Shown: piece by piece, positions 1 to 64,000 of the stretch
Position numbering within the stretch: position 1 is the first letter of the stretch
How the letters are laid out: each line of letters opens with the position of its first letter
Assembly (NCBI GenBank): GCA_017999985.1
Contig: JAGNKU010000009.1
Span: forward strand, 62,001-126,000
Length of the DNA: 64,000 nt
Direction of reading: 5' to 3'
DNA from: Phycisphaerae bacterium
GTDB taxonomy: Bacteria; Planctomycetota; Phycisphaerae; UBA1845; Fen-1342
Made by a program: the position numbers and the translations under genes
The notes under the pieces: model-generated
Database searches by the model: none
Told to the model about the DNA's origin: nothing
Seen by the model: only the letters and a program-made list of their open reading frames with translations

Positions 1-884
1 AGGTCGCCACTGCGGAAGCGCTGCAACGTGTCGGCCCGCTCGAACGGCAACGTGTCACCGCAGACGAAGCCGCATTCGGCACCGTGACTCCCGCCGAGCA
101 CGCGCGCAACGTGCTGCGCATGGCGGATGCCCGACGCGAAGATCAGCACGGACTTCCGGTCCACCGCATGGGTTACGATTTCGCGACACGCGGACAGGAC
201 GAGCGTGTCCTCGTCCATCAGGGCTTCAACCTCGCTGGCGACGTACTCTCCGGCTCGCACGTGCAGCTTCTCGGTGTCGGGCTTCTGTGTGCCGGCCTTG
301 GTGCGCAGCGGGCACAGGTACCCCTGCACGATCAGGGTGCGGACGCCGATTTCGTAGCAGACGGCGTTAAGGATGTTCTCGGGCGCACAGATCGTGCCCG
401 TCTTCATCCGGAACGGCGTGGCCGTGAACCCGATCACCCGCACCAGCGGGTTGGTCTGCTGCATTTCTGCCAGGAACTGCCGATACATGCCCTCGCCGTC
501 TGGCGGAATGAGATGCGATTCATCGACGATGACCAGATCAACCGCCCCGACGTCGGCCGCGCGCTGGTACACCGACTGGATGCCGGCGACGGTGACGGCG
601 TAGCCCAGGTCACGGCGGTTGAGGCCGGCCGAATAGATGCCAAAGGGCAGGTCCGGCGCCACGGCGCGCAATTTCTCTGCGGCCTGCTCAAGCAGTTCCT
701 TCACATGCGCGAGGATCAGTACTTTCCCGCCCCAGCGCTGCACGGCATCGCGGCAGATCGTCGCGATCACCGGCGTCTTGCCGCCCGCGGTCGGGATGAC
801 CACACAGGGGTGGTCATCCCGCTCGCGCAGGTGGCGATAGACAGCCTCCACGGCCTCGAGCTGGTAGGGACGGAGCTGCATCAT
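1..884 (-). CDS. SF2 DEAD/DEAH-like DNA helicase, 3' end outside window
   Basis: This frame gives the first ~294 residues of a superfamily 2 helicase and runs off the left edge without a stop. Motif I is PTAGGKT at residues 31-37, the DESH box is at 121-124, and motif III (GFTATPFR) starts near 152. The start of the second RecA-like domain follows (SVLIFASGIRHAQHV). The start ATGATG at 884 overlaps the stop of the upstream ParB-like gene as ATGA, which supports translational coupling. Helicases of this type with a DESH box are common in phage replication modules and probably unwind DNA for replication or recombination of the element. The exact role is inferred from context. Confidence 0.88.
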   Translation of the reverse strand, partial: MMQLRPYQLEAVEAVYRHLRERDDHPCVVIPTAGGKTPVIATICRDAVQRWGGKVLILAHVKELLEQAAEKLRAVAPDLPFGIYSAGLNRRDLGYAVTVAGIQSVYQRAADVGAVDLVIVDESHLIPPDGEGMYRQFLAEMQQTNPLVRVIGFTATPFRMKTGTICAPENILNAVCYEIGVRTLIVQGYLCPLRTKAGTQKPDTEKLHVRAGEYVASEVEALMDEDTLVLSACREIVTHAVDRKSVLIFASGIRHAQHVARVLGGSHGAECGFVCGDTLPFERADTLQRFRSGD

Positions 885-1720
885 GCGGCCGCCGGCTGGG
901 TTTCCTCGGGCAACGGGAACAGCTCCTGGCGGGCCGGATACAAGCGCGCGAGTCGCTCGTGTCCCAGGAATGCAGCGAGCGCACGTTCGGCGAGGCCGTA
1001 GCACTCGCGACGGCTGGCAGCCTTCCGGTTGCCGGCCATTCGGGCCAGTGCCTGAAAGAGCAGCATGATCGGCTCGTCGTGCTCGCCAATGGGACGCCCG
1101 CTCATCAGCACGTCAGCGAAGTGCCGCAGTTGCGCGTGGTCCGCCGAATACCAGGCCCGGGCCAGCACGGCGCGCGTGACGGCGGTAGCCACGTTCTTCA
1201 CCCGCCCCTGGTGTCCCAGGCACGCTAGTGCAAAACGCACCGCGTCGAGATGCCGGGCCAGCAGCGTCCCCTCGTCGCCAGGCGAGCGCCGGCGCGTCAG
1301 CCCAATTCCGAGGTACATCGCGCGCAGCGTCGACAGCTCGTTGCAGGTCACATCGCCGAGGCCGGCCGTGAGCGACAGAATCTGGTCATTCCGCCTGCGT
1401 TGGCCGGTGTCGAGCACCTCCATTGCCTCCGGCGGTTCATTGACGAACACGCGGATCGGAACGGTGATGCCGGCCAGGGCCGCGGCCCACAGCCGGTGCT
1501 GACCGTCGAGCAGCACGCGGTTGGAGCTGAAGGCGATGCCCTGGTGTGTGAGCCTCCAGCGCCCGGCCTTCATCTCCTCCACCAGGTACTCGACGTGGGA
1601 GTCGACGAGCTTGCGGTTGTGCGTGTTGCAGTGGTCGATCCAATCCGTGGCCATTTCGGGCGTGAGCTCGACGACGAGGTTATCGCGATCCGTGTGAGCG
1701 AACAGTTCTTCAAGTTTCAT
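881..1720 (-). CDS. ParB-like N-terminal domain protein
   Basis: A 279-residue protein. The N-terminal half contains a ParB/Srx-like signature: LLDGQHRLWAAA near residues 70-81, preceded by a strand of the type GRWRLTHQGIAF. The remainder is helical and not recognised. Proteins of this family in phages and integrative elements have been linked to DNA binding, nuclease activity or CTP-dependent switching; none of these can be assigned from sequence alone. The gene overlaps the second ParB-like gene upstream and the helicase downstream by ATGA, so it is part of one translationally coupled operon. Confidence 0.65.
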   Translation of the reverse strand: MKLEELFAHTDRDNLVVELTPEMATDWIDHCNTHNRKLVDSHVEYLVEEMKAGRWRLTHQGIAFSSNRVLLDGQHRLWAAALAGITVPIRVFVNEPPEAMEVLDTGQRRRNDQILSLTAGLGDVTCNELSTLRAMYLGIGLTRRRSPGDEGTLLARHLDAVRFALACLGHQGRVKNVATAVTRAVLARAWYSADHAQLRHFADVLMSGRPIGEHDEPIMLLFQALARMAGNRKAASRRECYGLAERALAAFLGHERLARLYPARQELFPLPEETQPAAA

Positions 1721-2436
1721 GCGGAGACTCCTTCAAGGTGCTTCGTGAGGAACACGACCAGCGCGCGGAGGTAGGTCGCGTCGAACAGCTCAATCAGTGT
1801 GCGGGCGCCCATGACGGGGTCCCGGGGCATGTTGAGGGCGCGCATCGGTTGGGGGGTGCTGTGTCCGCGCACGGGCTGGAAGGCGTTCTTGGCAATGCCG
1901 CCCCGGCGAGCGCGCCGGCCAATCTTGGACGTGTTCACGGCGCGCCCATCGCGCCCCACCCGGGTGGGTGTCTGCGAGACCGGCGACTTTGAATTCTTCA
2001 AAGTGGCGTCGAGCGCGGCCCGGTGATTCCCGACCATGCGGTTGCTGACGCCCACGTGCGAAGCGATGGCCATGTCGCTCAGGTCGGGCCTCATTCTCAG
2101 CGCCTGGGCGACGGCTTTCGCTTTGTCCTCATTCGATCGTCGCACCCCGTGCGCCTTGTTCGCCGCCAAGCTGAGCCAGCGGGCTTCAGTCAGCTCGCCG
2201 GTGATGACCTCCGCCTTGATCTGCTGGCGGCTCAGCCGCCGATGCGCGAAGAAGCGGTGGAAGCCGTCCACCAGCCAGTGCGCTGCTCCGTCGTGCACGA
2301 CCGTGACGGGCGGGAACTGCACGCCAGCCTCCATGGCTTCGGCGTATTCCTGCACGATCCCAGGGTTGATGGCCGTGCGGGGCTGGGTGTCGCCATCGAT
2401 CCGCACGATGGACATATCGAGCATCTGCTCGCTCAT
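1717..2436 (-). CDS. ParB/Spo0J-like nuclease-domain protein
   Basis: A 239-residue protein starting MSEQMLDMSIVRIDG. It has the ParB N-terminal layout: an IRIDGDTQPR-like first strand, a VHDGAAHWLVDGFHRFFA motif around residues 48-65 (the GxHR-type loop), and a helix-turn-helix-like stretch (LSDMAIASHVGVSNRMVGNHRA) near 120-140. The C-terminal third is basic and looks disordered. This resembles DNA-binding ParB-family proteins of mobile elements rather than chromosomal ParB, since no parA partner is adjacent. Its stop overlaps the next ParB-like gene by ATGA. A role in partition or in regulation of the element is inferred. Confidence 0.75.
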   Translation of the reverse strand: MSEQMLDMSIVRIDGDTQPRTAINPGIVQEYAEAMEAGVQFPPVTVVHDGAAHWLVDGFHRFFAHRRLSRQQIKAEVITGELTEARWLSLAANKAHGVRRSNEDKAKAVAQALRMRPDLSDMAIASHVGVSNRMVGNHRAALDATLKNSKSPVSQTPTRVGRDGRAVNTSKIGRRARRGGIAKNAFQPVRGHSTPQPMRALNMPRDPVMGARTLIELFDATYLRALVVFLTKHLEGVSA

Positions 2437-2448
2437 TTCGTGACTCCT

Positions 2449-2862
2449 TCAGTTGAGAGAGGGGGACCAGATCGCCGCGTCGTCGGGCGGCTGCTGGCCG
2501 GCGGCCAGATCGCGGATCGTGACAACCACGCGCCCGCCGCGCACCACCTGGGTGCGGCGGATCAGCAGCCAGACGATGCGGCTGTCATCGGGGAACGCGC
2601 CGCCGTGCTGGCACGCGTCGAGCACGGCCTTCAGCAAATTGTCGATATCGCGGCGCCGGCGATCGGGCGGAAACACCTCGACCGTGACGGCCAGTCGGCC
2701 GAGCGCCGGGGACAGGCGGCGGGCCGCGAGAATGCGGCCCACCTCCACCCGAAACGCGCGCCCGGCGCGGCTGATCAGCGTCCGCGACCCCACACGCCGG
2801 TAGTAGTGATTCACCGACGGCGGCCACGGCAGCTCGATCTTCGTCGGCGCTACCGCTGCCAT
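2449..2862 (-). CDS. RusA-like Holliday junction resolvase
   Basis: A 137-residue protein of typical RusA size. The N terminus has the family strand (IELPWPPSVNHYYRR) and the catalytic block RDIDNLLKAVLDA supplies D72, D74, N75, K78 and D82, matching the acidic and lysine residues that coordinate metal in RusA enzymes. It should cleave four-way DNA junctions made during replication or recombination of the element. The ATG at 2862 is chosen because it precedes the conserved strand; a longer upstream frame would run through the DUF669 gene. It overlaps the end of that gene by 13 bp. A 12-bp gap separates it from the ParB-like gene downstream. Confidence 0.88.
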   Translation of the reverse strand: MAAVAPTKIELPWPPSVNHYYRRVGSRTLISRAGRAFRVEVGRILAARRLSPALGRLAVTVEVFPPDRRRRDIDNLLKAVLDACQHGGAFPDDSRIVWLLIRRTQVVRGGRVVVTIRDLAAGQQPPDDAAIWSPSLN

Positions 2863-3308
2863 GGCGCCTTCCCGTTCGCGGCGCCGGCCGTGGCCGGACG
2901 CGGCGCCGCGGCGCTCGCGCTGGCGTAGCTCTTGATGACGTTCGCCGGTTCGCCCGTGTCCTTGCGGTTCTTGCAGTCGACCTTGAGCACCAGTGGAACG
3001 TTGTGCAGCTCCACCGAGTCCTTCGGCGCGAGCACGCCAACGGCCCGGCAGACAGCGGACAACTCCGCCCGGGCGATCTTCACCGCCTGCGCATCGGGGT
3101 TGTCCAAGTTCAGGCGCGCCCACAGCAGCCGGCCCTTGTGCTCACCCTCGACAACCTGGAACGTGAGCTCCAGATACTGCCCCGTGCCCTTCTTCGTCGG
3201 CTTCATCTCGCTGGCCGTGATCACCGCCGTGTAGTTGCCGGGCGGGATTGGGTCGAAGGCGAAATTCGGATCGACATCGTTTGCGTTGAAATTGTTCAGA
3301 CCGGCCAT
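2850..3308 (-). CDS. DUF669-family phage protein (likely ssDNA-binding)
   Basis: A 152-residue protein. The N-terminal region (NFNANDVDPNFAFDPIPPGNYTAVITASE) and the LELTFQVVEGEHKGRLLWARLNL strand pair are typical of DUF669, a small phage family usually encoded next to a RecA-like ATPase. The C-terminal tail ends in a low-complexity Ala/Pro stretch and NGKAPWQR, reminiscent of tails of single-strand-binding proteins. An AAGGAG ribosome site sits about 9 nt before the ATG at 3308. Its position between the ATPase and the RusA resolvase supports a role in recombination-dependent replication. The ssDNA-binding function is inferred from neighbourhood and family context. Confidence 0.8.
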   Translation of the reverse strand: MAGLNNFNANDVDPNFAFDPIPPGNYTAVITASEMKPTKKGTGQYLELTFQVVEGEHKGRLLWARLNLDNPDAQAVKIARAELSAVCRAVGVLAPKDSVELHNVPLVLKVDCKNRKDTGEPANVIKSYASASAAAPRPATAGAANGKAPWQR

Positions 3309-3312
3309 GGGT

Positions 3313-4095
3313 CTATGCTCCTTGTGCAGCAGGTTCGGGTTCGGAAACGATGGGGTTTTCACCGCGCACGAGCGCGGCGTAGAGGCGGTAATCGAGGGGG
3401 AGTTCATCCGGCAGCCCGAGGCGGTTCTTCGCCACGTGTGCGGGGCGCTCAGTGGTGCGGAGGATGCGTTCGCCGGTGCCAAGGCCCTGTACACGCTTGC
3501 GATCGAAGGACTCGGTCGTGGTCTTGGTGAGGACCTTGTACGTGGCGAACAGGACTTCGTCACACCATTCCTGCACCAGCGCCGACGCCAGCTTCTGCAA
3601 GCGCGGGCTGTAGCGGTCGTACGTGTCCGTCTCGGGATTGGCGAACCTCTCGATCTGGGCGTGGGCGATCAGGATGATGCCCATGCCGCGCTCATTGCGC
3701 AGCGCGTCGAGACCCGCCAGCACTTCGCGCCAGGGGGTCAGTGCGAACATGTAGCCCTTGCCGTAGGGGATGTCCTCGATCGACTCGACGTTCCGCTCTT
3801 TGCAGATGCGGGCGAAGATCAGCGTTTGCAGCCAATCGAGCGAGTCGAGCACGAGCGTGCGATACTCATGCGGCTCGGTGTAGAGGGCTGCCAGGGCATT
3901 GAGCACGTCGCCGCAGTTCTGCGCGAGCGGGAAGCGCTCGCACTCGATGCCGCCCAGGCCATCCTCGGTCGGGAGGAAGATCGGCGCCTCGGCCATGGCG
4001 CCAAACGTGCTCTTGCCGATGCCGTGCGTGCCGTACACGAGCGTGCGGCGGGGGGCCGTGACGCGGCCCCGTTGAACTTGCTCCAGCAGTGTCAT
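3313..4095 (-). CDS. RecA-like AAA ATPase of phage type
   Basis: A 260-residue ATPase. The Walker A motif GTHGIGKST lies at residues 22-30, a Walker B-like strand (RTLVLDSLDWL) near 77-87, and a GIILIAHAQIERF sensor strand follows. This matches the phage nucleotide-binding AAA_24/Sak4-like group that works with single-strand-binding proteins in annealing or strand exchange. The ATG at 4095 is chosen because AAGGAG sits 6 nt upstream and the residues before it in the longer frame are non-conserved. It is followed after 4 bp by the DUF669 gene and lies downstream of a RecE-like nuclease, forming a recombination cassette. Confidence 0.85.
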   Translation of the reverse strand: MTLLEQVQRGRVTAPRRTLVYGTHGIGKSTFGAMAEAPIFLPTEDGLGGIECERFPLAQNCGDVLNALAALYTEPHEYRTLVLDSLDWLQTLIFARICKERNVESIEDIPYGKGYMFALTPWREVLAGLDALRNERGMGIILIAHAQIERFANPETDTYDRYSPRLQKLASALVQEWCDEVLFATYKVLTKTTTESFDRKRVQGLGTGERILRTTERPAHVAKNRLGLPDELPLDYRLYAALVRGENPIVSEPEPAAQGA

Positions 4096-4231
4096 GCGTT
4101 CTCCTTCATTCGTTTGACCTCCGTTCGTACCGTGAATCCGGGCGCGGGGCCGGTACAGGGAGTCCGGGCCGCAAACGAGCGAGGAGGAGGTGGGGGAGCC
4201 ACGGCCACGCCACCCGGCCCCGGGCCCGGGT

Positions 4232-5140
4232 TCACAGGCGATCAATCACGCGCAGCTCCTCGTAACGGGTGAACCAGTTGCCGGTCGCGCGGCAGCGGCC
4301 GAGCTCGGCCATCGCGGCTTCGTTCTGGCGCTGCACCTCGTCCAGTACCGACGCGACGACATGCCAAGCGCCGCAGCGGAACGGCTCGCGCTTCTCGACA
4401 GCGACAATGTGCACGGGGACGACGTAGCTGCTGACGAGCGCGACGAGCGCCCGGTAGAACGCGACCTGGTGGATGTAGTCGAAGGCGCGGACGGCCAGCT
4501 CGAATTCGTCGAGGTGGTCGCAGGTCTTCAGGTCGACGATGCCGACGTCGGTGTGCGGGTTGATCCAGTCGATGCGCGCCTGGCAGGGGAACTCCCCATA
4601 GCGCGCCCGCACCACGCCCTCGGCCACGCCGTCAGCGAAGAGTGGGCCGGCGACGCAGTGCGCACGCACCGCCGCCGCCATCTGCTCGACCAGCGCCCCC
4701 TGCGCGTCGCTGAGCACGGACCTGCTCTGGCGCGCCGCCCATTCCGCGAATGTCTTCGTCTGCGAGCCGAACGGCTGGCCCGTCTTCGGGTTGATCGGGC
4801 CACCGACGGCGAACTCGCGCTCGTAGCGCTGCCGGCCCTCGAGGATCAGGGCGTGCGCGGCGCGACCGATGAGGTACGCCGTCGTGTCCCGCTCCGGCAC
4901 CAGCCCGAGTTCCTTCTTGCGGTACAGCAGGGGGCAGCGGCGGAAGTCGTTAAGGGTGTGGGAGGTCAGGAAGTCCTTCGCCCTGGCGTGATAGACCTCG
5001 GCGGGTTCGCGGATCAGGAAGTGAAGCCCCAGCACCGGGCGCTCCGGTGAGTCCGACGCAACCGGACCAGCCGAATAGTCGCGGCGATAGTCCCCTTGAC
5101 CGAGCGACACGAGTGGCGGGTTGTGGGGAGGCGCGCTCAT
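4232..5140 (-). CDS. PD-(D/E)XK exonuclease, RecE/exodeoxyribonuclease VIII-like
   Basis: A 302-residue protein with the features of RecE-type/PDDEXK_1 nucleases. These are a GRAAHALILEG helix near residues 91-101 (conserved His), an acidic strand PCQARIDWI near 190, VDLKTCDHL (the D-x-K core) near 205, and a QVAFYRALV helix that carries the downstream Gln/Tyr. Such enzymes resect dsDNA 5' ends so that an annealing protein can act. The 3' neighbour ATPase and DUF669 protein fit that pathway. Its ATG shares one base with the stop of the DUF1580 gene (TGATG). The 136 bp before the ATPase gene hold no convincing gene. Confidence 0.82.
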   Translation of the reverse strand: MSAPPHNPPLVSLGQGDYRRDYSAGPVASDSPERPVLGLHFLIREPAEVYHARAKDFLTSHTLNDFRRCPLLYRKKELGLVPERDTTAYLIGRAAHALILEGRQRYEREFAVGGPINPKTGQPFGSQTKTFAEWAARQSRSVLSDAQGALVEQMAAAVRAHCVAGPLFADGVAEGVVRARYGEFPCQARIDWINPHTDVGIVDLKTCDHLDEFELAVRAFDYIHQVAFYRALVALVSSYVVPVHIVAVEKREPFRCGAWHVVASVLDEVQRQNEAAMAELGRCRATGNWFTRYEELRVIDRL

Positions 5141-5514
5141 CAGTAGCCCGCCTCATCAAGCTCGCGCCGCGCTGCCGCAACCTGCTCGCGACGTTGCTCC
5201 TCGAATCGGGATTGTGAAACTCGGCGGCGTCGGCGCGGTGCCGCAGCGGAGGCATCTGCCGCGGCTTCGCACAAGTCGAAGTACTTCGCGTCGGCGTCTG
5301 CCAGCGCGCGGCCGAATTGCTCCAGCCAGCCCGGCGTCGTGTAGATCATGCCGCCGATGCGCAGGTGCTGAAGCCGAACGCGCTCGCCGTTGCGGCTCTT
5401 CACGCCGCGGCGGCACCACCGCCAGACGCAGTTGGTGGACGGCCGCCCCGGGGCGATCTTCGCCGCCTCCGTCAGCGTGATGTAGTTTCCAGTTGCTGTC
5501 GCTTGCTCGTGCAT
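5140..5514 (-). CDS. DUF1580 DNA-binding protein, excisionase-like position
   Basis: A 124-residue basic protein. Residues 10-70 match the planctomycete DUF1580 pattern: ITLTEAAKIAPGRPSTN, then WRWCRRGVKSRNGERVRLQHLRIGG, then IYTTPGWLEQF. This is a winged MerR/excisionase-like fold that reads DNA with a helix-turn-helix. The C-terminal half is rich in Ala and Arg and probably helical. A clear AGGAGG site lies 6 nt before the ATG at 5514. It is the first gene downstream of the integrase and heads the element operon, a typical place for an excisionase or operon regulator. The excisionase role is an inference. Confidence 0.72.
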   Translation of the reverse strand: MHEQATATGNYITLTEAAKIAPGRPSTNCVWRWCRRGVKSRNGERVRLQHLRIGGMIYTTPGWLEQFGRALADADAKYFDLCEAAADASAAAPRRRRRVSQSRFEEQRREQVAAARRELDEAGY

Positions 5515-5835
5515 CGGAACCTCCTGAGGCGTGAGTGCCTTGCGTCCGATGCACGCGTTGTAAGAGCCAGTTTTTAGCCCTAACCCGCTAACCCGAGTTA
5601 GCGAGCATCGCGCGGACTGCCCGGCGTGCTAAGTGCGGCGGCACTCGGCATTTCCGGACCCGAAGGATGTTCGAAGAAAAGCGCGGCCAGTGTCGGCGGC
5701 TAGCGAAGTTGCACAGTTAGCGGCAACGCAGCGCCTTGCGCGCTGCCTGCCGCCAATCGCGATAAAATGGGAAACGCCGGGTGAGCCCTGCATGGCACAT
5801 CCGGCGCTCCATGTCTCAGCCAACTGGGACTCAGC
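5515..5835. promoter_or_regulatory. Intergenic region with GTTAGCG sites between integrase and DUF1580 gene
   Basis: No gene is supported in these 321 bp. They hold the palindrome GCTAAC-CCGA-GTTAGC at 5587-5602, whose two arms give the heptamer GTTAGCG at 5586-5592 (minus) and 5597-5603 (plus). A third copy is at 5716-5722. A fourth copy lies on the other side of the integrase gene at 7231-7237. The layout suggests operator or integrase/excisionase binding sites and probably contains the promoter for the leftward operon. The binding protein is unknown. Confidence 0.4.
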
Positions 5836-7194
5836 TCAACCGACACGCTTCATGATTTCAATCACCTTCGCGCGATCGCGTTCTGCATAGACAGCGTCGG
5901 TGACCGTTGCGCTGGAGTGGCCCAGCGTGAGTTGAGCGGCCTCGAGCCCGAACTCCCGCCGTAGCACCGTCGCGGCGGTGTGCCGCAACTGATGCGGATG
6001 CCACCGGTGCTCGCACCGCCAGGCCAGGAGGTCTTTCCACAGGTGCTCCCGCTTCAAGCGCGCCTCCCATTGCTTGGTCGTCTCGCCAGCCATTCTCGCC
6101 AACGGCGCCGGTGGCGGGAACGCTCGATCGCACGCGTACCGAATGGCGCGGCGGTAGCTGGCAGTCGCGTAGTGTTCGCCCGGGGTGCGCCGCGGCGTGT
6201 CCCGGCGATTCGTTCCGGGCCGGTTACCCTGATTGAGCGGGGTGCATCGCGTCGCGGTCAGACGGGCGCGCCGCTCCACATCCGCCTCAGCTGGGCTGAA
6301 GAGGTACGCGGTCATCGGCCGCCCGACGAGAAACCGTCGCAGTATGCGCTGGGCGCGCGGGCCGAGGTAGATCGTCCGTTCGCGCTCGCGAAAGGCATTC
6401 TTGTGCTGCTCAGGCCGGTAGGCCCAGATGTCGCTGTGCGGGTCGATCTCGATGTCGCAGGCACGCATGCCGACCAGCTCGCCCGCCCGCGCCCCGGTCA
6501 GCAGTTGCAGCCGCACCAGGGCCCGCGCCGGCCGGCTCATGTATCGCAACGAGCGGCGCAGCAACGTGCTGGTCACCGGGCCGACCCGGACTGTCTCTCG
6601 CGCGGCGGTCCGCCCGCGCTTCAGCGGCTCGAGTGTCGCCAGCGCCTGGTGGACCGTTGCCGGGATCAGCTCGCGGGCGACCGCCCACTTGAAGAGATGT
6701 CGAATGCGCTGCACGGATGCGTTGATGCACGTGCGCGACCACGGCTTGCGCGGCGGATCGGCGCTGGCGTCGCCGAGAATCATCTGGTCACGAAGCATTC
6801 GCAGCTTGTTCGGGCCGAAGTCGGCGGCCGGTGTGCTGCCGTAGTACTTCCGCAGAACGCCGAAGACCATCTTCAGGACGTTGATGTGTTCCGGGCAGTA
6901 GTAGCTCTCCCCCCAGCGCCGGTACTCGACGAGCAGCTCGTCAATCGTCATCGCCGCAGGCCCGGCGGCCGGTGGGGCATCCCCCGGCACCATGGGCCAG
7001 CACCGGCCGCGTGCTTCCCACTCGGCGATCAGCCGGTGGTAGAGCTCGCGGCTCTCGGGCGTGCCATACTCGCCGAGCCAGAAATCGCGGGCCCGGCCGG
7101 TGGCGGAGTCGCGGAGCGTGACAACCGCGCGGTCGCGATCCGGGCGGTACCGATAGGCGGGGGGCTTGGTTTTTCGGTGTTTTTTGGTCGACAT
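5836..7194 (-). CDS. Tyrosine recombinase/integrase of the element
   Basis: A 452-residue tyrosine recombinase. The C-terminal catalytic domain has the expected residues: Arg in LLTGARAGELVG, HPHQLRHT supplying H401 and R404, LGHSS with H426, and the nucleophile in DAVYAERD at Y436. The N-terminal part (residues ~85-190) looks like a SAM-like core-binding domain. The basic start MSTKKHRKTK is chosen because GGAGGT sits 8 nt upstream of the ATG at 7194. It lies beside tRNA-Ala and reads away from it, as expected for an integrase using that tRNA as attachment site. Long, Arg-rich integrases of this shape are common in Planctomycetota. Confidence 0.92.
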   Translation of the reverse strand: MSTKKHRKTKPPAYRYRPDRDRAVVTLRDSATGRARDFWLGEYGTPESRELYHRLIAEWEARGRCWPMVPGDAPPAAGPAAMTIDELLVEYRRWGESYYCPEHINVLKMVFGVLRKYYGSTPAADFGPNKLRMLRDQMILGDASADPPRKPWSRTCINASVQRIRHLFKWAVARELIPATVHQALATLEPLKRGRTAARETVRVGPVTSTLLRRSLRYMSRPARALVRLQLLTGARAGELVGMRACDIEIDPHSDIWAYRPEQHKNAFRERERTIYLGPRAQRILRRFLVGRPMTAYLFSPAEADVERRARLTATRCTPLNQGNRPGTNRRDTPRRTPGEHYATASYRRAIRYACDRAFPPPAPLARMAGETTKQWEARLKREHLWKDLLAWRCEHRWHPHQLRHTAATVLRREFGLEAAQLTLGHSSATVTDAVYAERDRAKVIEIMKRVG

Positions 7195-7211
7195 CGCGGC
7201 ACCTCCAACGC

Positions 7212-7236
7212 TTAGCGCGGTCAGTGACCGCGCTAA
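7212..7236. promoter_or_regulatory. 25-bp perfect palindrome upstream of integrase
   Basis: The arms TTAGCGCGGTCA and TGACCGCGCTAA are exact reverse complements around a single central G. The palindrome starts 18 bp before the integrase ATG and lies between it and tRNA-Ala. Its outer end includes the GTTAGCG heptamer found three times on the far side of the integrase gene. An operator controlling the integrase, or an accessory site of the recombination complex, is the best guess. Confidence 0.55.
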
Positions 7237-7310
7237 CTTGCGTCTTAGGCCGCGCTGCCGACTCTCGGCAGGTCCCCACAACTATCGGGGGCGGCGTGGT
7301 TTACAAAAAA

Positions 7311-7383
<73 letters not shown>

Positions 7384-7534
7384 AGGAGGTTATCAGTTTT
7401 CAGTTCTCAGTATCCAGCTAGCGAAGCTCCTCACGCTACCAGCCGCGCCGTCCACCACGGCATCATCCGCACCACACCGCCAAGCCACTGGTCCGGCTGA
7501 TAGCTGACGGCTGACGGCTGATGGCTTCCTCAAG
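7384..7534. other. Spacer between two tRNA genes with degenerate repeats
   Basis: No gene is seen. The spacer is framed by short degenerate repeats, a TCAGT-rich stretch at its left end and tandem GCTGACG/GCTGATG units at its right end. The two tRNAs may be co-transcribed. Confidence 0.4.
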
Positions 7535-7607
<73 letters not shown>

Positions 7608-7677
7608 AGCCGCCCCGCCACTGCCGTGCCAGGGCCCTTCGCAGACCTCGCAACTTAAGGCCCAGCCCCCCTCCGAG

Positions 7678-8790
7678 TCAAGAGCCGGACCCCTCCGCCG
7701 GACCTTCCGGCGTCACTCCCGCCGGTTCACCGGGGCCTCCCGCTCTGCCAGTGGCTGCCGCGCCATCCGGCTCGTCCGACCCCGGTTCCGGCTCGTCCCG
7801 CGCGCCGCGCGCCGCAAGCCACAGCCCCAGCTCAAACAAGACAATCATCGGCCCCGACAGCAGCAGATGGCTCATCAAATCCGGCGGTGCCAGCAGCCCC
7901 GCCATGAACACGATCACGACAATCACGATCTTGCGGTACTTCCTGAACGTCGCTACCGACACGATCCCCGCCCGCGCCAGGAACACCACCACCAGCGGCA
8001 TCTGAAATGCCGTCCCGAACGCGACCGTGAGGATCAGCACGAACGACAGGTACTCGCCGATCTTGAAATGCGTCGTCACCATCGCCCGCCGGTCATCGCG
8101 CAGGAGCTGGAACGAGTACGTCTCCTGCGGCCACCGGACCTTCAGCTTCCCGTCCGGCATGTTCACCCAGATCGTTCCCACCGGCGGGTCGCACGGGTCC
8201 GCCTCCAGCAGCGGCACGACCGGCGCCTGGGCCATCCCCGGCTGCGACGCCGGCGCCACGAATTCCGGCATGTCCAGCAGCGCCCGCTCGATCGCGTTCG
8301 GACTCGCCTTCGGCAGCGGCAGCCACCCGCTGAACCCCACCAGGAAATTCAGGCTCAGCAACAGCGCGAAGATGTACATGAACGCCACGCCAGCAAAAAA
8401 CAGCCCGACGCTCACCGGCACGATCTGCCAGACCCACTTGCGTTCGTGCCGATACAGCCCCGCCGCCACGAATTTCCAGAGCTGGTAGATGATGTACGGA
8501 CCGGCGATCACCACGCCGAAGATGAGCACGACCTTGATGTAGACCATCAGGCTTTCGACCGGCCCGGTCGCGAGAAAGCTGTCCGGCTGCCCGTGGCGGC
8601 GCAGCGCCAGCACCATCGGCCGCGCAATCAGCTCCAACAGGTACTTCGCCGGCCAGATGCACGCCAGGCACGCCAGCACCAGCGCGATCAGGCAACGCCC
8701 CAGGCACCCGCGGAGCTCCTCCAAATGCTCCCCGAGCGTCATCCGCGACTCGTCAGGATTGAGAATGGCCTTCCGCCGAAACAGCGCCAT
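7678..8790 (-). CDS. tatC: Sec-independent protein translocase TatC with periplasmic insert
   Basis: A 370-residue inner-membrane protein. TatC hallmarks are the N-terminal EHLEELRGCLGR motif near residue 21, a central pair of helices (YIKVVLIFGVVIAGPYIIYQLWKFVAAGLYRHERKW) and the final helices with FRKYRKIVIVVIVFMAGLLAPPD. It recruits twin-arginine substrates to the Tat pore. The hydrogenase small subunit in this window carries such a signal. Unusual features are a polar insert of roughly 90 residues (about 150-245) in a loop between helices, rich in Pro and acidic residues, and a Gly/Pro/Glu-rich C-terminal tail. Ordinary TatC is about 250 residues. No tatA or tatB is adjacent. Confidence 0.9.
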   Translation of the reverse strand: MALFRRKAILNPDESRMTLGEHLEELRGCLGRCLIALVLACLACIWPAKYLLELIARPMVLALRRHGQPDSFLATGPVESLMVYIKVVLIFGVVIAGPYIIYQLWKFVAAGLYRHERKWVWQIVPVSVGLFFAGVAFMYIFALLLSLNFLVGFSGWLPLPKASPNAIERALLDMPEFVAPASQPGMAQAPVVPLLEADPCDPPVGTIWVNMPDGKLKVRWPQETYSFQLLRDDRRAMVTTHFKIGEYLSFVLILTVAFGTAFQMPLVVVFLARAGIVSVATFRKYRKIVIVVIVFMAGLLAPPDLMSHLLLSGPMIVLFELGLWLAARGARDEPEPGSDEPDGAAATGRAGGPGEPAGVTPEGPAEGSGS

Positions 8791-8845
8791 GCGGCGATGA
8801 TAACCGCTGCACGCCGACTAGCCACCCACCCGGCTCCCCCGCCTC

Positions 8846-10984
8846 CTACTTCGGCCGGGGCCAGAACACCAGGTCGTTCGTGTCGCCCTTCGGGTCGTGC
8901 ACGCCCGCGTCGTCCGCCCCGTTGCCGCCGACCGAGTACAGCAGGAAGCCGTCGCCCGAGCGCCGATACACAAAGCCGCCGTTGCTGTACGGATCGATCG
9001 TGAAATCGCCCCCCGCGAACGCCTCCAGCGACTCCGGGTACTCCCCGTGCGTCTGCTGATACGCGTGCAGGTTCGTCACCAGCAGCGCCGCCCGCCGGAC
9101 GGCCTCGCCGCGCGTGCGCAGCGTTTCGTAGCGTGCCAGAGAAGGCGCCATCACTCGGAGGATCGGATTCGTGTTCGGGCTGCTTGCGAGGACGTTTTCC
9201 AGCGACTCCAGGCGCCGGCGCGCCTCCGGGTGCGGCTGGGCCAGCGCTTCGGTGATCGCGTTGTAGTACAGGTTGACCTCCGCCACGGTGTCTTCGTATC
9301 CGACCCGCGCAAGGTGCTCGGCCAGTTCGGGCGTGTCGGCGTTCCCGACCTGGGCGAACAGCGACTGCGCGAATTCGACGTTCGGCGTCACCGCTCCGGT
9401 CCGGGGATCGACGTCCCACATGCGCTGCACCGAATCCAGGGCCATCGCACGCTCACCCTGCACCGTATCCGCCGCTGGCCGCAACGGGCGGTACGCCGTC
9501 GCCGCGTCCTGCGCCAGCGCAGTGAAGTCCAGCGCCTCCGCTCCCGGGGCCGCCTGCAGATCGAGCAGCGCGTCGGCGGCCGAGGCCTGGATCGCCACCC
9601 CAACCAGGTTTTCGATGATGGTCATGCCGCCGCCGGCGTCGGCCCCCGCCGCGAGCACGTCCATGAAGAGCTGGGCAGCCTCCGCCGGCCGCCCCGCGTC
9701 CGCCAGCCTGCGTCCTTCGATCACACCGGCCCGCGCGAGGGTGCGCATGCCGGCCAGATCCGGCAACAGGATGCCGATCAGACTCCCGTCGTTGCTCTGG
9801 AAATTCCAGCCCCGCGCCCCCACCTGCGATGCCGCGCGAAACGTCGCCAGGGCGTCCGCGTTCGACGCCAGCCACTGCGCCAGCTCCGGCGCCCGCAGCG
9901 CCGCCGGATCACCGCGCAGCGCCGCCTGAATCAGCCCACCATCATCCTGCCAGGGCACAATCCGCGCGATGGCGTCCTGATACAGTGGATTCGCGTCCGG
10001 ACCCGACACGCGGCCCAGTTCGTTCAGCCACGCGACGTAGTCCACCCGCTCTGCGAGGTTCGGCATCGGCACCGCAACGCGCGTGTACGGCGACGCCGTT
10101 GCCGCGGCGGCTGCCACCTCCGGCGGGATCGAGTGCGGGGCGGCGGCCGCATCGTGGTCCGCTCCCGAAGCCGCGCGCGACTCGGGACTGGAAGCCTCCG
10201 TCACGCGCCCGTCGCCGGCAGCCGGTGCTGTCTCGGTTGGCTGCTCCTCCGTTGACGCGCCGGTCTCCGCGGACACCTGCTCGGCGATCGCCGCGGCTTG
10301 CGCCCGCTCTTCCGGACTCATCTCGGTCAAGCCGGCCAGCGGCTCCGCCGGCGGCGTCTCATCCGCCACCCCGTGATCCAGGAGCAGCGCCAGCACCTCC
10401 GCCGGCACCGCTCCCTCATCCGCGCCCGCTGTCTCCTTGCCCCGCACCACGCGCAGCGTCTTGAGGTCGACCCGAATCGTGCGCCCCGACGCCAACTGAA
10501 TGACGAACTCGTTCGCCGCGGTGTCAAACGCCGGCCGCGCTTCCTGTAACCACCGCACCGCGCGGCGCTCGACCGTCACCTTCGACCAGTCCACCTTCTC
10601 CAGCAGATCGGTCAACACAAAGTGCCGCAGCAACTCACCTTGCGCTCCGTAAATCACCAGCGCGTGCCGTGCCCCGCCCCGCCGGTATTCGTCCAGCGTC
10701 ACAACGAAACGACCATCATCCCGTATCAGCGCCTGCGCCGGAGCCACATCATTGACCAGCGTCCGTTCCCACACCCGTCGCCCCCGGCTGTTCAGGTCCG
10801 CGCCGTCCACCAACGTCGCCTGGCATCCGCGGGCCGTCCGGCCCGGTCGGCCCGGCTCCACACGCAGCGTGAACCGCCCGTTCGCCGAGCGGGCCTCGCG
10901 CAGCGGCCGCTCCCCCTCGGCCACCGCCGCCTGCACAACCAGACCAATCCCGGCCCCCACCATCCAACGCAGGCAAGTTCTCAT
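8846..10984 (-). CDS. Exported protein of unknown function, pseudopilin-like C-terminal segment
   Basis: A 712-residue protein with a signal peptide (MRTCLRWMVGAGIGLVVQAAVA). Residues ~25-190 form a beta-rich domain. An acidic Ala/Pro/Glu-rich linker follows around 190-300, then a mostly helical domain. The last ~75 residues contain LHAYQQTHGEYPESLEAF, then PYSNGGFVYRRSGDGFLLYSVGGNG and DPKGDTND, a pattern often seen at the C terminus of planctomycete secreted proteins and resembling a type II secretion pseudopilin domain. The ATG at 10984 is chosen for the signal peptide and a GAGG site. It is divergent from the SDR gene; 98 bp separate the starts. I do not recognise the function. Confidence 0.75.
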   Translation of the reverse strand: MRTCLRWMVGAGIGLVVQAAVAEGERPLREARSANGRFTLRVEPGRPGRTARGCQATLVDGADLNSRGRRVWERTLVNDVAPAQALIRDDGRFVVTLDEYRRGGARHALVIYGAQGELLRHFVLTDLLEKVDWSKVTVERRAVRWLQEARPAFDTAANEFVIQLASGRTIRVDLKTLRVVRGKETAGADEGAVPAEVLALLLDHGVADETPPAEPLAGLTEMSPEERAQAAAIAEQVSAETGASTEEQPTETAPAAGDGRVTEASSPESRAASGADHDAAAAPHSIPPEVAAAAATASPYTRVAVPMPNLAERVDYVAWLNELGRVSGPDANPLYQDAIARIVPWQDDGGLIQAALRGDPAALRAPELAQWLASNADALATFRAASQVGARGWNFQSNDGSLIGILLPDLAGMRTLARAGVIEGRRLADAGRPAEAAQLFMDVLAAGADAGGGMTIIENLVGVAIQASAADALLDLQAAPGAEALDFTALAQDAATAYRPLRPAADTVQGERAMALDSVQRMWDVDPRTGAVTPNVEFAQSLFAQVGNADTPELAEHLARVGYEDTVAEVNLYYNAITEALAQPHPEARRRLESLENVLASSPNTNPILRVMAPSLARYETLRTRGEAVRRAALLVTNLHAYQQTHGEYPESLEAFAGGDFTIDPYSNGGFVYRRSGDGFLLYSVGGNGADDAGVHDPKGDTNDLVFWPRPK

Positions 10985-11082
10985 CGCCACATCCTCAGGC
11001 CCCGACGCTGCTCCGGCCGCCGGTATAATCACCTACGTAATCCCAACATGATACCCGCAACGCCTGAGGAGGTGCACCGCGC

Positions 11083-11970
11083 ATGCCCCCACGCTGGCTC
11101 GTCTCCGGGGCCTCCGGTCAGCTCGGCAGCCACGTGGTGCGTCGCTTGGCCCGCGACGCGCCCGGCGAACCGATCTGTGCCCTGGTCGGCCAGAACGCCG
11201 TCGGCACGGCCGGCGTCGAGGTCCAACGGGTGAGCCTGGCCGACGCGATCGCGCTGCGCCGCATCGCGCACGCTTTCCGACCAACCCACATCCTGCACCT
11301 CGGCGCCATGACCGCCGTCGGCGACTGTCACGCCCGACCCGCGGAGGCCGAGGAGGTCAACGTCAGCGCCACCCGGGCGCTCGCCGAGGCCGCGACCGAC
11401 CTGCACGCGCGGCTGGTGTTCTCCTCGACCGACATGGTCTTCGACGGCGACCACGCACCGTACCGCGAATCCGACCCCACGCATCCCCTCAGCTATTACG
11501 GCCGCACCAAGGCCGCCGCCGAGCGCGTGCTCGCCGAGTTCGATCACACGCTCGTCGTCCGCATCCCGCTCCTGTACGGCCTGCCGTGCTCGACGCGCCC
11601 GACAACGTTCAGCCAACAGCTCACCGCGCTGCACAATCGACAGCCGCTGCGCCTGTTCACCGACGAATTCCGAACCCCCGTGTGGCTGGCGGACGCCGCC
11701 CGCGCGCTCATCGGCCTCGCACGCGACGACCTGACCGGCGTGATTCACGTCGCCGGCCCCGAGCGTCTCTCGCGCTACGAGCTCATCGCCCGCTGCGCCG
11801 CGCTGCTCGGCATTTATGCTCCGAACCTGATCCCCGTCTCACGACTCGAGATCGCCGCCGCCGAGCCGCGTCCGGCGGATCTGTCCCTCGACGGTGCCAT
11901 GCTGGTTCGCCGGCGGCCAGATCTGCAACCCGGGGCTCTGCGAGCCGCCGTCGTGCAGCCCCCGACTTGA
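11083..11970 (+). CDS. RmlD/SDR-type NAD(P)-dependent sugar-nucleotide reductase
   Basis: A 295-residue extended short-chain dehydrogenase. The Rossmann glycine motif GASGQLGSHV is at residues 9-18, the catalytic YYGRTK (YxxxK) near 147-152, and the upstream SST of the triad in LVFSSTDMVFDGD. RLFTDEFRTPVWLADAARAL is typical of dTDP-4-dehydrorhamnose reductases (RmlD) and of the related methionine-adenosyltransferase beta subunit family. The specific substrate cannot be fixed because no other rhamnose genes are adjacent. A strong GAGGAGGTG ribosome site precedes the ATG. Confidence 0.85.
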   Translation: MPPRWLVSGASGQLGSHVVRRLARDAPGEPICALVGQNAVGTAGVEVQRVSLADAIALRRIAHAFRPTHILHLGAMTAVGDCHARPAEAEEVNVSATRALAEAATDLHARLVFSSTDMVFDGDHAPYRESDPTHPLSYYGRTKAAAERVLAEFDHTLVVRIPLLYGLPCSTRPTTFSQQLTALHNRQPLRLFTDEFRTPVWLADAARALIGLARDDLTGVIHVAGPERLSRYELIARCAALLGIYAPNLIPVSRLEIAAAEPRPADLSLDGAMLVRRRPDLQPGALRAAVVQPPT

Positions 11971-11990
11971 AACCCGGCGGCAGGCGCGGC

Positions 11991-13052
11991 TTACTTCACT
12001 TCCTCGAGCTCGAAATCGCGTGTCAAAATCGGTTCGGGCTCCCGCCCGCTGTAGACCTTGGCCGTGAACGCCTCAGCACCCGCGCCGGTCAAGGCGGCGG
12101 TCGGCACGGGGAACGACATCCCCTGCGCCCCGGACGTGCCGGACCAGACGAACTCCTGCTCGAACAGGGTCTCACGCCCGTCCCGCGGCACGATCGCCAC
12201 GCGAAAGTAATTGCGGTCGCACTCTTCCGGCAAGTCCCGCACGACCAGCATGAACTCCGCCTGATCGCGCGGCAGCTTCTTCGGCGTGTCGTACTTCCCG
12301 TCGTAATAGTCCGTTGCAACCAGCAGCATGTCCTTCTTCAGCTTCACTCTCGTGCGCGTCGGCGCGATCAGCTTGTAGAACTCGACCGACAACTCGCGCG
12401 CCGCTTCCGCCGCCAGCTCCTCCGCGCCCGCGCCCGCCGGCTGGTTATACGAGGTGACCGGCCGCGGCGCCACCCGGGCGGAATGGCTCAGCAGGATCTT
12501 CCCCGTTGCGGCGTCGATCACCCGCACGCTGGCTTCCACCTCTGCTCCGGTCGTGTAGATCCACGTGATGTCCTCACCGACCACGATCGGCCGCCCCGCC
12601 CGGTCACGCAGCGGGAACCCGCGCCGGTTCAGCGCGTACCGCGGGACCGCACGCCGCTCGCGCTCCGAAATCAACCGGTAGTCCGTGATCTTTGTCGCCA
12701 CCAGGGCCTGCGCGATCTCGATCTTGTTTTCCGGCAGCAGCGTGCCTTCGTCCACCCCATCCGCCAGCCGCGACAAATCCTGCTCGGCAAAGACATCCTT
12801 GAGCTCGGACCGACTGAGCACCTTGAACGCCCCGTTCTGCGCGAGCGCCGTCGTGAGCCGGTCCGCCAGCAGGCGCGCCTCGCGCACTGCCTGCGGCGTC
12901 GACGCCCGCCCCGGCAAGACGGCCAGCCGCTCGTAGTGCTGGTAGTCCCACTGCGGGTACTGCGTCACGTACGTACCGCGCGAGCGCCCACTGCAGCCCA
13001 TGAGCCCGCCCAGCACGACCAGCAACCCGAGGGTCGCCACATGTCGGTTCAT
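11991..13052 (-). CDS. CsgG-like lipoprotein
   Basis: A 353-residue lipoprotein. The signal peptide ends in LGGLMGC, a good lipobox with the acylated Cys near residue 20. Residues ~35-190 read YERLAVLPGR, then LADRLTTALAQNGAFKVLSRSELKDVFAEQ, then a strand TKITDYRLISE, which is the layout of the CsgG/FlgT-like domain used by periplasmic lipoproteins. The second half is beta-rich and not recognised. The ATG at 13052 is used because the lipobox signal begins there. It converges with the SDR gene, with 20 bp between the stops. The function is unknown; curli export is not implied because no csg partner is present. Confidence 0.7.
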   Translation of the reverse strand: MNRHVATLGLLVVLGGLMGCSGRSRGTYVTQYPQWDYQHYERLAVLPGRASTPQAVREARLLADRLTTALAQNGAFKVLSRSELKDVFAEQDLSRLADGVDEGTLLPENKIEIAQALVATKITDYRLISERERRAVPRYALNRRGFPLRDRAGRPIVVGEDITWIYTTGAEVEASVRVIDAATGKILLSHSARVAPRPVTSYNQPAGAGAEELAAEAARELSVEFYKLIAPTRTRVKLKKDMLLVATDYYDGKYDTPKKLPRDQAEFMLVVRDLPEECDRNYFRVAIVPRDGRETLFEQEFVWSGTSGAQGMSFPVPTAALTGAGAEAFTAKVYSGREPEPILTRDFELEEVK

Positions 13053-13164
13053 CGCCCGCCTCAACGCATAGAGTTCCCACGACCACCGGTGCCGTCGCAC
13101 ACCCAGGCCGCAGCCGCCCGCCGCACGCATCCACCGGCGGCGCTCACACCCCCGTTTCTCGGGG

Positions 13165-13356
13165 CTAGGCGCCGGCTTGCGCGTCGATCATGGACTGCAA
13201 CACGTTCGCGACGATCGTGTTGAGCCCCGTTGACAGGACCGAAGACCAGATCGACGACAACTGCTGATCGCTGAGCCCACACCCTTCCAGCGTGAATAGA
13301 CTGCTGGCCGCCAGCGTCAACGCATAATAACGCACGCGCGTGTACCAGGTTCTCAT
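13165..13356 (-). CDS. Small lipoprotein, MRT-family
   Basis: A 63-residue protein. It begins MRTWYTRVRYYALTLAASS and has a lipobox-like LFTLEGC, followed by a short helical mature part (SSIWSSVLSTGLNTIVANVLQSM). The gene at 56384-56629 encodes a protein with the same plan (MRTLLTRTRFWLLG..., LLALDAC), so I treat the two as paralogues. The ATG at 13356 matches the start of that paralogue and has AGAGAGG upstream. The function is unknown. Confidence 0.6.
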   Translation of the reverse strand: MRTWYTRVRYYALTLAASSLFTLEGCGLSDQQLSSIWSSVLSTGLNTIVANVLQSMIDAQAGA

Positions 13357-13410
13357 CGCACAATACCTCTCTGTACCTGCTGCGCCCAAGCCGCGGCAGT
13401 TTACCTGCTT

Positions 13411-14388
13411 TCAAGGCCCTTGGCGAGCCGGCTGCGTCGTCGTCTGCGTCGTCGTCTGCCGGGCCCGCTCAATCAGCTCCATTTCACGCTCATGCTGGGC
13501 CCGGTCGCGCGCTGCACGCCGCAACACTTCCTCCGCGTCGCGCACCGCGGCCTGGTCCACCCGCCGGCGTTCCAGTTGCTCAATCCACGCCTGCGCCAGC
13601 CGCGCCACCATCGGCTCCGCACGCTGCGCGGCGATCGGCTGGAGCCGCGCCACGGCGTCGTCCCACTTTTGCTCCACCAGCGGCTTGCGCCCCTCGGCCG
13701 CGATCGCCGCCTCCACCAGTATCAGCCGCTGCCCCCACGGCCCGTGCAGGTCGGGCCCCTCCACGGGGCGCGTGGCCGCTGCCGGGCGCGAGGCCCCCGC
13801 CGCCGGGCCGCCGGCCCTGTCCGCGACGTGCGATCCCGCGCGCAGCCGCGCCGCGGCTTCGTCACTGATCGGCTCCACGTGCGCATCGGAGACGTACAGG
13901 CGCACCTCCGCCGGCGGCTCGATCTTCAACCATTCGCCCTGCTCGCCCACGATCCGCACAACCGTCCCCCGCTCCAGCAGCACCTGCACCTCGGTCTCCC
14001 GCGGGTCCACGTCCTGCACCAGGCTGCCCACCCGCACCCGCAGCGCCCCGCTCCGCACCGAGACGATCCCCTCCGTCGGCCCGCGCCGGTCCACAAACTC
14101 GGCGGCCACGAACGAGAACACATCCTCCGGCGGCACAATCGCGTACCACCCGTAAGGATCGCGCCCGGTCGCACGCAACAATGTGTCGCGCTCCACCCGC
14201 GCCACGGACAAGCTGTTGGCATCCGGCCGCGAACGCAGGTTCACCTGGTCCACGATCACGCGTAACCAGACCGGCCCCGCCGACGGCTGCGTGACCGGCT
14301 GTGTGGCAGCCACCACGTCCGTCACCTGCGCAACCCCCGGCCCCGGCAGCACGCCCAGCACCACCCCGACCAGCATCGTCAGCCGCAT
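13411..14388 (-). CDS. Exported SH3-like domain protein
   Basis: A 325-residue exported protein. The signal peptide is MRLTMLVGVVLGVLPGPGVAQ. Residues ~40-110 hold a bacterial SH3-like domain (VNLRSRPDANSLSVARVERDTLLRATGRDPYGWYAIVPP), and residues ~110-165 a second, weaker one (ALRVRVG...GTVVRIVGEQGEWLKIEPP). The C-terminal third is helical, charged and probably coiled-coil, ending in a Thr/Gln-rich tail. Such domains usually bind peptides or peptidoglycan. Starts at 14412 or a GTG at 14421 are possible; 14388 gives the cleanest signal. It is divergent from the ATP-grasp gene. Confidence 0.75.
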   Translation of the reverse strand: MRLTMLVGVVLGVLPGPGVAQVTDVVAATQPVTQPSAGPVWLRVIVDQVNLRSRPDANSLSVARVERDTLLRATGRDPYGWYAIVPPEDVFSFVAAEFVDRRGPTEGIVSVRSGALRVRVGSLVQDVDPRETEVQVLLERGTVVRIVGEQGEWLKIEPPAEVRLYVSDAHVEPISDEAAARLRAGSHVADRAGGPAAGASRPAAATRPVEGPDLHGPWGQRLILVEAAIAAEGRKPLVEQKWDDAVARLQPIAAQRAEPMVARLAQAWIEQLERRRVDQAAVRDAEEVLRRAARDRAQHEREMELIERARQTTTQTTTQPARQGP

Positions 14389-14564
14389 GTTCGTCCCGCA
14401 CCCGACCGTCATCTTCCGCACCCAACCTGCCGCACCAGCCCACCCTGCAACCTACCGGTCGCGCGCCAGGCTGTCAAACCCCCCGCCGGCGGATGCTCCC
14501 CGGCACGACATTCATGCCGCGCGCCCTTGGCGCCGCACCCGGCCTGCGGGACATTCTAGCTATC

Positions 14565-15617
14565 ATGGCCAAGCGTCGCCGCCCCGCGGATCCCATCGTC
14601 GTTCTGTTCACGTGCATCGGACGCCGCGTGGAGTTGGTCCAGGCTTTTCGCGCCGCCGCCCGGCGCCTCGGGTTTGCCCTGCGCGTGGTCGGCGTCGACA
14701 GCGACCTCACCGCGCCGGCCCTCACCTGCGTGGACGAACCAGTCATCGTCCCGCGCGCCAGCGCTCCCAACTACATGCCCGCCATCCTCGCCGCGGTCCG
14801 TGATCAGCACGCCCACCTGTTGATCCCCACGACGGACACCGATCTCGCGGTTGTCAGCCAGCACCGTGCCGCCATCACCGACCTCGGCTGCGTGCCGCTC
14901 ATCGCGGAGCCCGAGGTGATCAGCATCTGCCGCAACAAGGTCCAGACCTTCGAACACCTCCGCCGCTGCCACATCGACACTCCGGATACGTACACGCCGG
15001 CCACCCTGCCGCCCCCCGGCGCCCGGCGATTTCCGCTGTTCATCAAGCCGCGCACCGGCAGCGCCAGCCAGTGGGTCCACAAACTCGAGGATGAGGTTGA
15101 TCTCGAGTATTACGTCCGCCACGTCGCCGACCCCATCATCCAGGAGTTCGTCACCGGCGTTGAACATACGCTCGACGTCTACGTCGGCCTCAACGGCGCA
15201 CCGCGCTGCGTCGTCCCCCGCGCCCGCTGGCAGGTCCGTGGCGGCGAGGTCTGCAAAGGCGTCGTCGTCAAAGACCTCGACATCATGAACGCGGGCCGGC
15301 ACCTGGTCGAGACGCTCGGCCCCTCCGTCCGCGGAATCGTCACGCTGCAGTGCATCGTCACGCCCGAGCACCGCATCCGCTTCATCGAGATCAACCCGCG
15401 TTTCGGTGGCGGCGCGCCGCTGGCCATCGCGGCGGGTGCCGACTTCCCCGGGTGGCTGCTCCAGGAGCTCCGCGGGCAGACCCCCGCGATCGCATTTGAC
15501 GGCTTCCAGCATGGGCTGTGCATGCTGCGCTACGATTGGTCCGCGTTCGTTCCTCTGGAGGCTGACCTCCAGCCGCGGCTTGCCCCGCCGCTGCGTGGCA
15601 GCCCCGATTTCGCATAG
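14565..15617 (+). CDS. ATP-grasp enzyme, CarB/PylC-like
   Basis: A 350-residue protein. The N-terminal Rossmann-like part (IVVLFTCIGRRVELVQAFRAA, then VVGVDSDLTAPAL) resembles the pre-ATP-grasp domain of PylC and CarB-like ligases. The ATP-grasp core has FPLFIKPRTGSAS near residue 160 and the metal-binding motif IRFIEINPRFGGGAPLAIAAG near 285. These enzymes form amide or acyl-phosphate bonds, but the substrate here is unknown and no peptide or pyrrolysine genes are adjacent. The ATG at 14565 immediately precedes the conserved domain; an in-frame ATG further upstream is less likely. Confidence 0.82.
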   Translation: MAKRRRPADPIVVLFTCIGRRVELVQAFRAAARRLGFALRVVGVDSDLTAPALTCVDEPVIVPRASAPNYMPAILAAVRDQHAHLLIPTTDTDLAVVSQHRAAITDLGCVPLIAEPEVISICRNKVQTFEHLRRCHIDTPDTYTPATLPPPGARRFPLFIKPRTGSASQWVHKLEDEVDLEYYVRHVADPIIQEFVTGVEHTLDVYVGLNGAPRCVVPRARWQVRGGEVCKGVVVKDLDIMNAGRHLVETLGPSVRGIVTLQCIVTPEHRIRFIEINPRFGGGAPLAIAAGADFPGWLLQELRGQTPAIAFDGFQHGLCMLRYDWSAFVPLEADLQPRLAPPLRGSPDFA

Positions 15618-16231
15618 CGCGCCGCACGGCGCCGGTGCCGACGCCGCCCACGATCGCCCAAAAGAACAGGCAGCTTGCGGTACCGCGGCGGTCACGCAAG
15701 CTGCCCGGCTCACACTCCCCAAACCCTGTCCCCGCCGACGGCTTCTCTCCCATCCACGTTAATCGCGGGGCAGACTCACCCGCTGCGCCCAGATCCGTCA
15801 GGGGACTAATCGACGTTCGCTCGCCGCTGCAGACCCTCTCCGACTCTTTTTCCGGACAACGCTTCTCGGAAACAACGATCCCTCGGAAAGCACCCGAGCG
15901 ACGCCGGTCACCCAAGCTTCTCAGCAAGATCGGTACCGACGAGTCCCCCTTTTTCCACATGTTCACGAAGATGACCGTAACCGCTTCCCGGAAAGCGGCT
16001 TGCGGATAGTCTCCACCCCACCCGCACCGATGCCTCTCCGCAGCCATGTGGCGTCAAGACAGCACCAAATTTAATCAAAAATTAACAATCAGACTTAAAC
16101 GGCCACCCGCAAAAACCTTCCAGCGTGTTGCCGATAATCAACGCCATCCTGGAACCGCCTCACCAAGGATTGCTCAACACTCGACATTATAAGACTATCA
16201 TCCGACCGTGTGCGCGCAGGATTGCCCAGGT
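15618..16231. other. Convergent intergenic region with AT-rich island
   Basis: These 614 bp lie between the 3' ends of the ATP-grasp gene and manC, and no coding frame looks real. Apart from the hairpin at 15669-15705, the notable part is a stretch at about 16050-16110 that is far richer in A and T than the rest of the window. A 9-mer at about 15953-15961 fits the loose DnaA-box pattern once. I see no promoter or RNA gene I can support. Confidence 0.4.
15669..15705 (+). terminator. Strong hairpin after the ATP-grasp gene
   Basis: The arms GGCAGCTTGCG (15669-15679) and CGCAAGCTGCC (15695-15705) are exact reverse complements, and ACCG/CGGT can pair inside the loop. It lies 52 bp after the stop codon. 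No T-run follows, so it may be a Rho-dependent or stabilising 3' hairpin. Confidence 0.5.
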
Positions 16232-17302
16232 TCACTCGTACGCCGCGCCGTGCGACCGAGAAATCAGCCCCACCACGTCCTTCACCTGCTCGACCGCGTC
16301 CCTCCGGCACACCAGTGTCGCGTCGCCACTATGCACGACAACCACATCCGATACACCAATCATGACGACCAGATGCTGGTCCTCGCTGACCACCACATTC
16401 CCCTGAGTCTGCACAAACAGCCCGCTGGCCCCCACCACCACGTTGCCATCCGCATCGGCCGGACGCGTCGCCGCAACTGCGGCCCAGGATCCGAGATCCT
16501 GCCAGTCACAGTCCATCTCCACGACCAGCACGCGTGCCGCGCGCTCCATCACGCCGAAGTCAATCGAGACCCTGCGCAGACGCTCGAACTGCTGCCTGGC
16601 CGCCTCCGTGCCTGCAAGCTGCGCCCAGTCCGCGCCCAGCTCGGCCAACCCGCGCGCATTCTCCGGCAGCAGCCGCCCGATCTCGGCCAGGATCGCGCGC
16701 GCCCGCCACGCGAACATACCACTGTTCCAGTAGTACGCGCCCGATCGCAGGTACGCCTCCGCCACCGCGCGCGTCGGCTTCTCCTTGAACTCGGCCACCC
16801 GATACGTGCCCGGCCCCAGCACCGCCCCACGCCGAATATACCCATACCCCGTCTGCGGGCTGTGCGGCTTGATGCCAAACGTGACCAGACTCTCCGGCAA
16901 ACTCTCCGCCGCCTCCAAGCCCGCCTGAATCGCCGCCGTAAATCGCTCCTGCGGCCGGATGATGTGGTCGGCGGTGAACACGGCCATCGTCGCATCCGGG
17001 TCGCGCCGCGCGAGCAGGTTCGCGGCCAGCCCGATCGCGTTCGCCGTGTCACGCCCCATGGGCTCGCCAATCAGATTCCCGCGCGGCAGATCGGGCAGTT
17101 CGGCCGCGACCTGATCGATGTAGTTCGCCGAAGTGATGACCCAGATATTCTCCGGCGCAAACAGACCCTCCAGCCGCCGGCGCGCAAGCTGCAGCAGCGA
17201 CGCGCCCTCGAACAGGCGCAGGAGCTGTTTGGGCCGCCGTTTGCGACTCAGCGGCCAGAGCCGTGTCCCCGACCCGCCGGCCATGATCACCGCGTGCCGC
17301 AT
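16232..17302 (-). CDS. manC: Mannose-1-phosphate guanylyltransferase
   Basis: A 356-residue nucleotidyltransferase that makes GDP-mannose from GTP and mannose-1-phosphate for glycan synthesis. The signature MAGGSGTRLWPLSRKRRPKQLL starts at residue 7. VFTADHII (metal-binding Asp), FKEKPT, YYWNSGMFAW and SIDFGVMERA follow in the usual order. It is the short single-domain form without the C-terminal phosphomannose isomerase domain. A GGAGGA site precedes the ATG at 17302. It lies 20 bp downstream of pgi on the same strand, a sensible sugar-phosphate operon. Confidence 0.93.
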   Translation of the reverse strand: MRHAVIMAGGSGTRLWPLSRKRRPKQLLRLFEGASLLQLARRRLEGLFAPENIWVITSANYIDQVAAELPDLPRGNLIGEPMGRDTANAIGLAANLLARRDPDATMAVFTADHIIRPQERFTAAIQAGLEAAESLPESLVTFGIKPHSPQTGYGYIRRGAVLGPGTYRVAEFKEKPTRAVAEAYLRSGAYYWNSGMFAWRARAILAEIGRLLPENARGLAELGADWAQLAGTEAARQQFERLRRVSIDFGVMERAARVLVVEMDCDWQDLGSWAAVAATRPADADGNVVVGASGLFVQTQGNVVVSEDQHLVVMIGVSDVVVVHSGDATLVCRRDAVEQVKDVVGLISRSHGAAYE

Positions 17303-17322
17303 GCCTGTCGTCCTCCGGCCGG

Positions 17323-18735
17323 TCAGACGAGATACTTCCCGCCGCGCTTCGCGAACCGCTTGTATTCGGCCGCCTGCTTCTCGTAGCCGCGCTTGCCCAT
17401 CAGCGCAAACGTAAACTCCTTTCCCGTCTGCACCGCCGGCTGATCGTACGGGTTGATGTTCAGCAGCCCGCCCGCGATTGACGTCGCCGCTTCCCAGAGC
17501 ATGATGAACTGGCCAACCGTCTCCTCGCTGACCACCGGGAAGCGGATCGTCAGGCACGGTCGCCGACTCGCCACCAGCGCGAACTCCGTCGCCCGCTTCT
17601 CCGCGTTGAGCAGGGTCCCAAGCGTGCTGCCCTGCAGGTAGGCGAGGTCCTCGGGCAACCCCGCCACACGCGGGATCTTCACGTCCCGCGTGAACTTGCC
17701 CACCTCCAGGAAGATGAACACCTTGTCGTTCGGCCCTTCGCGGTAGAGTTGTACCTGCGAATGCTGATCCGTCGTGCCCAGCGCCTTGATCGGCGTCGGC
17801 CCCACGACCACCGGCTGCCCTTCCAGGTCCTGCTGCTTGCCCAGGCTCTCCGCCCACATCTGCCGGTACCAGTCCGCCAGGTCCTTGAGTTGGTAGCTGT
17901 ACGGCATCATCACGTGCAGCCGCTTGCCGCGTACATAGAACGCGTGCAGCAGCATGGCCAGCATGCCCGCCGGGTTTTTGCGCGCCGCGGACTGCCCGAC
18001 CCGCGCTCCCATCGCCGCCGCCCCCGCCAGCAGCCGGTCGATCTTGATCCCGCACATCCCCGCCGAAAACAGCCCCACCGCCGATAGCACCGAGAAACGC
18101 CCGCCCACGCCCGGCGGCACCGGCAACGCATCGTAACCCTCGGCGTCCACGATCCCGCGCATCGTCCCGCCCGCCGGGTCGGTCGTCACCACGATGTTCG
18201 TCTTCAGCCCCCGGCGCCCCAACTTGCGTGCCACCAGGTCGCGCACGATGACGAACTGCGACGCCGTCTCCGCCGTCTCGCCCGATTTGCTGATGACGTT
18301 GAACAGCGTCTTGCGCAGCTCCGGGCCGATCACGTCGAGCAGGCTGCCGAACTGCACGGGATCCACGTTATCCATGACAAACAACCGCGGCCCGCGCCGC
18401 GCCCGAGCCGCCAGCAAATTGTGCAGCGGCGGATTCAGTGCCGTCTGCAGCGCCGTATTGCCCAGCGCCGACCCGCCGATGCCCAGCACCACCAGGTTCT
18501 CGAACTTGCCGGCATAGCGCCGCACCGCCGCCCGCACCTGCTTGAGCATCTCCGTGTCGTGCGGCAATTCGCGGTAGCGGTGCTGCCCGGCTTTGCGTTC
18601 GCGCTCGATCCGCGCGACGACGTCGCGCGCCGCCGCCTCTGAGCGCTTGATCTCGGCCAGGCTCAGCCCGTGCGCGGGGCCGATGACGGAATCCAGGATG
18701 TTCGCATAGTCCAGTTGCAAGGCAGGTATCGGCAT
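17323..18735 (-). CDS. pgi: Glucose-6-phosphate isomerase
   Basis: A 470-residue isomerase interconverting glucose-6-phosphate and fructose-6-phosphate. The sugar isomerase domains show VVLGIGGSALGNTALQTAL (residues ~85-103), SKSGETAETASQF and GTTDQHSQVQLYREGPNDKVF. The length fits the compact bacterial form. AAGGAG lies 11 nt before the ATG at 18735; a longer frame upstream has no conserved residues. It heads a two-gene unit with manC, supplying hexose phosphates for GDP-mannose. Confidence 0.93.
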   Translation of the reverse strand: MPIPALQLDYANILDSVIGPAHGLSLAEIKRSEAAARDVVARIERERKAGQHRYRELPHDTEMLKQVRAAVRRYAGKFENLVVLGIGGSALGNTALQTALNPPLHNLLAARARRGPRLFVMDNVDPVQFGSLLDVIGPELRKTLFNVISKSGETAETASQFVIVRDLVARKLGRRGLKTNIVVTTDPAGGTMRGIVDAEGYDALPVPPGVGGRFSVLSAVGLFSAGMCGIKIDRLLAGAAAMGARVGQSAARKNPAGMLAMLLHAFYVRGKRLHVMMPYSYQLKDLADWYRQMWAESLGKQQDLEGQPVVVGPTPIKALGTTDQHSQVQLYREGPNDKVFIFLEVGKFTRDVKIPRVAGLPEDLAYLQGSTLGTLLNAEKRATEFALVASRRPCLTIRFPVVSEETVGQFIMLWEAATSIAGGLLNINPYDQPAVQTGKEFTFALMGKRGYEKQAAEYKRFAKRGGKYLV

Positions 18736-18810
18736 CGGATGACACTCCTTCAACGGCCAAGGCTGCAAGGACGCCAGCATACCGCCTGGCACCCAACACG
18801 CCACCGACCG

Positions 18811-21795
18811 CTACTTCTCGGTCAGCTCCAGCGCCCCGCTCCAGTCGTCCGGCGGGGGCGCCGCGATGAAATGCTGCACGGCAGCCGCGTATTGCCGCGC
18901 TGCCAAGTCGTCCGGCCGCTGCCGCAGGCACGCTTCGAATGCCGCCCACGCTTCGGTCCACGCACGCTGCTGAAACGCCGCCACGGCCGCACCGAATTGA
19001 TCGGCGTACCGGCACAGCGACTCCGGCACCGCGCCGCGCCGCCCCAAGAGCTCGAAGATCGGCACCGCCTGCGTCTTGCCCTTGACCCGCACGCCGCCGA
19101 GCGGTCGTACCACGAAACCGTCGCCAGCCTGCGCATACGTCGGACCGCTCACCAGGATGCGCGTGCCGTAGAACTTGTTGGCCGATTCGAGCCGCGAAGC
19201 CACGTTGACCGAGTCGCCGATGCACGTGTAGTCGTATTTCTGCTCCGAGCCGCACGGCCCCACGACCGCGTTACCCGTGGCAATCCCGACCCGCAGTACG
19301 AGTTCGCCGAATACCTCGTCGCCGCCCGTCCGCCGTTGCTCATCGATCAGCGCACGCAGCCCCGCGCCCAGATCCACCGCCGCCTCGCACGCCCGCCGCG
19401 CATGGTCCGCCTGCGGGTAGATCACCGGGTTCCAGAACGCGAAGACCCCGTCGCCGATGAACTTGTTGATCATCCCCTCGTGCCGCAGGATCACGTCGCT
19501 GAACCGCCCCAGCGCCAAGTTGAGCACGTGCTGCGTGCGCTCCGCCCCGATGCGCTCCGAAATCCGCGTGAACCCTTCCAGGTCCGTGAAGACCGCCGTG
19601 ACCTCGCGCGACTCCGCCCGCCGGCACAGCTCCGCATCTTCCGCCATCTTCCGCGCCAGCGTCGCCGACGTGTATTGCCCCAGCGCCGTCGCGATCTGCC
19701 GCGACTCGCGCTCCAGGAACACGTAGCGGTACAGCAGCACGGCGACGTAGCTCACGGCCACCGCGATGATCGGCGGCACGAGCGCAATCCAGCACGTCCA
19801 GAAGTAGAACGCCACGCCGCCTGCCGCCACCGCATAGAGCCCGATGAGCAGCACCAGTCCCACCGCCGCCGTACGCGGCGCCCGCCGCACGCTGATATAC
19901 GTCGCCAACATACCCAGCGTGACGGTCAGCAAGGCATCCAGCCACATCGGCGCCCAGTACGCCATACGCCCGCTGAGCATGCCATTGAGCAGGTTCGCGT
20001 GCGACACCACGCCCGGTGCACGCTCACTCGTCGGGATCGGCGTCATGTCGGCCAGGGCCGTCGCGGTGTAGCCCAGCAGGCCGATCTTCCCCGCCAGGCG
20101 CGCGCGCAGCCGCGCCAGCGTCGCGTCGATCTCCGCCTGGTACGCGGCGTTGGCAGCCAGCGCCCGCCCCAGCCGTTCGAGCGCCTGCCCCACGCCGGCT
20201 GGCTGTGTCGCGTCTGTCACAGCGCCGTTGACGGCCGCACGCAGCGCCGCCGCCCCCTCCGGCAGCAGCCTGCGATACTCGGCCAGCCCCTGCGCCTTGA
20301 GCCGGGCCTCTGCCCTGCGCCCCAGGCACCGCGCCCAGCGCAGCTCCGTCTCCAGCCGCAGCGCATCACGCAGGTCCACGAGATACTGCTCATGTTCACG
20401 CAGGTAACCGGCGCCGATCAGCTCGCCCAGCTGCGCCGTGATCCACTCATCGTTATGCAACATCGCCTGCCGCTGGTCGTATATCTGCCAGACGCTGCCC
20501 ACCGGCACGTGCTCCCCAAACTGCCGCGCCCAATCCCCCTGCGGCACCCACGGCACCAGCGTGTAGCCGGCGTCATCGAGCTGGATCACCACGGGCTTTG
20601 CCCCACCCGGCGGTCTCAGCATCAGCCGCCCGGGCTCCGCCGTGACGTCCTCCGCCTTCAACTCCAGAACGTCCAGGGCCACCGCGAAGGCCAATTGCGG
20701 CAACACTCGGCCCCCGTGCTGCACCAGCAGCCGCGTCCGCCGCATGATCCCGTCCGCGTCCGGCTTGAACACCACGAATCCGCACCGCCGCGCCGCTCGC
20801 GCCAGCCGGAAATACACCGGCGAAATCGCGTCGACCGGCGGCGCGGCCGCCCGCACGCGCTCCAGCGGCAACGGCGTCGCCGCCATCGTCGCCCGATACC
20901 CCAGGACTTCGCGCAATGCCGCCGCCAGCGCCTCGCCATACGCCGGTGACTGCGGAATCAGCGCCTCCTCCAATGCGGCGAACAGCGCCGGCTCACGTTC
21001 CTGCCAGCGCGCCGGCTCCGCATCGAGCCAATCCTCGATTCGGCGTTCGAGCGCCAAGGCCCGGCACGGCTCGCACGCCAGCGCCACGGCCTCGGCGTCT
21101 TGGGCGCCCATCTGCCGCGCCAACGCCGCGGCGTCGAGCGTGGGTTCGCGCTCCAGCGCGACAACGATGCGCGCCCAGAGCAGTGGCGCCCGCGCCGGCT
21201 CGGCGTGGTGCCCCAGCCGCAGACCCAGCTCCGCGGCCCGGTGCGCGGCCTCGTCATTCTGGTTCGCTACGAGGGCAGCGATCACGCCGACGAACGCATC
21301 GCTCCGCAGTATGTCCTCCCAGACGTTCCCTGCTGCGTAGTCCGTCGCGAGATACACCTGCCCGAAGTCCGCCAGCGCCGCCTGCAATTCCAGGTCCGGC
21401 AGTGCCCGCACCGGCTCCGCTTCGAGCAGCGTCGTCGGCTCCTCCACGATGTCCACTTGCCGCGGCACAATCGTCCGCAGCGGCTCCGGCTCGGCCAGCG
21501 TGATATCCGTGAGCAGCGCCTTGAGCCCCGCCTCGTGCAGCACACCCAGCACGCCCGCCTGGATGTCCCGTGCCCAGGGCCAGCGCCCGACCAGCCCGAG
21601 CGCTGCATCGTCAATGTCGATGCACACCAGGTCGGCGCGCTCCGAAATCGAGTTCGCGTAATGGAAGCGCAGGTCGAGCGTCTTCAGCTCGAGCCAGTCG
21701 AGCCCCCCGACGGCATAGGCGATGAGCACGACGACCGTCGCCGTCAGCCCGATCCCCAGCGCCTGCCACCGTGCTGTCCGCCGCTGCGTGCTCAC
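18811..21795 (-). CDS. CHASE2-domain class III adenylate/guanylate cyclase
   Basis: A 994-residue membrane cyclase. After an N-terminal helix (GIGLTATVVVLIAYAVGGL) comes an unusually long extracytoplasmic CHASE2-type domain (about residues 35-600; KTLDLRFHYANSISERADLVCIDID is typical, and GKIGLLGYTA lies near its end). Several transmembrane helices follow, then a class III cyclase domain at about 690-880: TAVFTDLEGFTRISE, FIGDGVFAFWN, LRVGIATGNAVVG and YTCIGDSVNVASRLE. Two metal-binding Asp are present. The C terminus is a TPR-like helical tail. The start is uncertain: GTG at 21795 is chosen because the frame upstream lies in a dispersed repeat. cAMP or cGMP specificity cannot be read. Confidence 0.85.
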   Translation of the reverse strand: MSTQRRTARWQALGIGLTATVVVLIAYAVGGLDWLELKTLDLRFHYANSISERADLVCIDIDDAALGLVGRWPWARDIQAGVLGVLHEAGLKALLTDITLAEPEPLRTIVPRQVDIVEEPTTLLEAEPVRALPDLELQAALADFGQVYLATDYAAGNVWEDILRSDAFVGVIAALVANQNDEAAHRAAELGLRLGHHAEPARAPLLWARIVVALEREPTLDAAALARQMGAQDAEAVALACEPCRALALERRIEDWLDAEPARWQEREPALFAALEEALIPQSPAYGEALAAALREVLGYRATMAATPLPLERVRAAAPPVDAISPVYFRLARAARRCGFVVFKPDADGIMRRTRLLVQHGGRVLPQLAFAVALDVLELKAEDVTAEPGRLMLRPPGGAKPVVIQLDDAGYTLVPWVPQGDWARQFGEHVPVGSVWQIYDQRQAMLHNDEWITAQLGELIGAGYLREHEQYLVDLRDALRLETELRWARCLGRRAEARLKAQGLAEYRRLLPEGAAALRAAVNGAVTDATQPAGVGQALERLGRALAANAAYQAEIDATLARLRARLAGKIGLLGYTATALADMTPIPTSERAPGVVSHANLLNGMLSGRMAYWAPMWLDALLTVTLGMLATYISVRRAPRTAAVGLVLLIGLYAVAAGGVAFYFWTCWIALVPPIIAVAVSYVAVLLYRYVFLERESRQIATALGQYTSATLARKMAEDAELCRRAESREVTAVFTDLEGFTRISERIGAERTQHVLNLALGRFSDVILRHEGMINKFIGDGVFAFWNPVIYPQADHARRACEAAVDLGAGLRALIDEQRRTGGDEVFGELVLRVGIATGNAVVGPCGSEQKYDYTCIGDSVNVASRLESANKFYGTRILVSGPTYAQAGDGFVVRPLGGVRVKGKTQAVPIFELLGRRGAVPESLCRYADQFGAAVAAFQQRAWTEAWAAFEACLRQRPDDLAARQYAAAVQHFIAAPPPDDWSGALELTEK

Positions 21796-21952
21796 AGGCA
21801 ACCATTGTGCCCGCCCGCGCCCCCCAGTGCCACTGCTCTCGAGCAGTGCGCGCTCCGCAGTACCCACTCGCTCGCGCTCGGGGCTCTGATTGCGCGCACC
21901 GGGTGGCACGCCCTGGCGCAGCCAAGCCGTGGCGGACGCGGTCACGGTGCGC
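21796..21952. repeat. Dispersed repeat upstream of the cyclase
   Basis: The 157 bp between gcvP and the cyclase include the inverted repeat CACTGCTC-TC-GAGCAGTG near 21830-21848 and, next to it, a block containing CTCGCTCGCGCTCGGGGCTC. From general knowledge, closely similar blocks recur in many planctomycete genomes; only this copy is seen here. Translated in the cyclase frame it would add an Arg/Glu/Ser-rich N-terminal extension, which I consider artefactual. Confidence 0.5.
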
Positions 21953-24847
<2,895 letters not shown>

Positions 24848-24930
24848 TGCGGTAGGAACTCCCTGCGGAGCAGCCAGCTGTGCAAACGGGCGGCGAGCAG
24901 GCAACAACCGCGCCGCGCTCTCGCGCGGCG

Positions 24931-24964
24931 CCCTTGTCACCTTGTCACGTTGTCACCTTATCAC
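24931..24964 (-). repeat. GTGACAAGG tandem repeat after gcvH
   Basis: On the coding strand, four imperfect units of the type GTGACAAG begin three bases after the gcvH stop. Similar units lie at the 3' ends of mqnE and the DUF2892 gene in this window, always in the sense orientation. Confidence 0.6.
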
Positions 24965-24967
24965 TCT

Positions 24968-25351
24968 CTAGTGTTCCGCGATCATCCGGTCGTAGGCGGG
25001 CCCGTCCAGCAGCTTCGCGAGCGGGCTGAGATCGCTGCACTGGATCCGGATCATCCACCCCGCTTCCAGCGGATCCGTGTTGAGCAGCCCCGGCTCGTCG
25101 GCGAGCTTCGTGTTCACCGCCGTCACCGTCCCCGACACCGCGCAATACAGCTCGCCGGTCGCCTTGACCGATTCGATCTCGCCAAAGTGGCTCCCCCCCG
25201 TCACTTGCGCCCCCACCTTGGGCAGATCGACGAACGTGATATCGGTCAACTCATCAGCCGCAAACTGCGTGATGCCGACCGTGACCGTGTCGCCCTCGAC
25301 CTTGAACCATTCGTGCGTCTGCGAATACTTGCGATCGTTGGGCACCGCCAT
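24968..25351 (-). CDS. gcvH: Glycine cleavage system H protein
   Basis: A 127-residue H protein, the lipoylated carrier that shuttles the aminomethyl group between P, T and L proteins. The lipoyl-lysine motif is GEIESVKATGELY near residues 57-69. The N-terminal YSQTHEWFKVEGDTVTVGIT is typical and the length is exactly as expected. The leader contains a hairpin with arms CCGCCGG/CCGGCGG followed by a T-run near the start codon, with TATAGA as a possible -10 further upstream. It is the first gene of a gcvH-gcvP unit. Confidence 0.96.
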   Translation of the reverse strand: MAVPNDRKYSQTHEWFKVEGDTVTVGITQFAADELTDITFVDLPKVGAQVTGGSHFGEIESVKATGELYCAVSGTVTAVNTKLADEPGLLNTDPLEAGWMIRIQCSDLSPLAKLLDGPAYDRMIAEH

Positions 25352-25452
25352 GCCGGGACTCTCCTAAAAAACCCGTCCTGCCCGCCGGCCGGATGACCGG
25401 CGGAACGAGCATTCTATAGCTCACCTCGCCCCAGCGGTAGCCCCGGCGCGCC

Positions 25453-27651
25453 CTATGGCGAAACGCCCCCCGTCCGCTGCCGGGCCGCCTCGAGCGCTGC
25501 CCGTGCCCCGGCGTTTTCCGGATCAAGCCGCAGCACCTCGCGGTACTCCGCGATCGCCGCCGCCAGGTCCCCCTGCTGCTCCAGCGCCAGCCCCAGCTTC
25601 AGCCGCGCGCTTGCCCGCCGCGCATCGAGCGCGAGCGCCATCCGGTACTGCGCTGCTCCCTGTGCCAGCCTGCCCTGCCGGCACAGCAGCAAGCCCAGGT
25701 CTTCGCGCAGGCCCGCGTCCTGCGGCTGCACTGACACGAGCATCTCATACTCGCCGATCGCTTCCTCGATCCGCCCCTGCTGTATCAGCAATGCCGCCAA
25801 CGCGGCCCGCAGCTCGACTTGCCCCGGCTTGAGCTGCAACGCGGCCTGCAACTGCGCCGCCGCCTCGTCCAGACGCCCACGCTGCGCCAGAATCCGTGCC
25901 CGGGCGGCATACATCTCGCTCGCGCGCAACGCTCGCGGGTCCAACCGCAGCGCCTGGCTCAGATACGTGTCCGCTTCTTCCAGCCGCCCCTGTGCCAGGT
26001 GCGCAAATCCCAGGTTCGCCTGCGCCCGTGCGTAGTCCGGCTGCACGCGCACCGCGGCCAGGAAGCTCTCCACCGCTTCGTCCGTCCGCCCGCGGTCCAG
26101 CAGCAACGCGCCGCGATTGTTCAGCGCCAGCGCATAGCCGGGCTGAATCTCCAGCGCCCGGTCATACGCTGCCAGCGCCGCGTCCACGTCGCCCGTCATC
26201 GCCCGCACGTCGCCTACACAGCGGTACATCGCCGGCTTGAAATCCAGCCGTTCCTCCACAAATGGCCCCGGCACCGTGCCCAACAACACACATCCGCCGA
26301 GCACGCCACCAGCAAGCGCGCTCTGCCCCCACCGCCGGCGAGCCACCAGGTCCACCAACGCCAGGGCCCCCGCCGCCGCCAGCAACACAACCACCGGCAC
26401 CAGCGGCACGCGATACCGCCCGGTCACGAACACCAACACCACCGCCAGCGGATACAGCGTCAGAAACAGCCAGACCGGCGCAGGAACCCGCCGTGCCCGC
26501 CAGATCAATCCTACGACCGCCAGCGGCAGCACCACGCCGAACGGAAATCCAAAGCCCCCGAGCTTCCATACCAGCAACCGGATCAGCCCCGACCACTGCG
26601 CGAACAGGTACACGTTGACATTGCGCGGAATCTCGCGGGAGTTCACGAACTGCAGCGCCTTGTGCGCCAATCCCGCGACGAACGCCCCGGGCTGCGTCGC
26701 CGCGTAGTCGCGCGTCTGCGCATAGAACCAATCCGCCTTGTCCCAGAACGCTGTCCGCCCATCCTGCTCAGGCAACAGCGTCAGCCGCTCCCACTCGTCG
26801 CCTGGCTGCACCGTCACCAGCTCGTCATAGTGCGGATTGTTGCCAATGTAGAAGTTAATCCCACCCGACGCCGGCAAGATCGTGAATCGCCCGCTGGCGC
26901 GAGAGCTCAGGCTCGCCACCGGCAGCGCCACGCACGCGAAGCCCGCAGCCACCACACCGGCAACCTGCCCTGCCCGCTTCCCGCCGCCGCGTCTCCACGC
27001 CACGACCAGGAGCCACACGCACGCGGCAACGAATGGCGGCAGAAACGTCGGCCGCGTCAGCACGCTCAGTGCCCCACAGACGCCCAGCGCCCCACAGGCC
27101 CCCATCCCCAGCGTCGCCTGCGCCCGCAGCAGTAGCAACAGCAACACCACGCCCCACAGCGCCGCCCACCCCTCCGCCAGCAGCTCCCCCTCCAGGAAGA
27201 TCAGCGGGGCGTAAAACGCGACCACGATCCCCGCGACCACGCCCGTCCGGCGATCAAAGATGCGCGCCCCCAGCCGATACGTCAGTACGCACGTCAGCGC
27301 CCCCAGCCCCGCCTGCACGATCTTCGCAAACAGGATCGACGATCCGCTGACTGCGTACACCACGGCCAGGTACATGGGATAGAAGAAGGGTTGCCAGAAC
27401 CACTCCTTGGTCAGCGGCTTGCCCGCGACCAGACTCCGCGCCAGGTTGTGGTACGTATCGGCGTCGACGATTGGTGCGTAGAACGTCGGGTTGGCCGCGC
27501 TTTGGTACAGGTAGATCAACCGCACCAGCAGCGCGAGGACGAACAGCCCCACGACGACCCGCAGGTCCCCGGTCACCCGGGCAGAAGTGTCCTGCACCGC
27601 GCCGCGCGGCGACTCCGAAGCTGCACGGCGCTGTGCCCGCCCGCGCGACAT
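25453..27651 (-). CDS. GT39-like membrane glycosyltransferase with C-terminal TPR domain
   Basis: A 732-residue protein in two parts. Residues ~30-480 form a polytopic membrane domain of about 10-12 helices with features of the GT39/ArnT/PMT superfamily: an acidic DADTYHNLARSL motif in the first extracytoplasmic loop and GINFYIGNNPHYDE later. Such enzymes use polyprenyl-phosphate sugars. Residues ~485-725 are about seven tetratricopeptide repeats (for example ALNNRGALLLDRGRTDEAVESFLAA), which usually bind partner proteins. This fusion recurs in planctomycetes. The substrate is unknown. Confidence 0.8.
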   Translation of the reverse strand: MSRGRAQRRAASESPRGAVQDTSARVTGDLRVVVGLFVLALLVRLIYLYQSAANPTFYAPIVDADTYHNLARSLVAGKPLTKEWFWQPFFYPMYLAVVYAVSGSSILFAKIVQAGLGALTCVLTYRLGARIFDRRTGVVAGIVVAFYAPLIFLEGELLAEGWAALWGVVLLLLLLRAQATLGMGACGALGVCGALSVLTRPTFLPPFVAACVWLLVVAWRRGGGKRAGQVAGVVAAGFACVALPVASLSSRASGRFTILPASGGINFYIGNNPHYDELVTVQPGDEWERLTLLPEQDGRTAFWDKADWFYAQTRDYAATQPGAFVAGLAHKALQFVNSREIPRNVNVYLFAQWSGLIRLLVWKLGGFGFPFGVVLPLAVVGLIWRARRVPAPVWLFLTLYPLAVVLVFVTGRYRVPLVPVVVLLAAAGALALVDLVARRRWGQSALAGGVLGGCVLLGTVPGPFVEERLDFKPAMYRCVGDVRAMTGDVDAALAAYDRALEIQPGYALALNNRGALLLDRGRTDEAVESFLAAVRVQPDYARAQANLGFAHLAQGRLEEADTYLSQALRLDPRALRASEMYAARARILAQRGRLDEAAAQLQAALQLKPGQVELRAALAALLIQQGRIEEAIGEYEMLVSVQPQDAGLREDLGLLLCRQGRLAQGAAQYRMALALDARRASARLKLGLALEQQGDLAAAIAEYREVLRLDPENAGARAALEAARQRTGGVSP

Positions 27652-27771
27652 GTCCCGAGCCTAGCCGCAACATCCGGCCCGGGTCAACGCCGCCTCGCCG
27701 CCCGCGGCGGTACGGCGCGGCGCCCCTTCACCGCCCTCCAGCTCCCTGCGTCGCCCGCGGTCGGCCAGTTG

Positions 27772-29289
27772 TCAGAGTGCCCCCGCCGGCTCGGCCGCCG
27801 TATGCGCCACTGCCGGTGCGGCGTACGAGCCGCCCTTCACCATCGCGACCAGTTGCCCAACCATGTCCTGCACGGCCGCGGCCTCGCGGCCCAGACCCTC
27901 GGCCAGCGTCTGCGTGTCCGCCGCCCCGACCGCGTTCTGCTGGGTCATCTTGTCCATCTGTGACACGGCGGAGTTGACCTGCTCGGTGCCTTGCGCCTGC
28001 TCCTGCGACGCCTTCGTGATGCCGTTGACCAGCTCGGACACCCGCGTCGCATCGCCGACGATTGCGCTGAGTGACTTGGCCACATCGCCCGCCACGGCCG
28101 TGCCCTCGCGCGCCCGCGCGACCGAGTTCGCAATCAGCTCGCCGGTCTGCGCCGCCGCTTCGCTAGCCCGCTTGGCCAGGTTGCGCACCTCTTCCGCCAC
28201 CACCGCGAAGCCCTTGCCGTGCTCGCCGGCGCGGGCCGCCTCTACCGCCGCGTTCAGCGCCAGCAGGTTCGTCTGGAACGCGATCTCGTCGATGGCCTTG
28301 ATGATCTTGTCGATCTTGCCGGCGGACTCGTTGATCGCCGCCATCGCCTGGTTCAGCCGCACCGTGTTGCGGTCGCCCTCCGCGGCGGCCTCACGCGCCT
28401 TCGATGCCAGTTCGTTCGCCTGCTTCGCGTTCTCGGCGTTGGTGCGCGTCATCGCCGCCATCTGCTCCAGGGCGCTGCTGGTCTCCTCCAGCGAGGAGGC
28501 CTGCTCACTGGCCGAGTTGGCCAATCCGGTGCTCGACTGCCCCAGCTTCTGCGCGATCTCCACCAGCGCCTTCGAGCGCTGAGTCAGCGCGTCAATCATG
28601 TTCTGTAGCGCCCGCACCAGCGGCCGCACGACCACGGGCAGCAGCGTCGCGGCCATGACGAGGATCGCCGCCAGCGCCAGCCCCGCCGAGACCCACAGCG
28701 AGCGGCGCACCCCGGCCTCGAACTTGCCCTGGGCTTCCGCCAGCATGGCGTTGATCTTCTCCTTCGAGAAGCGCAGCCGCAGCAGGCCGTAGAGCTGCCC
28801 CGGCTGCGTGTCCGGCCGCAGCCGCACCATGTCCGCATCCACGCGCAGCGGGTAGTACATGGTGTAGGCCTGCGTGTCTTCGACCACCAGCACGTCCGTG
28901 GCCGTCTGGGCCTGGTCCAGGATGCCCCGCTCGATCACCTGGCCCACGCGCTCGGGTGGCGACGAGTGCTCGATCGTGCCGTTCGCGCCGACAAACGAGA
29001 ATTCGTCGATGTCGGCATGCAGGCGCTGCTGTTCCGCGAACTGCACAAACTGCGTGTATTCGCCGGTCTGCAGCATCCGCTGCGTGGCCGCCACCTCGCC
29101 CTGCACGAGGCCCTGCGCCCCATCGCGCTTCACGCTCAGCGACGAGTCCTCCACGCCGCTCAGCGTGTTCTCGAAGCTCCGCACGTACAGCCGGTGCTGG
29201 ATCGTGAACAGCACCGCCATGAACACGCCGAACAGCACCAGCGTCGGCAGAAAAATCCGCTTACCCAGGCTGGCCTTGCGAAACATCAT
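27772..29289 (-). CDS. Methyl-accepting chemotaxis protein coupled to hydrogenase
   Basis: A 505-residue receptor. The N-terminal helix (residues ~12-29) and a second helix (~197-220) bracket a ~165-residue periplasmic sensor domain with no recognised fold. The cytoplasmic domain has the hairpin tip [35 protein letters not shown], which binds CheA/CheW. A HAMP domain is not obvious. Its ATG overlaps the stop of the hydrogenase small-subunit gene (ATGATG at 29289-29284), so it is translated from the hydrogenase transcript. A role in taxis or signalling linked to hydrogen or redox state is inferred. Confidence 0.92.
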
Positions 29290-30248
29290 GACTGGGTCCC
29301 CTTTCGATCCTGGTCGCTGTACGCGACGGCGTGATACTTCTCACCCTTCCGGTAGAACGCAAACGACTGCTTGTGGGCGAAGTCCTTGCTCGTGCAGGCG
29401 ATGCACGGCGCGCCCGCCCGGATGCACCAGTTCACCCCGCCGTTCCACTGCCGCCGCGGACAGTTCGTGTGACTCAGCGGACCGAGGCACCCCAGCTTGA
29501 ACAGGCAGCCCTCGTCCCCGAACTTCTCCGCGAACTCCTCTTTCTGCCAGTAATGGAAACGCGGGCAGTCGTCATGCACTGAGTGCTTGTAGAACATGTC
29601 CGGCGTAAACAGCTCCGGGTCGACTTTCGGATAGCCCTTCGCCGCCGCGTACGCCAGTGTCCCCACCAGCGATTCCGGATGCACCGGACAGCCCAGGCAG
29701 TTCACCAGCCGCTTCTCGACCGGGATCCCCTTGCTCTGCATGAACTGCACCAGGCCCACCGCGCCGGTCGGGTTGCCCTCGGCCCCCGGGACGCCGCCGA
29801 ACGCCGCGCACGTCCCGGCCGTGACGACCAGGTCCGCGCGCCGCAGGGCGTCCGGCAGAATCTCCGTCAGCGGCCGACCGCCGACCACGCACGCCTCCGG
29901 CATGTCCGCCGGCAGCGCGCCTTCCAGGATCAGGTAGTAATTGCCCTCCTTCGTCACCTGTTGAACCGTCTCCAGCACCTGCGCCCCCTGGGCTGCACCC
30001 ACCGTCGGGTGGAGCACCAGCGAGATCATCTGCGTCAGGATCTCGAACGGCCCCGGCTCGGTGGAGTTCAGAAACGACACGGAGCAGCCGCTGCACGACA
30101 TCCCCTGCAGCCACATCACGCGCTTCTGCCGTTCAAAGATCTTCTGCAACCCGTCCGCCAACGCGCTTGCGACTCCGCGACTCAGCCCTGCGCCGGCCGC
30201 GAGGAACGCCGCCATCCGCATGAAATCACGTCGTGAATATGTGGCCAT
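29286..30248 (-). CDS. [NiFe]-hydrogenase small subunit, Tat-exported
   Basis: A 320-residue electron-transfer subunit. It starts with a twin-arginine signal ([19 protein letters not shown]), so the complex is exported through Tat. Iron-sulfur ligands are visible: [10 protein letters not shown] and GTCAAFGG with [10 protein letters not shown] for the proximal cluster, then [18 protein letters not shown] and [23 protein letters not shown] for the distal and medial clusters. There is no C-terminal membrane helix, so it is either soluble in the periplasm or held by a partner not seen here. GGAG precedes the ATG at 30248. It follows the large-subunit gene by 53 bp, the reverse of the usual order. 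Confidence 0.93.
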
Positions 30249-30301
30249 GACTCCGCCTTCTGTACGTTGCCTGACACACCCGCTGCACGTCCGCACCCGG
30301 C

Positions 30302-31837
30302 TCAATGCACTGCGCACGCAAGGCAGGGATCGTACGAACGCACCAGACGCCCGACCTCGATCGGCTGCTCCGGATCCTGTATGTGCATGCCTTCCAGCGC
30401 CTTCTCCACCGGCCCCGGCTGCCCCTGCGCGTCGCGCGGCGAGCAGTTCCAGGTCGTCGGCACGACGCACTGGTAGTTCGCCACGCGGTAGTCCTCGATG
30501 CTCAGCCAGTGCCCCAGCGCCCCGCGCGGCGCCTCCGTCAACCCAAACCCCTTCGCGCTCTTGGGCAGCTCGAAATCCGCCGCGGCGGGCGCATCAATCT
30601 CGATCTCGTCGAGCCAGCGCCGGGCCTGTCGCGCCAGCCAGGCGGCCTCCAGCGCCCGGGCCACATGCCGCCCCAGTACCGAGGTCAGCTTCTCGAGCGG
30701 GACGTTGGCCTGCGCGCAGAACGCGTCCACTTCCTTCTTCACCCAGCCGCCATCGCCCGCCAAGTAGTTCACCATGACCCGCGCCAGCGGCCCGACCTCC
30801 AGCGGTCGCCGCCGATACCGCGGCGCCTTGATCCAGCTATACGCCCCGGCTTTCGCCGGCTTCGGCTCCGTTGCTCCTTCCCCCGGGTGCCGCGCGGCGG
30901 CGTCGGCATACCGCGCACACGACGCCTCCTCCGTGATCTGCTGCTGGTCGAACGCTTCCCACTTCCCGTCGACCACGACACCCGGCTTGAAAAACCGGTT
31001 GCCGGCGTCGTCCATCTCGAACACGCCATAGCTCAGGAAGTTCCCGTAGCCCCCGCCGGTCTCGAGGTATTGCGGGAACTCGGCCGCCACTTCGAGCAGG
31101 TCGGGCACGTACGTGCCCTCCACGAAGTCCAGCACGCGGTCAAGCCGGGCGCGGTACGCCAGCACGCTCTCGACGGTCGGCGTCTGCGTGCAGCCGCCGG
31201 GCACCAGCGCTGTCGTGTGGGGCAGCCGCGCGCCAAACACGGCGCCCATCTCATGGCACACCTGCCGCAACCGCAGCGCCTGCACATAGTGGGCCAGCAG
31301 CGCGGCGTTGCGGTCGGTGCTCTTCACATAGTCCACCTCGTAACGCGGCAGGAACGGCGCCGCTGGAAACGTGTCCTGGCGCCCCAGTGCGGCTTCCACC
31401 CAGGTCCTGACCGTCTTCAGCGTGCGGTCGCTGCCGGCATACTGCAGCACGGCCTTCACGTCGACAAAATCCAGCGCCGCGAGCTGATAGAAGTGCAGGA
31501 TGTGTGAATGCAGGTAGTTCGCGGTTTGAATCAGGTTCTGCAGCAGCCGGCCATTGTGATTCGGCTTGATCCCGTACGCCGCCTCCTGCGCGCGAACCGA
31601 AGCGATTCCGTGTGACACCGGACAGACGCCGCAGATGCGCTGTGTGATCTGCTGCGCATCCAGCGGATCGCGACCGTGGAGAATGCGCTCCAACCCCCGG
31701 AACATCTCGCCTTCACAGCGCGCTGCCGTGATGCGCACGCCCTGGCCTGCATCTCCCTCCACCGGCTCCGTCTCTGTGTGAACCGCGAGGTGCCCCTCAA
31801 TCCGCGTCACCGGGCTGACCGTCACTGTGCTGCTCAT
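30302..31837 (-). CDS. [NiFe]-hydrogenase large (catalytic) subunit
   Basis: A 511-residue catalytic subunit that binds the NiFe(CN)2CO centre. The L1 motif RICGVCPVSH is near residues 67-76, and the L2 motif DPCLACAVH is the very end of the protein. In most large subunits, a C-terminal peptide follows this His and is removed by a maturation protease. Here the stop codon comes directly after His, so protease processing seems unnecessary. A GGAGGT site lies 5 nt before the ATG. It is the first gene of the operon large-small-MCP. No hyp maturation genes or cytochrome b subunit are in the window. The hydrogenase subgroup cannot be fixed by eye. Confidence 0.93.
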   Translation of the reverse strand: MSSTVTVSPVTRIEGHLAVHTETEPVEGDAGQGVRITAARCEGEMFRGLERILHGRDPLDAQQITQRICGVCPVSHGIASVRAQEAAYGIKPNHNGRLLQNLIQTANYLHSHILHFYQLAALDFVDVKAVLQYAGSDRTLKTVRTWVEAALGRQDTFPAAPFLPRYEVDYVKSTDRNAALLAHYVQALRLRQVCHEMGAVFGARLPHTTALVPGGCTQTPTVESVLAYRARLDRVLDFVEGTYVPDLLEVAAEFPQYLETGGGYGNFLSYGVFEMDDAGNRFFKPGVVVDGKWEAFDQQQITEEASCARYADAAARHPGEGATEPKPAKAGAYSWIKAPRYRRRPLEVGPLARVMVNYLAGDGGWVKKEVDAFCAQANVPLEKLTSVLGRHVARALEAAWLARQARRWLDEIEIDAPAAADFELPKSAKGFGLTEAPRGALGHWLSIEDYRVANYQCVVPTTWNCSPRDAQGQPGPVEKALEGMHIQDPEQPIEVGRLVRSYDPCLACAVH

Positions 31838-32326
31838 GTACGACCTCCAGTCGCCTGGCGTCTACCGCGCCGAGGCCACGCCATGTCGCCAACGCATCCC
31901 TGCCTGCACGCGTGCCGGACCACGGACACCACCCCTCCGCACCCAGATCAGACAGACCCGAGCGTTTGCGGGCCGACTGCGCCACACGCGCCTGCCAACG
32001 ACTGCTGACAGCGTCGCGACGCGGCTGCATGCGCGCTATCGACTCAACGCCCGCGCGAAATCAGGCGCAGCTCTATAGCGCAGTGGGATTTGCACCATCT
32101 CGATTCTTCGCTCTACCACGTAAACCTGATGCCGGACGTGGCAAGCGTGTGAGAGCGTGCCAGAGTTGAAACACCCCCGCTCGTAGTGGCGCTCCAGCGA
32201 ATCCGCAAGTTGAGCGCACGCACTGCGCACGGACTGCGCGGCGCGCATGGCCGTGCGCACGGCGCCGCGCACCGCCAACACCCTGTCGGGACACCCCGCC
32301 TGACAGACCGCCGCGCCGACGAAACC
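31838..32326. other. Intergenic region between rho and the hydrogenase operon
   Basis: No convincing gene is seen in these 489 bp. The part near 31838-32000 should contain the hydrogenase promoter, though I cannot pick out clear -35/-10 boxes. A hairpin at 32236-32270 is listed separately. Confidence 0.4.
32236..32270 (-). terminator. Hairpin downstream of rho
   Basis: The arms GCGCGGCGC (32236-32244) and GCGCCGCGC (32262-32270) are exact reverse complements with a 17-nt loop. It lies about 57 nt after the rho stop. No T-run follows. Confidence 0.4.
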
Positions 32327-33913
32327 TTACGCCAGATTCATCGTCATCAGGAAGAGCCGGTTGCTCTCGACCTTCTGCAGCCGGTTGCGCAGCAGCTCCA
32401 CCGACTCCACCGGATTCATGTCGCTCAACACGCGACGCAGCATGTAGATTTTTTCGAGCTCCGCCGGATGCAGGAGCAGCTCTTCCTTGCGTGTGCCCGA
32501 CGCCGGGATGTTGATCGCCGGCCAGATGCGCTTGTCGACCAGGCGCCGATCCAGGTGCAGCTCGCTGTTGCCGGTGCCCTTGAACTCCTCGAAGATCACC
32601 TCGTCCATCTTCGACCCGGTGTCGACCAGCGCCGTCCCGATGATCGTCAGGCTGCCGCCCTCCTCGATGTTGCGGGCCGCCCCGAAGAATCGCTTCGGCT
32701 TCTGCAGCGCGTTCGCATCGACGCCGCCCGTCAGGATCTTGCCCGAGTGCGGCACTTCGGTGTTGTACGCGCGGGCCAGACGCGTGATCGAGTCCAGTAG
32801 AATCACCACGTCATGCCCGTACTCCACGAGGCGCCGCGCCTTGTCGATCACCATCTCGGCGACCTGCACGTGCCGACTCGCCGGCTCGTCGAAGGTCGAA
32901 CTGATCACCTCGGCCTTCGTCGCCCGCTGCATCTCGGTCACTTCCTCCGGCCGCTCGTCGATCAGCAGGATGATCACCTTCGCGTCCTCGTGGTTCGCCG
33001 AGATCGCGTTCGCCATCTTCTGCAGCAGCACCGTCTTGCCCGTCCGCGGCGGGGCCACGATCAGCATGCGCTGCCCCTTCCCGATCGGCGTCACCATGTC
33101 GACGATGCGCATGTTCAGCTCGTCCGGCGTCGTCTCCAGGAACAACCGCTCGTTCGGGTGCAGCGGCGTCAGGTCCTCGAAGTTCGTCTTCTCGGTCACC
33201 GACTCGGGCGACTCGTAGTTGATCGCCTCGACGCGCAGCAGCGCGAAGTACCGCTCCGACTCCTTCGGCGGACGGATCTGTCCCGCGACGATGTGCCCAT
33301 TGCGCAACCCGAACCGGCGAATCTGCGACGGGCTGACGTAGATGTCGTCGGGGCACGGCAGGTAGTTGTACTCCGGGCTGCGCAGGAAGCCGAAGCCGTC
33401 GGGCAACACCTCGAGCACGCCCTCGCCGTAGAGCAGGCCGTTTTGGCTGATGCGGCGCTTCAGGATCTGGAAGATCAGGTCCTGCTTCGGCAGGCCCACG
33501 TATTCCTCGATCTCCTCCTTGCGCGCCACCTCGTGCAGTTCGGCGACCGTCATTTTCTGCAGGTCGGTGATGTGCAGCTCGCCGCGCTTGATCCGCTCGT
33601 ACTTCTCGTGCGTCTCGCGGTCAATCGGCGAGCTCTCGTCGTAGTCACCCTTCTTCTTCTTGCTCTTCTTCTTATGCTCCTCGCCGGCCGTTTCCTCTTC
33701 CGCGGCGGGGGCTTCCACTGGCGCGGCAGCCTCCGACTCGGGCAGGGTCTCGGTCGCGACGAACTGCGAGTCGTCGTCGCCCGACGCCTTTTCCGGCTCG
33801 GTCTCAGCCGCGGCGGCCTCAGCCACCGGGCTTTCGCCCTCGTTGGGAATGCTTTCGATAACGTCTTGCAGCTTCTTCTTGCCGCGCGCGCTACGTGTCG
33901 TTGACTTCGCCAT
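32327..33913 (-). CDS. rho: Transcription termination factor Rho
   Basis: A 528-residue hexameric RNA helicase that ends transcription. After a ~100-residue acidic and Lys-rich N-terminal extension come the Rho N-terminal helical domain ([19 protein letters not shown]), the cold-shock-like RNA-binding domain ([43 protein letters not shown] region) and the ATPase with Walker A PPRTGKT, then [12 protein letters not shown] and [13 protein letters not shown]. The extension is typical of high-GC lineages. GGAG precedes the ATG at 33913. It follows coaE on the same strand by 96 bp. Confidence 0.96.
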
Positions 33914-34009
33914 GCTCAACTCCAGAAAACGTGCCGGTTCCACATCGGCCCGACGGCGCCCTACGGAGGGCCCTGTCGGCCGGCTACCGGCGTGCCGCAC
34001 TCGCGGTGT

Positions 34010-34624
34010 CTACGAGTGCCGCGCCAAAATCGCCGCAAGGATGTCGGCCACCTGGGGGCGGAGTTTTTCGGCCGGCCCGTCGTTCTCCACGACGAACGCG
34101 GCCCGTGAACGCTTCTCATCCAGCGGTAACTGCCAACCTTCCCGCCGTCGGACTTCCTCGGCCGTCCAACCGCGCTCCCGGCGCAGCCGCGTCAGCCGCT
34201 GGGATTCGCCCGCGTTTACAAAGACAATCGTGTCGCACTCGCGATCAAGATGGCTTTCTAGCAGGAGCGGGGAATCGATGACGATGGCCTTGACTGCTGA
34301 TTCTTCTTCAACCGCTTGTATCATAGCGGCCCGGCGCTGGGCGATCAAGGGGTACACCAGGCTTTCCAGCCGCGTCTTCTCGCCCGCGTCCGCAAACACG
34401 ATTTTCGCGATCCGCCGGCGGTCCGGACCCCCGTCCGGAGCTACAACCGCCTCCCCCCACCAGTCCCGCAGCGTCGCCAGCACCTCCGGCCGCCGGAGGA
34501 TCTCGTGGTTCAGCCGGTCCGAATCAACGACCAAGCACCCCTGGCGCTCAAACTCCGCCGCCACGCGCGATTTACCGGCGCCGATCCCCCCGATGATTCC
34601 GATGACCGGCTTTGTGCGCTTCAC
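34010..34624 (-). CDS. coaE: Dephospho-CoA kinase
   Basis: A 204-residue P-loop kinase catalysing the last step of coenzyme A synthesis. The Walker A motif GGIGAGKS is at residues 12-19. VVDSDRLNHEIL follows, then the LVYPLI block and VIDSPLLLES, all typical of CoaE. The length is as expected. It is the upstream gene of a coaE-rho unit, an arrangement also known in other bacteria. Confidence 0.94.
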   Translation of the reverse strand: MKRTKPVIGIIGGIGAGKSRVAAEFERQGCLVVDSDRLNHEILRRPEVLATLRDWWGEAVVAPDGGPDRRRIAKIVFADAGEKTRLESLVYPLIAQRRAAMIQAVEEESAVKAIVIDSPLLLESHLDRECDTIVFVNAGESQRLTRLRRERGWTAEEVRRREGWQLPLDEKRSRAAFVVENDGPAEKLRPQVADILAAILARHS

Positions 34625-34983
34625 GTTCTGGTCCGGAACTGATAAGTGGCAGGGAACTCCCGCAGGCTACCAGCCGCCTGCGTTCTGTGGCATGGGTGTT
34701 CCGCGGGAAACCGCCATCCCATGCGGCGTGGGCGCCCCTTCTGCGCGCACGGGCGTCCCGCCCGTGAACCCTATTTGCCCGATTCCGCCTGCCTTGTCAA
34801 CCGCGGGAGCGCTCACCTCCCGTTCGGTTCAAGGCATTGTGGCACCTGCCTCTGGAGATTCCGCCGTCGTGCCTCCGTACCATCGTCTCTTCCACCTCCC
34901 CACCCTGCCCGCTAAATTACGCCTTTCGCCACCGCTCCGCCGCCGGGCGGCGCGGTCGGCCGTCTCTGCTTCCGGGAGCCGCT
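34625..34983. repeat. Divergent intergenic region with palindromic repeats
   Basis: The 359 bp between coaE and the B12/GTPase fusion hold no gene. They contain an inverted repeat GCATGGG/CCCATGC near 34688-34724 and the palindrome CACGGGCG-TCC-CGCCCGTG at 34748-34766. A related block (CACGGGCGTCCCGCC) is at 60622-60636. Both divergent promoters must lie here but are not obvious. Confidence 0.5.
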
Positions 34984-36096
34984 ATGAACCGCCCCATCCG
35001 TGTCCTCATCGCGAAAATCGGCCTCGACGGCCATGACCGCGGCGCCAAGCTCATCGTCCGCAACCTCCGCGACGCCGGCATGGAAGTCATCTACACCGGC
35101 CTCTGGCAAACCCCCGCCGCCACCGTCCACGCCGCCTTGCAGGAAGACGTCGACGTCCTCGGCGTCAGCCTGCTCTCGGCCGCGCACCTCACGATCATGC
35201 CCGAGCTGCGCCGCCTCTGCACCAACGCCGGCATTGCCCAGTTGCCCATCACCGTCGGCGGCATCATCCCCGAAGAGGACCACCAGGCCCTCCGCAACGC
35301 GCAGATCGACGGCATCTTCAACCCCGGCACGCCGACGCAGGTGATTGTCGACGCCTTTCGCAAGCTCGCCGCCGATTACCGCGCCCGCCGCGCTGCCGTC
35401 AGCGCCGCCCCCGACATCAAGACCCCCACGGGCCTCGCCCGCGCCATCACGCTCATCATGCAGGGTGACACCGACCGCCTCGGAAGCGTCCCCGCCCCTA
35501 CCAATAACACGATCACGCTCGGCATCACCGGTTCCCCCGGCGTCGGCAAGAGCACCTTCATCGGCAAGCTCGCCCGCGGCCTCCGGGAACGCAATCACCG
35601 CGTCGCCGTCGTCGCCGTCGACCCCACCAGCCCGATCACCGGCGGCTCGGTCCTCGGCGACCGCCTGCGGATCATGTCGAACCAGCCCGACCACGACCTC
35701 TTCGTCCGCAGCCTCGCCTCTGAAGGCCAGGCCGGCGGACTCGCCCCGCACTGCGCCGAAATCACGCGCCTCTGTGCGGCGGCGGGTTACGACATCATCC
35801 TGGTCGAGACCGTCGGCGCCGGCCAGAACGACACCGACATCCGCAACCTTGCCAACCACGTGCTGCTGCTGCTCATGCCCGGCGCCGGCGACGCCATCCA
35901 GTTCGCCAAGGCCGGCGTGTTCGAAATCGCCACCGGCTACGTCGTCAATAAGGCCGATCTCCCCGGTGCCGACGTGACCGTCCGCCAGCTCCACGAATCG
36001 CTCGAAGACCAACGCCCCATCTGGCAGGTCAGCTCGCTGCGCAACGAGGGCCTGGCACCGCTGTGCGACTGGCTCGAGGAGCAGCTCTCGAAGTAG
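34984..36096 (+). CDS. Cobalamin-binding domain fused to MeaB/ArgK-type GTPase
   Basis: A 370-residue fusion. Residues 1-~140 are a B12-binding domain of the methylmalonyl-CoA mutase type: KIGLDGHDRGAKLI carries the DxHxxG base-off His ligand, and VGGIIPEED supplies the conserved GG. Residues ~160-370 are a MeaB-family G protein: GITGSPGVGKST (Walker A), VAVDPTSPITGGSVLGDR, ILVETVGAGQND and NKADLPGA. MeaB proteins load and protect B12 in acyl-CoA mutases. IcmF has both domains plus the mutase; here the mutase barrel is absent, so a separate large subunit is expected elsewhere. The ATG at 34984 starts the B12 domain directly. Confidence 0.9.
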   Translation: MNRPIRVLIAKIGLDGHDRGAKLIVRNLRDAGMEVIYTGLWQTPAATVHAALQEDVDVLGVSLLSAAHLTIMPELRRLCTNAGIAQLPITVGGIIPEEDHQALRNAQIDGIFNPGTPTQVIVDAFRKLAADYRARRAAVSAAPDIKTPTGLARAITLIMQGDTDRLGSVPAPTNNTITLGITGSPGVGKSTFIGKLARGLRERNHRVAVVAVDPTSPITGGSVLGDRLRIMSNQPDHDLFVRSLASEGQAGGLAPHCAEITRLCAAAGYDIILVETVGAGQNDTDIRNLANHVLLLLMPGAGDAIQFAKAGVFEIATGYVVNKADLPGADVTVRQLHESLEDQRPIWQVSSLRNEGLAPLCDWLEEQLSK

Positions 36097-36104
36097 GCGC
36101 GCGC

Positions 36105-38177
36105 ATGCCGCATCCAGCCCCCACCTCCGGAGCGGACCGAGCGCCGTTCAACCCGCGCTGGTTGCCCTGGGTCGCCATCCCTGCGCTGCTCCTGCTCACC
36201 GCCGTCCTGGCCGTGACCTCGCTGCTCGGCGACAGCGTCACTTATGACGAAACCAGCCATCTCACCGCCGGCATGAGCGTGCTGCAGACCGGCGACTTCC
36301 GTCTCGCGCCCGATCACCCGCCGCTGGCCAAGCTGTGGTGCGCCTGGCCGTTGCGGTTCATGGATACGCAGTGGCCCCCCGCCGACAACAAATATTGGCT
36401 CGCCGCCAACGTCTTCGCCTTCGGCCGCGTGTGGCTCTTCGAGCTCAATGACGGCCAACGCCTCATGACCATCGGCCGCTGCATGATGGTCATCCTGCTC
36501 CTTGCTACCTGCGCGACGACCTACGCGCTCGCTCGTCGTCTCTTCGGCCCGGGCGCGGGACTGCTGGCACTCGCGCTCGCGGCATTGAGTCCGACGCTGC
36601 TCGCCCACGGTCGGCTCGTGACGACCGATCTGCCGATCACGCTCGTCACGGCGCTGACGCTGCTGACCTTTGATCGCCTCATGGAGCACAACACGTGGGC
36701 GCGTCTGCTCCTGGCCGCCGCCGCCCTCGCCGCCGCCAGCGTGACCAAGATGTCCTGGCCGCTCGTGCTCCCGGCGCTCGTCGTGATGGCGATTGTGGCC
36801 ATCGTTCGCCGCGTCCCCGCTGACAAACGTACTCGCCGAGCTCGCGCCGGCGCCGCGTTCGGCAGCCTTGGCTTCATGGCCTTCGTGACGTGGCTCGGCA
36901 TCTGGACGTGCTACGGCTGGCGCAGCGCCGTTATCGCGCCAGTAGTGCCGACGGGCAACGTAGCGGCGACGCAGGCCCAGGTAAATCAAGCGAACGAGGC
37001 CCTGGCCCTGCAGTGGCACCGCGTCGTGCTGAATCCCGACGGCACACCGCGCCGCGGCTGGCTCCGCGCATTTCTGCGCTTTGCCGCCGACCACGGGCTC
37101 CTTCCCGACGCTTATCTGCTCGGCCTCGCCCAAACGCTGGAGGCCACGAGTCAACGCTACGCCTACCTCATGGGCGACTACTCCACCACCGGCTGGCGGT
37201 CGTACTTCCCGATCGCATTCGCGCTCAAGACCCCCCTGCCGACCATTGCCCTGATCGTGATCGGCGTCGCCACCCTCGTACGTTTCCGGCTCCGCAGTCG
37301 GGCGCCCACCCTGGTCGCCGGCGTGCTTACATTTGTCATCATCTACGGTCTATACGCGGTCTTCGGCCACCTCAACATTGGCCATCGCCATTTGCTCCCG
37401 CTCTACCCGCTGCTATTCGCACTCGCCAGCGCGACCACGCTGTCGGCGGCGTCCCCCCTCCGCGAGAGGACGTCTGGCAGCAATCCCCTCCCTCCCGGGG
37501 AGAGGGCAGCGGGACGGTCAGAATCCGGTACCTCCAGCCAGCGCCCCGCCGCGCCGCTGAACCCAAGCGACCTCGCAAGGGCTCGCATCGGATGGGGTCT
37601 CATCGGCTTCGCGCTCCTCTGGCTCCTCATCGCCAACCTGCAGATCTACCCCCACTACCTCGCCTACTTCAACGAGCTGATCGGCGGCCCCGCCCACGCC
37701 TCCGCGTACCTCGCCGACAGCAATCTCGACTGGGGCCAGGACCTGCTGCGCCTCGCCGACTACGCCCGCGCGCATCCGGACGAGCAGGTCAAGCTCGCCT
37801 ACTTCGGCAGCGCCGTTCCCACGCGCTACTTGTCCTGCACGGCACTGCCCAGCTGCATGGACTTCACGCCCCGCGCCGACCTCTCGCCGGGCACGTACGT
37901 CGTCAGCATCACGCAGCTCCTGGGCGTCTACGACCCGGAGATCCGCCCCGGTTTCTGGAACGACGTCACTCGCACCGCCTACGCCAGACTCGGCGAGCTC
38001 GCCGCCGCCGGCACCGATGCCGCACAACGTGCCGAAGCCCAGCGCGAATACGGGGACCTGCGCGCCAAACGACTGATAAGTCGCTTGCGCGAACGCCCGC
38101 CCGATGCGCGCGTCGGCTACTCGTTATTCATTTACCAACTGGATACCGACCACATCGCCAGACTTACCGAGCCCTGA
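36105..38177 (+). CDS. GT39-like polytopic membrane glycosyltransferase
   Basis: A 690-residue membrane protein. About ten helices are evident, with a DETSHLTAG acidic motif in the first extracytoplasmic loop and the family-type GHLNIGHRHLLPLYPLLFA segment. It resembles dolichyl-phosphate-mannose-type transferases (GT39/PMT superfamily). A large soluble domain lies at the C terminus, beginning with DSNLDWGQDLLRLADY. An in-frame block near residues 451-480 (PLRERTSGSN, then PLPPGERAAG) comes from a REP-type repeat in the DNA. It begins 8 bp after the B12/GTPase gene. The sugar and acceptor are unknown. Confidence 0.82.
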   Translation: MPHPAPTSGADRAPFNPRWLPWVAIPALLLLTAVLAVTSLLGDSVTYDETSHLTAGMSVLQTGDFRLAPDHPPLAKLWCAWPLRFMDTQWPPADNKYWLAANVFAFGRVWLFELNDGQRLMTIGRCMMVILLLATCATTYALARRLFGPGAGLLALALAALSPTLLAHGRLVTTDLPITLVTALTLLTFDRLMEHNTWARLLLAAAALAAASVTKMSWPLVLPALVVMAIVAIVRRVPADKRTRRARAGAAFGSLGFMAFVTWLGIWTCYGWRSAVIAPVVPTGNVAATQAQVNQANEALALQWHRVVLNPDGTPRRGWLRAFLRFAADHGLLPDAYLLGLAQTLEATSQRYAYLMGDYSTTGWRSYFPIAFALKTPLPTIALIVIGVATLVRFRLRSRAPTLVAGVLTFVIIYGLYAVFGHLNIGHRHLLPLYPLLFALASATTLSAASPLRERTSGSNPLPPGERAAGRSESGTSSQRPAAPLNPSDLARARIGWGLIGFALLWLLIANLQIYPHYLAYFNELIGGPAHASAYLADSNLDWGQDLLRLADYARAHPDEQVKLAYFGSAVPTRYLSCTALPSCMDFTPRADLSPGTYVVSITQLLGVYDPEIRPGFWNDVTRTAYARLGELAAAGTDAAQRAEAQREYGDLRAKRLISRLRERPPDARVGYSLFIYQLDTDHIARLTEP
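37454..37530 (+). repeat. REP-type palindrome inserted in frame in the GT39 gene
   Basis: The segment contains CCCTCCCTCCCGGGGAGAGGG (37486-37506 region), a near-palindrome that pairs CTCCC with GGGAG, and a partner CCCCTCCGCGAGAGG just upstream. The translation PLPPGER is a familiar signature of such repeats inside coding regions. It falls in a polar loop between helices, so the frame is kept. Confidence 0.65.
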
Positions 38178-38334
38178 GCGCCGCACGTCCGGAAAAACAC
38201 CGATCGCGCCACCACAGTTCGCGCGCGCCCGGTCGGGGCATATTGATCCAAACCTCCCAGTTTGCCCATCCCGCCGGACGCTTTGAACCATCTAGCAAGT
38301 GGGGAAGGTGAGCCCGTGTGGCGAGGTACTCCAC

Positions 38335-40134
38335 ATGGTTAGTGTGTGCGCACGGATCGGAACGCTGCTTGCACTGGCCCTCGGGGGCGTGGCTCTGACG
38401 GGCGGCTGCGGTGCCCTCCCGGCCGATTGGGGCGATCCCGCATCCTGGACGGCCGCCGGCATTTGGTCCGGCCAGGCCACAGGCGACGTCGGGGACGATG
38501 GCTCATCAACGGCCGGTGCGGACACCGCGGACACGGACGGCGAATTCCTCACGGTGGTATCCGGCACCGAGCAGATCCGCGTGCTCGTACAAGCCGGTGA
38601 CGACCAGGTAGTCAACGCGGGTGCCCACGTCGTGCTGGACGGCTCAGCAACGCGCAGTGGAGCACCCATGGAGTTACAGTACTACTGGTCGCAACTCGAC
38701 GGGCCGGCGGTGACCCTCGACGCGCCGGAGTCATTGCGGCCTAACTTTCGAGCCCCGGCGGCCACGGCAGACCTGACGCTGATTTTTGAACTGCGGGTCT
38801 CGCTCGGCACGCAATCTGCGCGCGATACGGTGGCAATCACGGTCCTCGGCTCAGGAGAGCCAGATTCTCCGCCCGGCGATGGCGTCTCCCCCGGAGAGGA
38901 ACCTCCCCCACCAGGGGATTCGTACCCCCCGCCACCTGCATTCGAGCCACCGGTGGCCTACGCTGCGGACTGGGGCTTCGACCCGGAGGATTCGACGGAG
39001 TACATCCAGGCGGCGATCAATTCCGGCGCGCGGACGGTCGTGATCCAGAACATGGGCGCCGATTGGGTGGTGGAGCCGATCACGCTCGTGAGTAACCAAC
39101 TAATTGTCTTCGAGCCGGGTGTCGTGGTCGTTGCCAAGCCGGGCTCGTTCCACCAGTTATACGACTGCCTCTTCACGGGAAGCGCAGTCAGCAATGTAAC
39201 GGTCCACGGCTACGGTGCGACGCTGCGCATGCGGAAAGAGGATTACGCCGGGCCCAACTACGCGTTCAGCCAGTGGCGGAGTTGCCTGGCGTTCAGCGGC
39301 CCCGTGAATCTCGCGATTCGCGGCCTGCGCTGTGAGAAGTCCGGCGGCGACGGCATCTGGATCCGCTACCGCTATGACGCGTACGGTCGGCGCTTCCCCG
39401 CCGAGAATGTGGAGATAACGGACTGCGTGTGCGACCAGAATTACCGCCAGGGTATCAGCATCACTGGCATTCGAACGCTCCGAATCAATAACTGCGTGCT
39501 AAGCAATTCGAGTGGCAGCCCGCCGCAGTCAGGCCTCGACATCGAGACGGATTTCGAGGACGGTGAGCTGTCCGACATTGTGGTCAGCAATTGCGTGGCG
39601 CAGAACAACGCTGGCTACGGTTTCTTTGTGCAGACCAAGAGCATGACCACGGCCGCGCCACCGTTTTCTGTTCTCCTCCAAGACTGTTACGCCACTGGGA
39701 ATCTGAGCGGCGGCCTCGGCGCGATGACCACCGCTGCGGGCCCCGCCGGACTGGTGGAATTTCGTAACTGCGTCATCGACGGCGGCGGGGCACCGGGAAT
39801 CAATGCGCGTTGGGGCGGAGCCCTGAGCCAGGTGCGCTTCACGGAGTGCATCGTGCAGAATATTGGTGGGGCAGTGCCGCTGACCGGCGTTCCGGTCAAC
39901 GTGGCGATGCCGCGCGTGTCCGAACTCAGCCCGGACGGTCGGGTCCAGTTCATTGACTGCACCGTGTATGACACCGGAAATCGGCACTTCATGGGGCTGG
40001 GCCCCGAGGCCGAAGAAGGCATTTACGACATCCGCGGCACGATCGACGTGTACAACTCGCTTGACTATCCCGGGCGCTGGTACGACGTGGAGGAATACCC
40101 CGGCTTGAGCGTGACCTACCATGCGTACCCCTGA
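38335..40134 (+). CDS. Exported beta-helix protein with PKD-like domain
   Basis: A 599-residue exported protein. The signal peptide (MVSVCARIGTLLALALGGVALTGGC) ends in a lipoprotein-like TGGC, an imperfect lipobox. Residues ~80-180 form a PKD/REJ-like domain (VNAGAHVVLDGSATRSG, YYWSQLDGPAVTL). A Pro/Gly-rich linker follows. From ~215 on, the sequence has right-handed parallel beta-helix repeats (for example VEITDCVCDQNYRQGISITGIRTLRINNCVLSN), as in pectate-lyase-like and carbohydrate-active proteins. A GTG further upstream at 38299 is possible. The substrate is unknown. Confidence 0.8.
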   Translation: MVSVCARIGTLLALALGGVALTGGCGALPADWGDPASWTAAGIWSGQATGDVGDDGSSTAGADTADTDGEFLTVVSGTEQIRVLVQAGDDQVVNAGAHVVLDGSATRSGAPMELQYYWSQLDGPAVTLDAPESLRPNFRAPAATADLTLIFELRVSLGTQSARDTVAITVLGSGEPDSPPGDGVSPGEEPPPPGDSYPPPPAFEPPVAYAADWGFDPEDSTEYIQAAINSGARTVVIQNMGADWVVEPITLVSNQLIVFEPGVVVVAKPGSFHQLYDCLFTGSAVSNVTVHGYGATLRMRKEDYAGPNYAFSQWRSCLAFSGPVNLAIRGLRCEKSGGDGIWIRYRYDAYGRRFPAENVEITDCVCDQNYRQGISITGIRTLRINNCVLSNSSGSPPQSGLDIETDFEDGELSDIVVSNCVAQNNAGYGFFVQTKSMTTAAPPFSVLLQDCYATGNLSGGLGAMTTAAGPAGLVEFRNCVIDGGGAPGINARWGGALSQVRFTECIVQNIGGAVPLTGVPVNVAMPRVSELSPDGRVQFIDCTVYDTGNRHFMGLGPEAEEGIYDIRGTIDVYNSLDYPGRWYDVEEYPGLSVTYHAYP

Positions 40135-40160
40135 GGTGCGCGACACGCCGCCCCCGCAGC

Positions 40161-40607
40161 CTAACGCCCCGTATGCCCAAACCCGCCGCTGCCGCGCGCG
40201 CTGTCCGTCAGTTCATCCACCAGCTCCACCGTTACCCGTGCAACCGGCGCAATGATCAACTGTGCAAACCGCGTCCCCCGTTCGATCGTGTAAGGCTCAC
40301 GCGCGCAGTTCCCCAGGATCACCTGCAGCTCACCGCGATAGTCCGCATCAATCGTCCCCGGCGAATTCGGCAACATCAATCCGTGCCGCAGCGCCAGCCC
40401 GCTCCGCGCCCGCACCTGCCCCTCGTACCCCGGCGGAATTTCCACGAACAACCCCGTCGGGATTAGCTTGATCTCCCCCGGCGCAATCGTGATCGGCTCA
40501 TCATTCGCTGCGTACAGGTCCAGCCCCGCCGCGTGCGCCGTCATGTACTGCGGCAGCGGCAGGTCATCCAACCCTGCCCGCCGGCGAATCTTCAAAATCG
40601 GGTCCAT
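40161..40607 (-). CDS. dut: dUTP diphosphatase
   Basis: A 148-residue trimeric dUTPase that hydrolyses dUTP to dUMP and keeps uracil out of DNA. All five motifs are visible in order: AAGLDLYAA (1), RSGLALRHG (2), GTIDADYRGELQV (3), RGTRFAQLIIAPV (4) and RGSGGFGHTGR (5) at the C terminus. The ATG at 40607 gives the normal length; a longer frame would run into the promoter region shared with the divergent STAS gene. Confidence 0.95.
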   Translation of the reverse strand: MDPILKIRRRAGLDDLPLPQYMTAHAAGLDLYAANDEPITIAPGEIKLIPTGLFVEIPPGYEGQVRARSGLALRHGLMLPNSPGTIDADYRGELQVILGNCAREPYTIERGTRFAQLIIAPVARVTVELVDELTDSARGSGGFGHTGR

Positions 40608-40802
40608 GCCTTCATCCCATGCGAGAGCGCGGTTCCTGCGCGGCGCCGCTGAGTATAGCGCCGCCCGCGCCCCCTTGACAGGCGTGCCGCCGAATCGCGA
40701 AATACAATCTGGATTGCGTGGACTGCGGCGTGCGCGACCCGCCGGTGGTCGGCATGTGGATCGCGCCTGGTATGTTGTCCCTATGCCTTGGAGCTGGCCG
40801 CC

Positions 40803-41147
40803 GTGGCTGCCTTGCCGGATTTGACCCCGCTGGGCGTGCAACGCACAGGTGACCACCTGACGTTCACCCTCATGAGTTCGGAGGACATCCTCCCGGAGCT
40901 GCCCGCCGACTACGAGCAGCTCCTTTCCATGCGTCTCCAGGAAATCCTCGCCGAGCCCCGCAACCTCACCGCCGAGGTCAACCTCGCCGACCTCACCGGC
41001 ATCTCCAGCCGCCAGCTCGGCTCGCTCATCGCCCTGCAGAAGGTGCTGCGCCCTCGTTTCGGCCGCGTCCCCGTCACCGGCTTGAGCGCCAACGTCCGTC
41101 ACGTACTCACGCTCACTCACGTCGATCGGCTTTTCGAGCTCCCCTGA
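40803..41147 (+). CDS. STAS-domain protein (anti-sigma factor antagonist type)
   Basis: A 114-residue protein consisting only of a STAS-like fold: a beta-strand (HLTFTLMSSEDIL), then LTAEVNLADLTGISSRQLGSLIALQKVLRPRFGRVPVTGLSANVRHVLTLTHVDRLFEL. The segment LTGISSRQLG sits where STAS antagonists carry the phosphorylatable Ser, so partner-switching control is possible, but no anti-sigma kinase is adjacent. GTG at 40803 is chosen because GGAG lies 9 nt upstream; TTG at 40788 is an alternative. It is followed by the DUF2892 gene after 31 bp. Confidence 0.78.
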   Translation: MAALPDLTPLGVQRTGDHLTFTLMSSEDILPELPADYEQLLSMRLQEILAEPRNLTAEVNLADLTGISSRQLGSLIALQKVLRPRFGRVPVTGLSANVRHVLTLTHVDRLFELP

Positions 41148-41178
41148 GCCGCCCCGGCCTCTCCGCGAGGACCATCCC

Positions 41179-41403
41179 ATGTGCATGGAACGCTACATTC
41201 GCCTCTTCGCCGGCGTATTCGTTCTGGCCAGCGTCCTGCTGGCCCACTTCCACAGCCCCTACTGGCTGTTCTTCACCGCGTTCGTTGGCCTGAACCTCTT
41301 CCAGTCCGCCCTCACGCGGTGGTGCTTGATGGAGGACATCCTCCGCAAGCTCGGCGTGCCTCCCTGCCAGCACGGGCAGCCGGGTGAAAACGTGACCAAG
41401 TAA
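41179..41403 (+). CDS. DUF2892-type small membrane protein
   Basis: A 74-residue protein with two membrane helices (ERYIRLFAGVFVLASVLLAHF and WLFFTAFVGLNLFQSALT) and the CLMEDILRKLGV tail typical of DUF2892, the membrane segment also found in YgaP rhodaneses. No rhodanese domain is attached here. GAGG lies upstream of the ATG. The last codons, the stop codon and the next bases form a GTGACAAGG-type repeat. Confidence 0.75.
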   Translation: MCMERYIRLFAGVFVLASVLLAHFHSPYWLFFTAFVGLNLFQSALTRWCLMEDILRKLGVPPCQHGQPGENVTK

Positions 41404-41413
41404 CAAGGTGACC
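41392..41413 (+). repeat. GTGACAAGG-type repeat over the DUF2892 stop codon
   Basis: GTGACCAAGTAACAAGGTGAC spans the last three codons, the TAA and the following ten bases of the DUF2892 gene. It matches the units after gcvH and mqnE, in the sense orientation of the gene it ends. Confidence 0.6.
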
Positions 41414-41450
41414 GTGCGGACCGCGCCGCCAAGCCGCATGGCGCCGTGCT

Positions 41451-41486
41451 GCTTGTTACCTTGTCACTTTGTTACCTTGTCACTTC
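41451..41486 (-). repeat. GTGACAAGG-type tandem repeat over the mqnE stop codon
   Basis: On the mqnE strand, GTGACAAGGTAACAAA is followed by GTGACAAGGTAACAAG. The first unit supplies the last three codons and the TAA stop of mqnE. Confidence 0.65.
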
Positions 41487-42641
41487 GTGGTAGAGCGTGT
41501 CCCGCTCCACCGGCGTGCACCCCGCCTCGCGCAGCAGCCGCCGGATCTGGTCCACCGACAATTCCTGCCGGTTCGTCCCCTGCCCCTCCCGTTTCGTGAT
41601 GTCGTACCACACCACCGTCCCGTCAAAATCGTCCACGCCCCAGTTCAACGCGACCTGTGCCAGCTTCGGCGACTGCATGATCCAGAACGCCTTGATGTGG
41701 GCGAAGTTGTCCAGTATCAGCCGCGCCACGGCCAGCGTGCGCAGATCGTCCAGCCCGGTCGGCCCTGGCAAGTGCGCGAACTCGCTGCCGTCCGGAATGA
41801 ACGATAGCGGCACGAAGCACTGAAACGCCGCTTTGCGCCGTGCCAGCGATACATCCTGGTGCTCGCGCAGCTTGATCATGTGCCCGATGCGTTCATCGAC
41901 CGACTCGATATGCCCGTAGAGCATCGTCGCATTCGACGGAATGCCCAGCTCGTGCGCGACCCGGTGCACGTCGAACCAGTGCTGCTCACCCACCTTCGCC
42001 TTGAACGCCTCACTGTGCACGCGATCGTCAAAAATCTCCGCCCCGCCGCCCGGCAGGCTGTCGAGCCCGGCGTCACGCAACGCAGTCAGCACCTCGGCCA
42101 CGCTCAGCCGCGGCTTCGTGATCCGCGTGAAGTGTACGATCTCGATGGCCGTGAACGCCTTGATATGCAGCCCCGGGCAGCGCGCCTTAATCGCCCGGCA
42201 CATGTCCGTGTAGTAGGAGAATGGCAGTTTCGGATGCAGTCCCCCAACGACGTGCACCTCGGTTGCCCCGCGCTCCGCCGCCGACACCGCCTGCCCCACG
42301 ACATCCTCGATCGAAAGCTCATACCCCTCCACCCCTGCGTGGCGTCGTGGCTTCGTGGCTCCGTGGCTTTCCGTCTGATAGGGCCTGTAGAACGAGCAAA
42401 ACTTACACCGCAGCACGCAGTAATTCGTGTAATTGATATGCCGGTTGATGTTGTAGAACGCCTTCCGGCCATGCCGCCGTTCGCGCGCGAGGTTCGCGAG
42501 TTCGCCGACGGTGAAGATGTCCCGCGTCTGGTAGAGCGTCCGGCCATCCTCGGGGCTCAGCCGCTCCCCAGCCTCGACCTTTGCCCGGATCGACGCGAGC
42601 GCTGCGTCCGTGATCGTCTCCATCGCCGCCGGCATCGCCAT
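41472..42641 (-). CDS. mqnE: Aminodeoxyfutalosine synthase (radical SAM)
   Basis: A 389-residue radical SAM enzyme of the MqnE/MqnC/CofH group. The cluster motif is CVLRCKFCSFYRP (residues ~75-87), with INYTNYC before it, and EVHVVGGLHPKLPFSYYTDMCRAIK and GLDSLPGGGAEIFDDRVH after it. The last is characteristic of MqnE, which joins SAM-derived adenosine and carboxyvinyloxybenzoate in the futalosine route to menaquinone. An insertion of about 18 residues follows the Cys motif (ESHGATKPRRHAG), encoded by tandem GTGGCT-type repeats. The gene ends inside another repeat. The start among three nearby ATGs is uncertain. Confidence 0.9.
   Translation of the reverse strand: MAMPAAMETITDAALASIRAKVEAGERLSPEDGRTLYQTRDIFTVGELANLARERRHGRKAFYNINRHINYTNYCVLRCKFCSFYRPYQTESHGATKPRRHAGVEGYELSIEDVVGQAVSAAERGATEVHVVGGLHPKLPFSYYTDMCRAIKARCPGLHIKAFTAIEIVHFTRITKPRLSVAEVLTALRDAGLDSLPGGGAEIFDDRVHSEAFKAKVGEQHWFDVHRVAHELGIPSNATMLYGHIESVDERIGHMIKLREHQDVSLARRKAAFQCFVPLSFIPDGSEFAHLPGPTGLDDLRTLAVARLILDNFAHIKAFWIMQSPKLAQVALNWGVDDFDGTVVWYDITKREGQGTNRQELSVDQIRRLLREAGCTPVERDTLYHEVTR
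42338..42370 (-). repeat. Tandem repeat inserted in frame in mqnE
   Basis: Four units of CGTGGC spaced 8-9 bp apart (on the coding strand GCCACG-type units) encode the Arg/His/Lys-rich insert just after the radical SAM Cys motif. Confidence 0.65.
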
Positions 42642-43015
42642 CCTCGCTCAGGTCGGCCCGGTCAGGACCAACGGCTCGAAATTCGCCCCCAGCGCGACAA
42701 TAATTGTAGCGACCGGCGAATTCCGCGGGAGAGCGAGCCCCCGCCGACCATGTGGTGTCGGCATCCGGACGGTCCTGTAGCATCGGCTCCTGGCGGCCGA
42801 CGGGCAGCGGCCGACCTCCCGGTCGGCTGTCAGTGTGCAGCCCCGCCGATCAGACGGTGAAACAGAGTGTAGCAGCCGAGATGAGCGTCGCGCCGGACTC
42901 CGGCCCCGCAGGGGCCAACGGCTGTTGCCAGGGGCGCAGCCCCTGAACGATCTTTGGCCGCTATGATCAGTTCGACCCCGCGGGGGTCGACAGGCCACCG
43001 GCCACCGAGGTGCAC
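42642..43015. other. Intergenic region with GC palindromes upstream of the thioredoxin-like gene
   Basis: No gene is seen in 374 bp. It contains the palindromes GGCCCC-GCA-GGGGCC (42902-42916) and CGACCCC-GCG-GGGGTCG (42973-42989) and a related GGGGCGCAGCCCC block between them. The divergent promoters of mqnE and the thioredoxin-like gene must lie here. Confidence 0.45.
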
Positions 43016-43588
43016 ATGAAGAACGCCTGGTCCATCGTCCTGCTGCTCGCCCTGGTTGCCTTCGCCTACCTCCAGTTCACCGGCAAGCTCGGCGGACGCT
43101 GAGGCGCCCCGGCCGCAGGACCCGGTCCGGGTCGTGCCATCTCCGTCGGCAACAAGGCCAGCCCCTTCCAGGCGCAAACGCTCTCCGGCCAGACCATCAG
43201 CTTCCCGGCCGCGTACAAGGGCCGGCTGGTCCTACTCGACTTCTGGGCCACCTGGTGTACCCCCTGTCGCGCCGAGAAGCCGCACCTCGCCCGCGCGTAC
43301 CAGGAATACGGCCCGCGCGGCCTGGAGATCATCGGCATCAGCCTCGACGAACCTCAAGGCGTCTCGGCCGACCGCGTGCGCAAGTTCGTCCAGGACGAAG
43401 GCCTGCCCTGGCCCCAGGTCTACACCCTCGGCGCTGCGCTGGCCAACAACTACGGCGTCACGGGCATCCCCGCGGCGTTCCTCATCGACGGCGATACGGG
43501 CCAGTTCCTCGCCCAGGGCGACGACCTTCGCGGTCCCGCCCTCGCCCGCACGATCGAGAAACACCTGAAGCCCATTCCGAAAAAGTGA
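43016..43588 (+). CDS. TlpA/thioredoxin-like protein with in-frame TGA (possible selenoprotein or disrupted gene)
   Basis: Read through TGA at codon 29, this gives one 190-residue protein. Residues 1-28 are a signal anchor (NAWSIVLLLALVAFAYLQF, then TGKLGGR). The TGA at 43100-43102 follows, then a Gly/Pro/Ala linker. The thioredoxin-fold domain has FWATWCTPCRAEKPHL with C81 and C84 and the cis-Pro segment VTGIPAAFLIDG. GAGG lies 6 nt before the ATG. The anchor and redox domain are in the same frame, and together they make an ordinary membrane-tethered disulfide reductase. A hairpin lies just after the TGA. Sec recoding, a nonsense mutation or restart at a later codon are all possible; Sec in a linker would be unusual. 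Confidence 0.7.
43103..43138 (+). promoter_or_regulatory. Possible bacterial SECIS hairpin after the TGA
   Basis: Stem GACCC (43119-43123) pairs with GGGTC (43129-43133) around the loop GGTCC, extended by GCA/TGC across one G-G mismatch. The loop begins 21 nt after the TGA and starts with GG, within the bacterial SECIS consensus as I recall it. The region is very GC-rich, so a chance hairpin is possible. Confidence 0.35.
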
Positions 43589-43590
43589 CG

Positions 43591-43643
43591 GCCACCTATA
43601 TCCGCCTCCCGTGTGCCCGCATGGTAGGTGGCTGTCCCCGGTT
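43591..43643. repeat. REP-like inverted repeat
   Basis: GCCACCTA (43591-43598) pairs with TAGGTGGC (43625-43632), and the right arm continues as TGTCCCCGG. The core GGTGGCTGTCCC matches the elements beside the RAYT gene. It lies between the thioredoxin-like gene and the convergent membrane-protein gene. Confidence 0.6.
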
Positions 43644-44156
43644 CTAAGTCTGATTCTCACTCTTTCGGATGACGCTTCCCAGCGACCACCCGGTGGCCAC
43701 CGCCGCCAGCACGCACGCGACCGGTCGCAGGGCTGTCCAACGGCCCATGCCGTTCACCACGACAAGGAGCGCGACAGAGTAGGCGCACACCTTCGTCGCA
43801 GTCGACCTGATCCGCAGATCAGCCGCTGGCTCGTCCGGCCCGCCGGAAATCCCGCGTGCCCGGCACTCCCGCGCGACTTCCCGCGGCCAGAAATGCGACA
43901 GCACGCCGGGGAGGAACATCAGCAGCGCGAGAGCCGCGGCGGCGATGCTGATCCAGATCCACAGCGTACTCCACCAGCCGGGTTCACTCAGCAGCATTTC
44001 CAGCAGCGCGGAGCACGTGAGCACGACCGCGGACAAGGAGAGGCCGGCGAGAAGCTCCGCGCGCCGGCCCTGCCGGCACAGGATCTCGGGCGACGTCTCG
44101 TCTGCATAGCGCCAGATCGGCAGGTGGGCCAGGCGTTTCAGCCTCTTGAGCGGCAT
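43644..44156 (-). CDS. Membrane protein of unknown function
   Basis: A 170-residue protein with four probable membrane helices in two hairpins: about 36-55 and 62-85, then about 128-143 and 148-162. The N terminus is basic (MPLKRLKRLAHLPIWRYADE). GAGGGG precedes the ATG at 44156. I do not recognise the family. Confidence 0.65.
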   Translation of the reverse strand: MPLKRLKRLAHLPIWRYADETSPEILCRQGRRAELLAGLSLSAVVLTCSALLEMLLSEPGWWSTLWIWISIAAAALALLMFLPGVLSHFWPREVARECRARGISGGPDEPAADLRIRSTATKVCAYSVALLVVVNGMGRWTALRPVACVLAAVATGWSLGSVIRKSENQT

Positions 44157-44505
44157 CGCAGGCCCCTCGCGATCGCACTCGTGATAACCACAATGTGGGG
44201 CGTGTCTATGCTGCGACCGAGGCGACGCCGCGGTCGCCCACAACGGCGCCGAGTCGTCTCATAATCTGCGCCGGCCTCGACGGGCCCCGACGCCGGCGCG
44301 GAATTGGACCGGTTTTTCCGGCGCGCGGTTGACGGGGCGAAAGACGCGCCTACCCTCATAGTGTGTTCGGCCGAGGGCATCCAGCGCGTGGGCACACCCA
44401 GGGTGTGCGCCGACTGGGACTCGTTCCCCCGGCATGGTTCAACAGCGCGCGGGCGGCACGGTGTCGGCCGCGCGCCTGGCTCTAAGAGGAGAGGGAGGCA
44501 GATCC
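44157..44505. other. Divergent intergenic region
   Basis: No gene is seen in 349 bp. One promoter-like pair faces the PEP-CTERM gene and is listed separately. Confidence 0.4.
44329..44356 (+). promoter_or_regulatory. Possible sigma-70 promoter of the PEP-CTERM gene
   Basis: TTGACG (44329-44334) and TACCCT (44351-44356) are separated by 16 bp. The start codon is 150 bp downstream. The -10 box is weak. Confidence 0.3.
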
Positions 44506-45231
44506 ATGGTTATGCGCAAAACGGCGGCCGGCTGGGCCGCGGCACTGGGTGCACTCGCGGCCGTGTCGGGGGCCGTCGCCAGCCCGATCACGTTCTCCGC
44601 GACGTTCGGGAGCCGCGCGGCCCAGGCGACGTTCGACACGTCCGGCTCGGACCTCGTCATCACTCTGCAGAACACTTCCTCCGCGGACGTGTTCCAGCCC
44701 GACCAGATCCTGACGGCGCTGTTCTTCGACGTCAGCGGCCCCGCGCTGGGGCTCACCCGCACCAGCGCCGTGGTGCCGCCCGGCTCGACAACCTGGTTCG
44801 GCATCACGGACCCCGGCGGCGTGGTCGGCGGCGAGTGGGCGTATGTCGAGCAGCTCGTCGGCGCGCCGCTGGGCGCCGCTTACGGCATCAGCTCCACCGG
44901 GCTCGGCCTGTTCGGCCCGGGCGATGTGTTCCCAGGCAGCAATTTGCAGGGCCCTGCCAGCCCGGGTGGGTTGGAGTACGGACTCACGTCCACGGCTGAT
45001 AACACCGTGACCGGCAACACGCCCGTCACGGGCAGCTATGCCTTGGTCCAGGACACGGTGGTCTTCACGCTATCCGGCCTGCCGGGCGGCTTCGATCCGT
45101 CCCAGGCGATTCGCAATGTGGTCTGGCAGTACGGCACGTCGCTGACCGAGACGCGGCTGCCCGAACCGGGATCGCTGGCGCTGCTGTGTGCCGCCGGGCT
45201 GCTGGTCGCGCGCCGCCGCCCGCGAAGCTAG
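44506..45231 (+). CDS. PEP-CTERM sorting-domain protein
   Basis: A 241-residue secreted protein. It has a signal peptide (KTAAGWAAALGALAAVSGAVA) and a beta-rich mature domain with no recognised fold (XDxLITLQNTSSADVF-type strands). The C terminus LPEPGSLALLCAAGLLVARRRPRS is the PEP-CTERM tripartite signal: Pro-Glu-Pro, a membrane helix and an Arg cluster. Such proteins are processed by an exosortase and linked to exopolysaccharide. No exosortase gene is in the window. A GAGGGAGG site lies before the ATG. Confidence 0.85.
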   Translation: MVMRKTAAGWAAALGALAAVSGAVASPITFSATFGSRAAQATFDTSGSDLVITLQNTSSADVFQPDQILTALFFDVSGPALGLTRTSAVVPPGSTTWFGITDPGGVVGGEWAYVEQLVGAPLGAAYGISSTGLGLFGPGDVFPGSNLQGPASPGGLEYGLTSTADNTVTGNTPVTGSYALVQDTVVFTLSGLPGGFDPSQAIRNVVWQYGTSLTETRLPEPGSLALLCAAGLLVARRRPRS

Positions 45232-45321
45232 GAATCGCATCCGTGCGTCACGCCGCGCCTGCCGACTGCACCGCGCGGCCCGCGCGACGCGCAACGGCGT
45301 ACGGCGTACAATAACGCGTGA

Positions 45322-45375
45322 ACCGGGGACAGTCGCCCATTGTCTGAGTCAGAAATAGGTGACTGTCCCTATTTA
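45322..45375. repeat. REP-like inverted repeat
   Basis: GGGACAGTC (45326-45334) and GACTGTCCC (45361-45369) are exact reverse complements. The right side reads ATAGGTGACTGTCCCTATTT, matching the RAYT-flanking elements. It lies between the converging PEP-CTERM and repeat-protein genes. Confidence 0.65.
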
Positions 45376-45389
45376 TTTATTGCTATTTA

Positions 45390-46925
45390 TTACTCGCAGG
45401 AGAGCGGCGATTGCACCATCAGTCCCACGAACGGATTGATGTCACCGAACCCCGGCATGCCGTTGCCATCCACGTCGCCGTTCCCGCTCGGGCAACCCGG
45501 ATACGTCTGCTGCCAGAGCGCGTAATTGCTCAGGATCAGCACAAACGCATTGATGTCGCCGAAGTTCACGACGCCGTCGCAATTCAGGTCGCCCACGCAC
45601 GGTGGGCACTCGTTCGGCGTGCAGTCGCTGCCCGCCGCGCCGGGCGTGCCGCCGGCGGCCGTGCATTCCGCGCTGGTCAACGTGTGGCACATGCCGCTCG
45701 GCAAGCAACAGGCGACCACCTGCGGACACTGGGCCACGCCGCAATCGGGCCATTCGGGATGCCACACGCCGGTGCACGCAGCCTGCGTGGTGACCGCACA
45801 CGAGCCGTCCACGTAGCAACAGGCGCCGGGGGCCGGCGCCCAGCGGGCGATTTGATTGCAGGGCACGCCGCCGGCGATCGTGAACTCGCCCCCCGCGATC
45901 AGCTCGTTGTTCCAGTTCGTCACGGCGAACACGGGCCAGTTCATCCCCGACCCCAGCGCCTGCCAGGTGCTACCATCCCAGCGGGCGATGCGATTACATG
46001 TCACCCCGCCGGCGCTCGCGAAATAGCCCGCCGCGATCAGCTCGTTGTTCCAGTTCGTCAGGGCAACCACATAGGGGGAAATACCGCCCATCCCCGACCC
46101 CAGCGGCTGCCAATTGCTGCCGTCCCAGCGGGCAATGCCGCTACACGACACGCCGCCGGCAATCGTGAAATCGCCTCCCGCGATCAGCTCGTTGTCGTAG
46201 ACGGTAAAGGCCTTCACGGTGTTGTTCATCCCCGACCCCAGCGCCTGCCAGACACTGCCGTTCCAGCGGGCGATGTGGTTGCAGGCAACGCCGCCGGCTG
46301 TCGTGAACTCGCCCCCGGCAATCAACTCGTTGTTGTAGACGCCCACGGCCCATACGTAGCTGCCCATCCCTGATCCCAACGGCTGCCATCCGTTTTCGGA
46401 GGACCAGCGGGCGATGCAGTTGTACCCCACGCCGCCGACGGTCCAGAACCAGCCCCCGGCGATCAGCTCGCCGTTGTAGACCGTCAGGGCCAACACGCTG
46501 CTGCCCGTCCCCGACCCCAGCGGCTGCCAGCTGCTGCCGTTCCAGCGGGCGATGAAGTTGCACGCCACGCCGCCGGCGGACGTGAAGTCGCCGCCCGCGA
46601 TCAGCTCGCCGTTGTAGACTGTCAGGCAGCGCACGAAGTCGTTCATCCCGGACCCCAGCGACTGCCACGTGCTGCCGTTCCAGCGGGCGATGCGGTTGCA
46701 CGCCACGCCGCCAGCGGTCGTGAATAAGCCCCCTGCGATCAGGTCGTTGTTGTAGACCGTCAGGGCGTACACAAACGGGGCACTGCCTCCCATCCCCGAG
46801 CCCAGCGGGACCCATTGGTAATCTTGCCCCAGCGTCTCCGGCGACCCGGCGCACATGGCGGACACTCCGCAGACGATCCACCCCAACACGCGACTACTGA
46901 CTGAACTCCCCATCGCTCGTGGCAT
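45390..46925 (-). CDS. Secreted repeat protein with dockerin-like C terminus
   Basis: A 511-residue secreted protein. After a signal peptide (residues ~1-30) come seven or eight repeats of about 47 residues of the form WQPLGSGM...VYNNELIAGGEFTTAGGVACNHIARWNGS, a beta-propeller-like or FG-GAP-like arrangement. A Cys-rich segment follows (about residues 375-440). The C terminus holds two EF-hand-like calcium loops (GDLNCDGVVNFGDIN and GDVDGNGMPGFGDIN), the dockerin-like domain common in planctomycete exported proteins. AGGAAGG precedes the ATG at 46925. The function is unknown; a surface or cell-adhesion role is a guess. Confidence 0.82.
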   Translation of the reverse strand: MPRAMGSSVSSRVLGWIVCGVSAMCAGSPETLGQDYQWVPLGSGMGGSAPFVYALTVYNNDLIAGGLFTTAGGVACNRIARWNGSTWQSLGSGMNDFVRCLTVYNGELIAGGDFTSAGGVACNFIARWNGSSWQPLGSGTGSSVLALTVYNGELIAGGWFWTVGGVGYNCIARWSSENGWQPLGSGMGSYVWAVGVYNNELIAGGEFTTAGGVACNHIARWNGSVWQALGSGMNNTVKAFTVYDNELIAGGDFTIAGGVSCSGIARWDGSNWQPLGSGMGGISPYVVALTNWNNELIAAGYFASAGGVTCNRIARWDGSTWQALGSGMNWPVFAVTNWNNELIAGGEFTIAGGVPCNQIARWAPAPGACCYVDGSCAVTTQAACTGVWHPEWPDCGVAQCPQVVACCLPSGMCHTLTSAECTAAGGTPGAAGSDCTPNECPPCVGDLNCDGVVNFGDINAFVLILSNYALWQQTYPGCPSGNGDVDGNGMPGFGDINPFVGLMVQSPLSCE

Positions 46926-47239
46926 GACCTTCCTCTCCCTGAATTGAGCCCTACTGCCCGCCCCGCCGCTGCGCTCCCATCCTCCACCGCGCGGGCCTGC
47001 TGTCTGCCCGTGCCCCAAGCCGCCCAACGCAGGGTAACCATGCCCCGCGCCGCGGCCCTATCGTTTCATCATCCCGGCAGATGTCGCCGCCGATGGGGAT
47101 TCGGCTACGAAGTGACAACCGCCACACCCAAATGAGACATTCTCAGATGTATTGTACCGCCGCAAACAGCCCATTGGAATTGAATCTCTCCGCCTCCGCG
47201 GCCCGAGTGCCCGGCACGCACTGCGCGAGTGATAGCCAC
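46926..47239. other. Intergenic region without recognisable gene
   Basis: The 314 bp between the RAYT stop and the repeat-protein start hold no supported gene. The right end overlaps the REP at the RAYT stop, and a less GC-rich patch lies near 47110-47190. Confidence 0.4.
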
Positions 47240-47250
47240 CTATTTTGGGG
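47234..47250. repeat. REP at the RAYT stop codon
   Basis: AGCCACCTATTTTGGGG contains the RAYT stop codon (TAG on the minus strand, 47240-47242). It is inverted relative to the element upstream of the gene. Confidence 0.6.
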
Positions 47251-47926
47251 CTTCCTTCCTCACCTTCGGTCGCCCCACCGGCCGCGGACGCAGAATCTGG
47301 CCCAGCTTGCGCTCCAGCTTCGACAGCCACTTGTCCGTCGCCAGCGGGCGGCCCGTGTGCACACACCGCCGCAGCCGCGCGATCTCCGCGTCGGTCAGCG
47401 GTTTGGCCAGTTGCGCCCGCCAGCGCGCCGGGGTCCAGTCCGCCGCCCACCCCGCCAGGTCCAATAGCCCGCTCGCGTCCGGCCCCACGCCCACGTGCGC
47501 CGCCGCACTCGACCATGCGTACCGCCACGGCTTGCGCACCAGCCGTGCCCGCAGCGGATTGCACTCGACATAACGCAGCGCCGCCCACGTGTGCGGCTCG
47601 TCCAAGGCCGCCGAATAGAAGCGCCCCTGCCACAGATGCCCGCTGCGGCCGTGCAGGCGATTGATGTACTGCGAATACAGGAAGTGCGTGCGGCCGATCG
47701 CGGCGGCCAGCGCAACCTCGTCCGGCGGCACGGCGACCACGTGCACGTGGTTCGTCATCAGGCAGTAGCCGAGGACGCCCACGCCGGCGGCCTCGCAGCG
47801 GTCGTGCAGCAGGTCCAGGTAGGTCCGGCGGTCCTCATCGACGAAGAACACATCCTGGCGGTTGTTGCCGCGCTGGGTGACGTGATGCGGGCAGCCGGGC
47901 ACGACGATGCGGGCAATCCGTGGCAT
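47240..47926 (-). CDS. REP-associated tyrosine transposase (RAYT, Y1/HUH)
   Basis: A 228-residue single-strand transposase related to IS200/IS605 TnpA. It starts MPRIARIVVPGCPHHVTQRGN, a typical RAYT opening. The HUH metal site is MTNHVHVVAV near residues 57-66. The Tyr-containing helix is LYSQYINRLHGRSGHLWQGRFYS, and VECNPLRARLV follows. RAYTs move or maintain REP palindromes. Inverted copies of a GGTGGCTGTCCC-type element lie immediately on both sides, and two more are within 5 kb. The basic C-terminal tail is long. A leaderless promoter lies directly upstream. Confidence 0.9.
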   Translation of the reverse strand: MPRIARIVVPGCPHHVTQRGNNRQDVFFVDEDRRTYLDLLHDRCEAAGVGVLGYCLMTNHVHVVAVPPDEVALAAAIGRTHFLYSQYINRLHGRSGHLWQGRFYSAALDEPHTWAALRYVECNPLRARLVRKPWRYAWSSAAAHVGVGPDASGLLDLAGWAADWTPARWRAQLAKPLTDAEIARLRRCVHTGRPLATDKWLSKLERKLGQILRPRPVGRPKVRKEAPK

Positions 47927-47932
47927 GCCGAC

Positions 47933-47961
47933 ACATTACCGCCGGCGGCGGTGCGTGTCAA
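47933..47961 (-). promoter_or_regulatory. Promoter of the RAYT gene, probably leaderless
   Basis: On the minus strand, TTGACA (47961-47956) and TAATGT (47938-47933) are 17 bp apart. The ATG begins 6 nt after the -10 box, where transcription would start. Confidence 0.5.
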
Positions 47962-47962
47962 G

Positions 47963-47987
47963 ATTATCGGTGGCTGTCCCTATTTAA
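47963..47987. repeat. REP upstream of the RAYT gene
   Basis: ATCGGTGGCTGTCCCTATTT on the plus strand shares its core with elements at 43625 and 45361. Confidence 0.6.
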
Positions 47988-48001
47988 GAGCGGGCATAGA
48001 A

Positions 48002-48044
48002 GCGGGGATAGGCTCATTCTGGCCACGAATGGACCTATCCCCTG
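48002..48044. terminator. Hairpin between RAYT and the DUF1573-type gene
   Basis: GGGGATAGG (48004-48012) and CCTATCCCC (48034-48042) are exact reverse complements with a 21-nt loop. It begins 11 bp past the stop of the DUF1573-type gene. It may be its terminator or another REP form. Confidence 0.45.
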
Positions 48045-48054
48045 CTTGAAAGGC

Positions 48055-49842
48055 CTACTGCGGAATCGCCGTCGTGCCGCTGCCGGCCGGCGCCGTGGTC
48101 GGCGGCCGCGCCGGTACGAGCGACGCGTCCCGCGCCGTCGGCCGCAACGAGCCCGGTGTCACCGGCGCCGCCGTCGGCGTCGCGGTCGGGGCGCCCGGCG
48201 TCGCCTGCCCGCCCATCGCGAACACCGGGATGGTCACCACGGGCACCGCCGGATCATCCGTCTTCAACGTCACCTGCACGGCCCTGCCGCGCGGCGGCGT
48301 GTAGCCGGTCGGCACGTTCAGCACCACGATCTCCTGCCCGTTCTGCTCTTCGATACTCACCTTCAGCTCTTCGGCGTTCACGCTCGACTCGACCACGTGT
48401 CCGGGATTGTCATCATCCCAGTTCAGCCGCGCCACCAGCCGCAGATCCGACGCCGCCGCCCCGCGCAGCACGAACCGCTGCGGACTGACCTGCAGGCGCG
48501 GCGCGATGTTCGCCGTCACCAGCAGGCTCTCGTTCGCCCCTTCCGGAATGCCCGTCTTGAGCTGCATGTTGCCCCGCAGCATGCCGTTCGGCCACGGCGG
48601 CTCGATCGTCACGTCCAACTCATACTTCTCGCCGGGCTCGATCTCCCGAATCTCCGCCTTAATCTGCGGGTTGCCCGTCGAGAGCACCTCCGGCTTGATC
48701 GGCCCCGCGTCGCCGCGCGAGATCTTCACCGTGTTCTTCTGCGCCGGGTAGCTCCGCTTCACCTGTCCGAACAGCACGTTCTCCGGCTCGCACTTCAGCG
48801 CGGTCAGCACCTTCGCCACGCACTCCAGCGTGACCTTCGCATTCGCGCGATCATTGGTCTCCACGAACACGCTCTTCGTGACCTGGCCACGGCGGTTGCC
48901 GGTCGGAACGTTGATGACGACTTCTTCGGTTTGCCCGGGCTGAATCATTCGGTCAGACTGACCGATAATGCTCATCCCTCAGCCCTTTTTCAGGCGTATC
49001 GCCAGCGGCGCCTGACCCTCGTTGCTGATCGCGAACTTGAACTCCGCCGCCTTCCCCTGCCACACGCCGTCCGACGTGATCTTCTTCTCCTTCACCGCGA
49101 ACTTCGGCTGCGGCTGATCCTCCGGCGGCGGCGTCAGATCGACCGGCTGACTCGGCACCGTCGGGCCGCAGCCGGCCTTCTTGTCCTCGCCTTCCGCCGG
49201 CGGGTTCGGCCCCATCACGGCCGGCGCGGACGATGGCGGCGCCACCTGCTTCTTGGACGCGACCGGCGCGGGACGCGTGGCGACCGTAGGCGCGGCCGGC
49301 GTCTGCTCGGCCTTTTCCTTCTGCGCCGCGGTGACCGCCGCGCGAATCATCTCCGCCAGCGCCTCGCGGTCCGCATCCGACATCGGCTTGCCATCCTCGG
49401 GCGGCGTGAACGTCACCGGCTGGTCCGCAGTGGGTGCCGGCGGCCTCGGCGCCGGCGTTGGGGCGGGCGCCGGTGCCTGCGGGGTGGGCGTCACCGCCGC
49501 CGCCAGTTGCGTCGGGGTACGCGTTTCGGCAACCGGCTCAGACTTGTCAGCCACCAGTGCAAACTTCTCCGACGCCGGGGTGAATGCCGCCGGCGTCGCG
49601 GACGCCTGAGCGGGCTCCTGCGGTGCCGGCGCGGGGGCTGGTGTCACCGCCTCCGTCGGCGCGGCCGCGTCAGTCGCCACCGCCGTCTGCTCCGCCGGCG
49701 CGGGCGCCGCTGCGGTCTCGGTGCCGCTCTCACTCCTGCGCGTCTCCGCGCAACCCACCAGAAACGCCGCCAGCACGACCGCAGCGGTCAACCACCGCGC
49801 GCGACCTGACTGCGTTAGTCTCGTTTTCCCTGCTGCTGTCAT
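48055..49842 (-). CDS. DUF1573-type lipoprotein with in-frame TGA, candidate selenoprotein
   Basis: Read through a single TGA (48981-48979, codon 288), the frame gives a 595-residue lipoprotein. The signal ends in LAAFLVGC. Residues ~30-245 are Ala/Pro/Thr-rich, with a charged helix near 165-200. From ~255 comes a DUF1573-like domain: PKFAVKEKKITSDGVWQGKAAEFKFAISNEGQAPLAIRLKKG, then the TGA, then GMSIIGQSDRMIQPGQTEEVVINVPTGNRRGQVTKSVFVETND. The family has a CGC motif at that spot, and the TGA replaces its first Cys. Two or three further beta domains follow. Without readthrough, the domain is cut in two. GAGGA precedes the ATG at 49842. Nonsense mutation and reinitiation at the ATG after the TGA are the alternatives. 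Confidence 0.78.
48937..48978 (-). promoter_or_regulatory. Candidate bacterial SECIS element after the TGA
   Basis: Immediately after the TGA the message folds into a long hairpin. CGGTCA pairs with TGACCG around the loop GTC. Below it CATT pairs with AATG, then TGAG with TTCA (one G-T and a bulged A), then GGG with CCC. About 17 pairs form, with a 2-nt AT bulge and an A/G mismatch. The loop begins 20 nt after the TGA and its first base is G, which fits the bacterial SECIS consensus as I recall it. The tip resembles the AGGUCU loop of E. coli fdhF. Confidence 0.6.
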
Positions 49843-50068
49843 ACGTACGTCCTCACTATGCCGTCGTCTGCTCGCGGACGGAGTTACGATCGCCCTCACA
49901 CGCCGACCTTCCTCGGCCCGCTGGAGCGGTCGGCGGCGCTACGTCCCAGAACCCATAATTCTAACAAGCTACGCTTTCGGATCGAAGAGCCGGCAAAAAA
50001 AAGCGCCCCGCGCCAAAAACCGCCGGAGCACCCCCGCGCGGCCGGTTATGCGCGAAATTCTCATTAAG

Positions 50069-52066
50069 TTAGGGTCCTCCGTCCACGCCCGGCCCCTCCC
50101 CGAGCGGTTCAACCACCCAGCAGTCGAGTGTCGCCGGCCGCGTGCACTCCACCGTGAGCGCGTTTTCCCCAGCTTCCAGATTGACCGTCCCGACGGCGTA
50201 CATCCCATCGGCCGCGCGGTCGTAGGTGACGACGCCGATCTGGGTGCCGGTGCCATCCGTCACGGTGATCGTCTCGAACGCGCGCCGCGGATGCACACGC
50301 AGCTTCAGCCGTACGGTCTGCGCAGCGCGGCCCGGAAGTATCATCCGCACCGGCTCGGTCGTCGCGATATGCGCCGCCGCGGCCCCGGAGAACTCCACAC
50401 CCTCCGCGTACTTCTGCTTGACCACGTTGCCCCACCCCGTGCCGACGATCCGCTCCTCGCACTCCACCGCCCCTGGAATCCGCAGCCCGGGCGGTTCCAC
50501 GTCCGCAACCTTGAGCGGCTTGAAAAAGCTCGTCGCACCGGCGGTCGCATACCAGTACACGACGCTGCTGTAGTACGTGTCCCGCGCCCCACCTGCCTGC
50601 AGGTTCTCCAGCGTGAAGCGCACCGACTTCTGAAATGCAATCGCGTCCGCGAGCTGCCAGCGGTATGTCGCGAACTTGCCGTAGGGCCCCGTGCGCGTCA
50701 CGCCCGCGAACGGCCGGACGCCAGCGTGCAGCCCCCCCGCGTCGTCAAAGAAATCCGCCGTGCCCGTGCCGAAATACGACGGGAAGCGTTCCCCATCAAT
50801 CCAGACCTGGTCGTCGCCCTCGCCCCACCACGCGGCCCGCGGGCAGTCCACGCTCAGCACGCACCCCACCAGCCGCCCGCGCCCGCGCGCCTCCAGCAGC
50901 GCATAGTCGCGCCCCTGACACGGATCCTCCCGGCGAAATCGCGCGTGGAAACGCAGCGCGTCGGGCGCCGGCGGGCGCGGATCAGCCTGCATGAGCAGCA
51001 TCAGGCCAATCTTCCGCTTCGCGCTGTTCCCATTCTCGATCTCGACACGCAGCCCGTCCCGAAACGGCATGGGAAACAGGCAGTACATGTAGCGGTTTTC
51101 GCCGCGCCGCCGATCCGGCAGCGGCACCGACAACTCGCGGTCCGTGCCGAGCACCAGGCTGTTGTACGCCACCAAGTCGAAGCCCGCGCCGAAGAAATCA
51201 CACAGCGGCGCCTCGATCGCCGGAGTCTCCTCGCCGTCTGCGTACACCCGCAAGAGGCAGCGTCGGAGCGCATACAGGTCACGCGGGCCGCGCTGGTCCG
51301 TCAGCGCGACGTACAACGCGCGCACCGTCCCCGCCCCGGACAGCGATTCACTCATGGTCTCGCCCGGCCCCAGTTCCTGCTGCACCGCCACCGGGCGCAT
51401 GCGCTGTCCGCCAAAAAGCTGCCCCTCGGTCAACCCGTCACTCAGCGCCTGCCGCACCTCAGCCAGCGCCGCGTCGGCCTCCTCATCGAGCTCGCTCCGG
51501 AAACGCGTCACCGTCGTCCCCGGCGGATAGCAGACCACGTTGATCTGGTAGTACGAGCTGCACTCACGCGCCAGAACCTGGCAGCTTCGGCTGAACCCAA
51601 CCGGAAAATGACAGGTCATCCCCCGTTCAACCAGCGGCGTCTCGAACGGCGGCACCCGGCCGGAGAGCAATTCGTTAAACGCAGCCTCAATCACCGGTTC
51701 GCCGTCCAGCACGAAACGGATGTGCCCGCCGGGATCCGCCGACCACATGCGCGTGATGGCGCCAGGGCCGTCCACCTCCGCCAGCACCTGCCAGCCGTCC
51801 GGCGTCACGCCGCTGAATTGCCCGTGGTCCTCGTTCGCACCCCATCCGGCAATCTCGCCCGCCGCGCCCGCCTGCGAGCGCCGGTCGTAACTGGAAAACA
51901 ACCGTGTCCGTTCGCCCGGCGGAGGCGGCGTGGCGAGCCGCTGCACGTCAATCACGCGTCGCAGCAATTCCGCCTGCGTGATCGTCTCTTGCGCCGCGGC
52001 CACCCGCGCCAGCGCGAGCACAAGGATGCCCAACCCGAGCAGCCGAAATGCCGACTCGCGCTTCAT
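50069..52066 (-). CDS. GH172-like (DUF2961) exported glycoside hydrolase
   Basis: A 665-residue exported protein. The signal peptide is MKRESAFRLLGLGILVLALARVAAA. The N-terminal double jelly-roll has signature blocks: DGPGAITRMWSADPGGHIRFVLDGEPVIEAAFNELLSG and, later, YFGTGTADFFDDAGG. These match DUF2961, recently classed as GH172, whose members act on fructofuranose or arabinofuranose glycans. The C-terminal ~150 residues form an extra beta-domain. It begins 6 bp after the YchF-like gene stop, with a weak ribosome site, so coupling is likely. The true substrate is unknown. Confidence 0.85.
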   Translation of the reverse strand: MKRESAFRLLGLGILVLALARVAAAQETITQAELLRRVIDVQRLATPPPPGERTRLFSSYDRRSQAGAAGEIAGWGANEDHGQFSGVTPDGWQVLAEVDGPGAITRMWSADPGGHIRFVLDGEPVIEAAFNELLSGRVPPFETPLVERGMTCHFPVGFSRSCQVLARECSSYYQINVVCYPPGTTVTRFRSELDEEADAALAEVRQALSDGLTEGQLFGGQRMRPVAVQQELGPGETMSESLSGAGTVRALYVALTDQRGPRDLYALRRCLLRVYADGEETPAIEAPLCDFFGAGFDLVAYNSLVLGTDRELSVPLPDRRRGENRYMYCLFPMPFRDGLRVEIENGNSAKRKIGLMLLMQADPRPPAPDALRFHARFRREDPCQGRDYALLEARGRGRLVGCVLSVDCPRAAWWGEGDDQVWIDGERFPSYFGTGTADFFDDAGGLHAGVRPFAGVTRTGPYGKFATYRWQLADAIAFQKSVRFTLENLQAGGARDTYYSSVVYWYATAGATSFFKPLKVADVEPPGLRIPGAVECEERIVGTGWGNVVKQKYAEGVEFSGAAAAHIATTEPVRMILPGRAAQTVRLKLRVHPRRAFETITVTDGTGTQIGVVTYDRAADGMYAVGTVNLEAGENALTVECTRPATLDCWVVEPLGEGPGVDGGP

Positions 52067-52072
52067 GGCCAC

Positions 52073-53134
52073 TCAAACGTTGAACTTGATCGTGATCACG
52101 TCCCCGTCCTGGACCACGTAGCCCTTCGGCTCCAGGCGTACCTTGCCCGCCGCCTTCGCGTCGCGCATCGAGCCCGCGGCCTGCAGATCATTGAACGCGA
52201 TCGTCTCCGCCTTGATGAACCCGCGTGCCAGGTCCGTGTGAATCTTCGCAGCCGCATCCACCGCCGTCGTGCCTTTTGGCAGCGGCCACGCCCGCACTTC
52301 CTCGGGTCCCGCCGTCAGCATCAGCATCATGCCCAGTGCATCAAAGCACGCCCGCACAATCCGCACCCGGGCCAGGGCCTGGATCCCGTAGTCCGCCATG
52401 AACGCCGGCCGATCCGCCGCATCCATCTGCACCAGTTCCGCCTCGAGCGTCGCGCACACCGCCAGCGTGTCGGCCGCGTGCGGAGCGTGGAACGGCAGCG
52501 CCTGGCCGATCTGCTGCTCGCCAATGTTGATCACCACCAGCACGGGCTTCTGCGTCAGAAAACCGAAGCTGCGCAGCGTCTTCTCCTCGTTTCCCGGCTG
52601 CACCACCGTGCTGAGCGGCTGCTCGTTCTCCAATGCCGTCTGGCAGCGGAGTAACAGCTCCAACTCCAGCTTCTGCTGGTCACGCTCCTTGCTCGGCTTG
52701 GTGAGCGCCTTCTGCAGCTTCTCGACGCGCCCCGCACAGATCGCCAGATCAGCCAGGAGCATCTCATCGCGCAACTGCCGCAGATCACTCTCGGGATCGA
52801 TCCGCCCCTGATGCATCGGAACCGATCCCGACTCAAACGCCCGCAGCACGACCACCAGGCCATCCACTTGGCGAAGCGTCGGTAAGTGCTTTTCCAGGCC
52901 AGCCTTATCGACATCGCCCTCCGCGCTGCCCGGCAGATCAATGAAATCCATCGTCGCTTCGGTGCGCTTCTTCGGCTTGAAGATCTTCTCCAGCAGCTCC
53001 AGACGTGGTTCGGCGATGTGGACCGCCGCCAGGTTCTCTTCCGCCGCCTTCAAGTGCGCGAGCGGCACGCCCGAGATCGCCCTGAAGACCGTCGTCTTCC
53101 CCGAGTACGGGAACCCAACTACCGCCACGCGCAT
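52073..53134 (-). CDS. YchF/Obg-like GTPase-family protein
   Basis: A 353-residue P-loop NTPase. The G1 motif GFPYSGKTT is at residues 7-15, DLPGSAEG (G3, with Leu instead of the usual Thr) near 66, and a TGS-like domain ends the protein (LEPKGYVVQDGDVITIKFNV). YchF/OLA1 proteins hydrolyse ATP and bind ribosomes. This sequence has the same domain order but is diverged in the middle, and the G4 motif is not clear. Classical YchF is about 363 residues. MRVAVVGFPY at 53134 is the best start; eight further residues upstream are possible. Confidence 0.8.
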   Translation of the reverse strand: MRVAVVGFPYSGKTTVFRAISGVPLAHLKAAEENLAAVHIAEPRLELLEKIFKPKKRTEATMDFIDLPGSAEGDVDKAGLEKHLPTLRQVDGLVVVLRAFESGSVPMHQGRIDPESDLRQLRDEMLLADLAICAGRVEKLQKALTKPSKERDQQKLELELLLRCQTALENEQPLSTVVQPGNEEKTLRSFGFLTQKPVLVVINIGEQQIGQALPFHAPHAADTLAVCATLEAELVQMDAADRPAFMADYGIQALARVRIVRACFDALGMMLMLTAGPEEVRAWPLPKGTTAVDAAAKIHTDLARGFIKAETIAFNDLQAAGSMRDAKAAGKVRLEPKGYVVQDGDVITIKFNV

Positions 53135-53330
53135 CGCATCCTCCCGCGTCAGTCCCACCGGGGGCCGCGCCGGCGCCGGGCTTGGACACCGCCGCCACCG
53201 TGACTGCGGGCAGTCGCCGCCGCTGTCCGATAGCTATATCATAACCGGACACTTGGCGAGCGCGTAGGCTTGGTCTGGAGGCCGGTCGCGCGCCGCCGGC
53301 GAGGACGCATGGCATAAGGTGGTAAGCGCA

Positions 53331-53870
53331 ATGCGACGTATGCTCGTCGTGCTGGTGACGTGCGGAGCCCTGCTGGGTCCGGGCGGCTGCCCTCCAGAAG
53401 ACTATCCCGACTTCGCGCCGGTGACCCTCAAGGAAATCGACCTCGTTCGCAACGACGCGACGCTCACTCCGCAGGAGCAGCGTGTCGCGCTCGCCGAGCT
53501 GGGCCTGTCTTCCGCAACCATCGATGTCCTCCTGAAGGACAAGTCGTTGGCCAACCAGGGCGGCGGCGACCTGCGCACCGCGTACACCAAGCTCGTCGCC
53601 CCGGACTTCCTTGCGCTCACCCCCGACGAGATCCAGATCTTCGCAAGCACCGCCAGCAGCGTCGACGATGACCTCAGTTACACCCTCACCGACGTGCAGG
53701 CTCGCGCCATCGTCGATTTCTTCAACGACTACGACATGGGCTCGCCCGAGGCCCTGGCCGCGTTTCTCGAAGACACACCCGACGCCGTGCCCGGGACAAT
53801 CCCGGACGACGTCCTCCAGGATCTGTTCATCGATTTTGATTTGAGCCTCCTTCTGCCCGAGCTGCCATGA
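53331..53870 (+). CDS. Small lipoprotein, paralogue of the next gene
   Basis: A 179-residue exported protein whose signal peptide (MRRMLVVLVTCGALLGPGGC) ends in a lipobox-like PGGC. The mature part is helical and acidic. The block LTPDEIQIFASTASSVDDD, then YTLTDVQARAIVDFFNDYDMGSPEAL, then IPDDVLQDLF reappears in diverged form in the next gene. AAGGTGG precedes the ATG at 53331; a GTG at 53319 is possible. The function is unknown. Confidence 0.72.
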   Translation: MRRMLVVLVTCGALLGPGGCPPEDYPDFAPVTLKEIDLVRNDATLTPQEQRVALAELGLSSATIDVLLKDKSLANQGGGDLRTAYTKLVAPDFLALTPDEIQIFASTASSVDDDLSYTLTDVQARAIVDFFNDYDMGSPEALAAFLEDTPDAVPGTIPDDVLQDLFIDFDLSLLLPELP

Positions 53871-53882
53871 GGAGAACGCGCC

Positions 53883-54314
53883 ATGTCTGCACGGAGGCAA
53901 ACGCCACGGTGGGTGCTTGGGGGTTTGACGTTGGTAGCCTTGACCGGCTGCTTCTCGCTGCCGTGGGAGCGCACGGGAAACCAGGGCGGTAGCAGCGTGA
54001 TTCAGGCCGTGTCCAAGATCACGGCGAACAACCTCGGCGGCATGAACCCGGATGACATCCAGATACTCGCCGATCTCGCCACGCAGATCTCGCGCGCGGA
54101 CCTTCCCCTGGTCACCGACGAGCAGGCCCAGGCCGTGGTGGACTTCATCGGCGCCAACGGCATCACAACGGTTCAGAGCATCCAGACCCTGATCGCACAG
54201 GCCCAGCAGAATCCCGGTTCCGTCGTGATCCCCGACAGCGTCCGCGAGGTGATCGAGGCCATCCTGGCAAACCCGGACGCCTACATCAGAGCCATCGATC
54301 AATACCAGATCTGA
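53883..54314 (+). CDS. Small lipoprotein, paralogue of the preceding gene
   Basis: A 143-residue lipoprotein. The signal ends in LVALTGC, a good lipobox. The mature part has MNPDDIQILADLATQIS, then VTDEQAQAVVDFIGANGI, then IPDSVREVIEAIL, matching the preceding gene block by block. It follows that gene by 12 bp, so the pair is one operon formed by duplication. The function is unknown. Confidence 0.75.
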   Translation: MSARRQTPRWVLGGLTLVALTGCFSLPWERTGNQGGSSVIQAVSKITANNLGGMNPDDIQILADLATQISRADLPLVTDEQAQAVVDFIGANGITTVQSIQTLIAQAQQNPGSVVIPDSVREVIEAILANPDAYIRAIDQYQI

Positions 54315-54469
54315 CGCGCGCCCCGTGTCAGCACGGCACCGCAACCGGGACGCCTCCGGCGTCTGCGGAGGTGTCTCTCCGAGCTAAGATCAGCTATGCT
54401 GACGGCTTGCCAGGCCGGGACTGCGCCTCGACGCCCGGTCAGACATCGTCGCTGCGACCGAGGAAGCGG

Positions 54470-55159
54470 ATGTTCACCGGAATCATCGCTGCCGTTGGGC
54501 ACGTCGTCGCCGTCGATGCCACGCCGCGCCGACACGGCGACGGCGGGCACGCCTGCCGCCTGGAGCTTGAGCTGGGCGCGCTGGCAGACGGCTTGCCGAC
54601 CGGCGCCAGCGTCGCCGTGAACGGCGCCTGCCTCACCGTCGCCACCGTGCGCGGCACCCGCGGCGTGTTCGACGTCGTCCCCGAAACCTGGCAGCGCACC
54701 ACGCTCAGCCGCCTGCGCACCCGGGACCCGGTCAATCTCGAGCGCTCGCTGCGCGTCGGCGATCCCATCGACGGGCACTTCGTCCAGGGCCATGTCGAGG
54801 CCGTCGGCAGCGTCGACCGCCTCGAACGTGGACAGGGCGAGTGGAAGTTGTGGGTCGCGGTGGATGCGGCGCTCATGCCCGCGATCGTCCCCAAGGGCTC
54901 AATCGCGCTCGACGGCACCAGTCTGACCGTTATCGACGTCGCCGCCCAGCGCTTCTCCGTCGCCCTCGTGCCCACCACGCTCGACCGCACGGTGCTGGGA
55001 CAACGCCGGCCCGGCGATGCGGTGAACGTGGAGACCGACATCCTGGCCCGGCTCGTGGCGCGACGACTCGCCGAGCTCACCGGGGGTCAGCCGATTGCGG
55101 AAGCCGGCAGCGCGGGCCTGAGTTGGGACAAGCTGCGCGCGAGTGGATTCCTGCCATGA
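54470..55159 (+). CDS. ribE: Riboflavin synthase alpha chain
   Basis: A 229-residue enzyme that dismutates two lumazine molecules to riboflavin. The N terminus MFTGII is the family hallmark. Two similar beta-barrels follow: NGACLTVATV in the first and DGTSLTVIDV in the second, with HFVQGHVEAVG between them. It is also called ribC in some species. AGGAAG lies upstream of the ATG at 54470. The stop overlaps the pdxA start as ATGA, so two cofactor genes are co-translated. Confidence 0.94.
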   Translation: MFTGIIAAVGHVVAVDATPRRHGDGGHACRLELELGALADGLPTGASVAVNGACLTVATVRGTRGVFDVVPETWQRTTLSRLRTRDPVNLERSLRVGDPIDGHFVQGHVEAVGSVDRLERGQGEWKLWVAVDAALMPAIVPKGSIALDGTSLTVIDVAAQRFSVALVPTTLDRTVLGQRRPGDAVNVETDILARLVARRLAELTGGQPIAEAGSAGLSWDKLRASGFLP

Positions 55160-56211
55160 GCGCTAGCCCCCCCCGCCCGACCTCCGATCGGCCGCTGATC
55201 GGCATCAGCATGGGTGACCCGCTGGGTGTCGGCCCCGAGGTGATCGTCAAGACACTCGCCGACCCGATCCTGCGCAGCCGCGCGCGGTTCCTTGTCTTTG
55301 GTCTCCACGACGTACTCGAGGTCGCCGCCGACCAGGCCGAAATCAGTTGCTTCTGGTGGCGCGAGCCCTACGACGGCACGGCCCGCGTCGGCACCGGCGT
55401 GCTGGCCGCCGACTTCGACGAGCTCCAGCCGGTGCGCTGCAACGGCATGCGCGGCCCGGATGCGCTTGCCGGCCACGCCTCGTTCCGCTTCGTCGAAGAA
55501 GGCGCGCGCCACCTGCACGGCGGGGCCATCGACGCCCTCGTGACCGCCCCCATCTGCAAACAGAGCTGGCACCTCGCCAATCACCGCTTCCAGGGCCACA
55601 CTGATTTTCTGGCGCGGCGCTTCGATACGCGGCGCGTCAACATGCTCTTCGTCGCCGACACGCTGCGCGTCGCCCTCGCCTCAGATCATGTCCCACTCTT
55701 CGAGCTGCGCAATCGCTTCACGATCGGCCTCGTCCACCAGCCCATCGACCTGCTCGATCACGCCCTCCGCGAGTGGTTCGGCATCGAGCGCCCCCATATC
55801 GGCGTCCTCGGCCTGAACCCCCACGCCGGCGAGGCCGGGCTCTTGGGCGACGAGGAACACCGCATCGTCGAGCCCGCCATCGCCCTCGCGCGCAACGCCG
55901 GGATCCAGGTCAGCGGACCCCTGCCCCCGGATACCGCCTTCGTCCCGGACGTGCTCCAGCGCTTCGACGGCCTCGTCGCCATGTACCACGACCAGGGCCT
56001 CATTCCCGTGAAGATGCACGCCTTCAATCGGGCCGTCCAGGTCAGCCTCGGGCTCGGCGGCATCCGCACCAGCCCCGATCACGGCACCGCCTTCGACATC
56101 GCCGGCAAGAACCGCGCCGACCCCGGCAGCATGCGCGCCGCCATCGAGCTCGCCATCGAGCTGGCCACCCTGCGCCAGCGGCGCGCCAGCAACGCCCTGG
56201 CCACCCGCTGA
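55156..56211 (+). CDS. pdxA: 4-hydroxythreonine-4-phosphate dehydrogenase
   Basis: A 351-residue enzyme of the DXP-dependent pyridoxal phosphate pathway. Signatures are ISMGDPLGVGPEVI near residues 18-31, VTAPICKQSW, GHTDFLA, LNPHAGEAGLLGDEE, and MYHDQGLIPVKM near 277-288. The GTSPDHGTAFDIAGK-type end is present as RTSPDHGTAFDIAGK. It oxidises phosphohydroxythreonine with NAD and divalent metal bound by conserved His residues. It overlaps ribE by four bases. Confidence 0.95.
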   Translation: MSASPPRPTSDRPLIGISMGDPLGVGPEVIVKTLADPILRSRARFLVFGLHDVLEVAADQAEISCFWWREPYDGTARVGTGVLAADFDELQPVRCNGMRGPDALAGHASFRFVEEGARHLHGGAIDALVTAPICKQSWHLANHRFQGHTDFLARRFDTRRVNMLFVADTLRVALASDHVPLFELRNRFTIGLVHQPIDLLDHALREWFGIERPHIGVLGLNPHAGEAGLLGDEEHRIVEPAIALARNAGIQVSGPLPPDTAFVPDVLQRFDGLVAMYHDQGLIPVKMHAFNRAVQVSLGLGGIRTSPDHGTAFDIAGKNRADPGSMRAAIELAIELATLRQRRASNALATR

Positions 56212-56232
56212 CACCCCGTCCGGCGTGGGGTG
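56212..56232 (+). terminator. Hairpin after pdxA
   Basis: CACCCC (56212-56217) and GGGGTG (56227-56232) pair directly after the stop codon. The right arm runs into a GGTGGGCACCGCC block, a repeat type also seen near 60490. Confidence 0.4.
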
Positions 56233-56383
56233 GGCACCGCCTACCAAGTCGGGACGACCACGCAGCAGCCGAGCTGCGGAGCGTGGCCAAACTCCGAATA
56301 ACAAACCAGCCGGGCGCAGCGCTCGATACGCCACGCCCGGCTGATAGTCCGGCTGTCCGGTGAACGCGCCCGCGCCGTCGGCG

Positions 56384-56629
56384 CTACGCGAAGAACTGCT
56401 GCGCGCAATCGATAATCGCACGCACCGTCGTCGCCGTGTCCTCCGGCTCGGAAGCCAGAGACTCGAAGAACGCCTCTATGAATGTCGTCGCCAGCCCGGT
56501 CGCCGCGCTGCCAATCCCCGAGAGCACCGTGTCACGCACCGTCGCGTCACACGCGTCCAGCGCCAACAAGCTGCCCCCGCTCATAAGGCCCAACAACCAG
56601 AACCGGGTGCGTGTCAGCAACGTCCGCAT
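56384..56629 (-). CDS. Small lipoprotein, MRT-family
   Basis: An 81-residue protein starting MRTLLTRTRFWLLGLMSGG with the lipobox-like LLALDAC, then a short mature part (TVLSGIGSAATGLATTFIEAFF). It shares start, spacing and lipobox with the gene at 13165-13356. AAGGAG sits 6 nt before the ATG at 56629. The function is unknown. Confidence 0.65.
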   Translation of the reverse strand: MRTLLTRTRFWLLGLMSGGSLLALDACDATVRDTVLSGIGSAATGLATTFIEAFFESLASEPEDTATTVRAIIDCAQQFFA

Positions 56630-56740
56630 AACCATCTCCTTCGCGCGTCACCCGCCGCGGCTGCCGCACAAACGGCCGTCCTCGGCCCGGCGCCCCTCCC
56701 CGATCTATCGGCGGCATCCGCACTCAAGTTGATCTCACGC

Positions 56741-58090
56741 CTAGCCCGGAGGCACCTCCGGCGGCGGCACGGGCTCCGGCTCCGGCTGGGGCGGCGGTTC
56801 CTCCTCCGGCGGCATCGGCGGCGGTTCCGGGATGGGCTCCGGCTCCGGTTGTGGGGGCGGCTGGGGCTGAGGCTGCGGTTGCGGTTGCGGCCGAGGCTGC
56901 GGCGGCGGTTGCGGGGCCGGCTGCGGCGGCGAATTCGGCGCGGGCCGCACACCCGGTCTGCGCCCCGGGGCCCCCACGGCCGGCCGACTCGTGGCCTCCG
57001 CCGCCTGGCGCTGCGCCCGCGTGGGCAGTTTCTCCAGTCGCGGCTTGAGCTGCCGCTCAAAAACCTGGTCGATCGGCTCCGTCAGCTTCGTCCGCCGGGC
57101 GTTGATTTCCGTCAGCTCCCTGAGCTTGTCGCCCTCCTTGGATTGCCCGAGCTCCAGCACTTTCTTGTCGAGTTCCTCGATCGCCGCCTTGTTCTTCTGC
57201 ATAATCCGCTGCGCCATGTCCTGGCAATCTTTCAGGATCGATTGCGCGCGCTGCGTCTGTCCCTCGTCAAGTTGGTACCTCTGGATGAATTCTCGGACGT
57301 ACGCCTCCCACTGGCTCTCAAAGTTCGCTCCGGCCCTGCCCGCGCTGACCGGCGAACCGCCGCGCCCCCGCAGGCGCCGCTCGCCGCCGCCCGGGCCGCG
57401 CCCCGGTCGCCCTGGCGCCCCCGCCGAATCACCCACCCCCGGCTGCGTCGGGCGCGGTGTTACGTGAGTACGCGTCGTACGCTCCGTCGCCGGATCCGCT
57501 TGCGGCGCCACCGTGCCCGTGGTCACCTCGGCGGGCGCCGCGCGCGGCACCTGGCGGGCCGGCCCGCGTCGAAACTCGTCCAGCGTCATCTGACCGGTGA
57601 CGATCCGCTGCAACTGGTCCTCGGTCGTGACGAAGCTGTTGTACATCTCCTCGAGGTCCTTGTCGTGCGTCTTGCGCTGCTCCTCCGTCAGGATCTCGCG
57701 CCACTCGTTGTTGCCTTGCACGATCAGCGCTTTCGCCTCTTCGTACAGCGGCTGGGCGCGCTTTCCCCACGTGATCAACTCCTCGCTCGTGATCTCGCCG
57801 CCGGCCCGTACCTCGAACAGCCGGTCCACGAGGTCATACAACTCTTCCCGATGCCGCGACAGGAACTCGTCTGCCTTCTGCCGCAAATAGGCCTGCGTGT
57901 ACGCCTCCTGATCTTCGCTGAGGTTGTAGTGCCGCGCCAAAAACCGCGCGTGGTGCTCGATCAGCGCGTCGATATTCAGCAGGCGCGCGTAACTCGGCCG
58001 CGCCGGCTCGTCCTGACCGCGGGCGGGCACGCCCACCGCCAGCAACAGCGCGCCCAGAGCGATCGGCAACGTCCTGCGTGGAAATAGCAT
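56741..58090 (-). CDS. Exported protein with Pro/Gln/Glu-rich tail
   Basis: A 449-residue exported protein. The signal peptide (MLFPRRTLPIALGALLLAVGVPARG) is followed by a helical, highly charged region (residues ~30-180) and a low-complexity Gly/Arg/Pro linker. A second helical region (~265-370) follows (for example QRAQSILKDCQDMAQRIMQKNKAAIEELDKKV). The last ~75 residues are PQPxPQP repeats changing to PEPEPxP. A helical periplasmic protein with a wall-spanning or flexible tail is plausible. GGGAG lies 9 nt before the ATG at 58090. The family is not recognised. Confidence 0.75.
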   Translation of the reverse strand: MLFPRRTLPIALGALLLAVGVPARGQDEPARPSYARLLNIDALIEHHARFLARHYNLSEDQEAYTQAYLRQKADEFLSRHREELYDLVDRLFEVRAGGEITSEELITWGKRAQPLYEEAKALIVQGNNEWREILTEEQRKTHDKDLEEMYNSFVTTEDQLQRIVTGQMTLDEFRRGPARQVPRAAPAEVTTGTVAPQADPATERTTRTHVTPRPTQPGVGDSAGAPGRPGRGPGGGERRLRGRGGSPVSAGRAGANFESQWEAYVREFIQRYQLDEGQTQRAQSILKDCQDMAQRIMQKNKAAIEELDKKVLELGQSKEGDKLRELTEINARRTKLTEPIDQVFERQLKPRLEKLPTRAQRQAAEATSRPAVGAPGRRPGVRPAPNSPPQPAPQPPPQPRPQPQPQPQPQPPPQPEPEPIPEPPPMPPEEEPPPQPEPEPVPPPEVPPG

Positions 58091-58219
58091 GTGAAATACT
58101 CCCATCCGGCCGTCGCCCGGCAGGCAGCGGCCGGTAGCCTATCTTCCATCGGTATTATAAGGTAACCTGCCTAGGGGGTTGCAGTCCGCTCGTCAGCGGA
58201 CCACCCACAGGATTTGACA

Positions 58220-58870
58220 ATGCCGGAAACGCTCCCGATGCCGCGTGCCTGCGTCTTCGACCTCGACGGCACGCTCGTCGATTCGCTGCGTGACATCGCG
58301 GATTCGCTCAACGCTTGCCTCGACCTGCTGGGGCTCCCCACGCACCCCGTCGACTCGTATCGGTACATGGTCGGCGAGGGCATCCCCCGCCTGTGCGAAC
58401 GCGCCATCGGCGCCAGCCATCCGCACCTCGTCGCACGACTCGCCGAGCTGGCTCGCCCGGTTTACCGCACCCGCGCCACGCGGTTCACCCGTCCTTACGC
58501 CGGCGTCCCCGAGCTCGTCGCACGCTGCCACGCCCGCAACATTCGCCTCGCCGTACTCTCCAACAAGCCACACGACCTCACCCTGCGTGTGGTCGAGGCC
58601 TTCTGGCCCAACGGCGTCTTCGACGTGATTTACGGTTACATCGAGGAACAGTTCCGCAAACCGTCGCCGGTCTACCTCCAGCGCATCTGCGACGAGTTGC
58701 ACATCCCGCCTGCGCGGACCTGGCTCATCGGCGATACGCCGACCGACGTCGAGACCGCCCGCGCCGCCGGCGCCGTCCCCATCGGTGTCACCTGGGGCTT
58801 CCGCACCCGCGCGGACCTCGAATCCGCGGGCGCCGCCCGGATCGTCGACCATCCCGCCGAGTTGCCCTGA
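58220..58870 (+). CDS. HAD hydrolase, phosphoglycolate phosphatase-like
   Basis: A 216-residue HAD-superfamily phosphatase. Motif I FDLDGTLVDS is near residues 13-22, motif II in LAVLSNKPHD near 110, the Lys motif in FRKPSPVYL, and motif IV in WLIGDTPTDVETARAAG near 180. The helical cap is of the phosphoglycolate phosphatase (Gph) type. The true substrate is not certain. The ATG at 58220 is preferred over the TTG six bases before it. It is followed by the M17 aminopeptidase on the same strand. Confidence 0.88.
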   Translation: MPETLPMPRACVFDLDGTLVDSLRDIADSLNACLDLLGLPTHPVDSYRYMVGEGIPRLCERAIGASHPHLVARLAELARPVYRTRATRFTRPYAGVPELVARCHARNIRLAVLSNKPHDLTLRVVEAFWPNGVFDVIYGYIEEQFRKPSPVYLQRICDELHIPPARTWLIGDTPTDVETARAAGAVPIGVTWGFRTRADLESAGAARIVDHPAELP

Positions 58871-58977
58871 ACGCCACCAGCGCCCACGGGCCCGCTTTCC
58901 GCCCCGGCCGCCGCGTGGTACCCTGCGGCCTGCGCGCTGCGCGCGACTACATGCAACTTGCGCTCGAGGATCACGCG

Positions 58978-60486
58978 ATGCCCCACGGAACTGAGTTCGC
59001 CTTCACCAGCGGCGGCAAAGGCCCCGCGACCGGCGATGTCCTGCTCGTCCCCCTGCTCGCCAAGCCACAACCGCCGCTCGAACTCGTCACCCGCGTCGAT
59101 CGCGTCTGCGATGACGCCGTCTCCGAGCTGCTCTCCGTCCGCGCCTTGCGCGACGAGACCGGCTATGCCATGCATACGACCTGCGGCGGAACCTGCCGCG
59201 GGGTGCTCGTCGTCAGCCTCGGCGACGCCAAGAAGGTCAGCGCCCACGAGATCCGCAAGGCCGCCAGCGCCGCCGCCCGCTGGATCATGACCGAGCGTCT
59301 GACCAGCGCCACCCTCTGGATCGACGGCCTGGCTACGACGGGCGTCGAACGCGCCACCGCCGAATGGGCTGTCGGCATGGCCCTCGCCGGCTTCCGCTTC
59401 ACAGGCTACAAGCAGCCGGATGAGAAGATCCCGGCGAAGGTCCGCGTGCAGATCCGATCCAGTGAGAGCGGGCACGTCCACCGCGTCCATCCCGAAGTGC
59501 GCGAAGCCACCATCATCGCCAACGCCGTCAATTATGCCCGCGCGCTCGCCCACGAGCCCGCGAACGTCATCAATCCGGCCACGCTGGCGACCGTCGCCCG
59601 CAACCTCGTCCGCGGCACGAAGCTCAAGTGCCGGGTGTTCGACGCCGCCCAGCTCCGCAAGCTCGGCATGCGCGGCCTGCTCGCCGTCGGGCAGGGCGCG
59701 GCCCACCCCGCCTCCCTCATTCAGATCGAATATCGCGGCACGACTGGCACCCGCGCCCAGACCGTCCTGATCGGCAAGGCCCTCACGTTCGACACCGGCG
59801 GCTACTCCATCAAGCCGGCCGCCGGCCTGGAAGGGCTGAAGTTCGACAAGTGCGGCGGGGCCACCGTGCTGGCCGTGATGAAGGCCGCCGCGGAGTTGAA
59901 GCTCAAGTGCAATCTCGTCGGCCTGATCGCCGCCGCCGAGAACGCGATTTCCGAGCACGCGTACCGCCCCGGCGACATCCTGCGCATGATGAACGGCAAG
60001 ACCGTCGAGGTGACGAACACCGACGCCGAGGGCCGCCTGGTCCTCGCCGACGCCCTCACGTACGCGCAGACGAAGCTGCGTTCGACCGCGCTGATCGACG
60101 TGGCCACGCTCACCGGCGGCGTGGGTGTCGCGCTCGGCACGGTCGCCGCCGGCCTGATGAGCAACGACGACCAACTGGCGGCCGATCTCGGCGAAGCGGG
60201 CCGCCGGACGTACGAGCGGCTCTGGCGTCTGCCGATCTGGGACGAGTACAAAGAGCTGCTCAAGAGCCAGGAGGCGGACCTGAAGAACTCATCCGGCAAG
60301 CGCGACGCGCAGGCGATCGTCGGCGCGATGTTCCTCAAGCAGTTCGTGAAGGACGACGTGCCCTGGGCGCATCTCGACATCGCCGCCGTGGCGACGGACG
60401 AGAACGGCAAAGGTCCGAGCGGCAAAGGCGCGACGGGCTTCGGCGTCCGCCTGCTGCTGGAGTTCCTCCGCCTCCGCGGCGCGTAG
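58978..60486 (+). CDS. M17 leucyl aminopeptidase
   Basis: A 502-residue M17 peptidase that removes N-terminal residues with two metal ions. The catalytic domain has LIGKALTFDTGGYSIKP (metal Lys and Asp), YRPGDILRMMNGKTVEVTNTDAEGRLVLADAL with the family signature NTDAEGRL, and ATLTGGVGVALG. The N-terminal domain is present but diverged. A start at ATG 58951 would add nine residues; 58978 is chosen because GAGGATC lies 8 nt upstream. Enzymes of this family are called PepA. Confidence 0.93.
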   Translation: MPHGTEFAFTSGGKGPATGDVLLVPLLAKPQPPLELVTRVDRVCDDAVSELLSVRALRDETGYAMHTTCGGTCRGVLVVSLGDAKKVSAHEIRKAASAAARWIMTERLTSATLWIDGLATTGVERATAEWAVGMALAGFRFTGYKQPDEKIPAKVRVQIRSSESGHVHRVHPEVREATIIANAVNYARALAHEPANVINPATLATVARNLVRGTKLKCRVFDAAQLRKLGMRGLLAVGQGAAHPASLIQIEYRGTTGTRAQTVLIGKALTFDTGGYSIKPAAGLEGLKFDKCGGATVLAVMKAAAELKLKCNLVGLIAAAENAISEHAYRPGDILRMMNGKTVEVTNTDAEGRLVLADALTYAQTKLRSTALIDVATLTGGVGVALGTVAAGLMSNDDQLAADLGEAGRRTYERLWRLPIWDEYKELLKSQEADLKNSSGKRDAQAIVGAMFLKQFVKDDVPWAHLDIAAVATDENGKGPSGKGATGFGVRLLLEFLRLRGA

Positions 60487-60778
60487 GGTGGGCACCGCCC
60501 ACCACCTCGCAGGGTGGGCATTGCCCACCGGTCTTCCCGTACGGTCGGCACCGCCCACCGGTTCGGATGGGCGAACGCGGGAATCGGGAGGGCGAAGCGC
60601 CCGCTGAGCCGCATAGTGTGGCACGGGCGTCCCGCCGGCGTGGGGAGGGCGAAGCTCCTGCTGAGCCGTGCAAACCGGGACGGCCGCGCGTTCGACCGTC
60701 GCGTTGCGCGCGCGAAGCCGCTATGCTGATGTCCCGGGAATCGAACTCATCCATCGCAAAGCGTACGAGGGCGCCACC
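60487..60778. repeat. Array of dispersed repeats
   Basis: The 292 bp after the aminopeptidase gene are built from short repeats. Three GGTGGGCA/CCGCCCACC palindromes lie at about 60488-60560. Two copies of GGGAGGGCGAAGC..GCTGAGCCG lie at about 60587-60612 and 60643-60668. A CACGGGCGTCCCGCC block is between them. No gene is seen. Confidence 0.6.
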
Positions 60779-61210
60779 ATGGTGAAGGCGATCGTTGGGG
60801 TAATCGTGGTCGGATTGATTGCGGTCGGGGCGGCGTATTTCTTCGGCGGCACGCGGAAGTTCGACCCCACGGCCCAGGGTAAGCAGGCCAAGGCCGCGGT
60901 CCAGCCGGGCATGACGTGGCAGCAGGTGATCGACGCCGCCGGCAAGCCCCAGAATGTGCGCATCGCGCACCGCGTGACGAAGAAGATCGCGGGCGAAGAG
61001 CAGGAAGTGATCGAAGAGGCCGCGCCGTTCAGGTTCGAACGTGAACTCTTTGAAAACACGCTCACCGGTGCCACCAACCAGGCCGGCTTCCGGTTCATGT
61101 ACAACTTCTCCGCGCAGGCCGCGTTCTCGGTCTACTTCGACCCGAACGGCATCGCCGAGGGCGTCTCCGACGACAAGACGATGGCCGACCTGCTGGACAC
61201 GCGGCGCTGA
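60779..61210 (+). CDS. Membrane-anchored BamE/SmpA-like small protein
   Basis: A 143-residue protein with one N-terminal membrane helix (AIVGVIVVGLIAVGAAYFFGG). The segment VQPGMTWQQVIDAAGKPQNV resembles the GMT-x(2)-EV-x(3)-LGxP motif of BamE/SmpA-like domains. The rest is beta-rich (FRFMYNFSAQAAFSVYFDPNG). The similarity is weak and the function is unknown. GAGG lies 8 nt before the ATG. Confidence 0.6.
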   Translation: MVKAIVGVIVVGLIAVGAAYFFGGTRKFDPTAQGKQAKAAVQPGMTWQQVIDAAGKPQNVRIAHRVTKKIAGEEQEVIEEAAPFRFERELFENTLTGATNQAGFRFMYNFSAQAAFSVYFDPNGIAEGVSDDKTMADLLDTRR

Positions 61211-61267
61211 ACGAAAGGCGCGAGAAGAGCTGAGTGTCCCCGTCTTGTCCTAATCTCGAAGGAGTCC

Positions 61268-61750
61268 GTGTTGCACGAGCATAGGCTCTGCTCAGTCGCT
61301 CTCCTCCTAACGGCGATGTCGCTTGTCGCGGCCAGCCTATTCACTGGTTGGTATGGCGTATCCTGTGGCATAGAGAACAAATTCATGATTTTTGCCAACG
61401 AGGGGCTTCTTGGTGCGTCTTGGCGGCCGCCGCCGGAAAGTTGGGAGAACTGGTACATCCCCGGCGGAGTCTGTGTGACTGAGCACAAGTTCGAGTTGGC
61501 GTTACTCAGCTTCCGGCTCTCTGCTCATAATCACGACCTGTATCTTCCCATGTGGGTGTTGGCTGCTGGTTGCCTCATTGCATACGTGTGGCCCCGGCTG
61601 GCGCGCAAGCGTCGGCGTAGCGGGTCTACGTGCCAATGTGGGTATGATCTGACGGGCAACACGTCCGGCGTTTGCCCGGAGTGCGGAACGCCCACCCCAA
61701 CGGCAGCGTCAGCACACAGATGCACGGAGCGCCCGGGTTCAGGGAATTAA
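61268..61750 (+). CDS. Membrane protein with planctomycete-type zinc ribbon
   Basis: A 160-residue protein with a membrane helix at each side of a ~65-residue extracytoplasmic region. A CQCGYDLTGNTSGVCPECG zinc ribbon lies near residues 122-140. This ribbon is a recurring signature of Planctomycetota membrane proteins. AAGGAG precedes the GTG start. Codon use is less GC-biased than that of its neighbours. The last codons run into a repeat. The function is unknown. Confidence 0.7.
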   Translation: MLHEHRLCSVALLLTAMSLVAASLFTGWYGVSCGIENKFMIFANEGLLGASWRPPPESWENWYIPGGVCVTEHKFELALLSFRLSAHNHDLYLPMWVLAAGCLIAYVWPRLARKRRRSGSTCQCGYDLTGNTSGVCPECGTPTPTAASAHRCTERPGSGN

Positions 61751-61771
61751 GGGGACAGAATTAAGGGGACA
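61744..61771 (+). repeat. Tandem 14-mer GAATTAAGGGGACA
   Basis: Two exact head-to-tail copies (61744-61757 and 61758-61771) overlap the end of the zinc-ribbon gene. GGGGACA is shared with the REP-like elements near 45 kb. Confidence 0.75.
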
Positions 61772-62073
61772 TTCTGCTTTTTGGCGATCGCAGAGATGGC
61801 GAGAAGAGCAAAACGTCCCCAATGCCTGCTGACACCGCTCGCACGCGTGAATCCGGCTGGCGGCCGGGCTCGGGCGAGCGGCCCTCATTGCGCTGCGCGA
61901 TCCGCTCGCTCACGCAGCGCGGCTCGGATCGCGCGCTGCGCGGACCGGTCGCTGGCGCTCGCAGCTCTGACGTTCGCGCTGCGCGGACCTCGCGCGTTCT
62001 CGGCCCGGCGTGCACGACAACCCTCGCCCGTCCGCGTACCATGCCGCCCAGCACAACCAGGAGATGCCCCGCC
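61751..62073. other. Intergenic region without recognisable gene
   Basis: In 323 bp I see the tandem 14-mer, a block near 61910-61990 rich in GCGCTGCGCGGAC units (two similar copies), and no coding frame I trust. The promoter for the esterase gene should be here. Confidence 0.4.
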
Positions 62074-63327
62074 ATGCGCGACCTACACCGCTCACTGCCG
62101 CTCACGTTGTTGATCATCGCACTGGCCGCCCACGTCGCCGCCGAGACGCGCCCTGTCCAGTTCGTCGTCATCACCCCCGACCGCGCCGCCGATCAGCCGC
62201 CGCGCATTTTCCTTTCCTCCTCCGCCGACAACTGGAACGAGCAGGGCCGCCCGCTCGACAAGATCGCCCCCGGCGTCTACAGCGCCACGTTCAACTTCGA
62301 TGCCGGCGTGACCCTCGAATACAAGTTCACCCGCGCCGGCTCCTGGTCCACCGTCGAAAAGGCCGCCAACGCCGACGAACGCCCCAACCGCGCGCTCCTC
62401 GTCGACGCCGACGCTGCCGAGCACACGGTCGTGGACATCGTCGCCCGCTGGGCCGACCGCGTGCCGCCCGACGACCGCCGCATCCTCGCCGGCGAGCGCC
62501 CCGCGTCCTCCGAGCCCGCCAGTCGCCCCAGCACGCTGACCGGCACGATCCGCTACCACCACCTCTTCCATTCGCCGCAGCTCCACAACGACCGCACGCT
62601 CATCGTCTATCTCCCGCCCGGCTACGACGACCACCCCGACCAGCGCTACCCCGTCCTCTACCTGCACGACGGCAACAACGTCTTCGACGCCCGAACGTCC
62701 TTCCTCGGCAGCGCATGGCGCGCCGACGAAACCGCTGAGCGCCTCATTCGTGAGCAACGCATGCCCCCGCTCATTATCGTCGGCATCTACAACACGCCGG
62801 AGCGCATGGACGAGTACACGCCGTTTCGCGACGAACAGCGCGGCGGCGGCCAGGGCGACACCTATCTCGCGTTCATCGTCGAGACGGTCAAGCCGTACAT
62901 CGACCAGACCTACCGCACGCGCCCTGAGCGCGAGCACACGGCCATCGGCGGCTCATCGCTCGGCGGGCTGATCTCACTGTACGCGGCCTACCGCTATCCC
63001 GACGTGTTCAAATGCGCCGCCGCCATCTCGCCGACGCTCCCGTGGGCGGATGGCGCGGTGCTGCGCTACATCGCCGAGCACAAGCCCGCGCAGCCCCCGA
63101 AAATCTGGCTCGATATGGGCACGGAAGAATCAATCGGCGACGCGGACAACGCCTCGCCATTCCTGGCCGCCTGCGACAAGGCCGTCGAGGCATTCAAAGC
63201 CGCCGGCCTGCGCCCGGATGTCGATTTCCACTACGAAAAAGTCTCGGGCGGCCGCCACAACGAAGACGCCTGGGCCCGCCGCTTCGATCAGGTGCTGCTC
63301 TTTCTGTACGGCCAGCCGCAGCGCTGA
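62074..63327 (+). CDS. Exported esterase, EsteraseD/Fes-like, with N-terminal beta domain
   Basis: A 417-residue exported protein. The signal peptide is MRDLHRSLPLTLLIIALAAHVAA. Residues ~25-125 are a beta domain similar to a starch-binding or CBM48-type module (LSSSADNWNEQGRPLDKIAPGVYSATFNF). The alpha/beta-hydrolase domain has YPVLYLHDGNNVF, the nucleophile elbow GGSSLGG near residues 291-297, and the C-terminal His in SGGRHNEDAW. The family includes enterochelin and feruloyl esterases. The substrate is not known. The ATG at 62074 is chosen for its signal peptide. Confidence 0.85.
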   Translation: MRDLHRSLPLTLLIIALAAHVAAETRPVQFVVITPDRAADQPPRIFLSSSADNWNEQGRPLDKIAPGVYSATFNFDAGVTLEYKFTRAGSWSTVEKAANADERPNRALLVDADAAEHTVVDIVARWADRVPPDDRRILAGERPASSEPASRPSTLTGTIRYHHLFHSPQLHNDRTLIVYLPPGYDDHPDQRYPVLYLHDGNNVFDARTSFLGSAWRADETAERLIREQRMPPLIIVGIYNTPERMDEYTPFRDEQRGGGQGDTYLAFIVETVKPYIDQTYRTRPEREHTAIGGSSLGGLISLYAAYRYPDVFKCAAAISPTLPWADGAVLRYIAEHKPAQPPKIWLDMGTEESIGDADNASPFLAACDKAVEAFKAAGLRPDVDFHYEKVSGGRHNEDAWARRFDQVLLFLYGQPQR

Positions 63328-63335
63328 CGCAGCAC

Positions 63336-64000
63336 TTACGCGCCCCCGCCCGGAAGCTGGTACTCCACCGCCCCTCCCCCATTGATTGACACCCACACCG
63401 TCCCGTCCACCGGCGACGCAGTCGTGAACAGTACCTCAACGCTCACACCGAGCTCAGGCAAATCGAACGCGACCGTCCCGCCCGCCGGCACGAAGTTGCC
63501 GTGCGTGATCGGGTCGATCAGCAGATAGCTGAGCGTGGTTACATAGCTCGCCCCATCCTCGACGACGGCCAGCGAAGCCGACTCGAAGACATACGCCCCG
63601 CTCCGTTCGTACGCGATATCCACTGCGCCCGCTGCCGCCCCAATCCCCTCCGTCGTCACCATGCAGGAGCCCTCCAGGCCGGCTCCGTTCGACGACGTGG
63701 AAATGCGAACTTCCAGGTGCCCGGTTACGCCATGGCCCGCGATGCTGAACACGTTCCACTCCAGCACCGTGAAGCGCGTCGCGAGCGCCATGTACCCGGC
63801 GATATCGCCCTTGAAGAGCAGGCCCCCGGTGGCCGCACCGCTGCAGCCAGCGTCGCGCCCGAAATCCAGCGCGATCAGCCCCCACACGAAATCCGACGCA
63901 TAGCGCGTCACCGGACACGTGCCGTACTCGTACATCGTCCATTGACCGAAGTGAATCCGCTCGTCCGCCAGCCCCGCCGCCGCCCCCAACGCCGTCGCCG
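63336..64000 (-). CDS. Unknown protein, 5' end outside window
   Basis: The frame is open to the right edge, so the start lies outside. The ~220 visible residues are Gly/Ala/Val-rich beta structure with no recognised domain. The stop is 8 bp from the converging esterase stop. A signal peptide cannot be judged. It may be a secreted protein like others in this window. Confidence 0.55.
   Translation of the reverse strand, partial: ATALGAAAGLADERIHFGQWTMYEYGTCPVTRYASDFVWGLIALDFGRDAGCSGAATGGLLFKGDIAGYMALATRFTVLEWNVFSIAGHGVTGHLEVRISTSSNGAGLEGSCMVTTEGIGAAAGAVDIAYERSGAYVFESASLAVVEDGASYVTTLSYLLIDPITHGNFVPAGGTVAFDLPELGVSVEVLFTTASPVDGTVWVSINGGGAVEYQLPGGGA

Follow-up and report, generated by a model that had tools for sequence, protein, structure and literature searches.

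The window (the whole 64,000-nucleotide stretch of Phycisphaerae DNA analysed here) carries on its minus strand, from 49842 to 48055, a reading frame that is open except for one in-frame TGA, at 48981-48979. The TGA is followed by a GGG codon and then by an ATG at 48975, where the second of the two listed ORFs begins, and ordinary translation of the locus yields two ORFs of 306 aa each. Close relatives align across the TGA in one frame, and we read the locus as one gene with the following features.

48055..49842, minus strand: complete frame of the putative selenoprotein, from ATG at 49842-49840 to TAG at 48057-48055; 595 aa, with residue 288 as Sec
49750..49752, minus strand: Cys31, lipobox cysteine (LVG-C), read from the translation; a lipobox is also present in several orthologues
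49168..49170, minus strand: linker Cys225 (KKAGCGP), candidate partner thiol, about 60 residues before Sec
48823..49095, minus strand: DUF1573 domain, residues 250-340, with a PapD/ASH-type Ig fold, from the Pfam match and structure comparison
48979..48981, minus strand: TGA, very probably read as selenocysteine (Sec288); 28 distinct copies share the TGA, and other orthologues have Cys
48934..48981, minus strand: TGA with bacterial-type SECIS region, 48 nt, from a gap-free alignment across orthologues
48949..48965, minus strand: SECIS apical hairpin, 7 bp with loop GUC, from covariation across 27 distinct sequences
48820..48822, minus strand: Cys341 (Sec+53), second candidate partner thiol; Cys at this column in 16 of 19 aligned sequences

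The first-pass annotation had proposed that two minus-strand frames, joined through one TGA and one GGG codon, make up a single lipoprotein, and that the TGA stands within a DUF1573 domain, where the CGC motif has its first Cys; both points are borne out. The lipobox at Cys31 predicts a lipoprotein anchored outside the cytoplasmic membrane, and the protein contains a Pro/Ala-rich linker besides the lipobox and the DUF1573 domain. The Pfam DUF1573 model (PF07610) matches the read-through protein with 42.3 bits (E 7.6e-11), passing the gathering threshold of 26.1, and since the match covers residues 250-340 the TGA lies inside the domain.

Directly upstream of the gene is a DUF2961 gene (50069-52072, minus strand), as is also the case in the nearest relative, L083; beyond DUF2961 in these two loci, no conserved neighbourhood was found among the relatives compared. 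An IS200-like Y1 transposase gene (47240-47926, minus strand; Pfam Y1_Tnp, E 4.9e-11) lies just downstream.

The TGA codon in relatives and its downstream hairpin

Relatives were first sought in 61 related genomes, and the best frame of the orthologues found there has exactly one TGA. Among the 19 closest copies, window gene included, the codon aligned to Sec288 is TGA in 17 and TGC in 2; the more remote DUF1573 proteins of the 61-genome set have TGC or TGT at this column, within CGC, and the DUF1573 paralogues of the window's own genome also have CGC there. The full 19-row alignment held no sufficiently conserved stretch for the later locus search, and a 6-row subset was used instead. In all, 28 distinct copies, each from the order to which the window belongs, have TGA at the column, and chance is thereby excluded; the expectation of the first-pass annotation, that homologues would have Cys or TGA at this column and that the TGA is not a misread sense codon, agrees with this distribution. 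Orthologues with another codon read KGCCGSK (L023, L087 and L088), KPCCGAK (L019) or PTCATE (L094). The named records carrying the loci are MAGs of Phycisphaerae, Phycisphaerales or Planctomycetota. Matches at E 1e-60 or better occur in 42 of 114 genomes of the order, most of them holding one TGA, and a plasmid search gave no match. Elsewhere, a CGC-type DUF1573 gene (L112; G190:C123:23526-24416) has an in-frame TGA 256 codons past the CGC column.

Folding of the 48 nt from the TGA gave an energy of -18.9 kcal/mol with a z-score of -2.97, and 1 of 200 shuffles was equally good. The minimum-energy fold has 17 pairs with bulges and presents a GUC loop 20 nt past the TGA, in agreement with the hairpin of about 17 bp described in the first-pass annotation; comparison across relatives backs the apical 7 bp only, and the lower pairs are poorly supported. 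In this apical helix (columns 17-23 with 27-33), 94.2% of cells are paired across 27 distinct sequences, against 19-48% in slid controls, and 16 double changes were observed against 3.4 in shuffles. Columns 23-27 alternate between G-C, A-U and C-G, columns 21-29 between U-A and C-G, and columns 17-33 show four pair types; the first base of the loop is an invariant G. One sequence, L024, is off-register, with pairing possible by eye when shifted by one. A covariance model built for the region (R1) has the window site as its sole match in the window's own genome (E 3.7e-9), and is therefore specific to this family and no catalogue of other selenoproteins. An Rfam search of the SECIS region returned subthreshold chance matches only. 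In two of the Cys orthologues, L087 (3869-3916) and L088 (5762-5809), a stem with a GAA loop is kept at the SECIS position, which may be the remnant of a SECIS in decay since Sec was replaced by Cys.

The four components of the selenocysteine machinery that the first-pass annotation had suggested seeking are all present in the genome: tRNA-Sec (68.8 bits, anticodon tca), selA (526.5 bits summed), selB (325.6 bits summed) and selD (360 bits; its CGGU includes a probable Sec). A selA match was found in 53 of the 61 related genomes, and because the gene is near universal in the order the co-occurrence of Sec genes with the TGA is non-discriminating; the TGA genomes with no selA match (G018, G021 and G038) are incomplete assemblies (62, 87 and 80%, respectively). 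The selD gene (L049; G000:C12:103672-104595, minus strand) reads SCGGUAGK and has a downstream hairpin with a GTC loop, as in the window gene; it is therefore a second likely selenoprotein of this genome.

Reading of the TGA codon

Substitution rates were compared on either side of the TGA in the pair L014 and L017. Downstream of the TGA dN is 0.021 and dS 0.142 (dN/dS about 0.15), over 52 codons upstream dN is 0.044 and dS 0.176, and the 48-nt SECIS region is identical between the two. These values indicate that purifying selection persists beyond the TGA. If the TGA were a genuine stop in a disrupted gene, through an error of sequencing or assembly or in a recently formed pseudogene, the result would be the two 306-aa ORFs of the standard translation; the selection on the downstream frame, together with an identical TGA in so many distinct copies, leads us to reject both, and the maintenance of a paired hairpin also speaks against them, leaving this explanation a negligible probability. 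The ATG that directly follows TGA-GGG in the window would suit translational coupling, in which the TGA is a true stop and a restart at 48975 produces two polypeptides. We consider this very improbable, as the +2 codon of relatives is mostly GTC, TTC, CTC, ATC or ACx and seldom ATG, the break would split one Ig domain mid-way, and some orthologues have Cys in place of the TGA.

It is hardly credible that the TGA is read as a different amino acid through an altered genetic code or a suppressor tRNA, and no evidence in favour of this was found. The adjacent YchF-type GTPase gene terminates with TGA, so this codon still acts as a stop elsewhere; further points against such a reading are that Cys is the alternative residue at the TGA column, that tRNA-Sec has the only tca anticodon among the eight tRNA candidates examined, and that a SECIS is present. 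Taken together, these computational results make it very probable that the TGA codon of the window protein is decoded as selenocysteine. In the mechanism that we propose, the UGA at codon 288 would be translated as selenocysteine by means of Sec-tRNA(Sec) and SelB, with SelB recognising the hairpin 20 nt downstream, and the product would be a secreted, lipid-anchored selenoprotein.

Fold, candidate partner thiols and chemistry

An AlphaFold model calculated with a 13-sequence alignment contains three beta-sandwich domains, with a mean pLDDT of 88. We interpret these as three Ig-like (PapD/ASH-type) domains, present besides the linker, with the Sec predicted to lie in a loop of the first, between the strands formed by residues 46-52 and 57-59 of the model. 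In VIA-align comparisons, where the rows mainly reflect the common Ig arrangement and only the PapD/ASH rows for domain 1 were used, this domain superimposes on the PapD-like domain of HYDIN (2e6j; Z 11.0, rmsd 3.3, 104 residues), OCRL1 (3qbt; Z 10.8, rmsd 2.4, 100 residues) and the ASH domain of CEP192 (6fvi; Z 10.7, rmsd 3.0, 105 residues). The nearest solved structure of bacterial origin, 2qsv from Porphyromonas gingivalis, corresponds to domains 1-2. The fold of the DUF1573 domain is thus of PapD/ASH-type Ig kind and not that of thioredoxin.

The Cys at +2 of the UGC and CGC motifs is absent from all 28 TGA copies of the window clade. As there is no adjacent Cys, the partner thiol is probably either the linker Cys at about -60 or the Cys at +53, and we regard these two as the candidate resolving thiols. 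Most of the Sec orthologues have the +53 Cys, and in many a linker Cys precedes the Sec by 58-69 residues; the copies that lack the +53 Cys (L013, L020, L024 and L149) have the linker Cys. In the CCG orthologues L019 and L023 a Cys stands at -1, and the linker has none at 58-69 residues.

To our knowledge DUF1573 has no known function, and we found no account of one in the literature beyond the selenoprotein reviews and a transcriptomics paper. The placement of Sec in this domain would point to redox or metal chemistry. Remote DUF1573 relatives carry a C-terminal thioredoxin/AhpC-TSA domain fusion, which suggests redox chemistry, and a thioredoxin-like protein may for this reason be the reductant of the Sec site. 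Whether Sec288 acts in the periplasm as a selenol-thiol redox site, paired with a Cys far from it in the sequence, is in our judgement roughly an even call. Binding of a metal or metalloid by the Sec, in place of thiol redox chemistry, is a less favoured alternative that we hold only tentatively; it would fit a protein composed of Ig domains only, with no catalytic fold, and among the bacterial selenoproteins tabulated in PMC13188914 several act in transport or bind metals. The thioredoxin/AhpC-TSA fusions of remote homologues and the Cys at about -60 or +53 that accompanies the Sec weigh against it, though each is compatible with metal binding too.

Relation to known DUF1573 selenoproteins

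The first-pass annotation had treated a DUF1573 selenoprotein as undescribed, which is wrong: a 'DUF1573 domain-containing protein, UGC' is already listed as a selenoprotein in two reviews (PMC9312934, citing its ref 63; PMC13188914, citing its ref 60), from which the UGC motif used here is taken, and NCBIfam holds an 'OS_HP2 family (seleno)protein' entry (NF041425), which from the names we read as the UGC protein of the reviews. The window protein scores 52.4 bits against NF041425 (E 4.9e-14), below the curated cut-off of 100. Its clade as a whole scores about 50, which is no better than the 43-67 reached by the CGC paralogues from the same genome as the window; the six UGC copies scanned score 88-102. 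The motif of the window clade is G-U-G followed by M, V, F, L, I or T (GUG then M in the window), not UGC. A second TGA-containing DUF1573 clade was seen in other planctomycete families (L096-L111), with UGC as its motif (USC in L106); some genomes (G223 and G324) hold two copies of this UGC-clade gene.

In a 78-row tree the window clade (support 100) is separate from the UGC clade (support 95). An AU test of all Sec-type rows as one clade gave p 0.0039, in a quick tree with long branches from which the published OS_HP2 sequences were left out. The single Sec clade being rejected by this test, Sec probably arose at least twice at the DUF1573 position, and from the sequences at hand at least two gains at one position are probably the most likely history. 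A fuller account would be an independent gain of Sec, within Phycisphaerae-type planctomycetes, in a DUF1573 protein of Ig fold, in which the adjacent Cys was lost and a distant Cys of the linker or last strand serves instead, followed by at least one later reversion to Cys with a decayed SECIS stem; we judge the case for this whole sequence of events to be evenly balanced. With DUF1573 selenoproteins as such already known, what is new here is a distinct, apparently independent Sec variant with no adjacent Cys.

The strong matches described above add a further clade of probable selenoproteins, present in a substantial minority of the sampled order. Standard translation splits the clade genes, which are thus likely to be annotated as two fragments, and they do not reach the cut-off of NCBI's curated model of DUF1573 selenoproteins. 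The clade allows Sec that has an adjacent Cys to be compared, in nature, with Sec that lacks one, and the probable reversal from Sec to Cys with a SECIS remnant gives a handle on why organisms retain selenocysteine.

Compared with known systems, domain 1 resembles the ASH/MSP/PapD-like Ig domains of HYDIN, CEP192 and pilus chaperones in fold (Z 9-11, rmsd 2.4-3.3 over about 100 residues); the resemblance is of fold only, as these domains have no Sec and no motif in common with the window protein. The CGC form of PF07610, which includes 2qsv, belongs to the same domain family and has the same fold, but where this ordinary form has CGC the window protein has Sec for the first Cys and lacks the second. 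The OS_HP2 family (NF041425) shares with the window clade both the DUF1573 domain and a Sec where CGC has its first Cys; it differs in having UGC, with the +2 Cys, whereas the window clade is without the +2 Cys, scores at about half the cut-off and groups as a separate, well-supported clade in the quick tree.
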